64,000 nucleotides of DNA from Circinella umbellata (Eukaryota > Mucoromycota > Mucoromycetes > Mucorales > Lichtheimiaceae), in NCBI GenBank assembly GCA_025093555.1, contig JAIWNF010000033.1, positions 310,001 to 374,000 on the forward strand, given 5' to 3'. The notes beneath the pieces are model-generated. The model worked only from the letters and a program-made list of their open reading frames with translations, was not told where the DNA came from and did no database searches. The translations under genes were made by a program, and so were the position numbers. Of the stretch, positions 1 through 64,000 are shown one piece after another. Every line of letters begins with the position of its first letter. The stretch's first letter is position 1.

Positions 1-441
1 CGTAAAATAACATTATTCTTATTATATACATAATATTAATACTACTTTAAGGCTACTTTTCTTATGTATTATATTAAGCAGGGAAAAACAAAGAATAAAA
101 AGTGTGCTTAATAATATGTTAGTCTTGTATTTCTTTTACTATTATTTCCTTATTTACATATTAAATAATAGATATCAGATATTCAAACAATGGATTTTCT
201 GTTATTGGAAAATCAAATTAACTAAGAAGACAAAATACTAACAAGAGGGTATGTATAATAAACATAAGGTGAAGATGTTTTATAATGAATAGTAGTAATA
301 GGGTGTGTGTGCTTTTCAAAAAAAAAATCTTAAATGTAAAATTTATAAATACTATTGGGAAAAGTTTATGAGTAGAAGTAAAGTAACACAATAAAAGGGA
401 ACACATGAAAAAAATAAACATTCAATACCTACGCTAAACCT

Positions 442-1000
442 CTACAGAGCTACCAGTAATAACCTAAAAAATGTAACCGCTGCAGATTTGGAATATGAGA
501 AAAGGGCTTGATTTAATGGCATCAAGATTGGTGTTGGGTAGTCAAAAACAAAGAGAGATACGGAATCTGATTTGAAGCCACCGAGCGGACGAAAGGATAA
601 ATCGGGCGTTTCTATCAAAGTCTTGTTGAATGTCAATTCGTGATGGGGACCTACTATGTAAAATGTGCAACTAAATGGTGCGTGCATGAGGAATGATCCT
701 TAATGACTTCTGTTCGGTGCACAAACGCTAATGGCTTCCGCAGTTTCGAACACAGCCAGATGTTTCCTCTTCCTAAAAATTGATCTCCATATTATAGCTC
801 TTGGTACTGGGGTGAATACTCGGCCATCGATCCAACTACAAGAAGGCAATAATGTCAGAGCATATATAACACTTTGAACCTACCTCAATTCTACGGTCGA
901 TGAACTATTTAAATAAGACCAATGGTCGGTTGTCTCTTGATAGGTCAGCCCACTGGATAAAAGTACTCCAATGGAAACCCCTGGTAGTGAATAAAAGTTT
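442..1000 (-). pseudogene. possible decayed or undescribed coding remnant
   Basis: I do not recognise this product. On the minus strand an open frame ending ...STVEL near 890 has a good donor (AG|GTAGGT) and, about 50 bases on, a good acceptor (TTGTAG). Splicing joins it in frame to WIDGRVFTPVPRAIIW... That frame continues to ...CAPNRSH, meets a single TAA near 692, and then stays open in the same frame for about 85 more codons (MHAPFSCTFYIVGPHHELT...) to 442. A frame broken by only one stop suggests a recently inactivated gene, a sequencing error, or an unrecognised intron. Composition is somewhat less AT-rich than the flanks. No domain is apparent and chance openness cannot be excluded. Confidence 0.25.
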
Positions 1001-1110
1001 ACGAATGTTAAATAGCTCATTACTATTTGAGAAGGAAGAAAAATATAGTGGCAGATAGCGACAAAAAATTTAACAGTAAACAAAGAAAAAGAATGCGAGT
1101 GTATATGCAC

Positions 1111-2655
1111 ATCAATGCACTTTTATTACCACATTAATGCACCGCACTTTTATTTGCCAATGACAACGTACTTTTCCCACTTTTTTCTCCCCTCCTACTT
1201 TTTTAACATTTTATTTCCAATTTCGATGAACCGACCTTGAGGCAGATTTACTTTAAGTGCAATATATGACCGGCCAACGTACAATCTTCTGTATTTTTCA
1301 TTCATTCATTGATGATCAGCCGAATTCCATGCAGCGAGGCTATTTAGTTGCTTAATATTTGTAATCCTTGGCAACCAATTTTTGAGAATGCAATCTCAAA
1401 CAATAGCTTTTTGTCCCATATTCAAAAAAGCACTAATTAATTACATTAATAGCTGAAATAGTAACCATAGCTACAATATCCGTTCGAAATAAAAAAAATT
1501 GTAGTATAATATTACACATAAATCCATGGTTTTCTATTATAAAATAAAGTAGTTACAAAATGAGTTAGAGAATATTTGAGCTTTGGAAATTAGGGAAACA
1601 AAAAACTCCAAAAAAAGTAAAAATACCCATTTTGTGTAGGAAAATTTTACCAAATAGTTTGTAGCACTTTAAACTTTTTTTCCATATATATTAATAATCA
1701 TGTAGGTGTAGATGTATCTAGATTGATAGTACATATTTGAGATATGAAAAGTAAGAGCGTTGCATTTCCGACAAGTTCAAGACTATAAAAAAAAATCACT
1801 CCCATTATATTTTCTTAGTAGTTCGATTAATTAATAATGCTAATAAGAAATCCATGAGTTGTTTATACCTAGTAACCATTTAAACGCAATTGTATAATGT
1901 CTGTGTTGTTAATAAAATGGCGTATTAAACAATGGCCGCATGATTTCAAAACAAAACAACGCCATATGCTGATAAAAATACTTATAATAAAGAATTCTTG
2001 GCAAAAGCTGTATGCTTTCTTCCAGATAAGATTTTAACTATCGATTGTCCTTTTTTTTATAATAAAAAGCTAGCTTAATCCATGAGCAAAACTGAACCTA
2101 AAAATTTAGAGTAGAAGTTCGTCCTATATTAAAGATGGAAAAATGGGTACATCGGGCACAAAAACATGCATGTTGCACGTGGCGGAACCTTATACTTAAA
2201 ACATAGTGGGATCAATTAATTTTTTTATTTATTTATTTTGATGCAATAATAATTTGCTCAAAACATTTGCCCAAAAGTGACTAAAACATTTATATGAAAT
2301 CCATCATTGGAAGAAAATATTGGTTGGGGAGTGAGCTGATAAATTGCTTTGTCTCAAGATGATAGAAAGAAAAAAAGAAAGCGTAGCTACCACAGTCACC
2401 ACAAAAAGAAATCTTTCTTCCTTTCTTTCTGCTTTTTTTTACTCCAAATCAATTTAAAATATAAAATATATCGGGGAAACCATCAAAAAGTAACGCAGGT
2501 CATGGTTTTAAATATTCTCTAAGAGATTCCGAGCTATTATACACAACACAATTTCAATATATAAAAATCATTTTATACAATTACCCTTTCTTGTAAATTT
2601 TCTTTTCTTTGTCTTCTTCCTTTCCTTATTTCTCATTGATATTTGAGTATTAATT
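1111..2655. other. intergenic region upstream of CCH1
   Basis: AT-rich sequence without a convincing open frame. Near 2365-2435 an imperfect purine/pyrimidine inverted repeat (runs of GAAAG facing runs of CTTTC) lies about 230 bases before the CCH1 start. The 60 bases before the CCH1 ATG are pyrimidine-rich (TTTCTT/CTTCC), as is common for leaders in this window. I see no specific operator or ncRNA. Confidence 0.5.
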
Positions 2656-5600
2656 ATGTCAGATTGCGAGGAAGAGGCGAAATCGCAATCACCTCCTCCA
2701 GCACCTGACATTATTGTTGGTGAGGATAATAATCAATCTCATTCTCAACCACCTTCACCTCAACCTCTTCCGCAAATCACTTTAACCAAAGCAAACGATA
2801 ATCAACCCGAGTCATCAGCCCATTCTCAAAACCGACATCAAGAAAAGCACCAACGACAACCTTCATCGCCAAAATTCAATATTACTGCTTCACCTGATCG
2901 ACAACAGCATCAACAACAACAATCACCGAACTCACTATCCCCTATCCTTAATCGACCCCAAAAAAATGCTTCACCACCTCCATTACCACTTACACGAGAC
3001 TTATTACAACGAAAAAATACGTTAGATAAGCTTTTGCATGAAAATAGCAAAAAACGAAAATCAAGTCAGTCTCAACAGCAACAACAACCACTATCCCCCT
3101 CACCCTTGATAATGACTTTTGGAGCAGATAGTAATATTTTACTTGACGAAAGAGTTACTGCAGGCCTTGGTATATCAACCCCATCCCCACAGCAAACATC
3201 ACAGCCACCATCACCGACTTTCGCAACGACAGGGACTGACACGCTTCATAATAATACAACCAGTAATCTTCGACATCGAAGGCATCAACATCGCCCCTCA
3301 TTAATGACCAGTGCAACTGCCATCATGGATAACGGGGCAAATCGGAAATCACCTCCTCCATCACCATTAGAACCTCACCCCCACTATAAATGGAACTATG
3401 ATTTCGACTTTAAAAATTTATCACCCAATATCAACAACAACAACAACACTTCTGTTCAAGAACCCATGATGTTTTATTCTGGCTCAATAGGTGCTACATC
3501 AAATACTGGATCTTCTGTTTATAATAATACTAATTCTAAAAAGATGTCTCCTCCTAGTGATTATGACGACGAAAAAAAACATCATCAGTCACATTATCAA
3601 TATCATTATCCATCACCACCTTCATCTCTTCCTCCGCCTTATAGCCGGTATTCTACAACCAGCTATCCAGATGATCTTATTTATCAACAACGCACTGCAC
3701 GTAAATTTCTACAACATATATTTGATGCTGCTGCACAAGTGGTCAATTTACGTGGGTGTGAACAAGCAGATAAATTACTGGAAGACAGTTCAATGGATCG
3801 ACCAACAACAACTTATTATCCATATAATAATCAATCTCAACGAAAAAATGCGACATCTATCAATACGGATCGTAATAACAACAAAGAGGATGCTGAAGGT
3901 AGTCAACAACCTTACGATATTTCGCCACAACAAAATTCACGACCACTGAATATTCCTTCTACACCATTGGAAAAACAATCAACAAATAGTCGGGCTGGCT
4001 CCCTCTTTGCTGAATCGATTTCACGGTTTGACAAACGATCATTGTTCTCCGATTTACCGTCGGCTACAAGGCACACTTCACACAATACAACTGCTCAAAT
4101 AATGGATCAGCAATCGTTATCATCACAAGAACGACAACCACAACCACATCAGAAACAAAATATCATACGCTTTCCAAGCAGTCCATTAGCTGGTTCTAGC
4201 TTATTCTTTCTGCCGCCGGATAATTCTATTCGATTTAGTATATGGAATAACCTGTTATGTTCGAGGTATTAAAAAAAAGGAAAATAGGGAAAATATCCTG
4301 TTTAAATTAGGTTCAACAACACGATGTATAACCAACTAACTAATTGTATAATTTTAGATATTTGGAAACATTTTTAATGTTTATTATTCTTTTACATTAT
4401 GTACTAATTTGTGTCCCTATATACGAAAATGAAGAAAAGACAATATTTGGAGGTCAATGGACACATTATCTTATCTTATGTATACAATGTATTTATACGT
4501 ATGTAATCAGTTAGAAGGATGGGTGGGTAAAAAAATGGCAGATGAGGTGAATTTATATACTGACAAAAAAAGTACTTTATACATATTAGTGTGGAAGCCA
4601 TTTGTAAAATTATTGTTTATGGATTCTGGATACCACCTGATCGAGACCAGCGACAAAAAATTTGGATATATCGAACAACCAGTTCATTATCACGTTGTAT
4701 ATTTGGGCGATTCATTATTTCACAATCTCCAGCAGAAAATTTTAATGACGACACGAATGCTGAAAAACGAAGTACAACAGCAATCAAAAGGAAATTTCAT
4801 CATCGTGCCTATCTCAGTGGATTTGCAAACACCCTCGATTTTATCGCGATTATTTCCTATTGGATTGATCTTGCATTGATGGTACATCATTATCCTTATT
4901 GCTCATTATTCAAGGCATTAAGTGCATTGCGACCACTACGATTGTTGTCAATTTTCCGTGGAACAGCTGTAAGTAAATTAATAATCAACGTGCTTCAAAT
5001 CTATTTTTCTTTGGCCGCTAAATATAAGATCAATTTACTGTACCTCTATATTTACAGACAATTTTGAGATCTCTTCTTGTGAGCTGGGATATGCTCAAAG
5101 ATGTAATTGGATTTGTGCTATTTTTTACATTACTTTTTGCTCTCATCGGCCTGATATCTTTTAAAGGCGTATTTTCAAGACGTTGCTATGCAATTAATAA
5201 TATTAGTGGAGAACGTAAAGACAAAGATTTATTTTTGATGGTCATGGTAACACAAGGAGCAACTTACTCATTTTTTTTTTTTGAAAAAAATCAATTGTAT
5301 ATAGAAACCATTGTCGATCCGCCATTATACTGTTCTGGGTACTATAACAACGAATCAACTATTATGGGTGCCTTCAATGTCAAAACACAAGCTCATAGTT
5401 ATCCTGGTTATGGTGGATATATATGTACTAATAATCAAATATGTCTTGAAGATCAAGCAAATAACCCAGATTTCGGATTTGTAAACTATGATAATATTCT
5501 TTATGCTTCATTAGCAGTCTACACAGCCATGTCCTTGGAATTATGGACTGAGTTCATGTACCAAAATCAGGATGCTGATTCGAATGGTGCTGCATTATTC

Positions 5601-8600
5601 TACTGTTTGGTGGTTTATGTTATTAGCTTCTTGCTTATATTTTTGATCTTTGGTAAGTACTACACTATTATTAGTGGACTATAAAGCATTCCCTGTATAA
5701 TTTTTACTAATTGGTGTTTTCTTCTAAAAAAGCCGTTATTACATCTGGATTCTCACGCGTACGTGCTGCCAACCGCGTGAGTGCTTTTACTGGAAAGAAA
5801 AAGAAAACTCGAATGTTACGATCTGTTCAAGTAGATGACGAACAAGATGATTTGATATGGCAATACGATGATCCTGAAAACCCAGATCTACGAGGCAATG
5901 GAACACGGATGAATATAAAACGATTGATAATTAAGATGGTGAAAAGCCCAAAGTTTTTTTATTTTGGTGGATTACTCGTTCTACTCGATACTGCGTTCAT
6001 GTGTGTACGCTCTGTTCATGCTTCTGAAGAGACTTTGGAGATGCTTGGTAAGATTTCATATTCGATATAGATAAAAAGATTTACTGTTGACATCACGAAA
6101 TTAAATGAGTAATTTTTTTATTCAGATAATGTGGAGACTGCATTTACATTTATCTTCGCGCTTGAAATTGTTCTCCGAATGATTGGTGCACCTGGTTGGA
6201 TGCAATTCTGGGCTTCGGGCAGAAACAAATTTGATTTGTTTTTGGTTATTGTGACATGTGTGATTCAATTACCTATGATTCAAGATTCACATGCATATAA
6301 GTATCTAACTATCTTTCAATGTTTTCGACAATATCGATTGTTTATATGTATACCACGAGTACGAAACCTTCTGGTCAGTACTATTAATATTATTATTATT
6401 TTTTCGTTCATATGTGCCTGAAAATTTACTGCGCTGTTATTTATTAATATGTCTTGTCATTTTTTTACAGTCTTCAGCATTAGGAAATGGAGAAAGTGTT
6501 ATTTATGTTGTAGCATTTTTGCTTTTATGTACTGCATTATGTGCTCCGATTTTTATGCAATTATTCGGTGGTGATTTTGGATTTATAGGTCAAGATGAAA
6601 GTGAACTCCGCTGTGACACCTTTTGGGAATCTTATTTAACATTAATAATGGTAAATGTTTTGACATTTTTCTACTATTGTTATAGATGCACTCCAGGTTT
6701 TGACTAAAATGTTTCTATTTTTTTTTTGTTTATATTAGTTATATACCAGTGAAACTTGGACAGTATGTCATTAATCTTTAATCTTCAGTATTCCCATTTT
6801 AAGAATATATCAACTTATTTTAACTTTTTTGAAATCTTATAGGACTTTTTGTATAATGCCATGCATAGTCAACCCCATTTTTCGTCATTCTATGCTGCTG
6901 TGATCACATCATTTTATTTTGCTTTTGCACGGTGTAAGTGTTATTATAAATCGAATACTGAAGCCAGTTTTCTTCTATTATGATTTATATGAATGGGTGA
7001 AAATAAACAACCAATAACAAATCTCATTTTTTAGATGTGATGGCGGGCCTCTATATTGCTGTGATTCTTGAAAATTTCGAGCTGGATGATGAAGAAATCA
7101 AGCAATATCAAATCCGACAATTTATTCAAAGAAGGGTGTCTAATGGTGATGATCGTTTACAAAGTTTTGTCAACAAGTAAGAATATCTTTCATATATATA
7201 TATATATATATATTCTCAATGAAGTAGTTATGAAAATGATGACTAATAATAACAATGGTAACTTAATACAATACTTTGTTAGAACTCTTGGATCGCTCTA
7301 TGTCAAATCGGATAAAAGTGTGGTACAAATCCCTCGTTTACCCACAAGTCTAACCGCTACAATGGACAGAAATGCACTAGTTGATTTACTTGTTGGGCAC
7401 CAGGAGCCCATTTATCTTGACGAAAACATACCTACCACGAAATCCAAGAAAACATCTAGTCTTTTCAATAGACTGATTTTTCGATTGCGTGGAGTAAAGA
7501 AACAAAAACCTGAGTATGAGAGGTATATACATATATATATAACTGTTTGCATATTTCCAACACCATAATGACATATTATAAATAATAACTTATATATTTA
7601 TGATTAGCGAAAAACGGCATACTGATCCCTTACTTGACGATGATGATGATGATAATGTGGATGACTATGAACTTGTCGTCGAAGAAGAAAATCGTCGAGC
7701 AAAACAAGCAGATATGCCCACACTTAAATCATTACTAATCTTTTCATCAAGCAGTAAAATTCGCCATTGGTGTAAGATACTTGCCGGATCAACAGTGGAC
7801 GGACGTACCGAGCGACGTAATCTATTCAATTGGTTTATTATGGCATGTGTAGTTGTCAGCATCTTACTGGTCATTATGGATGAACCATCAGCACGTCAAA
7901 CACGACAAGATACGTATATGGAATCCACTGCCAACGCAGTGGATGTTGGGCTTAGTATTATCTTTGTAGTCGAAATCATTATCCGCATTATTGCTGACGG
8001 ATTTATCTTACCACCCAATGCATACTTGCGTAACTCATGGAACAGGTTAGATTTTGTCGTTGTGGCACTGAACTTTGGAACTATTTTTGCAGGCGATGGA
8101 GATTTTGCACGTGCATTGAGCACTGTAAGAAGCTTACGTGTATTACGTTTGATTCGATATTTTGGAGGCGTACGCGATGTGTTTGTAGATTTGTTTCATG
8201 CGTTTCCCTTTATGATGGATGCCTTGTTACTGGTATTTTTGGTGATGGTCTTTTTTTCCATTTACGGTGTTAATATTCTTGGTGGTCGTATGGTCTCATG
8301 TAATGATGCAGATGTTTCGGGGCGTGCCGAATGTGTGGGTGAATTTAGCAATGATGTTGGTACAGATGGTCCGATCGAAATTTTGCAACCAAGAGTGTGG
8401 GCTATTCCTGAAGGTGGACTGTTTAGTTATGATGATTTTCCAATTGCACTTGCTCAACTATTCAGTCTTTCTTCTACTGAAGGATGGGTAAGATATTCGT
8501 TAAAAATTTACTTTGAAATGTGAACACCTATACATATACACTAAAATATGTTATTTCTATTATTACTGCTATTAAAATTACTTATAGATCGATTCTTTAT

Positions 8601-9167
8601 TCTTTGCCATGAGTGCACCTACAGATGCAGATATCCAACCACAGTTTGATTGGACTTCATCATCTATCTATCATTCAATTTACTATGTTGTTTTTATGGT
8701 GATTTCTCATGGTACTTTGCAGCTTTTCGTTGGTGTAAGTATTTTTTTTACTGTTTGAACCCCCCCCCCGCTTCTTGCACTTATTTATTACCAAGTAACC
8801 GACAAATGATTAATATACATGATTTATGGGGCTGTATATATTTATATCTGTACAGGTCATTATCGAAAAGTTCAAGCAACGTGCAGGAATTACGACCATG
8901 ACTACTGGTCAACGACAATATGCTGATTTACAACGACAACTTGCAGAGATCAAACCAACACCAAAAGCTCAACGACCTAAATCAAAAATACGTTCCTTTT
9001 GTTATGGACTTGTGGCAAATAAACGCGGTCCCTTCAATAAATTGATGATGACAGTTGTTATTCTGAATATCTGCGTTATTGCAACCGAGTTTCAAAATGA
9101 GCCCACTTGGCTTACAAAAATGCAAGGTAAAAGAAACTGTATATAAACCACCCTGCTCTCATCTCTC

Positions 9168-9262
<95 letters not shown>

Positions 9263-11824
9263 TGTTATCAGTCTCTCACTTTTTTTTGTTATTTACTTAG
9301 ACTCCTTATATATTGCATTTTGTGGTGTCTATATGCTTGAAGTATTGATCAAGTATTTGGGATTAGGCTGGGCAAAGGTATACATAGTTTTAAATCGTTA
9401 ATTACTATATTAAAAAAAATATGAAAGTTTTAAATAAGCGTAATATATGTAGTGGAGTAAAAGCAAATGGAACTGGTACGATGCATTTATTGCCTTAAGT
9501 GCTCTTGTATTGACCATTTCACGGTATGCCACACCTGATGTAAGTATTTTTATTACAGTTCTCTTTACTGTGATGAGTATATTAACGGATTTGTTTAATT
9601 CTTATTAGCTTTGGACACTTCGTATCGAGCGATACTGTTTGGTATTGGCAGCATTCCGTCTCGGTGAAGGCATTGATTCACTCCAAACTTTATATCATAC
9701 AATTTTGTAAATTGAATATTCATTTTTATTATGTTTTGAAGTACTAAAAGAGGTGAAATAACTAACTCTGATAAAAAAAACATAGGCTCTCATTACCAAA
9801 CATTGTACGCGTTACTGCAGTTTTTATTCTTGTGATGTGCTTGTTTGCGATGGTTTTCATGGAACTATTTGGTTTGACCAAATACGGCTTAGAAACTGGT
9901 ACCCATGCGAACTTCCGTGACTATGGCAATGCACTACTTTTATTAGTGAGAATCACAACTGGCGAAGCATGGAATGTTGTCATGATGGATAATACTGTTC
10001 AACCGCCAAATTGCGTTTATTCAGATGACTATCTCTACACAGATTGTGGTTCACCTGGATGGGCTTACTTTTTATTCAATCTATACTATTTGATTTGTAC
10101 ACATATTTTTCTAAACTTGTTTACTGCGGTATGATTTTTTTTTCTTCTGTACTATGAACGAACCGACGCGTGTGTACTAAATCTAATTGTGATATCTTCT
10201 TCTTTTTTGAACCGGAACAGACGGTTATTGCTAATTTTGAATATGCTTACGAAACGAGATCCCGATTCACACGATTGACAAAGGATGATTTGAGAAGGTA
10301 ATGAATGCTGTACAAGGCGGATGATGTTTTTTAACAGTTTGTGTGTATAATTTCTAAATTAAAATGTATCATTGAACATTTCCTAGTTTCAAATATGCAT
10401 GGTCTGTTGTTGATCCGGCTGGTACGGGATACATTCAAAAAGAAAATGTGGCCAAATTTTTGCGGGTAAATACATTTTTAGTTTTTGGTACAAAAAAAGT
10501 TAGTTTTTACAGAAAATGTTAATATTTCCACTTTAGCTATTAGATGGAAGGTTAAAAATGACCATCTACGATGATAATTATAGTGTTAAGCATTTGCAAA
10601 CAATTAGCAAAAAAGGAATATCAACTGCGTCTCCGAGAACGACAGAAAAACCAATTGAAAAGACTAGCGGTTATACAACTGGTACTGATATTGCCGCAAG
10701 AATGGGTTTCAATGTACAAGCAGTTAATAAGCGTCTATCCAAATTGGATCCCGAAATTTTACGAGGAAGACGCAGAGAATATAACCTTTATTACCTCGTA
10801 AGTCTTTTTTTCAAAGTCATTTATATGTGTGTATAAGCTAACCAGAGACAGACAAGAAAATTAACCATATTTTTCATTTTTTGATCAGGAAATTATTGAT
10901 GCTGCAACGTCTAAAGGGATATCATTTGAAGATGTACGAACTATTATGTCTTATCGTTTTGTAGATATCGAAGATGCATTGACGTAAGTATATATTATAT
11001 TCTTTATCATGAACTGCGTTTGATCTGAATGTTGTGATGTAGTATTATACTAAACTATATACTGCTCGCCATGACTTATAGAATTGTTCCCTTAATCAAA
11101 CGTCTCGAAAAATTGGATCGGCTCCACAAAGCATATGCTGCCGAAAAAGCACGCGGTCTCTTTTTAATGATGGCGCAACGAAAGAGATATTTGCATGATT
11201 TATGGCAAAAGAAAAATGACGATGAGATGCACAAGTTAGGCGTCGACACCCGGAGTGGACTTCAATTAGACACATCTCCTGCCACACTTTCCCCCAAGGG
11301 GGCCACTCTTTCATCATCTGCTGAAAAGTGGAAGCATAGATCATCCGTACCAACCATTATCATTCAAGATGCACCACTATCTCCACGCCCCAGTTCAGAC
11401 TGTATTCCATCACCAGCTTCTCTCACGGTGCCTGTATCACCCATGTCCAACTATTCATTCGAAAACCAATATGGATCCCCGTTTACGACAAATGGAATAG
11501 ATTCATTAAACGTCGCCATTGGTACAGTGAGTCCACAAGGTTCTCCGTATCCTGGAAACGAGCAAGAAGAAAACAATAGTATTTTCCTAAATGGTGCACT
11601 TAGTCCAAACACACCTTATAGCCCCACGATAATACGTCAAAATTGGCGTGTGATTGATGGAAATTCAAATATGTCACCCGAATTAGCAGAGTCATTGATG
11701 GACTCGTTACAACGTAGCCATTGGTCTGGTAAGTTATCATTTTCATTGCATGTTTTTTTTTTCTTTTTACTTCAAAGCTAATAATTATTTCAATCAAATA
11801 GATATGTTATCAGACGAAAAATGA
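2656..11824 (+). CDS. CCH1: voltage-gated calcium channel alpha-1 subunit, Cch1 type
   Basis: Pore-forming subunit of the fungal high-affinity plasma-membrane calcium channel, which in other fungi acts with Mid1. I reconstruct 24 exons (2656-4265, 4358-4498, 4590-4968, 5058-5652, 5733-6047, 6126-6373, 6471-6650, 6739-6762, 6843-6933, 7035-7176, 7283-7522, 7608-8487, 8588-8734, 8856-9126, 9301-9377, 9453-9539, 9609-9706, 9786-10128, 10221-10297, 10387-10465, 10537-10797, 10889-10983, 11082-11728, 11802-11824), giving about 2349 residues. The first ~530 residues are Ser/Pro/Gln/Asn-rich and look disordered. Four six-helix domains follow. S4 segments are clear in I (ALRPLRLLSI), II (RQYRLFICIPRVR) and III (RSLRVLRLIRYF). 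Filter motifs are SLELW, TSETW, STEGW and TGEAW, with Glu at each filter position. After domain IV come an EF-hand-like stretch (DPAGTGYIQKE) and a Ser/Pro-rich tail. Exon 8 is only 24 nt and encodes the domain II filter. Family assignment is firm; individual exon borders are inferred. Confidence 0.95.
9164..9260. repeat. (TC)n(TG)n compound microsatellite in a CCH1 intron
   Basis: Inside the intron between the exons encoding the first helices of CCH1 domain IV, about 26 bases of CT repeats run directly into about 34 TG units. Alternating purine-pyrimidine DNA of this length can adopt Z-form, and TG tracts near splice sites bind splicing factors in other eukaryotes. The acceptor is about 40 bases after the tract. 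Length is probably polymorphic. Open frames across it are artefacts. Confidence 0.97.
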
Positions 11825-14328
11825 TCATTTATATTGATATCTTTTATTTTTCTATTTCTATTTCTATTCTTCTTATTTTTTCCTTTTTGTAATATAGTTT
11901 TGAGCATTCGTTTTCTTTGTTTTGTTTTGTTTTGTTTTATTACATTTTTTATTATTACTTTGTATAGATACCCCAATTTTTCCTCCTATTTATTCATGTT
12001 TCATCTGTATTTTTTTTCTCTTTGATTTTAATTTTAGCATGTATAAAAGTCACTTGTACACTCAAGCTCGAGTTTGAAATTTGATGGCTGTGATATTTAT
12101 TCTAACATGGTTTTTGATAATGTAAATAGAAGATTATTTTTTTTTCTTTGTGGTCGAAATTCTCATGGTGATGCTGGTACAGAAATCAGAGCTTTCTAAC
12201 TTCACTTTTTATAACACCTTAACAATTTTTTTTATAAGTATGGAAAATCAATCCAAAATCGCAAGTTAAAATATAATAATAATACATTTGCTTAAAGATA
12301 AAGACAACAACAGTATACGTAACAGAAAAATAGTGTGGGAATCCTATATAAAGTTGATGCTATGTTGTATGACAACCATGATTCTATTTAAATCTTTATA
12401 TACTGTTGCTGTCGACTTTTTATATTCGCTATAAAACATCTTTCGTGGTACAGGTCTATCTAATGATCTGTCTTGATAGTTGTACTTTTTGCGGTTATAT
12501 TATTACCCTATAAGACAATTGGCAAGTTTTCAGAAAAGTAACTATGCGCATGTGGCCAATCAATTGTAATTTATGTAAAGAAACGTAGCGTACTTTTACG
12601 GCTCGGACGTAAATAACTGTCCACCTGATTCTACTTGATGTTAAAGGTTTAAAAACCGCGCGTATACATCCAAGATTAAGCTCATTGATGTATTTTGAGA
12701 AAAGATTGAGTATTTTTCGTAAAGCGAAAGCAGTTGAAAGAGGTCTTAATGTGTAATTTAACAGTTATGAGATAAATTATTGTTAAAGGGGAGTCCAAGA
12801 ACTTGCAGTACTTTTTTAGGCTGTCTAGCCACTTTCACTTTCTGTCAACAAATTAAGCAAATCAAGCAACATTTATAAATATTGAGATCAATACAACTGT
12901 AATCATCACATATCACTTTCTACTTTGGTCATACAAGGTGCCTGCATTACTTATGCTTATACATTTTCTTTACTAGCCACAGTATGGGGTTTCAGCTAGG
13001 GTAAATAAATAGAATATTTTTTGTTAACTAGTGTCGTTGGTTTTACGAGTCGACGAAGCCCTCTATATATAATAAACAAAAAACAATATCACTTTGTTAA
13101 GTAATAAATTGCTCTCAATACACCTCATAGCCCCAAGATACTGAATCAAAGTTGGCATGCAATTAAAAGAAATTTATATATATGTTGCTCAAACTATCAA
13201 CGCTATTATAAGCTTATTACAACATTGTCATTGGTCTGATAAGCTATCACTTTTCTCTTCTTGATTACTTTAATACCGACCACCTCTTACCACAAGAGAA
13301 TAATTATTTGTTATATTGATATCTTTTTTTTTTGTATTTCATTCTTTGTTTTAGCGCTGGTGGTTGTGCGGATAATAATGTCCTAACATTACTCTTTTAC
13401 ACAGTAAATTTCTATACGTACGTATGAGCTTAGCTTAGCATACAAAAAGCACTTAACTCGTCTTGAGTGTTTGGTGTCACACTGCAAAAACCCCGGATCT
13501 ATATGACAAGCTCTTTGAATTTCCCAGCTATATGTTTTCTTTTTTTTACTATCATATTCTAAATGCTTATATGACAAAAAAAAAAGACTAAAAAAAACGT
13601 GGGCATTTAACAAATATCCTATCGGTAGCTTATATAAACTTTCGTCTACAGATATTCTGCAATCGTTAAAACATGGCGGACATCTTTAGGAAAATTTTGA
13701 CAACAAAAGCTCTTTTGTGTCCTTATGCAAGATAGTCATAGGAGAATTTTATATGCATATACTAGTATTTTTTGATAGTAATAAAATTTGAATAAAAGAC
13801 ACACACTTTAATAAAATGCGAGATTTAATGGATATACTGCTTGGAAATATAAATGGATGTGCTCTGTGAAACCAAAAACCTTATTACTACTAAATGAAAT
13901 CTAGTTCTACTAAATATGATCTCCCACGACCAAAATAAGGGATCATATATCTTTGGGGTGGGAATTTTCATGAAAATGAATAAACACCAGATGACAGGTG
14001 AACTACTGGTACAGCCCGAAGACTTCGGATTTTTCCTTTTTGTAACACCGAGGTAAATACTCTAAGCATATGGGAAGTTAACTTAAAAGTAGATTGTGGT
14101 ATAATAACGATATTTTGGCAGTTTCTGTTTCGAATACGCAAGATAACATAATAACAGCAATATAACAGGAGCGTGGGTGTTATGGTGCAAACAGAGTTAA
14201 AGCTTATGCATAACAAACACATGCGTGATTCAAGATTCATTTATATACTCTGCAAGAAACTGATTTGCAATTATTTTACAGTTTCTTTTTTTTCATATTA
14301 ACTAATTATTATTATAGTTAAAAGCATT
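11825..14328. other. 2.5-kb intergenic region between CCH1 and the sugar transporter
   Basis: Mostly T-rich 3' flank of CCH1, then AT-rich sequence without a supported gene. It contains the degraded copy of the CCH1 3' end listed separately (about 13115-13335). Short open frames on the minus strand (13389-13613, 13968-14240) have no recognisable content. The transporter promoter should lie in the last few hundred bases. Confidence 0.5.
13115..13335 (+). pseudogene. degenerate duplicate of the CCH1 3' end
   Basis: This stretch aligns by eye, with many substitutions, to the last coding part and terminal intron of CCH1 (about 11615-11850). Shared anchors in the same order are CATAGCCCCAAGATA versus TATAGCCCCACGATA, TCAAAGTTGGC versus TCAAAATTGGC, TTACAACATTGTCATTGGTC versus TTACAACGTAGCCATTGGTC, GATAAGCTATCACTTTT versus GGTAAGTTATCATTTTC, then AATAATTATTT and TTATATTGATATCTTTT. 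The reading frame is destroyed and the donor GT has become AT. It looks like an old tandem duplication of the gene end that is decaying as noncoding DNA. Confidence 0.7.
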
Positions 14329-17300
14329 ATGAAATCATTAACACTGCTGACAATCACCATAGCAACCATGGGTGGGCTGCTGATGGGTTATGATGTTGGT
14401 GTTATCTCAGGTAACAATAACTACAGATGTTGTCTTTTTTTTAATACATATACACATACCTACACCTTCAAAAAAAATCAACAGTTGATAAACTTTTTAT
14501 GTAGGTGTATTAATTATGCCAACATTTGCACCTCATTTTGGAATGGAGGGAGACGCTCAATATCAATCGCAAGTCAAAGGAAATATTGTCAGCATGCTTC
14601 AAGCAGGATGCTGTATTGGTGGATTACTTATAAATCTTTTTGCTGGTAAATATTAAGTCTGGAGTATATTTCTTTGATTTAAATGTATTCTTAGAATGAT
14701 CTTGCAAAAAAATTATTACTAAACCTTATTTGGTTTTCTGGATGCCTCAATACATCGATAAATAAACATAGATCCGTTTGGTCGCAAGGCTGGTATTATG
14801 TTATCAGCAATAATTTTTATTGTCGGGAGTGTCGTTCAAGTGCTAGCACCTTCAGGTAAATTAATAAATAATTAAGCTAATCTATACAGAGCTTATAACG
14901 GATGTTTGATTTAGTTACAATCATATTGTACCTTCAGTATTCAATGCTAATTTTCAATTACTCTATTGAATAATACAAAATTAGTCGGAGCGATGATGGC
15001 AGGCAGATTTATTGGCGGAAGTAAGTAGTGTTAAAAGGTCTTCTAGAGTAGATCGATATAGTATGAGGCAGAAGGGCTGAACCCAACCTTGCGTTTACCA
15101 ATATATCAGCAAACTGCTGTTTGCCATTCGTCAGATTGAAAAACCTGTCAGTAAAATATGACTGACAAGGAAAATTAATTTTTTACACTTTTTTATATAC
15201 TTAATACAGTGGGTGTTGGTGGGTGTTCCAACATTGTACCTGTCTATATTGCTGAAATTGCGCCAAAAGAATTGAGGTTTGTTTGTTTGTTTTTTTATCT
15301 TTTGATAATCTGTATTATTGACTAACATGACAATACCATTAACAGGGGACGAATGGCAAATCTTTGGCAATTTATGGTCGTACTTGGCATTATGGTTTCC
15401 TATTGGTATTTTTTTTTTTTGTCTTTTTAATCTGAACAATATAGTTTATATATTATAATATAATAGTAGTACCTAAACACTCAGTATAATAATACGTTCT
15501 CCGTGTAGGGTCGATTATGCATGTCTTAAGCATATGCCGGAGAGCGATAAACAATGGAAAACCCCCCTGGGACTACAAATCGTTCCTGGTGGTATATTGC
15601 TTATCGGTATAGTATTCCTTCCAGAATCTCTACGCTGGCTTGCAAGCAGGTAATATATAAGCAGAAAAAAAAAGGAAGGGTAAAATAGATTAATAGTTTA
15701 CAAAAAAGGAATCCTGTAAGAATTTAGATTGATAACTAACGCCAATTTTCACGATAATATAACATACAGAGATCGTATCGACAAACTGACAACTACTCTA
15801 TCTCGCCTGCGAGGTCTGCCCGAGGATAATGAAAAAATTGTTCAGGAAGTGACTGAAATTCATGAATCTATTCTCGCAGAACGTGCTAGTAGGGCAAGCA
15901 AATGGTCTGAATTGCTTCAACCATCAAATATTCGACGTCTTATTATTGGCATAATGATCGGTGTATGTCAACAATGGACTGGTACAAATGCTATTGTATG
16001 TATACTACCAAAATAACTAGCAGCTGGGCTGGGTAAGCGGTAAAAAAGTACACTATATTAATAATTACTAATTAGCATTCTTACATCTCATTTAGAACTA
16101 CTATGCCCCTGATATGTTTCGCCAGATCGGCATCACAGGTGAAACGGTTGATATTCTTGCAACTGGCATTTATGGTAAGTTATTTTGATTATGATGTTGC
16201 TTAATAAGCCATTGACTTTAGTAGAATTACATATGTGCTCAGACTTATATCTTCCTTCTTTTAATTTATATACTGTTATTTTAGGTGTAGTGAAAGTCGT
16301 TTTTGTATTCATTTTCTTTTTCATGGTGGACCATAAATTCTTTGGCCGGCGAAATTCTCTCCTCACTGGCTCAATTGTTATGTGTATCTCATTTTATATT
16401 TTGGGCGGTCTTCTTAAACATATTGAAATAGAACAGGCTGCTGTTCCGCCAGGTGTAGAGCCACCTGTGGGAGGAAAAGGATACGCAGCAATGCTTATGC
16501 TTTTTATTTTTGCTATTGGGTAAATTATGCTTTTTTTCATTCTACTTTTTTTTTCTGACTGTTGATACTATTATTAACAAGCATAATGTGTTATTTCTTA
16601 GATACGAAATCTCTTGGGGTAATAATACCATAGATTATGAGCGTTGGAAAAAGAGCAATTCAAGTAAAAGATGAATTATTAACCAAACAATCTATCTACA
16701 GGTCCACTTGTATTTGTTATTTGCGCCGAAATTTATCCAACACGCATTCGAGCTATTTGCATGTCTATTACAATGGGTAAGAAAAAAACTAATAATGAAA
16801 TAATGTCACATATAACATGATATATCAGTTTTCTAACCAATGTTTTCTTATTTCACTCTGTATAACAGCAATCTTTTGGGTATATATTTATTTTTCAATC
16901 TTATTAACAGTAATAATACTTACTAAAATCATGCCTTTTACCTTATTTCTATTTAGGCCATGAATACTGTAATTGCAAAAGTGACACCACTAATGATTAC
17001 CAACTTAACTTACGGAACATACTTTTTCTTTGGAACTACAGTCTTTGCGATGACAATTTTTACTTGGTTATGTATGAAGTTATAATTTTAATTTTGTATT
17101 ATTCTGTTATGCAATTTTGACTTCTTCATGAGTCCCAACTAATTATTTTGATCAACGAATAGTCATTCCTGAAACTCGTAATCGTTCATTGGAGGATATG
17201 GAACCAGTAAGTTTTAAACACTTGTAAACGCACAATATTATATAGTATACATTTAAAAATATATAGCAAGGTAAACTGTTCTGACCTTATTATATTTAAC

Positions 17301-17517
17301 TATTCTATTCCAGATTTTCACAGGCCCTCTCATTGTTTTGAAGAATAAAAATGCCACGCGGGCCGGGATTGACAAAAACCAGGATGATAAAGTAACCACT
17401 CCTTCCAATGATGACGACAGTAGTGGCGATGTTGGTAGCAAAATTCAAGCAGATGCAGAACGAGGTCAAGTGGGCGAAAAGGCCGTGGTAACTCATCAAG
17501 AGAGAGTTGAAGTTTAA
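14329..17517 (+). CDS. MFS sugar (hexose) transporter
   Basis: Sugar porter of the major facilitator superfamily, expected to move hexoses across the plasma membrane. Sixteen exons are inferred, starting at 14329, 14505, 14772, 14985, 15209, 15346, 15510, 15770, 16096, 16285, 16602, 16701, 16869, about 16959, about 17162 and about 17315. The product is roughly 500 residues with about twelve membrane segments. Family signatures in order are GGLLMGYDVGVISG (helix 1), DPFGRKAG (loop 2-3), YIAEIAPKELRGRM (helix 4-5), PESLRWLAS (end of the first half), GVCQQWTGTNAI (helix 7), GPLVFVICAEIYPTRIRA (helix 10) and PETRNRSLEDME (C-terminal). The cytosolic tail is hydrophilic (DKNQDDKVTTPSNDDDSSG). Two exons are tiny, 17 nt at 16602-16618 and 11 nt at 16869-16879, and both are needed to keep conserved helices intact. 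Substrate cannot be read from the sequence. Confidence 0.92.
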
Positions 17518-18829
17518 AAGAAAAAAGGCAATAATGATAGTGTGTAAATATCTGTGATTGTAAAGATATAATCTATTAATAAATGTACATTTATATAAAA
17601 CTTTTGTTATATTTAACTATTATAAAATTCTACTGAGCAAGGAATTAACTTTAATATAATACTTCTTACAGTAAAAATGTGGTTTGTCGTAAAAATGCCT
17701 CAACACCGATAATAAACCATTATGTCTAATAACGCTAATATTATTAGCTTTTTTAAGAATTTGAAATGACTGGTTGCACTGATCTTATCAAAAGGTATGC
17801 ATTTAAGCTTTTTTTTTCCTGCTTAGCATACCTTTCTCCGTCTTTCCTTAACCCTCCGTGTATGTAAGCATTTAATAAAAAGAAATTGAAAAAATACTTA
17901 TATCGAATTATACGAATAGATCATACTTCTTAATATTCTATTACACAATGTGAATGTATGGAATCCACTGTCCTGAAGTCCTCTTAATAATAGAAACATT
18001 TTCTGACTAGCTGGACCTTTGAATATATAAGGCAATTATGCTACCTATGTACCGGCTTTTCGGTTATGGTACCTGAGAGACTTTGGTATTTGGAAACTAA
18101 ATCTTGAATGGAATGGGTGCTCCGAAGTCGATTGCGCTCAATTACTCCTCATTATAATGTTCTCAAAGGATTCAGGAATCAAATTTTCACTTTTCGCTGA
18201 TGGTTCTATTATGCTTGATATTTAACCTTACTTTGTAAGATAATGCTCTCTTAGATGAGTTAACACCATATACTTAATAGACTCGGTGCATAAATTACTA
18301 AAATAAGACTGATCATGACGGAATTCCTGAACTGACAAAACAAAAAGTCCCATCAGTAATCTTATGTCGTGTTTTTTTCAATGGTGACCGTGTTGATTAT
18401 ATTATGTCGATGAAAAAAACAGGTTTGTATTGTATTAAAACCCCATTTATATATATTAATCACATATCCTTTTATTTCAGTTCTTGGTAAATTGCAAAAA
18501 TAGTGGTACTTTCAAGTACTAGTTTAAAGACGCCAAGTCGTCTATTTTTTCTATCGACTTATATGACGTTTACATATATCCCATCTATGATAACAGTAAT
18601 ATGACAACATTTTGCTTTATTTTGTCAATATTTACTTTTGGTATAATTTAGTTGCAAGTAATTTGAAAAACTTAAGTGCTTTTAGTAGCAATATATCAAA
18701 ATAAAGAAGAAAGATTATGTAAAGGACGGAAAAGGAAGTGGTTTTATAATAAACAAAATCTACTATCTAATAAAGACAGGTGTACCGACAACAAAATTAT
18801 ATTTTTCTACTGCGCCTTCTTTGACTCTT
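17518..18829. other. intergenic region, no gene seen
   Basis: AT-rich. It begins with the transporter 3' flank (AATAAA-like words near 17575) and ends with the 3' flank of the minus-strand secreted-protein gene. I see no supported coding, RNA or repeat feature. Confidence 0.5.
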
Positions 18830-19213
18830 TCACTGGTAGCCTTTGCCTTCGTGATCGTTCTCCTGTCTGTGTTCGTCATAACCTTTTTTATGGTAGCCAC
18901 CTTGTCCATTATAGCGCCCTTGTCCTTCAACTATATTTCTGCTTTCACACGAGGCTGATCCATTGTATTTGATACAGCATTCGGTAAATTGATTCCAGTT
19001 GGATTCATCGCTGAAGTTACATTTGCCAGAAGCAGCCTCAATAACACCTGACGTTTCAGTACAACATTGGGTGATGGTGAGCGACTTTGCAATACATTCA
19101 CAGTTGTTAATATGGATCTCTTTTGGTGGCTGCTGCTGTGCGTAATAATACGGACTAGCATTAGATAATCCACAAATCGCAGCGATAAAAAGCGTTATGG
19201 TATATGTTCTCAT
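18830..19213 (-). CDS. small secreted cysteine-rich protein
   Basis: A single-exon 127-residue protein I cannot assign to a known family. Residues 1-19 form a classic signal peptide (MRTYTITLFIAAICGLSNA) with cleavage likely just before SPYYY. The mature chain has eight cysteines spaced CxC-x9-CC-x13-C-x13-CC-x8-C, which suggests four disulfides. The tail is rich in Gly, Tyr, His and charged residues (GQGRYNGQGGYHKKGYDEHR). Two CC pairs and eight cysteines recall hydrophobins, but the hydrophobin order (C, CC, C, C, CC, C) does not fit and the chain is hydrophilic. A wall-associated or effector-like role is only a guess. Confidence 0.8.
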   Translation of the reverse strand: MRTYTITLFIAAICGLSNASPYYYAQQQPPKEIHINNCECIAKSLTITQCCTETSGVIEAASGKCNFSDESNWNQFTECCIKYNGSASCESRNIVEGQGRYNGQGGYHKKGYDEHRQENDHEGKGYQ

Positions 19214-20882
19214 TTGTTAGGTTTCTTTGAGAATATACCAAAAAAAAAAGTGCAGAAAATATTTATTGCCGTTTTTATTTGTCCGTTTTATATATCAAAT
19301 GATTTTACCAAAAAAAAATGCTGTTGATTCTGTTGATTTTTTTTATTCACCCTTTATCCATCATGTGATACCATATTGCGAATAAATAAATGAAAAACCT
19401 AAAAGACTCCTAAGAAAATTAATTATATCACCTCTCTCTACTTGACATTGCTAGAATGGTTATCCTTTAACTTTGGTACATAGAACACCCGTGCTTTACT
19501 TTTTTATGTTCTGTGATACAGCAGCATACTTATTGGCTCACTTTTTTTTTTTGCTTGATTTAACATCGTATATCTAAACGTAACTAACCCTTTTTTAATT
19601 CATAAAATATAAATGTCCCCATACTACTAGTAAATAATCATAATAATTACTTGCTCAAGAGGATTATGTTTAGTAGCAAGCAAACTATTGTTTGACAAAA
19701 ACTATAATAGCTACAATAAGGGTGTCAGGAATGTTGGATAAATTGATTACATATTAGCTTCTATATAACTTGGATAAAACAATACTGTGGTCTTCTGTAC
19801 TAAACTTAACAATGCTACGAATGCTCAAATAAAAAAGCCCTAATTTAAAACAATCTACTTTTGGTAATACATTACATTTCTGCTCTTTACAGAAACCTAC
19901 AGAAACCTGATATAATAATATGTTATCAGCGTTACACAACAATAATTGGCTAGCCCCCTTTTACATACCATCCAATTGAAAGAAGGAGCACTATATTATA
20001 CCAAATGATTATCTACATAATAGACTCTATGTAACTCTACATAGTACACCTAAAATAAATGAGAAAGTAGATATTAATTATGGATGGTGGTTAAAAACAT
20101 TGATAATTTTGACAATGCTTGCTATATTTATACTATTAATTATACATATATATTTTTTAGACATGATAACTAACCCACATTATCATAGTTTTTTTACTTA
20201 GAGATTGGGAATAGAAAGTCATGTCTAACAAAGAAATTGGCGCTGTACAAAAACTGAATTCAACCTTTTTTTTTGGACTAATCAGATGAGCTGTCAGAAA
20301 AATTTTCAGAGATACGGTATGAATATAAATTTGTCTCCTAGCAATATTTCTGATTTTGGCTTTCATTTATAAGACTTCTCCATATATTAACTAAGCATAC
20401 GACGACCATCTTTATGTTCAGCTACTAGACTACCAACCCGTAAATTATTATGGTTGCTCTTTCTCTACATAAAAACGCAAGAGTTCTATTATTACTGGTA
20501 ATATGTGTCATTTTATGAACCTGTGCACTAATTAGGATCACTAGTACGCAAGAAAAACAGAAATAGTTCTGGTCATATTGGTGTCATATGCTTCATATGG
20601 CTATGAGTCTAAAGAGCTACTGGCGGAAAGATGAAAATGGCACGCAGAAAACAGAACAGTCAGATAGTATAATAAAGAAAAGCTAACAATATCGTAGATG
20701 ATACAAATTACCGGAACTCGAATTTTGAAGTTCTATACCTTTATGAAATTGCTTACGAGAAAGGAATTGCTGACGCCCCGATTCCCCACACTTTCCCACG
20801 ACGATTGCTTGTGTGGTCTTTTAACTTTTGCATTTTTCCTACTTCTTCTTTGCTTCAACCCCTGTTTAAACTTTATTACACA
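19214..20882. other. intergenic region, no gene seen
   Basis: About 1.7 kb of AT-rich sequence between the start of the secreted protein (minus strand) and the start of the dehydrogenase (plus strand), so it must hold both promoters. Open frames at 19754-19942, 20157-20366 and 20698-20982 lack recognisable content; the last overlaps the first dehydrogenase exon in another frame. Confidence 0.5.
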
Positions 20883-22390
20883 ATGCTCCGTACAGCCATC
20901 CGATCGCACGCAAATTTGTCTCTTCAAACTGCTCAGGTACAATAATTATCACGTTGACGCTATCAGTTTCTTGAAATACTAATATATGCATAATATATAC
21001 ATATTATATTTATTTATTTTTCTTTTCAGATCTCGAAGCGTTTTATGAGCGCTCCTGCCGCTGTAAGTTTATTCTAGCTTTCATTTTGAGTCATATACGT
21101 TTCATTTTTAAAACATGTACGAGTAAATTAACATTTTTCCACATTAAAAGAACATTGGCCACATTAAGCGTGTTGGTGTTATTGGTTCTGGTCAAATGGG
21201 TTTGGGCATTGCTTACGTTGCAGCCAACGTTTCGCGTCTGCCTGTCACATTGATGGATATTAGCAAGGAACAAACCGATAAGGGGCTTAAATTTATGGGT
21301 AAGTTAATTATCGAATAATATATAAAACACGAGAAAAAAACAAAGGAGAAAAAAAGAAATCATTGAACTGTTATCTCACTCAATTAAATTATATACAGAC
21401 CGTCTCCTCGAAAAGGATGTGGCAAAGGAAAAGATTACTGCCGAACATGCTAAGGGTACCCGAGAACTGGTTACTGCCGCAAACTCGTTGTCAGCTTTAT
21501 CCGATGTTGACATTGTTATTGAAGCTGCCTCTGAAAATTTGAACATCAAGAGCGCTATTTTCCGTGATTTGGATGCTATTTGTAAATCAGATGCCATTCT
21601 TGCCACCAATACTAGCAGTATCAGCATTACAAAGATTGCTGCTGCCACTAAAAAGGCTGAACAGGTAATATAAATAAAATGAGGGGGATAATGATAATGT
21701 TAAAATAAAATGGGTGACACGAACCGTATGCAGATAGAATATAAAGGAGAGAAAAAGTTAATTGTCTTTTATTGCATTATATATTTAAATATAGGTTATT
21801 GGTATGCACTTTATGAACCCTGTGCCTGTAATGAAGCTGGTTGAAGTTATTCCAGGTCTTGCTACAGCTGATAATGTTCTTCAGGATACTCTTGCACTTG
21901 CCCAGGCAATGGGCAAGACTACTACTGTTGCTCAAGATATTCCTGGGTTTGTCGCTAACCGTTTGTTGATGCCTTACATTAATGAAGCCGTTATGCTTTT
22001 GGAAGGTGTAAGTTAGGAAAAAAAGAGAAGGGGTTGATGTGTTTAGCAAAAGAAAGAGGGGGACCAATATATGAAGAAGAAAAGGGGGTGATTATTAATT
22101 CAGTTAATTGTTTACTCAATAATAAATCAAAAAATTGTACTTATATGATATAGGGCGTTGCCAGCGCAAAAGATATTGACACCACCATGAAATTGGGTAC
22201 CAATATGCCCATGGGTCCGTTGACTTTGGCTGATTTTATTGGTCTTGATACCTGTTTGGCTATTCAAAAGGTTCTCCATGAAAACACTGGTGATTCCAAG
22301 TATCGTCCTAGTGTCCTTTTGCAAAAGTATGTCGATGCTGGCTGGTACGGCAAGAAAAGCGGACGAGGTTTTTACTCGTATAACAAATAG
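20883..22390 (+). CDS. 3-hydroxyacyl-CoA dehydrogenase, mitochondrial
   Basis: NAD-dependent oxidation of L-3-hydroxyacyl-CoA (or 3-hydroxybutyryl-CoA) to the 3-keto form in fatty-acid beta-oxidation. Six exons (20883-20936, 21030-21062, 21151-21298, 21399-21664, 21795-22007, 22154-22390) encode 316 residues, the normal size for the stand-alone HADH/HBD family. The start gives [18 protein letters not shown] and then KRFMSAPAA, an Arg/Ser-rich presequence typical of mitochondrial import. The dinucleotide fold follows with [17 protein letters not shown], then [34 protein letters not shown] (catalytic His region), [10 protein letters not shown] and the C-terminal [15 protein letters not shown]. 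The C-terminus SYNK carries no peroxisomal signal. A bacterial-style 3-hydroxybutyryl-CoA dehydrogenase reading is equally compatible. Confidence 0.93.
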
Positions 22391-22587
22391 AGTTATTTTG
22401 TAATAATAGTAATAATAATAAAAAGAAAATGCGTGATGTTTATTATATCATTGTTGTCATGCATGGTAGAAGCTTCCTTTTTTTGTTCTGTATCATTACT
22501 AGTTAAACCAGTTCTTTATGATAATATATTCTCATGGTTACTATTAAGTTGATATTGCTATATCTGTTATAAAACGTATAATTAAAT

Positions 22588-22621
<34 letters not shown>

Positions 22622-23219
22622 CTTTATATTATTAAGGAGACCAATTGTGTTGCTTTGGAAACACTGACAGTTTAATAAGAGGCTAATTTAATTGATGTAG
22701 AAAAAAAGACAGAGTGATAATGTGTCCCTGAAAAAAAATGATGAAATGTCCTTATAACAAATAGTGTTGGCTGCATTTGATATTGTATACATAAAACCTT
22801 AATAAATAAATAATATTAAACAACTCTCATCATCGAAATAACAATAATAATAATAATAATATAATGGCTTTGCAAGGGGTGAAAAGGCTGGATTCATAAC
22901 AAAAAACTGAGGAGTGTGTGCATGATAGAGAGATGTAAATACTATTTATTCGGTGGTGTCACCTGATGCCAATTGATCGTCCGCGAAAGGGGTTATTCTA
23001 GTCTGTCGTCCCCCTTTTTTTTCGCCTTCCCCCTCTCTCTCTTTCTTTACCTAACTTTTTCTTCCCCTTAATATTTTATTACGACCTTCTTTTCCTTTTT
23101 TTAACTATAACCTCGTCTTCTATTACACGACGAATTTTACATATACAAACACACACCGTTCTTTTTTTTGTTTTTGATTTTTGTAAACGTTGCTCTCCAT
23201 TACAACTACACAAACACTG
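22391..23219. other. intergenic region with GA repeat and pyrimidine-rich leader
   Basis: The dehydrogenase 3' flank is followed by a (GA)15 microsatellite at about 22590-22619, an ATA/AAT trinucleotide run near 22840-22860, and a strongly pyrimidine-rich stretch (about 23000-23190) directly before the start of the RRM-Pumilio gene. The pyrimidine stretch is probably its core promoter and leader. Confidence 0.6.
22590..22619. repeat. (GA)15 microsatellite
   Basis: Uninterrupted GA dinucleotide repeat of about 30 bases in the spacer between the dehydrogenase and the RRM-Pumilio gene. Probably length-polymorphic. Confidence 0.95.
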
Positions 23220-26200
23220 ATGAAAGAAGCTAATTCTATGCGGCAATCGTACGCCACATCAAGGCAAGTTTTTTTTTAAAAAAAAAACTCTTTTTCAGTC
23301 TCATCTTTGAACGTTACGGCAAAACCCTATTTCTTACTTATTTTTTGACATAAATAATACTTATTTTTTGAACCTATAGAGACTTAGATGTAGTACTAGA
23401 AGAAAATGAAGGCAACGTTTCAATGTCACAACCAGGCATGAGCTACTTGGACCAGGTTCTAGACCCATCGTTACCTAGTTCACTTAGTTTTTTACGAAAC
23501 GCACATACAAAAGCAACAACAACCTCAACGACCGCTTATCACCATACAGATATCCCAACTACTTCTTCTATGGATAATAGTCGACCTACCTTGCCGATGC
23601 GACGTGCGCGTGCAGGAACGATGCCGTCGCTTGTACACATGCCCGAAGAACGAGCTCACCGATCTCCGCTTTTACGTCCATCAGCTGTTGCAGCTGCTGC
23701 TGCTGCTGTAGATACACGACATCGTTCTGGTTCTTTGAATTTACCAGTTCCACCGCCCATGAATTTATCTTTTGATAATTCTGTTTTTGGTTCATCATGG
23801 TCTTCAATGGATAGAGAGGGTACCAATGGATCTCGACAAGGGCAACAGCAAGGGCAACAGGGACAAAATTCATCATTACCTTCCCCTTCGACTGAACAGC
23901 TGTTGCGTGGTGACAATGACTTTAGTATTGCACGAACACTTAGATCATTAGGTTTAGAAGATGATAGAGCTATGGGAGGTGAAAATGGTAATGGTACTCC
24001 TGTATCTACAGGAACCAACAATGGTCTATACCATCAACAGGATCAATTACAACACCATCATCAGCAACAGCAACAACAGTCGGCCGAAATACATATCCCA
24101 GCACAACGATCTCTATTGTCAGGGAATCGAAGCCGTTCTTATTCAGTTAATGCGACAGTAAGATATCAGGAGCCTGCAACAACTGCTGTATCGTCTCCTT
24201 CTATTCATGTTGCTACCCGAACACGCGCAAGCACTATTTCTCGCACTTTTGCCAATCCATTGGATAATCTTACAGTAGTACAACAACAAAATAGACCTCG
24301 AGCATCCAGTATGGGTCGTATGGATTATGGACGTTCAGTCAATCCACCACCTGTACCATCTTCATTGTGGCAAATGCAACGTTTAGAAACGTTGTCGGAT
24401 GAAGGAAGTGATTTTCCTTATGGCGATTCACTTAAAAATCAATCACAGCAAGGAGATAACTCGTTATCACTTGGTGATTCGGAATTACTCGCCAATATGT
24501 TGCAAAAACAAACCTATCCCGATACGTCGACATCAGCAGCCGATCATTATCAAGAATCCGGTGCGTTTACAAATGGCAATGGACCTGCGGAGGTAAACCA
24601 CAAAAATTATTATTTATTCAACTAAATGGGACTGGAGTGTTGTTATCCGTGTTGTAAAAAAACAAAGAAACAGTTTTTATTTATTTGAAGTTAGTTAAGG
24701 TAACTAATTTCTTATTTATTATTTTTTACAATAGCCTTATTTGCATTTTAGTCAGTCTACCCCTACTTTCCGTAACCATCAAGTGCAAATGGCACCATCA
24801 ACAAGCACACCTACTCAAGCAGCAACACGTTCTCTTTGGATTGGTAATATAGATGCTACCGTCAGTGTTGATAATTTGACCCATCTATTTTCATCGTTTG
24901 GCCACATTGAAAGTGTCCGATTACTTTTGGAAAAAGAATGTGCTTTTGTTAACTTTTTCCATGTTGAAGATGCTATTCGAGCTAAAGAAGAAGTGCTTGG
25001 AAGACTCGGCGGCCGTATTGGTAATTGTATTGTGCGCATTGGTTTTGGAAGAGCAGATGCGGCTGTACCCGATACTACAGCTCATCAACCTACACGTGCT
25101 CTTTGTAAGTGATTGGTTTTATTTCTCTGTCTTTTTTTTCTTGTGAAGAGTAAAAAAGGAGACAAAAGAATGCGTGTGCCGAGAGAAAGGGGGACGGGAC
25201 GAAAAAAAAATTATTATTATTATTATTATAAAAATAAGGGTTTATTAATTTGTGCAATTGCCTTTTTTAGGGTTGGGCAATATACCACCAGGAACAGCAC
25301 CTTCCACTTTACTTCATATATTTTCATCCTTTGGTACTATTGAATCAGTTCGTGTCCTTTCTCATAAGAACTGTGGCTTTGTCAACTTTGAATATGCTGA
25401 AAACGCTTCCAAGGCACGCGATGCTTTGTTGCAAAATGAAATCGGTGTACAAGGTTTTACCGGTATTCGGGTTGGATTCGCTAAGGTTCCACCTGCCAAA
25501 TCTAATTCAGCCGATGGTGCCTCAAACAGCGGTTCTGGTGGTACTAAATTACAGACCAGTAATGACCGTGCGACAGTTAATGATGGGGAGTCTTGGCTTG
25601 CGGATCTTTGGGATATTATGAAACAATTTGGTGCCGATGAATCATCTATTAATCTTGTAACAGGTAAGAATAATAATGATGATATGATGGTTCTCGATGA
25701 AGATATATTAATTATCAAGAAGGAGTTAATATATATGTACAAGAAAAAAAAGAGGAATAAAGAGGAGGGAAAGAAAGAACAAGGAAAAATAATTCATTAG
25801 TACATTGTTGAAATATCTATATATATATTAACTTATCATATTATTATTTATAGCACTGGAGGCAACTTCTAATTATTTCGATTCTATTCCACCGGTGCCT
25901 GAATTAGGAGCTAATCGAAAATTCGACGCAAGCCGATTACGCGAAATTAGGAAAAAGCTTGATAATGCTACAGAAGGAACTAAAGAAGTGGAAGCAATTG
26001 CATATGATTGTTTAGATGAAATCGCAGAACTTAGTAGTGGTAAGTTCTATTCGGCTCTTTGTGTCCAATGGATATCGATCTTAAATATTAAAAGAGGGAG
26101 GATGAAAGGGGGGGTTGGGGGTAAAAAAAAGATTTTTTTCCTAATTTTGCCCCACTATTATACCTACGATAGATTATATCGGAAACACTGTTGTTCAACG

Positions 26201-27367
26201 TTTATTTGAGAAGTGTACGGAAGAAACAAAGACAGCAATGCTGGAACACATTGCTCCTCATTTAGCAGCCATTGGTATCCATAAGAATGGTACTTGGGCT
26301 GCTCAAAAAATTATTGATACAATTAGATCACCTGACCAGGTAAGAACAAAACAAATCTAATTGAGTGAAAAAAACACTAGAGAGAAAGAGAATAAACTAA
26401 AAATATAACTACTTTTTGTGTAATAACAATGTATTATTTAGGTCCGTCTTGTTTGCTTGCACCTTAAACCCTATGTTCCACCACTTCTTTTAGATCAATT
26501 TGGAAATTACGCTGTACAGTGCTGTTTGCGACTCGGTGATGGAAACAACCAATTTATTTTTGATGCCATCGTGGAGAAATTGCTTAACGTGGCACAAGGA
26601 CGCTTTGGTGCTCGAGCCATGCGTGGCACACTGGAAAATCAAAGTATTACTGTTCAACAGCAGGTAAATTATATGTTTCATTCTCCCCTCGAGATTTCCC
26701 TCTTTGAATCTTATACGAAAAAAAACTCACTCTATCCTTATAATTATAGAAATTCGTTGCAGCAGCTCTCATACAAAATGCAGTGTCACTTGCCATGAAT
26801 GCCAATGGTGCCCTTTTATTATCCTGGCTTATTGATTCATCGAATCTGGAAAACCGTTATAGTATGTTGGCTAACCGTCTTGTTCCACAACTTACCCAAA
26901 TGGCAACTCATAAACTTGGGTCCCAAATGATTCTTAAGTTATTCAACCAAAACCATGATATGAAAGCTCGAGAAATAATCCTACTTGGGCTGACCAATGA
27001 AAAGACATTGGAAGAAATTCTTGCCGACCAAGTACGTGGTGTTTCATTAATTCAAAAGATCCTTTCAAGTTCGTTTATTTCTACAGAAGAACGGGATCAT
27101 TTGAGTGATCAAATCCGACCATTGCTTAATAACCCACAGGGCGCTGGTCACAAGAAGCTACTAGATGAATTGCTCGCCCTGGATGGTGGTGATCACGATA
27201 ATAACAATAATGATGATGATAGTATAAATAATGATAAAGATGAGGAGGATGTTAATAGAAATAATAATAGTAATGACGGTATTGATAATGATGATGACGA
27301 TAATACAACAAACGACAACAATAATAAAGAGCAATCAACAGCAAAAATTAATGGAGATAATCAATAA
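23220..27367 (+). CDS. RNA-binding protein with RRMs and Pumilio repeats (Jsn1/Puf2-like)
   Basis: Cytoplasmic mRNA-binding regulator; yeast relatives bind 3' UTRs and act in mRNA decay or localisation. Eight exons (23220-23263, 23380-24592, 24735-25104, 25271-25663, 25854-26039, 26173-26339, 26442-26663, 26750-27367) give 1070 residues. The first ~430 residues are low-complexity and Ser/Gln/Thr-rich. Two RRMs follow, each with RNP2 and RNP1: SLWIGNI ... ECAFVNFF and LWLGNI ... NCGFVNFE. Then comes a Puf domain with repeats such as DYIGNTVVQRLFEKC, HKNGTWAAQKIID, DQFGNYAVQCCL, GRFGARAMRGTL and HKLGSQMILKLF. The tail is Asp/Asn-rich and very acidic. The start at 23220 is chosen because MKEANSMRQSYATSR joins in frame across a GC-AG intron; an alternative is Met at 23423. 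RRM plus an abbreviated Puf domain is the Jsn1/Puf2 arrangement. Confidence 0.93.
23264..23379 (+). other. GC-AG intron in the RRM-Pumilio gene
   Basis: The first intron of the RRM-Pumilio gene begins AG|GCAAGT instead of GT and ends CTATAG. Splicing it out keeps the frame open (…TSR|DLDVVLEE…). Apart from the C, the donor matches the U1 consensus perfectly, which is the usual state of GC-AG introns. Confidence 0.7.
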
Positions 27368-27912
27368 AAAAAATTAACGTATACCCCATATACAACAAAC
27401 AAACAACAAACTGCAACTAACAATGACAAACAATCAACATTTCTTATTCAACACAACACAACAAAATCATCATGATTCATCATCTAAAACACTTCAAGAT
27501 GCATGTCGAAACAAATTTTATTAATTATCTTACCTCGACTTGTATAAGTAAAAAGAACTGCACAAAAAAAAGTAATTTTTCTTTTCGCTTCATTTTTTCA
27601 TATTTTTTTTGTGTGAATTGTAATAATTTTCACCCAATTATTAACTATTTTGTTCGCTTTCTTCCTTTTTCTTCTCCCTTTTGTTTTTCCTTTCGTTTTC
27701 TTATTTCTTATTTTCTCTCTTCTTTTGTACATTCATTATCAGTAAAAAAGACACTACAAGCTGATGATACTTTCAATTCAATTTTTACTTATTTATTTAA
27801 TTTTTGTCGTTGTTTTTTTTTTTTTTTGGTATCCATAACAACCCATAAAAGAAATTGAATCTTTTTTTTTTTATAAAAGTTGAAATATTAAAGAGTTAAT
27901 AATTACGATTAT
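27368..27912. other. convergent 3' spacer of the RRM-Pumilio and pinin genes
   Basis: Both neighbours end here. The sequence is first A/C-rich (CAACAAAC runs) and then T/C-rich, with poly-T and AATAAA-like words (near 27890) suited to polyadenylation. The open frame 27472-27858 is low-complexity and I do not call it a gene. Confidence 0.5.
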
Positions 27913-28955
27913 TTAATCATCTCGATCAGCTACTACTACATCCTCTGGAGTGGGGGATTCAAGACGTGGAGTGAGCTCTTTTTCTTCTTCTTCTTCTCGC
28001 TCTTCTGTCTTGTTTTGTTGATCTTCGTCGTCGTCTTGCTGAGATTTCTCTTCTGCTTCTACTGCTAATTCATTTTCTGATTCTTCTTCCTTCATACGTT
28101 CTTCTTTACGAGATTCGTATACCTTACGTTCCTCCCTTGCAGATTCCATCTGGTCTTCGATTTGTTTTTCAAGCTCTTTTGTAAGTTTCTTTGGACGATA
28201 ACATAATCGAGGTTCTGTTTTGGTTTTAATATAGTTCGCTAAATATTCTTTTTGTTTTACACATGTGGCATCCTATATAAACATATATGTACGGGTTAAG
28301 AAAAAGAATTCATCCAGATCATATCGTCCGTTCAACATATATATTATACACGTACACGCTTCTCTTCTATCATTCGCTCTTCTCTTTTTTTCAATAACGT
28401 TGTTTCTCGATCTCGACGTTGTTTATCAGCATGCAATTTTTCTGATAATTCTTTTTTCTCATTAGCAAGCTTTTCATGTAACTTCGAATCAATTTCTGCC
28501 CTTTTTCTCTCCTAGGAAACATATAATATATATTTTTATAAATTACATTGTCGACTTTATCAATATATACATATATATTATTACTTACTGCGTCCGACTT
28601 CTGTTTACTATCATCTTTGAATTTATTCAAGGTCCCTAATAATACTCCAAACATACGTTGGCCACGCCCTCTACTGTCTGCATTCAATTCCAAACGTGGT
28701 TTCTTGCTCTATTTTATTTATATCAATTCCATCGGTTCAGATCAAGAGTAATAAACCATTCCTTTTTTTTTTTGGTTTACGTTGTATCTTTTTTAATACA
28801 AAATAGTGTCATACCTCTTGGGATCCGCTTGTTCCTGTTTCAGCTGTGGGCTCATTGAGAGCACTACCGTTATTATTATCTTCTTGATCTACCGATCGTT
28901 TTCGTGATGACGAATTTGCAGTTTGTGACGGTACGACAATACTAGATTTAACCAT
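27913..28955 (-). CDS. pinin homolog (pinin/SDK/memA domain)
   Basis: Nuclear protein of the pinin family, which in animals associates with the exon junction complex and splicing factors. Four exons on the minus strand (28955-28815, 28708-28589, 28511-28356, 28272-27913) encode 258 residues. The N-terminus is Ser/Asn-rich with a basic SSSRKRS stretch. The diagnostic core SRGRGQRMFGVLLGTLNKFK at residues ~57-76 matches the pinin/SDK/memA signature (R-R-M-F-G-x-L-x-G-T-L-x-K-F). A long charged coiled coil follows (ERKRAEIDSKLHEKL…, EERMIEEKR). A conserved-looking YIKTKTEPRLCYRPKKLT precedes an acidic, Glu-rich tail. It is much shorter than vertebrate pinin, which has a long Ser-rich C-terminus. 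It is divergent from the PIG-B gene with 231 bases between starts. Confidence 0.88.
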
Positions 28956-29186
28956 GATTATTAAGAAGATTTACTGATTACGGATTTCGATCGCAATGAA
29001 ATAAAATAAAAGTTTCTGTAGAGATGCAACAAGAAAAAAGCAGTGTCCAAAAAAAAAAAAAGCGGAGAAGCTATTTAGGTCAAGGCGAATCTCTCATATA
29101 CACGTGACACGTATATAAATCGCATATAAGCAGGACAGTCAATTTAATACTTTTTTCTTTCTTTTTCTCCATCTTGATTCTTTTCA
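28956..29186. promoter_or_regulatory. shared divergent promoter region of pinin homolog and PIG-B
   Basis: Only 231 bases separate the two opposed start codons, so both promoters lie here. It contains a poly-A tract (about 29050-29063), a CACGTG E-box-like palindrome at about 29101-29106 (ACACGTGACACG), and a pyrimidine-rich leader before the PIG-B ATG. Confidence 0.6.
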
Positions 29187-31278
29187 ATGACAACAGATCA
29201 GCAAAAAATACGAAGGCGCAATCCACCTAATTTTAGTAAACAAGATAATGACAATACCCAAAATATTCCAGAACTAACGAAACCTGCACCAGCCGTCATC
29301 GCCGCAGGCGATCAACAATCGACCAAAGGTTCACGTATTTTTGTATTTTCACTTTGTTTGATTTTTCGACTTGTCAACGCCTATTTTACACGTACATATG
29401 ATAATCCGGATGAATACTGGCAATCACAAGAGGTCGCACACAGCATGGTCTTTGGATATCCTTTTCTTTTAAAAAAAAAGTCCATTTTAGTATCAATATT
29501 AGCTAGAGAAAGAGAAAAAGAGAGTGATAATGATGATAAAGTCCTTAACCAACATACTGCACATATGGGTATTTAACTTGGGAGTGGACTTCTAAAATTC
29601 GTAGTTATGCTCATCCGATTATGTTTGCCATAATATATAAGTTACTTGCTTGGTTGCAGCTAGATGAGACACGTCTATTGGTAAGTTACAACAACATATT
29701 TACCATAGAAACAAAAGTAAACATGCTAACTGATAAGTAGATTCTAGCCCCAAAATTATTCCAAGCAAGTATGGCGGCAGTGACAGATTATGCAACATAT
29801 TTATTAGGAAAGCGTGTTATGGGAAATACCATTGCACCCTATCTGGTATGTTTACGGTTTGTTTACAGGATAAAATAGCATTTAGAGGCATATAATTTAT
29901 TTGGAAAATTACCAATTGACATTATTTTATATACGATATAGTTATTTATTACTTTATGTTCGTGGTATAATTTTTTTATAGCCGCACGCACTTTGTCTAA
30001 CACTGTTGAAACAATGTTTACTGTCATTGCCTTGAACTATTGGCCATCCAATGTAACAAATTTTTCCGATAATAGCTGGATAAAGTAAGATTATTTCTAT
30101 AAAATTAAGGATATTGGGAGGTATACTGGTGTAACTTTCTTTTTAATATACCACATACTAGAAATTATCGTATTTCACTCTTATGGGCATCTCTTGCATG
30201 CGTTATGCGCCCAACAAATGCATTAATATGGATCTTTTCCGGTCTACAACTTGCGGCTCGATTTTCAGGTCGTCGGATTGCTGTTTTGTTAAATGCTGCA
30301 ATTATTGTGTAAGTAAAAATACTTTGAGTTACCAAAGAGTAATTTAAATATAAGGGGGATAGTCTAATGTGGAAAATTAAAAAAAAATCCTTGTATAGGG
30401 CAATCATTCTCACAGCCAATATCGCTCTGGACACTTTTATTTATTCTAAAGAACTTAATGTGGAAAAGCTAGTTCTAACGCCCATCAACTTTTTCAAAAT
30501 CAATGTCTTACAATCGATATCACTGATTTATGGTGTTCACCCTTGGCATTGGTACATTTCACAGGGTGTGCCAGTTATTTTGACAACCATGCTTCCCTTT
30601 GCACTTTACGGATATCGCTGTACCCCAGACAAAGCAAAAGACGCACGATCCTTAGGTCACCTTATTATATGGGTACTAGGTGCATATAGTCTCTTGTCAC
30701 ATAAAGAGTTTCGATTCATTTTTCCCGTTGTTCCTCTCATGTTAATATTTGTTGCTAATGGTCTATCTAATATTCCTACCCGGTGGCGCAAACTATCTGC
30801 TATTGCATTAATGGTAACACAAGTACCTATGGCACTCTACCTGTCACTTTGGCATCAACGGGGCGTAACCGATGTCATGTTGTGGATACGAGAACAAGCC
30901 AATAATTCTTCTGTACACTCCGTTGGTGTATTGATGCCATGTCATTCAACTCCTTGGCAATCAGTTGTTCATCGATCGGATGTCGATATGTGGTTTCTTA
31001 CTTGTGAACCACCTTTACATAGTAATGAAGAAGAATATATCGATGAAGCGGATCGCTTTTATGCTAGTCCAGCTTTGTTTCTAGAAAAAGAGATTGGACA
31101 ACCTGAACGTCCATGGCCTACACATCTTGTCCTATTTGAAAACTTGTTGGAAATGGATAATGCAAAGATAAAAGAGATGCTTACAAAGAGTGGGTATCGT
31201 GAATGCGCTCGTTTCTTTAATAGTCATTTCCATGATGATTGGAGACGCCGTGGTGATGTTCTTGTATATTGTCGATAG
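29187..31278 (+). CDS. GPI mannosyltransferase III (PIG-B/Gpi10, GT22)
   Basis: ER membrane enzyme that adds the third mannose to the GPI anchor precursor from dolichol-phosphate mannose. Six exons (29187-29455, 29563-29680, 29741-29845, 29942-30084, 30162-30308, 30399-31278) give 553 residues, the normal family length. Motifs in order: RLVNAYFTRTYDNPDEYWQS with the luminal Asp-Glu acidic pair typical of GT22 enzymes, then VFGYGYLTWEW, YAHPIMFAIIYK, MRPTNALIW, FFKINVLQSISLIYGVHPWHWY and SHKEFRFIFPVVP. The last is the HKE motif of this glycosyltransferase group. Many hydrophobic segments span the membrane. The first intron has AT-AC ends with U12-type signals; without removing it the conserved FGYGYLTWEW block is broken. 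It converges on the LRR gene, with 237 bases between stops. Confidence 0.95.
29456..29562 (+). other. U12-type AT-AC intron in the PIG-B gene
   Basis: The 107-base intron starts ATATCCTTTT, the exact minor-spliceosome donor consensus. It ends TGCAC and carries a perfect U12 branch site TCCTTAAC at 29542-29549, with the branch A about 14 bases before the 3' end, inside the usual 10-20 base window. Removing it joins GG|A and yields MVFGYGYLTWEW, the conserved block of PIG-B/Gpi10. No GT-AG pair I can find restores that block. Confidence 0.92.
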
Positions 31279-31515
31279 ATATGAAATTTAATATTATCAC
31301 TACTTGTTCTTTTTTTTATGTTTCCTTTTCCTCTCCATTCGACTTATCTTACATTTTATAAGTTATAATAACTATAAATTAAATATTTCAAACTGTTTTA
31401 TTATATTGAATAAATTAATGAATAAAAGGGGAGGGAAAGAAAGATAAATATGTACAAAGAGTTAAATAAAATTATTGAGAAGTGGGGTGTCGATAGGTGA
31501 GTATGAAAAAGAAAA

Positions 31516-32508
31516 TTAAGTTATATTATTACACGCCATCATTTTTTCTACTTGCAACTTTAGTCTAATATCTGTCCAACATGTATGACTACACGTACGG
31601 TGTAGAAATGGAATTGATGTCAGTTTCAGAAAGGAATCAAAGTGTATCAACCAAAGACCATCATGAAACATGATATTTTGACACACGGAACAACGCGGTG
31701 CTGATTTTGGATCGACTGATAACTGTTCAAGCATTCCTTGTGTCAAACACGACTCTTGTAATGCTTCCTTTTGATCAGGATCATCCAATATAGCTTCCCC
31801 TATAGTTTGTATACATGTAGATCGCAATGACAAAATATCATCTGCTGCTGATGGGATATAAATTGGTGATGAAGATGCTTCTTTTTTCTGCCATTGTTTC
31901 CATCCATCCATATTTTTTTTCTTGGTACTAAACAGTTCGTTCTTGTCTACCCAGATTCTATTCATGTTTAAACTTAGCAATTCGACCGGAAGATAATTTA
32001 ATTTATTTGATGTCAAATCAAGTACGCGTAAATCTGTCAAACGACCCAACTGACTTGGTAGTTCTTGGATTTGATTATTATAGGCATAAAATTCACGCAA
32101 ACTAACAAGATTTGCGATTTCTGGTGGTATTGACTTGATTTGATTCCGGGAAATATTAAGTTCTTGAAGCCCTGTCAGTTGCCATAGTTCCGCAGGAAGT
32201 GTTGTAAGTTGATTGTTTTGGAGATTGAGCGTTGCCAAGTAAGATAAACGATTGACGGCAGGTTGTGTGATTTTCTATTTTAAAGAAAAGGGATTAGGCA
32301 CTCAATATCAAATCATTTTTTTAGTCATTGATGAAAGAGAAGAAATTACCAAAATGTTGATGTCTCTGTATGACAAGTTGGGATACGGTAGATTGACTGT
32401 TTCAAGAGGACGCTTTTGTTCTTCTCCATCCGATTGTTGGTAAAAAGAGACCATACAACCATTTAAATACCATAGCACTGCTGTGATTATGGTGTCATTA
32501 CGATTCAT
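31516..32508 (-). CDS. leucine-rich repeat protein with C-terminal cysteine motif
   Basis: Probably a cytosolic protein-interaction protein. Two exons (32508-32350, 32274-31516) encode 305 residues. After an N-terminal helical part come about four LRRs of the short type with LxxLxLxxNxLxxLPxxL spacing: LATLNLQNNQLTTLPAEL, LQELNISRNQIKSIPPEI, LREFYAYNNQIQELPSQL and LRVLDLTSNKLNYLPVEL. The C-terminal third has cysteines and histidines (PRCSVCQNIMFHDG … LHRTCSHTCW) that could bind zinc or a structural ion. The layout resembles LRRC58-like proteins, but I cannot confirm orthology. Upstream begins the long AT-rich region, so its promoter lies in 32509-33300. Confidence 0.82.
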
Positions 32509-33329
32509 CGCGTCATTGCCAACAGGTGTTACTAAAAGTTATGAGGACGCTTTTTCACCAACTTCAAAAAAAAAAGACGAAAATAAAAATAGCGCTATTA
32601 TCATTTATCAAGAAACTTCTTGAAATGGCTAGTGTTGGCTTTCCTGTCCCCCCCTCCTCCAAAAAAAAATAAAGCAGAAATCTTTTTTTTGATACCTACA
32701 AAAATCAAGACTGAGAGCTCTGTTAGACTATACGGCTCAAACTACTTTATTAAATATCTACTATACGAATATGAAAAAAATAATCTAATAATGGAATGTT
32801 ATTAAGCACCTGATATACTTTCTTTATCAATTACACCCCATCATACTACAGTTAATCTTCTCTATTAATATTAGATGTATTATTTAGTTAAACAATTTTT
32901 TATTAGCCTTAATATTTCAATATATATAAGTAAAAAAAACCCTTAACAACATCTAGAAAATTTTACTTTATTACTATATTAACTCAAGCCCTCTTTCAAT
33001 TTTTTTTTCACTATATACCATTATATAATTACTAGCTATATTGCTATTACAGATACATTATAATAAAAATAAGTATTTTTTCTCTACTACTAGGATATTA
33101 TATGTGTATATCATCCTTAGAGTATAAAAATAAATAAGAGGCTGGCTAGATGGAAGAAGATCAATTATAAATAGATGCCATACCTTCCTTATTATAATTT
33201 AAATAAGAAAATGTTTTAATATGTTTAAACTAGAAAAAATACTAAGAAATATATATAATATAACATCTACTCTAATAACTTGAATACTTGATAATAATAT
33301 TAGCTCACTTTATTTTATTTTATAATTAC
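32509..33329. other. AT-rich spacer between LRR gene and tRNA-bearing repeat arm
   Basis: Contains the promoter of the LRR gene. It becomes extremely AT-rich after about 32800. No coding or RNA gene is supported. Confidence 0.5.
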
Positions 33330-33690
33330 TAAGCATTAATTATAGTAAAAAATAATAATTATAAAATTAAAAAAAAATTATATCTTTTCATAGACTGACT
33401 TCCTCTAAATCAACTATACATTATTTAAACGTGCTGATTTTTCTCTATTTACTAGAAATGTATGATCAAACGTGTAATTAAAAGAAATTTTAAAAAATAA
33501 TAAAAACAAAAATTAAAATACAATGCTTTGTGCTGATTTTTGTTCTTAATTTCTTGTTTAACAAGAAGCCTTCTTGGCTCAGTTGGCAGAGCGTCCGCCT
33601 AGTAAGCGGAAGGTCGGCGGTTCGATTCCGCCAGAAGGCATGATCAAACGTTTAATTTGTTTACCTGTAGTTATCTACAGATGAAATTTT
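33330..33690 (+). repeat. left arm of tRNA-Thr inverted repeat
   Basis: About 360 bases that recur, reversed and nearly identical, at about 37345-37715. Matching runs include TCATAGACTGACTTCCTCTA, TTTAAACGTGCTGATTTTTC, CAATGCTTTGTGCTGAT and the whole tRNA gene. Most differences are single substitutions; similarity fades inward after GTTTACCTGTAGTTATCTAC and outward near 33330. Boundaries are by eye. Confidence 0.9.
33568..33640 (+). tRNA. tRNA-Thr (anticodon AGU)
   Basis: A 73-base cloverleaf. Acceptor stem GCCTTCT pairs with AGAAGGC, with discriminator A. Internal promoter A box is TGGCTCAGTTGG and B box is GGTTCGATTCC. The anticodon stem TCCGC/GCGGA encloses the loop CTAGTAA, so the anticodon is AGU, which decodes Thr (A34 normally becomes inosine). 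There is no intron. CCA is not encoded. An identical copy lies at 37415-37487 on the other strand. Confidence 0.97.
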
Positions 33691-36600
33691 TTGTTTTTGT
33701 CCTTTTTTATTATTATATATTTTTTAAAACAACTTGTCGTAATATATTTTGGCGGATAACACCGTAGTAGTAGCCAATTAGAAATAGAATAATAATAATA
33801 GAACAAAAGATAATAAATAAATAAAGTATAAGTTGAAGGATGATGTTTTATTATATGAAATGTGAAGGAGTATTTATATATTTTCTAAGCTACTTATAAG
33901 GTATATGATAAACTAATAATGATAATATACGTGTTCGTGACTGAGGGTTGACTACGTGTTCGACTAATTATTATGATGATGTGACAGTGATAGTGATATG
34001 GATTAACTACTTGGCAATATAAAAATAAAATACGTTTACAAAAGAAGTATCACAAATGGATAAAAAAGGAAAAGTAGAGCTACTGCTATTTATGGTTACG
34101 ACAAATTACTACTGATGATTATTATTATGCATGATGAACCTCCTGCTACTAAAGACTCCTCAGGTACGACAATAATATAATTAAAGAAATGTGTCTGATT
34201 GTAACAGTTTTTTATTTGGTCTTAAATATCTATCACTAAAATTATAATATATCGTTATTACTGGTAAAAAAAAGATGGTTCGATGAGCTGGTTTGAGCAA
34301 CTAGCCTGCTCAATCTTTTGGTGTGCGGATTCTCAGACATGTTCAAATGCGCAGCGAGTGAATTGTTTTTACTCTCCTTCCAATAATCTTCGCTTTTTAA
34401 TTCTATCACTTGTTTTTATCTTCAATCATCTTCTTCTATTGTTAATTTATAAGTTTTGATGTATATACCGATATTACTAATGCTTAGTCGGCTCGTCTGG
34501 CTTACTCGTTTTTCTTTATGGCATGATTGTTTTTTATCCTTCGATAATGAAGATAGTAGTGGCTAATATTTTTCTCTTGCTTCACTTGTCTCTATAATAT
34601 TTTTTATTGATATCAGGTATATATACCTACTTATAAGCATTGTCATAACTCTTGAATACACAGCATTTGTTGAACTTTGAAAATGACGTGCTTCGTTAAC
34701 GCCCGACATAAAACGATACAAAAGTACTTACTGGTAATAAGTGAGTGAAATAAACATAAAAAAATTTAACATATCTAAATATTTTGCTTAAATTATACAC
34801 CTCTTTCAACTTGAGGATTTGGCTAGTATGTACTTATATGACCAGACCGCGTTTACTTCATATAGAGCTATTAATTCTTTGGGTATATTTATAAATCGTT
34901 TTATGTTTCTTAATAATGATGGCTTTCACAGAATCATACTATTGCTTTTACTATATTACTGTGAGCATATTTCTAGATCTAAATAAGGCTTTTCAAGTAG
35001 GATCTTAAGGATTTACTTTATTCTTTTTACTAAGATTTGTTTTGTACTGTTTCAAATGTAAATCAGAATAATGATCTAATTCAACAATAAAAATAAAGAA
35101 AAAAAAAGTGATGAGCTCTTTGAAACCGTATTTATTATCGAAAGTAGGATAAAGATGATTATTATTATTCTATCTGCGAGTTGGTCTATTTATATAAATT
35201 GACTATCATTATAGGCCTAGTTTATTCTGATATGCCATCTGAAAAGTATATCTTAAAGAGTTTTATCTTGAAGACCTAATCCGTAATTGCTATTTAGAAA
35301 ATATACATTGCTTAATATCAGAAGATACTATTAATTAAAATTATATATATAAAAAAAAATTATATTTTAATTTTTACATTTTTTAAATCCGTAACCTATC
35401 CTTTAAAAAAAAGGTTTGGACGAAATAATCAATGATAATTATTATAAATAGTCGAAGTCTAGGACATCGAATGGCCACTTCAGTTTAGATAAAGATCAAT
35501 GAAATCAGACTTTTACCAGAACATAATTAATTAGTAGGCTACTACATTTGAATTAACACACTCAAGATTGATAGCCTTGTTCTCAAGAAGATCTTTTTTA
35601 GTTTTATCAGGGGTAGACAATTAGAATCTCTGATATTTTTATATTTTTAGCTCCCTAACACTATACTATTGATAACTTACATCATATTTTGCTTTACACA
35701 TTTATAGTTATATCTATTTCAAGGCATCTTAAATATGCAATCCACTTTTAGTTTTATTATATGGTAAGCGAAGGCTAGTAATATCCTAAATTAAACAAAT
35801 AATTTAGTTTTCATGTTGTAGATTAAAAGAAAGAAGATAAAAGATAAAAGTAAAAGTAAAATTGAATACTTTTTTATGTACATACGAGAAAATAAAAAGC
35901 AATGTTATGATCGATTCGAAAGAATGTTGAGCCAATACCATATAAAAATTATAAAATGTCTGAAAGAAGTAAGTCGATATGTAAAAAAACCCAACAATAT
36001 AATACTTTATTACTTTATTGAAAGATAAAACATTTTTAGTATATCTAGTGACCCATAAATAAGAGAGCTAAAGCCGATTGAATACTCTCACTCGTGCCAC
36101 TCTCAAAGGCTTAAACTCACGGGTCTAGCATGCTCAATTTTTTTCAAAATAAAGATCAAATTAAATTGAGCACTTATGAGTAGATCGGTTTTGCACATCA
36201 CTATTCTTAAATATTATCAAGCTAATAGCTTAGCTTGCTCAAACTAGCTCAAACATGCGGTCTGAGCCGGCTAAAAAGAATACTTTATTAGGTCCAGTGA
36301 TTAGTGAAATCATTTAGCTACAGCATAAGTCTACTACTGGTTGTCGTTATAGCAGAAGGTAACATCAAAAGCCAGCTAAAATAGAATAATAAAAGATACC
36401 GGAAAGGTGATGTTTTGTTTAATAATCATGACGGGGAACTTTATGATTTCTAATGAAGGTATTGTAGAATATAATGTATAATGATAAGAATAACATAGTA
36501 ATGGTAACAATAACAATAATATGCAGCTCTTAGGAAACACCAAGGTCAGAACTATTATTACTTACAATATTATCTTTTATGTTATACTTTTACTTTCCTT

Positions 36601-37344
36601 TATTACTTCTACTATATGTTATTAATTCATTTGGCTTCTTGGAATCACACTCCTATATATAATATGTTCTTCTGCCCTAAAAAATATTACAATACAAAAA
36701 AGTGTTGTACTTTTTATTGATAAAATCACGGAGAGATAATCAGAAAAAGAGAATGTAAATACGACGAATAATATAAATAACCACACAGAAAAATGCCACA
36801 AAGGTAATAAATAGAATGTAGAGTAGATTAAAGATATCTTTTTATTTAATAAAATAAACCACCATTTATATATTCTCTAAAACTACTGCGGACGCATATA
36901 ATAGTAAGTGATAATAATGTTAAATAATAATAGAGGAGTAAAAGAAGTATGACCGATTACTACTGTTAATAATATTATATAATATAATTACGACAAAAAA
37001 TAAAATAAGAAGAATGAGAATAATGAAAAAGATAGTGGAATGTCTGGGCGAGCCAGCCAGATTCATGAACCGCGTAGTCGAAGCCTCTAGGTAGAGGTAT
37101 GACAGAGGATGATTCCTCGGGGAAAGGCCCCCAGGAGTTTTAGTTGAGTACAACACTACCCAAGTCTTTTGGGTGTTTCTCCTCGATTGCTGGTACAGCA
37201 GCTACAGCGACTTACCTTTATTAAACTGGGGATTTCTCCCAGGGCATGGAATTTTTTTATTGCCTTTTTTCCAAAAATAAAATAAAAAAGAAGAACAAGA
37301 AGCAGCAGCTCCTCCTCCTTCTCATCATCACAACCAATCGTTTA
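33691..37344. other. 3.7-kb AT-rich core between two inverted tRNA-Thr arms
   Basis: No supported protein gene. Most of it is AT-rich with runs of ATT/TAA. Three patches stand out: about 34270-34400 and 36060-36290, which are GAGC/GCTC-rich and share words such as TTTGAGC and GCTCAAAC in opposite orientations, and 37030-37260, a GC-richer hairpin-rich island listed separately. The first two may be decayed MITE-like elements. Nothing identifies a transposase or reverse transcriptase. Confidence 0.6.
37030..37260. other. GC-richer, hairpin-rich island of unknown nature
   Basis: About 230 bases close to 50% GC inside very AT-rich DNA. On the plus strand it can form several hairpins: CCTCTAGGTAGAGG, ACCCAAGTCTTTTGGGT and CTGGGGATTTCTCCCAG. 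The last is followed, about ten bases later, by a run of seven T (37250-37258), as expected of a Pol III terminator. I could not match it to U1-U6, U11, U12, RNase P, RNase MRP or SRP RNA by memory. The minus strand has a 78-codon open frame across it (36920-37156) with no recognised domain. A structured noncoding RNA or an element fragment are both possible. Confidence 0.35.
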
Positions 37345-37715
37345 TATCAAAAAACAAAAAACAAAAAGTTTCACCTGTAGATGACTACATATAAACAAAT
37401 TAAACGTTTGATCATGCCTTCTGGCGGAATCGAACCGCCGACCTTCCGCTTACTAGGCGGACGCTCTGCCAACTGAGCCAAGAAGGCTTCTTGTTAAACA
37501 AAAAATCAAGAACAAACATCAGCACAAAGCATTGTATTTTAATTTTTGTTTTTATTATTTTTTAAAATTTCTTTTAATTACACATTTGATCATACATTTC
37601 TAGTAAATAGAGAAAAATCAGCACGTTTAAATAATGTATAGTTGATTTAGAGGAAGTCAGTCTATGAAAAGATATAATTTTTTTTAATTTTATAATTATT
37701 ATTGCTGTAATTAAT
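37345..37715 (-). repeat. right arm of tRNA-Thr inverted repeat
   Basis: Reverse complement of the left arm at about 33330-33690, covering both flanks and the tRNA. It differs by a few substitutions (for example ATGTGTAATTA against ACGTGTAATTA). The intact tRNA shows the duplication is recent or held by conversion. Confidence 0.9.
37415..37487 (-). tRNA. tRNA-Thr (anticodon AGU), second copy
   Basis: Identical in sequence to the copy at 33568-33640 but on the minus strand, so the two genes point toward each other across the AT-rich core. Same acceptor stem, A and B boxes, AGU anticodon and A discriminator. Confidence 0.97.
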
Positions 37716-38856
37716 ACTATTTGTGGTAATAATATTATCTTAGAAAAAATAGAGTATATATTTTATAGCAAAGGATAGTAGTTATTAGTCTTTCTTCTTT
37801 ACTAAAGGCTAATCTTCTATTTATATATGTATTACTCTCTTATTAAAAGAAACTAATGATGGTGATCTTTTTATTTATTACTTTTACTACTTGAATTATT
37901 CATAAAAAAAGATATAAAAGGAGGAAGGTCAATATATAATATCTACTAATCAATTAATATAGCTCTTTAGAGTATATCTCTTTTTCAAAAGAAGATATTA
38001 TAATGGATAAGTATTAATAATATATTAGATAAAAATATTACTAGAAAACTATTCTAAAGTAAAAATAGAAAGTATTATATTATAGTATATTATATTATAT
38101 ATTATAGAGAATTGTTAGGGTAAGAATTATACAACAAGCTTTGCTATAGAAGCATAATTTATTATTGAATCTTTATATTAATCATCATAAGACTGGTGTT
38201 GTTTTTTATTCATCTATCCCTTCATTAATTTATTATTATTTACTGTCCTATTTCTAGCACTTTTTAGTCCCTAACGATAGGTAATATTATATATACATAG
38301 CTACATTATGAAATCTACTTTTTTCTATATAGATTTATATATTAAATACTATAGTTATGATTGCTATTAGTATACAGACCAAATAGTATATATATACATA
38401 TGTATATGATGGTATAACTTCAATAAGAGTATATATATACAATATATAAAATTGATCTTTCTAATAGAGTGCAATAAAGTACTAAGTTATAGTAGGCTTA
38501 ACTCAACAGCAATTATCTATGAGTGAGCGCGTACTTCCTGTATAATAATAATATTGTAACATGTAGTAGTATTTGAAGCATATTTTGCTCACTAAATAAA
38601 AACTCTTATTATTTTCAATTTATCTAGTACAACATGTCTTTTACGTATTATATATGATCTCACTATGCCTAACATTTCATTCTATTGTACTATTATATAA
38701 TCCCAAGATTATCTGTTAATTATTACATATTAAAGAATATTCTAGGCTTTTTAATTCAATTGACAAGGGAAATAGTCCTATATGTACAGACCTAAAAATA
38801 AACCCAGCATTTATATAATTGTTTTAAATAATAGTTATATAAAGAGTACATTTATT
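37716..38856. other. AT-rich spacer between right repeat arm and HIT gene
   Basis: Extremely AT-rich, with many TATATA runs (for example around 38090 and 38390). No coding or RNA gene is supported; the last part is the 3' flank of the HIT gene. Confidence 0.5.
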
Positions 38857-39848
38857 TTACAACTTTTCTTTAATTCTTCCCAAAAGTTGCTTGAGATTAT
38901 CCTGATTCGCTTCCTTCATGGGCCAACCAACGATAAGACCTTCCTCCTTATTTGGCTTAGGGATAATGTGAAAATGAACATGGGGAACAACCTATTTCAA
39001 ATTCAAATTGAAAAGAACATTAGATACATCATTAATAAAAGATTGATACATTACGTTTAACCATTCTTGTATACAAACCTGATGAGCCATAGGACCATTG
39101 TTCTATATGAATTAGTGTAGGTTGAGAAAAATAAAGTAATGTTAGTAACTAAAGTAACGAGAGAAAAAAAAAGTAGGATGTATTATTTTCCCTTTACTTA
39201 CTTGAAGTAAATTATATTGACCTTCATCAAGACCAATAGCAAGGGCAACCTTTCTAGCAAGGGGTAAAATATCAGCAAGGTAGTCATCAGGAACTTGATG
39301 GAAAAACTCGCCGTGATCTTATATATATAAAACAACCAATATCAGAAAATAAGATTCATCTAAAAGAAAAAGAGAAAGTATAACTTACACTTTGGAATCA
39401 CCAACTATCATTTTTATTTTCAATTTTTTAGATTAGAAACATATACTTTTATCCACACGATAAAAAAAACTGCCTTTTTTTATTTAGTATAAATATAAAC
39501 TTACGGCGTGTCCTTCGCTAATAGGATTGATATCCAAGAACGAGTATCTATATATGCATACATATATATATGTCCCTAATCAGTTTCATGGTGTTTACTC
39601 ATATATGTCACACTTACGCCTTGTCAGTTTCGGCAATCTTGTGAGAAGGGATTTCGCCACTATGGTAATAAAATAGTTATAATAAGAATGACATTGGTAA
39701 TGACAGTCTGTGTGAATTTGACTTGTTGCATTTTTGATAATATAAACGTTTTCCCTTTTCTTAATAAAGCAAGAAAATAAAACTATTATTATCCTTACCG
39801 AATAATTTTGCAGAAGATACAATCGTCAATTAAATGTTCGTTAGCCAT
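38857..39848 (-). CDS. HINT-type HIT family hydrolase
   Basis: Purine nucleoside phosphoramidase/nucleotide-binding protein of the HINT branch of the histidine triad family. Seven exons on the minus strand give 141 residues: MANEHLIDDCIFCKIIR, GEIPSHKIAETDKA, YSFLDINPISEGHA, LVIPKY, HGEFFHQVPDDYLAD…NLLQ, NNGPMAHQ, then VVPHVHFHIIPKPNKEE…. The N-terminal CIFCKII and the catalytic triad HVHFHII are both present, as are SEGHALVIPK and NNGPMAHQVV, which fix the splice pattern. The stop follows GRIKEKL. Exon 4 is 16 nt (39389-39404) and exon 6 is 24 nt (39079-39102), remarkably fragmented for so short a protein. Confidence 0.93.
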
Positions 39849-40487
39849 GGTGTGGGAAGAAGTTCTATTACTAAAAAGAAAAGAAAATAGAAGAGCGAGT
39901 CTATCCGTCTCTTCTCCCCCGCACAACATTTTGACCGAATGGCTCGTGTAACGAAGAAATAGCTAAATTCGTCAGCATTTTATTTTTCACATACATAAAC
40001 ATACTTATTTTAATAATAGTTGTCATAAATAATTCACTAATTTATTAATGAATCTTATTACAAGAAATAGACTATTCCGAACAAACTGAAGCTTATTTTT
40101 TGTAAATGTCAAACCTTTTCAACGGAAGTAACACATGTTATATATACGGATAAATATTGTTGTCAAGGGGAAATCGTGTCGTTAGATAAAAAACGAATAG
40201 ACTTAATTTTAATTTATATCATTTAAGGGCTAAATTTGTTCTTATGCGTATCTTTGTAATTAGACATCCATTTTCACCACCAGTGAGTAACAATACGGAT
40301 GCCAATTGTTTCAAACATACTGTAAATATATATTTACTTCTATGAAGAAGTTAAAATATTAGTGGATTTCCATATACAAAAGATAATATAATCACAAGAG
40401 AAAATAGTTCGCTTCACTTTTTTTCAATTTATAAGACTCAACAATAAAGTACAATATTTAATCTTTACATTTGATAGTAATAGGCTA
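39849..40487. other. intergenic region, no gene seen
   Basis: Holds the HIT gene promoter (minus strand, just after 39848) and the 3' flank of the LEA-2-like gene. AT-rich, no supported gene. Confidence 0.5.
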
Positions 40488-41520
40488 CTAAAGGTTCAAA
40501 GAATCTAGAAAACATATAAACGTAACAGGTTAGATTTAATGGCTTTTATGATATTCTCGGTAATATATGTAATATTACATACCGAGAGGTGGGCATGGTA
40601 CTTGAACTGTATCTTTTATGACTGCCGATATTGGAAATCCAATAATACGGATTGTGGGTGTTAACATATAATTAACAACTAAATCCTTTTGTTCTCCACC
40701 TGTCAAGCCGCATCTTTGAGAAATGTCTAATAACATATTTTGTTCTTCATCTTTAGAAGCATCAAATTCGACATGAAATGGAAATGTAAAGTTTGTTGTA
40801 CCATGGGAATTTATTACCAGATTATTCAGCTCTCCTCCACCGATTGATCTAGTAGGAGCAGTTGGATAGTATGCCTTAAAATAAATAAATAGATATATAT
40901 ATATATTCAATAATTGGTTTTTTTTGTCGTTGTCGTTGTTGTTGTTACAGTTTATATTGGGTAGTAATGATGATAATACTAATAATAAATACCGTCGCCT
41001 CAATCTTTTCAAATGAAACACCAGCCATATTTGGATTCACAACACCGATTCTTAACCCAACGTTGATATCAAATGTAGTTTCATTTGTTTTATTATATTT
41101 CGGTAAACCTGACGGATGATCAGTGAGTCCATAAAAATCAACACTTGGAACCTTGAATTGAGTAGCAACAAAAGCGGTCAACCCAGCTGCTGCCATAAAT
41201 AAAAGAAGAAAGAAACAACATATACAACGCATCCAATACGGAAAGCACATGCAACATGGACAACAAAAACTTCGTGTACATGATTTTCGTCGTGTTGTAG
41301 GGATTTCTACATCTGTAGTAGTAGGCTTTTGTTGACGAGGATAGGGTACATCGTTATAAGTATATCTCCCTATATGTTTATATGTAATAGAGTTATATTC
41401 ATGGATTACGAGGTTAATCAATAGTTTAATATAAATAAATTACATACCTTGGGTAAAATCATTTTGAAATTGTGTTGTAGGATAATAGGACATCATAGGG
41501 TTAGTAGCTGTGCTGTACAT
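40488..41520 (-). CDS. LEA-2-like membrane-anchored protein
   Basis: A type II membrane protein with a late-embryogenesis-abundant group-2-like beta-sandwich domain; function in fungi is unclear. Exon 1 starts at 41520 (MYSTATNPMMSYYPTTQF). Exon 2 carries a basic/cysteine stretch (RKSCTRSFCCPCCMCF … RCICC) beside one membrane segment (FFLLLFMAAAGLTAFVA), then KVPSVDFYG and ETTFDINVGLRIGVVNPN. Exon 3 continues the domain (AYYPTAPTRSIGG … TPTIRIIGFPISAVIKD, VPCPPL). The DINVGLRIGVVNPN block resembles the NDR1/HIN1-like LEA-2 core. The cysteine cluster next to the membrane is a likely palmitoylation site. The end is uncertain: a strong donor (CTCG|GTATGT) allows a fourth exon ending …PPLDSLNL at 40488; otherwise the frame stops at 40575. 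Confidence 0.75.
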
Positions 41521-42294
41521 TTTGATAAAAAGATAATCAAAAAAAGATTATACAATATCTTAAGAACCAAGAAGCAATAAAAAAAAAGAAAAAGGATAAA
41601 GTTGATTCACTTGTGTTATTCTCAACAAAACATTCTTATACTCGGATAGAAAGGCCTTCGTTCTCACATTATCGCCTAGAATTACTCCCTGGTTGGTTGT
41701 GTTGGCAACTTTTTTTTTTCTCCGTGTAATATCAATTTATAAGAAAAAATATTGCTTTTTTAAGGTAATAAATACGTTACTCTACTTTTCTTTTCTTTGG
41801 TACAGGACAGTAATGCATTCAAAAAAATAAATGATATAAATATACAATGTAACAATATTATTCTTTGTGAGAAATTGTACATCTTCTAGTATTAACATAG
41901 TTGCATATATTTTTAATTATAATGTGTATATAGATCTTTAATGATCAAATTATTTATTCATAGCGTGAATTATCCATATAAACCACCTCTTCATGTCATA
42001 AGATCTGGAGGAAACTTTCAGTTTGCAGAACTGAGTTTGTAAGGAACAAGTCATATCACGTGACCTCAAAATTACTTATATCGTCGCGATTTTTGTGTTC
42101 GTCCACTTTTTCCCTTTTCACCTTTATTTTATCCATCAAACCTTCTCCTCCGACTCTCTCTTTCTCCTCATAACTAGGCACTTATATACGACCAGCTCTT
42201 GACCCAATATAAAAGAGAGGTCTACCTTTAAACCATTCACGAAGCGTCGTTTTCTATTTCTTCATTATCTTCCTTATAATAAATTTTAACAAAC
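41521..42294. promoter_or_regulatory. divergent promoter region of LEA-2-like gene and TRA1
   Basis: 774 bases between opposed start codons. The half next to TRA1 has a pyrimidine-rich tract (about 42105-42180) and a TATAAAA-like word near 42208, about 85 bases before the TRA1 ATG. No coding feature is seen. Confidence 0.5.
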
Positions 42295-45200
42295 ATGACC
42301 ACATTGGAAGTATACGCGCATCGTTTGGGGGACCCAAAACTAGGTACTGACTGAAACAACCTGTTTTATTTTATATAAACGTATTTATATCAAAGTAACT
42401 TGTTCAACTAAAGATCGTTATTACGATCGCATTATTTAAATATACTTATTAAACTCTATTTAATAATATAGGTGTCAATTTAAAGGTTACGATTGCCAAT
42501 GAATTACGAGATCAAGTCGAAATATTTCAAACTTTGGAGTATCCAAGGTTTCTTCAAACGTTAATACCTGTATTCATTGATATATTACAAAACGGTTCAC
42601 CAGTTTTTATTAGTAATGCACCTGAACAGGTAATGATTCTTTACTCTCTTTTATATTATTGTAAAATAAAACATAATTACTAATAGTTTATTGTATATGT
42701 ATATTTTGTATGAATCATCTATGGAACTATAATATATAAAATAGAAATTACGAAATATTATCCTCGAAATCATTTATCGATTACCACAAACTGAACCATT
42801 AAAAGAACATGCTAGTGAATTATGTAAAACATTAATGCATCTGTTACGAGTGGAAAATGAAGAAAATGCTGTTGTATGTGTCAAAATCATCATTGATTTA
42901 CATCGTTCCTTCCGTCATGTTCTTGAAGATCAAGTTCAACCCTTCTTGGATATCGTTCAGGAAATATACCAAAACATGGAACAAACTGTCAAAGATGCTT
43001 TTGATTCACCTACAACACCAGCTGGGCCTGTAACGGTAATCCCTTTTTTTTATTTTAAATAATTAGTTAAATATATATAAAAGAAGTATTTTTTTTAGTA
43101 ACTAAAAATAATTTCTTATTTTTATACCTAGCCTGGACCACATCCTTTATTAGCACCATCACCGCGACCGATGTCTCCAGCAGCAGATACACCTGAAACA
43201 CCATCTAAAGTATTACCAAAAGGTCTTTTCAGCTTTAAAGTATTGACAGAATGTCCAATAATTGTCGTTTTACTTTTTCAATCACATCGTCGTTACGCTG
43301 GTGAAAATATCATGAAATTCGTACCGCTTATTTTTCAGGTTAGTTGAATGTGATAGCTTTTCAATCTTACCTTTTTCCATTATTGTTTGTGCTGTCATGG
43401 TCTCCAACTCTGTATGTATAACCAACAATATATATTAAATAGACTTTAAAATTGGAAGCTCGACCACAACAAGAAGCTTCCGCTCAAGCACGAGCACGTG
43501 GAGAAGTGTTTGTTGGTGTCAGTCCAGAAATTCGTAATCGAACTGTTTATAATGATTTTCTTGTTGCTCAGGTCAAGGTAATGTATATATTCTCTTTTTG
43601 GGATTGTATAATTATATGTGATATAGTGTGAGTTGGATAGGCCGTAACTAAATGAGCATATATATATATAGACCATGTCATTCTTGGCTTATATTTTACG
43701 AAGTTATAATCAAGTACTTCGACCTTACCAAAATCAAATCCCTGAATTCGTCCTTCGATTATTACGAGAATGTCCACCAGAATCATCCGCTACACGAAAA
43801 GAATTACTCGTTGCAACACGCCATATCTTATCAACAGACTTCCGACAATCTTTTGTTTCCAAAATTGATCTATTATTGAATGAAAAAGTACTAATTGGAA
43901 CAGGAGTAACCTCACACGACACATTAAGGTAAAAACATCTTTGTTATTATGTATTTATAGCATATAATGATTAAATTTAAATTTATTTATTCATAACTGT
44001 TTGTTTCTTCTTTCAAACTCTCTTATTATATACTATTAGACCATTGGCATACAGTATGCTTGCCGATTTAGTTCATCATATTCGATCCGATTTAACACCA
44101 CAGCAACTTTTACGAACTGTATGTATATATTCACGTAATCTCCATGATGCTACATTAGCTCCAAGTATTCAAACCATGTGCGGGAAATTATTACTTAATT
44201 TAATCGACTGTATTATTAAAATACCTAGTAAAGAAGAAGGTAATGAATCCTATCAATTGTTTTAATTCCGCTTATTATTTTGATTAGGAGATCGTATAGA
44301 AAAAATTGGTGATTACAGTACTGATAATCGAAATGGGAATAATATTAATATCTTTTAGGACGTGCATTATTGATGCGAATACTGGATGCTTTTGCAAGTA
44401 AATTTGCTGCGCTTAATATTCAATTTAAATCGTGCTTACGACATTATAAAAAGAAGAAACGGGTTGATACAACTACAGAAACTGATATGGATACAACAGC
44501 AACAACGACAACGAATGAACTTGAAGATTTTGATTTTGATAAAAAGAGGTCTATTCATACTGCTACATTTATTCCAGATTCATCACATGATGGTATCAAA
44601 GGTAACCGAATTAAATACCATCATTTTTCTTCCAAGTCATCTCTTAAAAAATATTTATGATAAGGTTGATTGACAATTTTATCTTTTTTTTTCTCACTAG
44701 ATGGAAGATTCTTATTTAGAAATCTTGCTCTTGGCCTAAAACCATTATTTATTGGTTTACGGCATTGTAATTCTCAACCACCAGCAGGCTTTGAAACCAC
44801 TCCACAAACCTATGGTCAATTTGCTCGTGGATTCTCACAAGACGACGTCGAAACATTTTTACGATTATTTCGAGAAGGATTAGTATGTTTTGAATACTAC
44901 AATGTCGACAATTATAATTCAGATTGTTCACCCCCCAATTATGGAAGGTCATCATCAGACGCCGAAGCAAACGATTCATCGATTGGATCTAATGAACTTT
45001 CACTTAAACTTGGTACACAAGCTTCAGCAGAAAAAGAAATCCTCGACATGTTTTCAATTGTTTTTACTTTGATTGATCCAGCTGTATTTCAAGAGATTTT
45101 TGCATCCCAAATTGGATTTTTTTTTGAGCGTATGCTTGTCAATCCCATGTTGATTCATATTGCTCAATACTTTTTGGTGACTGAAGTTTCATCTCAAGGC

Positions 45201-48200
45201 TTTGCTGGTATTCTTTTCCGATTCCTGATCGATCGTATTGAACGTTTGGGCGATGACGATATGCATTATTCAGCTGTTATGTTACATCTTTTCCGACTCG
45301 CATTTATGGCCGTTAATTTATTCCCAGATGCAAACGAATCCATTTTACAACCTTATCTCGCTAACCTTGTCATGTCCTGTTTCAAATTATCCGCCAAAGC
45401 TAAAGAACCAGCCAATTACTTTTTGTTATTACGTGCTCTTTTTAAGAGTATCGGTGGAGGTCGATTCGAACTATTGTATAAAGAAGTATCACCTTTGTTG
45501 CAAATACTATTGGAAAATCTCAACTCTTTACTTACATTGGCACACAAGCCTGAGATGCGTAATCTTTTTGTCGAATTGTGTTTGGCTGTTCCTGTCCGAC
45601 TCAGTACTTTATTACCTTACTTACCTTACTTAATGCGTCCATTGGTGATTGCTTTACAAGCTGATCAAGAATTGGTTTCTCAAGGGTTACGTACCATGGA
45701 ATTATGTAATGATAACTTGAACCCAGAGTTTTTAGATCATATTATGGCACCAGTGATGAAGGAATTAATGGATGCCTTATGGAGTCATTTGAAACCACTT
45801 CCTTATAACCAGACTCATAGTCATGCTGCTATGCGTATTCTTGGCAAACTGGGAGGTCGTAATCGACGAATGCTTAAGAGTCCACCCAAGCTTGAATACA
45901 ATGCCCGCATTGAAAGTGGTGTTTCAGTCGAAGTGACGTTTGATCCCAATACAACTCCATACACATTACCATTGGATAAATCTATGCAAGTGGCTGCAAG
46001 AACATTGGAACGATCTGATGTGAGCCCATTTTACAAGAAATATGCATATGATTTCTTAAAAACGAATTTAATTCTTATGCTTGAATTGGACGAAGGCACA
46101 GAGGACTTACCGAAAGCATTATACCAACGTGTTAAGGAACAGCTTTTGGATGGCTCGGATGATGATGAAGCTGATAATGCATCAAGTGGCGGTGGTGATG
46201 AGAACAAGGAAGAACAAAGTAGTGAAAAAGTAACAGGGACAGGAGCACAAACAGGAGAAGGTGAAAGCACTGTCGTTGGAAATGCACTTTCCGAAAACGG
46301 AATTAAACCCAAACGACTCTCTGGAAATGGTTACACTAAATATTTGTCAAAACGACTTGCTCAAGAAGAAGCGTTACGCACCATTTTTGTATCTATCATG
46401 AAGGCATCCACTATTCCCACATTGGCGGAAGAAGCTTGGGATTTCTTTCAAAATGTATGTCGTCATTTTACATTGTTACATATCGGTGAAGCCATGGATG
46501 CACATGAGGGTGGTAAAAAACCATTATCAGATATGATGGAAGAACGTTTAGCTGTACAAAATCTCAATACAACCATCTTGGTCGATGCTGTGGTGGAAGT
46601 CATCTCTTCAGAAGATGCCCGATTACGTAAACGTGCTGAACAAATATTGCAACTCTGTTTTGATACTGCAGTAACTGTACTTGGTGGGAAGGAGTATGTA
46701 TCACGTCTACCCATCTTCCGTGTATTTGCATCCCAATTTTGCTCATGCTGTTACAAGCAAGAATGGTACAAAAAACGAGGCGGTTGTCTTGGTATTTCGA
46801 TCATGAGCGCTCAACTCGATATGGGAATCAAGTGGATGCGTGAACATGAACTTGATTTTATTCGATCGTTGTTATTTGTTCTCAAGGATGCATCACCTGA
46901 AATGGCCAATATTAATACTGCTGAAGCAACACAAACATTGTCCCATGTTTTGAAAGTATGCAATCGTCCTGACGAAGAGGAGTCACAAGAAGCACAACAA
47001 AAATTCCATCATTTAATTTCATTATTATTGAGTGAATTATCTAATTCCAACAGCGCTGTTCGAGAAACAATCCAATCTTCATTCCAATTGCTTGCTGATC
47101 TTACTGGTAACGAAGTAACTGAACTATTAGCACCCGTTAGGGAACGACTTGTTGCACCTATCTTTGCAAAACCATTACGCGCTTTACCATTCGCGATGCA
47201 AATCGGTCACATTGATGCTATTACTTATTGTTTGACATTGCGCCCACCATTTTTGGAATTCAATGAAGAATTGATTCGATTGTTACACGAAGCATTGGCG
47301 CTTGCAGATGCTGAGGATCAAGCTCTTGTGAGTCGTAGCTCACAATACAAGAATGCTACTTCATTAATGAACTTGCGTATTGTCTGTATCAAGCTCTTGT
47401 CTGCAGCCATGGCATGTTCCGATTTTTCAAGTCAACGACAAACACATACTCGAGCACGTATTATTCAGGTCTTTTTTAAATCACTTTATTCCAAATCACC
47501 CGAAGTTGTTGAAGCAGCACATCGAGGTCTTAAGCAAGTACTTGCGCAACAACACAAACTACCCAAAGAACTGTTACAGCAAGGTCTTCGACCTATTTTG
47601 ACTACATTGTCAAATCACAAGACGTTGAGCGTGCCTGGTTTGGAAGGTTTGGCCCGACTTTTAGAATTACTTACCAATTATTTCAAGGTTGAAATTGGAA
47701 AAAAATTGTTGGATCATTTAAAGCAATGGGCAGATCCCAAAGTGTTACAAGAAGCCGCCGGGAAATCATTGAACGAAAACCATGAAGTCAAGATCATTGT
47801 TGCTATTCTGAATATTTTCCATTTGCTTCCAGCTGCTGCTCACATCTTTTTGAATGATCTTGTTACTGTTGTTATTGATATGGAGAAGGATATTCGTCGT
47901 ACTGTATCCAGTCCATTCCGACCAAACTTGATTAAGTATCTGAATCGATATCCTACCGAGACTGTTGCCTACTTTTATGAACGATTAAATTCGCCACAAC
48001 ATAGTCGCTTGTTTGTTGATCTTTTGGGGACTGAAAATGCTACACCATTACGTGATGAAGTTGCGAAATCACCCCAAGAACTTGTTAACAAGACATTCAA
48101 TATTAGTGATAATGCAACTATGCATTATCAAGGTGTACTGATTGTTCGACAAATGATCAAATATGAACCTGATTGGTTGGCAAATCAAAAGGAAGTGCTT

Positions 48201-51200
48201 ACTTGTCTGTTAACATTATGGCGATCATCAGCACGATTTGAGGATATGAAAAAGGAAGATCAACAAGGCATCCAAGCAACACGTGAATCATTCTATTTGG
48301 CACAAATCTTTATTGCTTATCTTCGTTCCTCTCAAGATGATATTGAAGTTGTATTTGATCTCGTTGCTCTGTTTGCACATGAAACCGTGATGGATCTTTC
48401 ATTCTTGCGTGCATTCTTTTTGGAGGACGTGGCCATGAAATTCACACCTACTCGTAAACGTAAAATGATGGACAAGTTTTTGCAATTGTTTTCGGATTCA
48501 TCTTATTCGAATGCTCTCAAGATGATGGCCTTGCGACATGTTATTAATCCAGCTTTACTTGTCGCATTTAATACACAGAAGGGTGGCTATACTGATATTT
48601 TTGATAACAAAATGATGGAACAGCTGGATTTCAAACTCTGGGGCCAGCTTACTAAAGAATCACTCGATGATAATCGTTATGCCAAGGATTCATTACGTAT
48701 TGAATTATTGCAACTGACAGCCATGATTGTTCAATATGCACCACAATTACTTGCTGATTTACGTAAAGAGGTTATTAAGTTTGGTTGGAATTACTTACGA
48801 TTGGAGGATGCTACAAGCAAACAATCAGCCTATGTTCTTATTGCACGTTTCATTGCAGCTTATGAAACACCAAGCAAAATTGCTATTCAAATATACCAAG
48901 CGCTTCTTCGAGCCCATTTGTCAGAAGCCCGTAATTTGGTTAAGCAAGGTCTTGATATTCTTGCACCCGTATTACCCAAGCGAGTACCATTACATAATGG
49001 AGAACGGGTACCTACATGGGTGCGATTGACACGTAAGGTGGTTGTTGAAGATACACATAGTATTTCACAAATGGTAAATGTATATCAACTTTTGGTGCGT
49101 CAACCTGATCTATTTTACGATTATCGAGAACACTTCTTACCGCAAATTGTCAACACATTACCCAAACTTGGTTTATTCCAAAACGCAACACCCGAACACA
49201 AGTTATTGACGGTCGAACTTTCAGAATTGATCTTGAAATGGGAACGAAAACGGCTTGAATCACAACCCAAGGAAGAAGAAAATATCAATGGTAGTGGCGG
49301 TGATTCTTTGTCACCAAAGCGAAAAGCAGGAACAAGTGAATCAGATGCATCGCGTAAAAAGCTTCGTTCCGAAGGTGGTACACCTGCCACACCGGCAGCT
49401 ACGACAGCGACAGCAACAACGCCAGGGCCGACTACTACAGCAACACCATCTGCATCTACACCAGGACCAGCAACACCTTCTTCCTCACCAGCTATCGGTA
49501 ACAAGGATGTGCCATCTGTCGCTGCTAGTAATGACAAGGACAAAGAATTTGCCCCCAACTTAGCATTACGTGAAAACTTGATTGGATATCTTGTTCGATT
49601 GGCATGTACTATTTATAATCCCCAAGATATGATTCAACGACGATTAGTTCAACGTGTTTTGGAGTTAATGAAGGAATTCTTAACCGAAGATATGTGGTCG
49701 GATGTTCATGTCAAGTTTTCTCATTTGGAACGGACATTAACTGTCAAGGACATGAGCGAAATTTTGATTCCAAGTGTTTGTAGTGCACTCGAAGTTCTTA
49801 ATATCGATATCGCACATAAGCCAAATGAATGGTTTATCGTCAACATGAACCAACTCTATCGATTGTTGGAAACAAGCATCAAGTCCGATCATGTTCGTAT
49901 TCAAAATGTTCTTCATCCAGTTTTAGTTCGTATTTTCCAAGCGATTCACGGTACCACACCCACAGAAGGTGCTGAACAAGATCAACAACATCCTGATGTA
50001 GTATTATTTATTTCTCATGTCAATACAACCATCACAGATGGCATTGGTAGTATGAGTAACAATGGTATTTATGCAGTATTAAAACTACTTCAGGCCGCTA
50101 GCAGTAGCCGCAGCGAACACTTGGATCAGTTCATCCCTGGTATTATTAAGTTATTACAAAAATTAACGAAAGAACACATGATGCCTCCTTCTCACGCTGG
50201 ATCATCAGTGGGGCAAGATTCTTCTGGAAACTTGCTTATTTTGGTGTTGATGTTGCTCAAGAAACGTATTTCTCATCTTGGTGATCAACGTCGTTGGTTC
50301 TTGACTTATTCAATTCAACTGATTGAAAAGTCATCCGATATCAATTTGTTACGTACCATGTTGGAAATGCTTAGCGAATGGACGCTAGATAGGACAGAAA
50401 CATTCCCCACAATTAAGGAAAAGGCAGGCATGTTGGTCAAGATGATGACAGTTGAACATCGTAACGATCAAAGTTTGACCGAAGAATATTTAAATTTGGT
50501 TCTCAAAATTTACAGTAATCCAACCTTTGCACGATCCGAACTAACCGTACGATTAGAAAATGCATTTTTACTTGGTACACGTAATGATAACCCTCAAATC
50601 CGTACACAATTCATGCGCGTGTTTGACCGAAGTATTGCACGAACACTTTATGCTCGTTTGAGCTATATTATTGGTGTTCAAAATTGGGAATTTCTTGCTC
50701 AATCCTTTTGGTTACATCAAGCTTTGGATTTATTACTGGGTGTTGTCAAGGCCAATCCATCTGTTTCTTTACCTCATGCATTAAAAATAAAATCTATCAA
50801 GATTGTCGGTGGCAATAGTCATCAGCAACAGCAAGATTCAGGCATGGATGTAGATGTTCCTGAACCAGTTCAAGAACTTGTTTCCAAACATCAAGCATTC
50901 TTGAAAGAATTGCAAGGATATGATGTCAATAATGCTGTTTCTGCCGTACGACAATTGCAATATTTAGATGATGAACTTACACGGGATATTTGGATTGATT
51001 TGTTCCCCATGTGTTGGACAAGTTTGGGTGGTACTGAACGTCATGATATGACCAAGCTCTTAATTAACTTGCTTACCAAGGATTATCATAGCAAGCAAGC
51101 GGAACGACGACCTAACGTGATACAAGCTTTACTCGCTGGTATTGCAAGAACCCCATCAACCATGAAGTTCCCACCACATTTGATCAAGTTTTTGGGCAAG

Positions 51201-54200
51201 ACACATGATGCTTGGCATACAGCCATGGAAATCTTACAGCAACCAGGTGTAATTGGCCGTGTGAGTGAAGCTTCCAAGGATGATCAAAACAATCGTGAAC
51301 GAACATTAGATGCACTGGCTGAACTTTATTCAGATCTCAATGAAGAAGATATGTTTGATGGTTTATGGAGACGACGTAGTACCTATAGTGAAACCAATGT
51401 GGCTGTATCTTGCGAACAAAGTGGTATGTGGATGCAAGCTCAAAACATGTATGAAAATGCACAAATCAAGGCCCGTAGTGGGGTATTACCATTTACCGAA
51501 TCCGAATATATGCTTTGGGAAGATCATTGGATTGCATGTACTCAAAAACTTCAACAGTGGGATATTCTGACCGACTTGGCCAAACATGATGGTAACATAA
51601 ATCTTTTACTTGAATGTTCATGGCGATTGTCAGATTGGACTGCTGAACGCGAATTGCTCGAGCAATCATTGCAACAAGTATCGGACACTCCTACTCCTCG
51701 TCATAAAGTGTTTGAAGCATTTTTGTCGTTAATCAAATCACAAACCAACGAGGATCGACTATCTGAATTTACACGTATCTGTGAAGAAGGAGTTCAGTTA
51801 TCGCTTCGTAAATGGCACGCACTTCCACCTATTGTTGCACAAAGTCATATTCCATTGTTGCAAAGTTTTCAACAATTCCTCGAATTACAAGAAGCCAGTC
51901 AAATCTTTAATAGTTTGATGACAACGACAGCGCAGAATTTGGATCAACGATCACAAGATCTTCGTAGTTTGTTGGGAACATGGAGAGAAAGATTACCAAA
52001 TATGTGGGATGATATCAATGTATGGAGTGATCTTGTTGCTTGGCGACAACATATTTTTAGTGCCATCAACCGTACCTATTTACCATTGATTCCATTGTTA
52101 CAGCCACAATCTGCGCCTCCTAATACAAGCACCGGAAACTCGTTCGCTTATCGTGGCTATCATGAAACAGCGTGGATCATCAATCGATTTGCTCACGTGG
52201 CCCGCAAACATCAATTATACGATGTCTGTATAAATTATTTGACCAAGATTTATACATTACCCAACATTGAAATTCAAGAAGCTTTCCTCAAGCTACGTGA
52301 ACAAGCTAAATGTTATTACCAAAACCCGAATGAATTGACTGCTGGGCTAGATGTGATCAATAATACCAACTTGATGTATTTCACGCATCAACAAAAAGCT
52401 GAATTTTTCACATTGAAGGGTATGTTCCTTGCGCGGTTGAACCATTTCAATGAAGCCAACGAAGCTTTTGTTAATGCTGTTCAGATTGATTTGAGTTTGC
52501 CACGTGCGTGGGCTGAATGGGGTCGTTACAACGATCGTCGTTTCAAGGAGAATCCAAAAGATTTGAGTTGGGCAAATAATGCAGTCAGTTGCTATCTTCA
52601 AGCAGCAGGTATCTATAAGAATGCAAAGGCACGCAAGTATTTGTTACGTGTATTATGGCTGTTGAGTTTGGATGATCAAAATGGAACCATTTCCATGGCG
52701 TTTGATGGATACAAAGGTGAATGGCCAGTTTGGTATTGGATTACATTTATTCCTCAATTGTTGACAGCATTACAACACCGTGAAACAAGACATGCACGTG
52801 CTATTCTTATTCGTATTGCTAAACAGTATCCTCAGGTAAAAAAGAATAAATAATAATAGGATATCTTTTTTCGGGGGGTTTTGGGAGGGGGGTTATCTTA
52901 TGAATTCAAACATAATGTAGCCGCGGATCGAAACATGTGAATATACACTTATTATTACCGATGTATATTTAGGCATTGCATTTCCAATTACGTACTGCAA
53001 AGGAAGAATTGATAAAACGTACACCATCTACTCAATCCATGGATTCGATGCCTTCATCTATGCCTTCGTCTAGTGAAAGTTTGTCGATTAATACTCATAC
53101 GGGTCCAATGAATAAGGTGAAAGAAGAACCAATGACACCCTCTGCAACAGTAGCCGATGCTAAAGCCATGGCAGCATTGAAAGCAGCAGCCGATAATGCT
53201 TCATCATCATCAACAACAACAACTTCGACCAACAATAATGAAGGTGGTGAATCAACTTCAACAACAGCAGCTGTCCCAGTCCAACAAACTCAAGGTGATC
53301 AAAATTCTCAGGTACCTAGCAATACCAATGGTGAAAATACACCAATGGATGAAGATAAACAGGTGAAGGAATCAGGGGAAAAGAAAACCGACACAGCAGC
53401 AACAGTGAAACAAGAGGACACAGGTGGCGATACAACAGCGTCTAATGCAAATAATAAAACAGGCGACAGTAATAATAAAGCTGATGGTGGCCAATCTGTA
53501 CCTCAATCACAAGAAGCAGGTGGAAGTAGCAGTGTAAATAACAAGAATCAAACAGCCGCATCTGCAGCTGCAGCAGCAGCCGTCGCAGCAGCAACAACTG
53601 CTTCCAACGATACTAATAAAGCTCAGCAACCCGCTACAGTAAATGGTGCTCGACCTAATAACCCAGGACAGCCCGGTATACCCAATCCAAATATGATGGC
53701 AGGTCTTGCAAGTGGTACACACCCTCTTGATGAAATTATGGCTATGCTCAAGACTGGATATCCTTTGTTAGCATTATCAATGGAAACCATGGTAGATCAA
53801 ATTCAACTCAAGTTTAAACCTCTTGCCGATGAAGATATGTATCGACTCGTTGTAGCATTGTATAACGAAGGTGCTCAGGTAAAAGAAAAAAACTATTCAT
53901 AAAATTCACGGGGTTGACTATCTTTTTAATTTTCGGCTTGCTAAACATTTTTGTACTTTTTTTTAGCAATTATTGACAAGATTAACAAATCCAGGTGATA
54001 CTTTACAATTAACTCAATCAACTGTCAATAATATTGTTCGATTTGCGGATAGTTTATATCCAGGACATATGAAGACAGCCTTTTATAATGATTTTGCCAA
54101 GGTGAAGCTCAACTTAGAAGAATATGTTGCTAAACTTCGATTATGGCGTGATAAATTTGAAGCCATGTTGGATGCTCGACCCAGAAAACAAAAATTGGAA

Positions 54201-55934
54201 GCCTTATCTTGTTATCTCGCAGAATTTCATCATGCTCGTTTTGATGATGTAGAAATCCCTGGTCAATATCTTTTGGTAAGTTTTTTCTTTCCTTATTTCA
54301 ACATCGTTGTGTTTCGAACACACAGACATACACACACGCACGTGCACGCACGGATAAGAAAGTGACTCTTTCTTTACTAAATGGAAATAACTTCTCAAAT
54401 AACATTATGTATAATAGCTTAAAGATAATGCCAATGATTTCTTACGTATTGATCGATTTATGCCTGAAGTTGAATTTATTCGATGGGTTGGAACATGTTC
54501 AAGGAGATTGACAATTCGTGGTCATGACGGTAGTTTGCATCCATTTTTGATTCAAAATCCAGCACCACGTCATCTTCGCCGTGAAGAAAGATTAATGCAA
54601 CTATTCCGTTTATTAAATGGTGTCTTGGAACGTCGAAAGGAAAGTCGCATGAGAAATTTATCATTCCATTTACCAGTGATTGTTCCTTTGGCTCCCAATG
54701 TTCGTATTGTTCAAGATGACCCATCCAACTGTACTCTTCATGATATTTATGAGGATTATTGTGATGATGTGAATATGCATAAGGATGATCCATTGGCTTA
54801 TTATGCCGATAAACTCAAGAATAGTATTAGCAGCAGTAATAACCCTAATACTACAGGAGTGGGTAATAATAAGGACGTGATGGCTCAAAAAGCCGAATTA
54901 TTGAACTTGAGAATGGAAATCAATGATGAAATCAGTAACAATATGGTCCCATCAAATATTCTTAGCAAGGTAAATAAAAAAAAAGAAGTGTTATTTATAA
55001 AATAGAGTAGATAACACCAGTAGTGATAAGATCAATCAGTGAAGATAATAATAAGCTAACTTAATTTTTTTTTATAATAGTATATGCTTCGTACAATGGG
55101 GTCGTACACAGATTACTATATGCTGCGTAAGCAATTCACTGCACAATATGCAACAGCCACATTCATGACTTATATCTTTAGTGTGGGACAACGTACACCT
55201 AATCGTATTGCCATTTCTCGAAGTACAGGCGATGTATGGATGACAGAATTTGTCCCTAGTAAGTATTTTTTCCCGAAAAGTTAATTTAGTTTTTTTTATT
55301 CTGTTGACTAGTGTGTGGGTATGTGTATGACAGAGAGAAAAAAGTGAGAGAAGCCACCTTTTTATCTTTATAGCCTGCGCCACGTCTTCCGTTACTTTGT
55401 TATACATATACAACTATTTTAGGATGTTAGGAAATGGGGGAGGGGTCCTCTTTTTTAAGTGTTTTATTAACCCAAATCATTCTATATTTACTATAAACAG
55501 GTTTTAATCAAACTAATGCAACTTTTGGTAATGGAGAACCCGTTCCATTCCGCTTTACCCCCAATATTCAAGAATTCATCACACCTGTTGGTATTGAAGG
55601 ACCATTTACAAGTTGTCTTGTTGCCACTGCTCGTTGTCTTACCGAGCCTGAGTTAGAGTTGGATCAATATTTGGGACCTTTTGTACGGGATGAACTCATG
55701 ACATGGCATACAGCAAACAATCGCAATATCACAGATGCTCAGTTCAAAGAAAGAGTTACCTCCAATGTGATGCAAATTGTAGCCAAAGCACAATTTTTAT
55801 CATGTAAAGCTGATCGTGAAAAGACAATTAATGCTAATAAGCCAACCAATCAAAATGTTATTGATCTTATCTCTCAAGCAAGTAATCCTCAAAAGATGGC
55901 TCAAGTGGATTGTACATGGATGCCCTGGTTATAA
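42295..55934 (+). CDS. TRA1: Tra1/TRRAP, PIKK-like pseudokinase subunit of SAGA and NuA4
   Basis: Scaffold subunit that docks transcription activators onto the SAGA and NuA4 histone acetyltransferase complexes in the nucleus. About 14-15 exons give roughly 4000 residues, slightly more than yeast (3744). The exons begin at 42295 ([16 protein letters not shown]), then near 42475, 42748, 43134, 43443, 43672, 44040, 44361, 44698, 52974, 53968, 54418, 55082 and 55502. The central exon, 44698-52836, is 8.1 kb without an intron. HEAT-type helical repeats fill most of it; the FAT region lies toward its end; the kinase-like domain starts near [18 protein letters not shown]. The catalytic loop reads [12 protein letters not shown] where active kinases have GDRHxxN, and the DFG position reads TEF, so it is inactive as in all Tra1. 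The FATC end is [11 protein letters not shown]. Two low-complexity insertions (about 49250-49530 and 53040-53690) look lineage-specific. Confidence 0.97.
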
Positions 55935-56380
55935 ATAATAACATTAAACATACACACATATCTATCACATATATATACATATACACCTCCAGTACATAAT
56001 CTATAATCTATAATCTAAAAAATCATTTCCTTTTTTTTGTTTTGTTTTTTTTACATAGTTAACATTTTTCTCTTTTTTTTTTCTTGTTCGCATTGCTCTC
56101 TTATCCACCCTTTTTTTTTCTGTTGACATCATTATAATAAATAAAATATGACATATATATACATATATATTTATATACAAATTTACATGTAACACTTGAT
56201 AATGAGGTAGTGCAAGAAGGGGATTGGGGAAGAGAGAGACGGGGCGGGGGAGGGATGTGTCTGGAGTGTGTGTGGGAGCGGAGAGATAGTAACACTAACT
56301 TTCAAATGATCGACTACTTTTTTTTTTAAGTTTGTTTTGTGTTGTGCAAAAATAAAAGAGTTTTGAGTAACTTAAATGTT
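55935..56380. other. convergent 3' spacer of TRA1 and the PNPOx-like gene
   Basis: 446 bases between the two stop codons. Contains TATATA runs and a G-rich patch (about 56215-56285). It serves as 3' flank for both genes; no gene seen. Confidence 0.5.
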
Positions 56381-57112
56381 TTATTCTACAATAGAATCAT
56401 CCATTTCCCGAAGGTGTCGACCATGTTTTAATTCATCTTGTTCAAGAGTTCTTTCAACTGAAACTTTCGGAGGTTCACCCGTAATAAGCGATTTCGCAAT
56501 ACGAAATGTTTGTACCGTCGGACCTGTGTCTTTGAGACAATAATGAACTGTGTCTGCTGTAACCAAGATTAAAGCAATTCGTGGATCGTCTGGACCTCCA
56601 TCATGAATTCCGTCATGTAAATCACCAAACCAAGGTCGAACATCAGGACTATAAAATTTCTTTATTTTATTACGGTCTCGAACGATTTGTGCAGTACCCG
56701 AAATACTGATCCATTCCGAGGTGTTTTGTTTGTGAAACGCTAAGTTGACATTTGGATCAGCTTCTATATCTTGAACTTTAGGACTATTTTCATTTACATA
56801 AAACCACAAATCGGCTGGTGCATCAGGTGTTTCTGGCTATAATTATTATATTTATGATAATATAAGTTAAGTGAGTAGTCATTTTTTAATGCTATAGTAT
56901 CTATATATATATATATATATATTATGCTATAATATGTATAAAGTATTTACATGACGAGGTGACATAGCACGACTAACTAATTTACCAGTATCTTTACAAT
57001 GAGTTGTCATCATGCAAAAACCAATACCACTAATTAAATTGTAAAGGTCTTCGATTTTTTTTTCTGTTGTTACAGTACTTGAATCTTTATTCACTTCTCT
57101 TGGTGGATCCAT
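56381..57112 (-). CDS. pyridoxamine-5'-phosphate oxidase-fold protein (general stress protein 26 type)
   Basis: FMN-binding split-barrel protein of the group containing bacterial general stress protein 26; in fungi a small cytosolic protein of unproven activity. Two exons (57112-56951, 56836-56381) encode 205 residues. The N-terminal strand pattern IEDLYNLISGIGFCMMTTHC … GKLVSRAMSPRH is followed across the intron by DLWFYVNENSPKVQDIEADP, VNLAFHKQNTSEWISISGTA and VRPWFGDLHDG, which match the family order. The tail has TADTVHYCLKDTGP. It probably binds flavin, but PNPO catalytic residues cannot be confirmed. It converges on TRA1. Confidence 0.87.
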
Positions 57113-57971
57113 TTTTATTAGTTATTGAATAAAAATAAAGAAAAAAAAGAAATAGAAAGTTATTTCCAATCTATTATAACTATATATGATATAAAAAACC
57201 CATGTTTTAAGCTTGCATTATAGTCGTTGGGACTACGTCGTTATTTAATCACATTCTTTTTAAAGATCCTCTCAGCACCCCCCAAAGAATAATAGATACA
57301 CTCCTCACCCCCCAAACTTCAAAAAAAAAAAAAGCTTGGCTAAGCCTTTGGCTGGGTGAAAGACACGCGCCTTCTTATTATACCTAAATTGAACTTCTTC
57401 ATAGAAATCTTAGAAAAGAATGAAAGGTTCCGCTCTACACTTTTTCCAACAACCTTATTTAAAACTTATTACTATTTAGCCTGTTTATTTCTAACAAGTT
57501 TATTGAGATTTATTGTTCAAGTGAGAAAGAAAGGAATCTAATAAGAATTCCGCTCTTGACACTAAGTCCAAAAAAGCTTATCCCCCGACTAACTTACTAT
57601 GAGAAAAGAGAGAGAGGGCTGGACTTCTTTTCAAGAAAAAAAAAAAAAGATACGAAACAAGGCCATGCCTATTTCGGTAGCTAACATCTTTTTACCCTTT
57701 TATAGGACACTGCCCTATTTGATTCATGATTTTTTGATCTACTTACCACTTATTAAGTAGTTTGAAAGGAAAAATTAACTCATTTTACTGCGTGCTTTTT
57801 TTTTTTAACTTACAACACCCCTTTTTTTTTTAATTTTTTTATTCTTGTTCTCTCTCTCTCTCTTTTTTTTGCTTCTTTTCTTTTCTTTTACTACTACTAT
57901 CCAGTTGTTTTCATATCTCCTTTTCCTTTTGTTCTTCTCCTTTTTTATTTTTATTATATAAAAAAAAAACA
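57113..57971. promoter_or_regulatory. divergent promoter region of the PNPOx-like and LtrA-like genes
   Basis: 859 bases between opposed starts. Holds C-rich CCCCCCAAA-type words (57275-57318), a poly-A tract (about 57319-57333), and, over the last 150 bases before the LtrA-like ATG, long T/C runs including a (TC)n stretch near 57850. A 61-codon frame at 57356-57541 shows no similarity I recognise. Confidence 0.5.
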
Positions 57972-60900
57972 ATGAGTGTACGGAAAGGTACTATGCGACG
58001 TGGTCCTACTATGCGCGGTCGGGGTGGTTACCGCCCACCCATCGGACGTCAAAGTATTATTTCCAGAAGTAAGGACGACGACGAAGAAGAGTTTATAGCC
58101 CTGAATCGCTCTGACAATGATGTCGAGATGGAACAGATCGAGTTTAACGATGAGCAAAAGAACAATAGAGCAAGTTTAAGAGGTCAGCCTTCTTATCACC
58201 ATGGTGATGAAACATTTGGTGACGTGATCAGTCACCCTATTGAACAATATAATGCTCATAAAGCTCGTAGACAAACTTTTAAACAAGATTTAAGTTCTTG
58301 GAGACAAAGGTAAAAATAAACAATAAATAAAAAATGTAATTGACTTAATAAAACATTATGTAATAAACGACATTTTATATATTTATTAGTGTTCCACCAG
58401 GTGCTGTTCCACCTTCCGAATTTCATGAACAAGAAGAAAACGAAGAGTTTGTCATTGGTAAAGAAAAAATTATTTCTCTCCTTAATTTTTTTTTATGTGC
58501 GAAGAGAAAAAGAAAATGAAAACAAAAGAAATATTATTAAAAAAAATGTATTTATTGTTCTTTAGTTGTTCATTTTCGACAATTACGGGGTAATCAAAGC
58601 TTTGCTTTAAATCATGAAAGGGCCGAGGAATTTGCAAGAAAGGTTTGTTTGTTTTTCTTGACATGTGATTTAAAGATAACAGATATTATTATGCAATTAT
58701 TTAATTTTTTTTTGTCGACCACTCTTTTAATCTTTTAATAGATCAAATTATCCCCACAAGAACGTATTCAATTTAATGGTGTTCATGATACGGATGGCCT
58801 TACTGCCTTTCTTTACAAAGTTAAACGGGAGTTTTCGATTAAAATCCATCATCATAAATCCGATATTCCAGTAGAACATCATGATTTATCTCATCTTGAA
58901 CATAATCCTGATAATCATACCATTGAATTCAATGAAAATGTTTATGTTGAATTTAAACCAAAAGTACATCATTTTCATGATCTGTTACCCCCTGAAGCTA
59001 CACGAAGACCATTTTTCCAGTATAGTATCTCACCTTTCTTTCTCTTTAAATAGAAGATATATATATATATAATATTCTATATAGAAATCTATTTGCTACT
59101 ATTTTTTAATTAGTGGGTTGCTAATTTATATATTATTATTATCATTTACATAATTTTTTTTAGACACCCCGAACCTGATCTTAGTGCTGATATTGGACAA
59201 GAAAAAGCAGCTTCATGGCTTGAATTATTTTATGATCTGTTTTATGTTGCTACATTAACAGAATTTACACATAGTCATGTTATCAAAGATTGGGCTTCAC
59301 TTGGAACTTATACACAATGGTTTATTATTACTTGGTGGGCCTGGACAGCAAGTTCATTGTAAGTTTGATATATATATATATATATATACATATTTTCCCT
59401 TTTGATAGCTTTCTTTATTTGTATGTTACACAAACCAAAAAGAAACATGGGAATGTAAAAGATGGATATATAACTAAATAATACTAAATGATTCTGTATC
59501 ATAATATTATATAAATAGATATACAGCTCGATTTGACACGTAAGTCTTTTTTTTTTATCTTAACTTTTTCTATATGTTATTCATGTGTTACTAACGTCAT
59601 TTTTTTTTGACATATAATTTTTTTATTATAGGGATGATGTTGTACATCACATTTGGAAATTAATTGAAATGTGTGCAGTCAGTATGTGTAACACCACACC
59701 TAAACACTCCCCTCTTTTTTTCGGATGAATGAATGAACGAAATGAATGGATTTATATTTTCTATAATGAAAATCTCATTTTAATAATAATATAATATGAT
59801 ATTTATAGTTGCTATGGCAGGTACAGCTCAACATTTTCTTACATCCCCAGCTTATGTTTATGGCTACATTGGTAATGTATCATGTGTAACATCCCATTTT
59901 TTTTCTTGTATAAAAAAGGATCGCCATTTTTATAATGTCATTGTTAACAAATTCATTATTTTTTTTTTATTATTAAATTTTAGCTCTCAAGACTATCCTC
60001 GTATTCGAATATTCTATCGGTAAAAAAAAACAGTTTTTTAGTTTTTTAATTTTTTTTATAATGGTTATTATGAAAGAAGACGAAGTATGATGAAATAGAG
60101 GATGTAATAAGGACTAATCTGGAAAACTTGCACCATGGAAATATATAGTATTTATTGTTGCTATTTTAGCCAGATCTAAATCCCGAATTGCACTAGCGTT
60201 TTATGTTGGCGCCAATTTGGTTTCAATTGCCTTATGGGGCGCCTCATTAGCGATTCTCGACCAAGGAACGCACCGTATTTTATGGTATCTTGGCATTTTA
60301 ACAGAACTTTTAGTGAATGTTATTAGCCGAAGTGATAGAACTCTTTCTTGGGCTGCAAGTAATATTGCTGAACGTTTAGGTCTTTTGACGCTGATCGTAT
60401 TAGGTATAAGCTAATTCTACTACTACTACTACTACTACCAGGGGAGCTATTATAACACGAATCATTGCTCACTCGTATTATTATTATTATAGGTGAAAAT
60501 TTGATGGGTTTAATTGCATTGGTTGCCCAATCAGGTATGAATCCTCTTATAGTGTTTCCAAACTTTATGGCGGTTATTATTATCTTTGGTTTCTTTTTCA
60601 TGTACTTTGAAGATTTCAGTAAAGAAGTCTTTTTGAGAAACAAACATCATCAAATTTGGGTTTATTTGCATTTCCCCTTACATTTATGTCAAGTTGGTTT
60701 TGGTATTGCTTTGGTTGATACGTAAGTAATATTATGTCGTTTGGGAAGATTTTTTCGAATTATTTTGGTTAGAAAAAAGAGGGTTTTTGTTTTGACTTAA
60801 AATACTCTCTCTTTTTATTTTTTTTTTGTGTTGGTTATTATTGAATTATTATAGATTAAAAATTTACCGAGGACAACTTATTGCCTCAGGCGTTATTCCA

Positions 60901-61846
60901 GCAGAACCTGAAGGGGAAGCTGGGGACCATGGAGCTACTGATCCCTCTAGCGGTGACCATGGAGCGACTGATCCATCTAGCGGTGACCATGGAGCGACTG
61001 ACTCCTCTAGCGCTGAACACCCAACAGACTCATCATCTAGTACTGAAAGTTCTCCTTCAGCTGCTCATCGACGCGCAAGACGTGCTATTGAAGCTGTATA
61101 CCCATCTATTGACAACAATACTCCATCATTTACCTTGGATCATGATCCTGCCACTTTGAACATTGAATCATCATCATCATCTTATTCAGCATCCAATAAT
61201 GATAATAATCATCCAGTAGGTGGTTATCTCACACTTTTTCAATACGCTATCAGCACAACAGCATTAACGGCATTACAAGCATTGGATATTGCTAGTAATC
61301 CATCATCATCTTCTTCATCTTCATCCGAAATTCATATTACAGAACAACAAAGCACCAATTATCATCATTTCTCAAAACGTGCAGCTCCATTAGATGTTAG
61401 TTTTACGGATGATGAAAAAGTATTTATTTATAAAGTGTTTTTAATGGGTGGTGGTTTGATTCTTACCATTAATTCATTGATTAAAATGCTCAACACAAAA
61501 TTAGCTGGAGGTAAAAAAAAAAATGATTTATTTGCATTCATCAAAAAAAAAAACCAGAACAGCTACTCATTATTATTATTACCATGTGATTTAAATAGAT
61601 ATGATCAGTAAAATTATTATCGCATCACGAATTATTAATGCTATTGTATTATGGAGTATGTGTGCATTACCATTTTCACAATTGGATGCTATTGTGTTAT
61701 TATCTGTTATGATGGGTTCGCTTATTCTTCAAGGTAAAAAACAATAATAATTCTTTTAAGTATAATTGAAGTAAATAGTAGTAATAGTAACTAATAATAC
61801 TCTCTTTTATATGATATGTATAGCTATCGTGGACTTACTAGATTAA
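57972..61846 (+). CDS. LtrA-like (low temperature requirement A) multi-pass membrane protein
   Basis: Membrane protein of the LtrA family, widespread in fungi and bacteria; its molecular function is unknown. It has about 13-15 exons, from MSVRKGTMRRGPTMRGRGG at 57972 to a last short exon (61824-61846) ending AIVDLLD. A long hydrophilic N-terminal part (about 300 residues) precedes the diagnostic ASWLELFYDLFYVATLTEFTH, which matches the family start FFDLxFVxxxxxxxxH. Hydrophobic helices follow: WFIITWWAWTASSL, ALAFYVGANLVSIALWGASL, AERLGLLTLIVLGENLMGLI (the family's GE motif) and VYLHFPLHLCQVGFGIALVD. After that, an insertion of about 180 Ser/Asp-rich residues includes three tandem copies of GDHGATDPSS before the last helices (VFLMGGGLILTINSL, IIIASRIINAIVLWSM). 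Exon borders in 59.3-60.2 kb are less certain. Confidence 0.85.
60923..61012 (+). repeat. in-frame 30-bp tandem repeat in the LtrA-like gene
   Basis: Three consecutive 30-base units encode GDHGATDPSS, GDHGATDPSS and GDHGATDSSS. Units share GACCATGGAGC and ACTGA with few changes. Being a multiple of three, copy-number change would keep the frame. The repeat sits in a hydrophilic loop between membrane helices. Confidence 0.95.
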
Positions 61847-62151
61847 GTTGTAAAAGTTGTTTGTCATGAGCAATTTACCTTATTTTTACACTTTGAATAT
61901 GAAAAAAAAAAGCAACCATATCATTTTTCCCACCCCCACATTAGCTTTTTATAAAAACAACCCAATTTATTTGCCGGAGTTTGGTTTTTATTAAGTAATG
62001 GCATATGAAAGTCAAAAAGAAGAGTCGACTTCTTTTTTTTATCCGAACTCTTCCTTCACTTTCTACCCCCCGCATATTTCTTTCCGCGCTAGCTCTCTCT
62101 CTCTCTCTCTTTCTTTTATTTTTCTTTGTATACAAACACATCTTATATAAA
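61847..62151. promoter_or_regulatory. promoter region of the malate dehydrogenase gene
   Basis: About 300 bases between two genes on the same strand. It includes the 3' flank of the LtrA-like gene, a CCCACCCCCAC patch near 61931-61941, and a (CT)n pyrimidine tract at about 62093-62115, some 40 bases before the malate dehydrogenase start. Confidence 0.5.
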
Positions 62152-63740
62152 ATGGTTAAAGTTACAGTATGTGGTGCCGCTGGCGGTATCGGTCAGCCCC
62201 TTTCATTGATTTTGAAACAATCTTCTAAAATTTCTCACTTGTCTCTTTATGATATTGTCAATACCCCAGGTGTTGCTGCCGATTTGAGGTAAATAAAAGA
62301 AAGATGGGTCATTTTTCTTTTGTTATTATTTCTCGGATAGAAGCGAATGAATAGCCTTTATTATTACTGGAGAGAGGAGACAGGAGATGTGTGTGGGGAT
62401 AGAAACTCATAAATAATATCAGATATATCATTTTTTTTTACCCTGGTTATATAATGTATGCATTCAAAGAACAGCGGGACTAAACATTTTAAATATGAAC
62501 ATATATACATATTATTAGTCACATTAATACTCAATCCAAGGTTACTGGACATGTTGGTAATGATCAACTCAAGGATGCTATTATTGGTTCTGATGTTGTT
62601 GTCATGTAAGCCTCTTTTTTTTTTAATGTTACTTGGTTACTTTTTTTTTCTTTTGATGAGAGACACTCATTTCAAAGTTACAATTCTTCTTTTTTTTTTT
62701 TTCATATTAAAGTCCTGCAGGTATGTCCCGAAATGAAAATCACGTATTTTTTTATATGGTATAAAATAAATTAAGCTGACATTTATTACGATTTTATCAT
62801 AATAGGTGTTCCTCGTAAGCCTGGTATGACTCGTGATGATTTATTCAAAATTAATGCTAGCATTGTCCGTGACCTTGCTACTGCTGCTGCTAAATATGCA
62901 CCAAAGGCATTTATGTGTATTATTTCCAATCCTGTCAATTCTACTGTTCCCATTGTCGCTGAAGTTTTTAAAAAGTACAATGTTTATGATCCTCGCAGGT
63001 AAATTCATATAATTTGCTATCTTTCTATTATGGTTTGGAAAGAGATTTGGTGTTATGAACACTGTATGATACTGGCTGTTTTCTTCTTGATAGAAAGAAA
63101 TGGGGAGAGAAATATAAATTATGAGACATAAAAATTCATGCTGACAAACATGCATTATAATATTTCCTATATCAGAATTTTCGGTGTTACCACACTTGAC
63201 ATTGTCCGCGCTTCCACTTTTATTGGTGAATTGATTGGTGCTGAACCTAGCACTGTTGCATGCAAAGTTGTTGGCGGTCATAGTGGTCATACTATTTTAC
63301 CTTTGATTTCTCAAGTTCCTGGTTACCCTAAATTAACTCAAGATCAACTTGAAAAAGTGACTCATCGTATTCAATTTGGTGGTGATGAAGTCGTTAAAGC
63401 CAAGAATGGCGCTGGTAGTGCTACTTTATCTATGGCTTATGCTGGTGCTCGTTTTGCTTTGAATTTGATTGATGCTGCCTTTTATGGTAAACAAATTGTT
63501 GAATGTACTTATGTTCAATTGGATTCTGATAAACAAGGTGCTCAAGATACAAGACGTATTATCGGTAATGAATTGCAATATTTCTCTGTTCCTGTTGCTT
63601 TGGGACCTAATGGTGTTGAAAGTATTTTACCTGTTGGTGCTTTGTCTCCATTCGAACAAGGATTATTTTCTAAGGCTGTTACTGAATTAAAGGGTAACAT
63701 TGCAAAGGGTACTAACTTTGTTGCTGAATCCAAGCTGTAA
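62152..63740 (+). CDS. NAD-malate dehydrogenase, probably peroxisomal
   Basis: Interconverts malate and oxaloacetate with NAD. Five exons (62152-62288, 62519-62605, 62713-62720, 62806-62998, 63176-63740) encode 329 residues, a normal length. Motifs: the nucleotide-binding [31 protein letters not shown] (substrate loop with Arg), [25 protein letters not shown] and [13 protein letters not shown] with the catalytic His. There is no N-terminal presequence ([12 protein letters not shown] begins directly with the fold). The protein ends in Ser-Lys-Leu, the canonical PTS1 signal, so it should be imported into peroxisomes/glyoxysomes like yeast Mdh3, serving the glyoxylate cycle or NADH shuttling during beta-oxidation. 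Exon 3 is only eight bases (TCCTGCAG) and is required to make the conserved IPAG. Confidence 0.95.
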
Positions 63741-64000
63741 ATAAAGTTTTTTTTAATATATAAAATATATAAAATAAAACAATTATAGTAGAAGAAAAAG
63801 ACATAAATATAAAATTAAAGCCATTGTTATTTTGTTTGTTTTACTCTTGTTTGTTTGTTTGTTATACTAATTAATTATTATTATTATTATTAATAAACAA
63901 AATAAGGAAAAAATAGAATAAACGGTTTATTTAAAATGTGTGTGAGTAATGGGACTATTGTTGTAAGTGAAAAAGGAGATAAAACGATGTTAAAGAAAAA
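63741..64000. other. 3' flank of malate dehydrogenase
   Basis: AT-rich with ATT and TTTG repeats and AATAAA-like signals near 63766 and 63892. No further gene begins before the window ends. Confidence 0.5.

What the first reader, a model, noticed from the sequence alone, without database searches (positions are those of the whole stretch)
29456..29562. U12-type AT-AC intron in a fungal PIG-B/Gpi10 gene
The intron begins with the exact minor-spliceosome donor ATATCCTTTT and has a perfect TCCTTAAC branch site with the branch A 14 bases before an AC 3' end. Removing it restores the conserved FGYGYLTWEW block. Most studied fungi have lost the minor spliceosome, so this implies that U11, U12, U4atac and U6atac function in this organism.
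Basis: partly seen in the sequence, partly recalled or inferred. Interest (0 to 1): 0.93.

Follow-up and report, generated by a model that had tools for sequence, protein, structure and literature searches.

The report
Ancient minor-spliceosome intron in fungal PIG-B
A gene for making protein membrane anchors in a mould, very probably Circinella, is interrupted by a rare kind of intron that needs the cell's second splicing machine, at a place where other fungi and vertebrates seem to have one too; the kind is known, but gene annotation often misses it.

Summary
Window 29456-29562 is a 107-nt AT-AC intron (ATATCCTTTT ... TCCTTAAC ... AC) splitting codon 90 of a 553-aa PIG-B/Gpi10 gene. Of 54 stop-free splice pairs scored (307 listed), this one fits PIG-B homologues best. 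The genome is very probably Circinella umbellata (Mucorales, Lichtheimiaceae). It holds U11 and U6atac genes. The strict donor-plus-branch pattern occurs 18 times against 3 for its reversed control; 14 lie outside a repeat, and 7 of those match a known family across the junction. U12 and U4atac were not found, so the inferred four-snRNA set is only half shown. The position looks old: 7 of 13 homologous models with extra residues there carry 'YP' (RTATCC read through) right after the split codon, in fungi and vertebrates. Minor introns and snRNAs in Mucoromycota are already published, so this is a new member of a known kind. Less expected: all 14 begin AT, branch-to-acceptor spacing reaches 34 nt, and U4atac is missing, as reported for Lichtheimia.

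The parts
29187..29455 (+). PIG-B/Gpi10 exon 1 (ATG at 29187), ends in phase 2 with ...GTCTTTGG
29456..29562 (+). U12-type AT-AC intron, 107 nt, phase 2
29456..29465 (+). U12-type 5' splice site ATATCCTTTT
   Evidence: same 10 letters in all 14 non-repeat hits
29542..29549 (+). branch site TCCTTAAC
29561..29562 (+). AC 3' splice site
29563..29680 (+). PIG-B exon 2 (ATATGGGTATTTAACTTGG...)
29741..29845 (+). PIG-B exon 3, flanked by GT-AG introns
29942..30084 (+). PIG-B exon 4
30162..30308 (+). PIG-B exon 5
30399..31278 (+). PIG-B exon 6 with stop codon

Best explanation
29456-29562 is a genuine U12-type (minor-spliceosome) AT-AC intron in the PIG-B/Gpi10 gene of a fungus that is very probably Circinella umbellata. 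By the established mechanism U11 pairs with the donor, U12 with the branch site, U6atac replaces U11, and an AC downstream of the branch site is used. Shown: sequence signals, best fit of the exon junction, presence of U11 and U6atac genes, and six other genes in which removing an AT-AC intron of the same kind gives a known protein family across the junction. Inferred: actual splicing, U12 and U4atac (not found), and that the intron dates at least to the common ancestor of fungi and animals (from apparently mis-annotated homologues, not from their DNA).
For: Signals and frame; best of the stop-free pairs scored (54 of 307 listed), best GT-AG 33 bits lower. U11 gene 71.2 bits, whose 5' end holds AAAAGG, complementary to the donor's CCTTTT, and U6atac gene 53.9 bits with the GAAAGGAGAGA box intact (duplex energies). 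18 pattern hits against 3 control; 7 of the 14 outside the repeat match a family above its cut-off across the junction: PIG-B, ALG6/8, NF-YB, DCP2, RNB/DIS3, FANCD2, Brr6. Positional conservation: 7 of 13 PIG-B models with extra residues between the EVAH-like and TWEW-like motifs carry YP exactly after the split codon, from Rhizophagus, a chytrid, rat, three birds and a frog. In NF-YB all 5 models with an insertion at its intron site, among 114 of 120 that could be compared, begin YPF.
Against: No RNA data. U12 and U4atac snRNAs not found. YP fits RTATCC in phase 2 and so cannot tell AT-AC from GT-AG minor introns in the other species; 6 of the 13 longer PIG-B models lack it. The deposited C. 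umbellata PIG-B model starts downstream of the intron, so it neither supports nor contradicts splicing. Five of the 14 hits matched no family and two only below the cut-off.
Confidence: 0.94

Rival explanations
1. The AT-AC intron is removed by the major spliceosome (the known minority of U2-dependent AT-AC introns).
For: AT-AC ends alone do not define U12 type (PMC3584512, passages). U12 and U4atac were not found here. Several introns here have T-rich stretches and long spacing before the AC.
Against: The donor ATATCCTTTT and the branch site TCCTTAAC are U12 hallmarks, and U11 and U6atac genes are present. A genome that had lost the machinery would not be expected to keep 14 sites of this kind against a control of 3.
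Confidence: 0.04
2. The junction is really a nearby GT-AG intron or the segment is always retained.
For: Gene prediction chose another structure: the deposited C. umbellata model omits exons 1-3.
Against: The best stop-free GT-AG pair loses 33 bits. Retention shifts the frame with a stop at codon 130. The GYGYLTWEW block is well conserved in the homologues that cover it.
Confidence: 0.02

Closest known systems
U12-type introns of Mucoromycota (Rhizopus oryzae, Phycomyces blakesleeanus; PMC2846911, passages and section 11 seen)
   Same: same donor rule RTATCCTT, U12-type branch sites required, same order Mucorales, minor snRNAs present
   Different: there GT-AG minor introns are common (by the Burge method Phycomyces 8 of 17, Rhizopus 2 of 3); here 0 of 18 strict hits begin GT, by different criteria
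Minor introns of Rhizophagus irregularis (205) and Basidiobolus meristosporus (249) (PMC10639083, passages seen)
   Same: fungal minor introns; a Rhizophagus clarus PIG-B model appears to read into an intron at this very site
   Different: far more introns reported there; all four minor snRNAs reported for Rhizophagus
Minor snRNAs of Lichtheimia corymbifera (PMC4133162, passages seen)
   Same: same family; U11 and U6atac present, second half of U6atac divergent, U4atac not detected
   Different: U12 was reported there (third stem atrophied); not found here

Membership tests
U12-type intron | 5' splice site RTATCCTT | tested here: met
   ATATCCTTTT at 29456
U12-type intron | branch site TTCCTTRAY (consensus recalled) close to the 3' end | tested here: met
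   TCCTTAAC at 29542-29549, A to AC 14 nt; the base before it is G, not T
U12-type intron | AT-AC or GT-AG ends at a coding junction | tested here: met
   best of the stop-free pairs scored, 54 of 307 listed
U12-type intron | excised by the minor spliceosome in RNA | not testable with these tools
   no RNA data
minor spliceosome in this genome | U11 snRNA | tested here: met
   71.2 bits, gathering 39
minor spliceosome in this genome | U6atac snRNA | tested here: met
   53.9 bits, gathering 33
minor spliceosome in this genome | U12 snRNA | tested here: inconclusive
   no match with RF00007, but only 42 of 4627 candidates scored; patterns gave 35 loci, 23 of them run against Rfam without a U12 match
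minor spliceosome in this genome | U4atac snRNA | tested here: inconclusive
   no match with RF00618, 48 of 2042 candidates scored; complement searches against this U6atac found only the U6atac locus itself and two sites that are not U4-like
minor spliceosome in this genome | specific proteins (65K, 31K, 25K, 48K) | not tested
   the 12 genome searches went to snRNAs and introns
PIG-B/Gpi10 (GT22) | Glyco_transf_22 domain over most of the length | tested here: met
   331 bits, residues 53-452; several homologues named GPI mannosyltransferase 3 or phosphatidylinositol glycan class B

The most novel reading that the evidence does not exclude
Lichtheimiaceae run a minor spliceosome without a recognisable U4atac: U6atac is delivered by a strongly altered partner or by another RNA. 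In step with this the system has narrowed to AT-AC introns with a shifted branch context (A before TCCTTAAC) and relaxed branch-to-acceptor spacing. In two genera computation now fails to show U4atac (Lichtheimia in print, this Circinella-like genome here).
Probability: 0.08. Interest if true: 0.8.

Novelty: new member of a known kind. Interest (0 to 1): 0.36.

Why it matters
It adds a clean, testable minor intron in a mould. The PIG-B site appears to hold a minor intron in Rhizophagus, a chytrid and vertebrates too, so it would predate the split of fungi and animals. Gene prediction seems to break on it: the deposited Circinella model lacks exons 1-3, and some rat, bird, frog and fungal models appear to translate the donor as 'YP'. 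That suggests a cheap protein-level signature for missed phase-2 minor introns. A minor spliceosome with no detectable U4atac in a second genus of the family makes an open question directly testable by small-RNA sequencing.

Tried and rejected
U12 snRNA: RF00007 and four patterns: CCTTAAA..GAGTAAGGAA (1 hit, control 0; by eye it lies antisense in a coding gene), GCCTT..GTAAGGAA (20 hits, control 12; sequences seen), AGTAAGGAA..ATTTTTG (11 hits, control 17; only the first 80 letters of each seen), CCTTA..GTAAGGAT (3 hits, control 15; sequences seen). I judged none U12-like by eye. Rfam was run on 23 of these 35 loci and gave no U12. Not run: L027, L029, L030, L031, L033, L037, L039, L042, L046, L047, L051, L052; L051 and L052 lie at the same places as L032 and L021, which were run.

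U4atac: RF00618. The pattern was badly designed (it would miss human U4atac as I recall it) and found only the reverse strand of U6atac (1 hit, control 0). Better patterns: 0 hits, control 2; 3 hits, control 2: the U6atac locus itself plus L058 and L059, neither U4-like by eye or Rfam.

Considered and rejected: that the four-copy dispersed repeat (L004, L010, L011, L020) is a minor intron in a gene. It has no long open frame upstream of the site and has A at donor position +10. The four were dropped before counting introns.

The claim 'all minor introns here are AT-AC' is not proven: it rests on the strict branch motif only, because the looser GT search did not complete. For the six genes other than PIG-B only NF-YB was tested against alternative junctions; for the others the family match across the junction was not compared with other junctions. 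A second, wrong-frame peptide of L006 sent along gave only a sub-threshold match (FhuF_C, E 0.033). Minor-spliceosome proteins were not searched.

Paper searches in the held library: 'minor introns'+'fungi'+'minor spliceosome'+'Mucoromycota' (0 papers), 'U12-type'+'intron'+'PIGB', 'minor intron'+'PIGB', 'Circinella'+'spliceosome'; some searches gave the papers cited. PMC2426677 holds none of glycan, PIG, mannosyltransferase, GPI in its main text. Supplements and minor-intron databases were not seen and may well list PIGB.

Full report
WHAT IS THERE. With exons 29187-29455, 29563-29680, 29741-29845, 29942-30084, 30162-30308 and 30399-31278 the gene reads 553 codons and a stop. The other four introns are GT-AG. 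The product matches Pfam PF03901 over residues 53-452 with 331 bits. Its homologues (best 120 of 1387 listed) are Alg9-like mannosyltransferases, several of them named GPI mannosyltransferase 3 or phosphatidylinositol glycan class B.

SPECIES. The closest protein, from Circinella umbellata, is identical to residues 156-553 apart from one stretch of about a dozen residues at a splice junction, where the deposited model uses another boundary (391 of 401 identical). The window is therefore very probably C. umbellata itself. Against this, the NF-YB gene at L009 differs by a residue from the deposited C. umbellata NF-YB at the intron site (SEASDRC against SESSDRC), which I read as a second copy but did not test. 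Circinella and Lichtheimia both belong to Lichtheimiaceae, Mucorales. The deposited PIG-B model begins at residue 156 and lacks exons 1-3.

IS THE JUNCTION RIGHT. I listed 307 GT/GC/AT...AG/AC pairs around the intron; the 54 that gave a frame without stops were scored against a profile of 87 homologues. The AT-AC pair 29456-29562 came first (733.9 bits). The next was another AT-AC pair (725.1), and the best GT-AG pair scored 700.5. The same kind of test on the NF-YB gene at L009 (306 pairs listed) also put its AT-AC pair first (208.7 bits), closely followed by an AT-AG pair (207.0); the best GT-AG pair had 152.4.

MACHINERY. Rfam U11 has one match in the genome (71.2 bits, cut-off 39; 39 of 5601 candidates scored) and U6atac one (53.9, cut-off 33; 46 of 2423 scored). 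Alignments show the U11 5' end AAAAAGGGC and the U6atac box GAAAGGAGAGA intact; U6atac has 35 nt where the model has 6 in its 3' half. U12 and U4atac gave no match, but those searches scored only 42 of 4627 and 48 of 2042 candidates. Four pattern searches for U12 and three for U4atac gave nothing convincing (hits and controls in Tried and rejected). In Lichtheimia corymbifera U4atac was likewise not detected, even in reads, U12 had an atrophied third stem, and the second half of U6atac was divergent (PMC4133162, passages). So the picture here resembles a published relative.

OTHER INTRONS. RTATCCTT + 30-90 nt + TCCTTAAC occurs 18 times in 50.8 Mb, against 3 for the reversed pattern. All 18 begin ATATCCTT. 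Four (L004, L010, L011, L020) are copies of a dispersed repeat of about 600 bases and were set aside. Of the other 14, all continue TT at +9 and +10, and 12 of 14 have A before TCCTTAAC. Splicing to an AC lets seven of 14 match a family above its cut-off across the junction: PIG-B; ALG6/ALG8 (L005, 56.4 bits), NF-YB (L009, 87.7), DCP2 (L016, 107), RNB/DIS3 (L018, 54.2, supported); FANCD2 (L006, 79.7) and Brr6 (L019, 39.8, only 7 residues beyond the junction). L003 and L014 gave only sub-threshold matches (CDC24_OB2, IBN_N). L007, L008, L013, L015 and L017 gave none in Pfam; L017 and L015 also gave none against solved structures. Where offered several AC ends, the one submitted was chosen by eye.

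TWO ODDITIES. First, no strict hit begins with GT, whereas Bartschat and Samuelsson list, by the Burge method, 8 GT-AG among 17 minor introns of Phycomyces and 2 of 3 in Rhizopus (PMC2846911 section 11). Criteria differ, and a looser GT search here did not complete. Second, the distance from the branch A to the AC in the seven supported introns is 14 (PIG-B), 14 (ALG6/8), 19 (Brr6), 22 (FANCD2), 22 (DCP2), 23 (NF-YB) and 34 (DIS3). [quoted passage not shown] Several of these stretches are rich in T.

AGE OF THE SITE. If a gene predictor reads into a phase-2 intron beginning RTATCC, the split codon is followed by Tyr-Pro. Among 201 PIG-B homologues listed by two searches (only the best 120 of each are listed) 163 cover the region, 38 do not, and 14 have an unusual length there. 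One of the 14 (P0321) is shorter; of the 13 others 7 have YP directly after the split codon: Rhizophagus clarus (P0051), Phlyctochytrium arcticum (P0062), rat (P0260), duck (P0295), Hydrobates tethys (P0297), hoopoe (P0298) and the frog Pyxicephalus (P0302). YP occurs at 277 of 104,666 positions in the set, so 7 of 13 is far beyond chance (binomial 1.5e-15), although the rows are related to each other and I looked after seeing the first cases. The Rhizophagus model ends its extra segment ...T|YGYL, which fits AC followed by an exon beginning NTAT. A Fennellomyces model (P0004), which does not cover the region in the count, contains AWFLDILFF, which fits another-frame reading of ...TTTTTGGATATCCTTTTT (my reading). 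Six rows (P0087, P0255, P0265, P0281, P0310, P0312) have no YP. In NF-YB, of 120 homologues listed (of 6473) 114 could be compared: 109 have no insertion at the Circinella intron site and 5 do, all 5 beginning YPF (Dichotomocladium twice, Apophysomyces, Gongronella, Fennellomyces); of the 6 not compared, three (P0227, P0230, P0234) are shortened there. YP cannot separate AT-AC from GT-AG minor introns.

VERDICT. Minor introns in early-diverging fungi have been in print since 2006 (as cited in PMC2846911 and PMC10639083; the 2006 paper itself was not seen), so the finding is a new member of a known kind. The extra value lies in the apparent deep conservation of the PIG-B site, the repeated mis-annotation, and the second failure to find U4atac in this family.

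Noticed in passing
window 28000-28955, minus strand: A pinin/SDK/memA gene (PF04696, 100.9 bits, from three exon pieces joined by eye) lies head to head with PIG-B, with about 230 bases between the two start codons, so the two probably share a promoter region.
   Followed up: partly
window 33568-33640 (+) and 37415-37487 (-): Two tRNA-Thr(AGT) genes with equal Rfam scores in opposite orientation about 3.8 kb apart.
   Followed up: no
L004, L010, L011, L020: A dispersed repeat of about 600 bases near whose end a 63-base block (ATATCCTTTATT...TCCTTAAC) looks, by eye, more alike among the copies than the rest and mimics a U12 donor and branch site (16 of the 63 bases were fixed by the search); similarity ends about 20 bases further on.
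   Followed up: partly
L009 and P0124: The genome's NF-YB at L009 reads SEASDRC while the deposited C. umbellata NF-YB reads SESSDRC, so there may be two NF-YB copies.
   Followed up: no
L002:1501-1653: U6atac has about 29 more bases than the Rfam model in its 3' half, and the stretch that (recalled) pairs with U4atac stem I differs from the consensus (UCUUUGGCAAU against AGGUUAGCAcU).
   Followed up: partly
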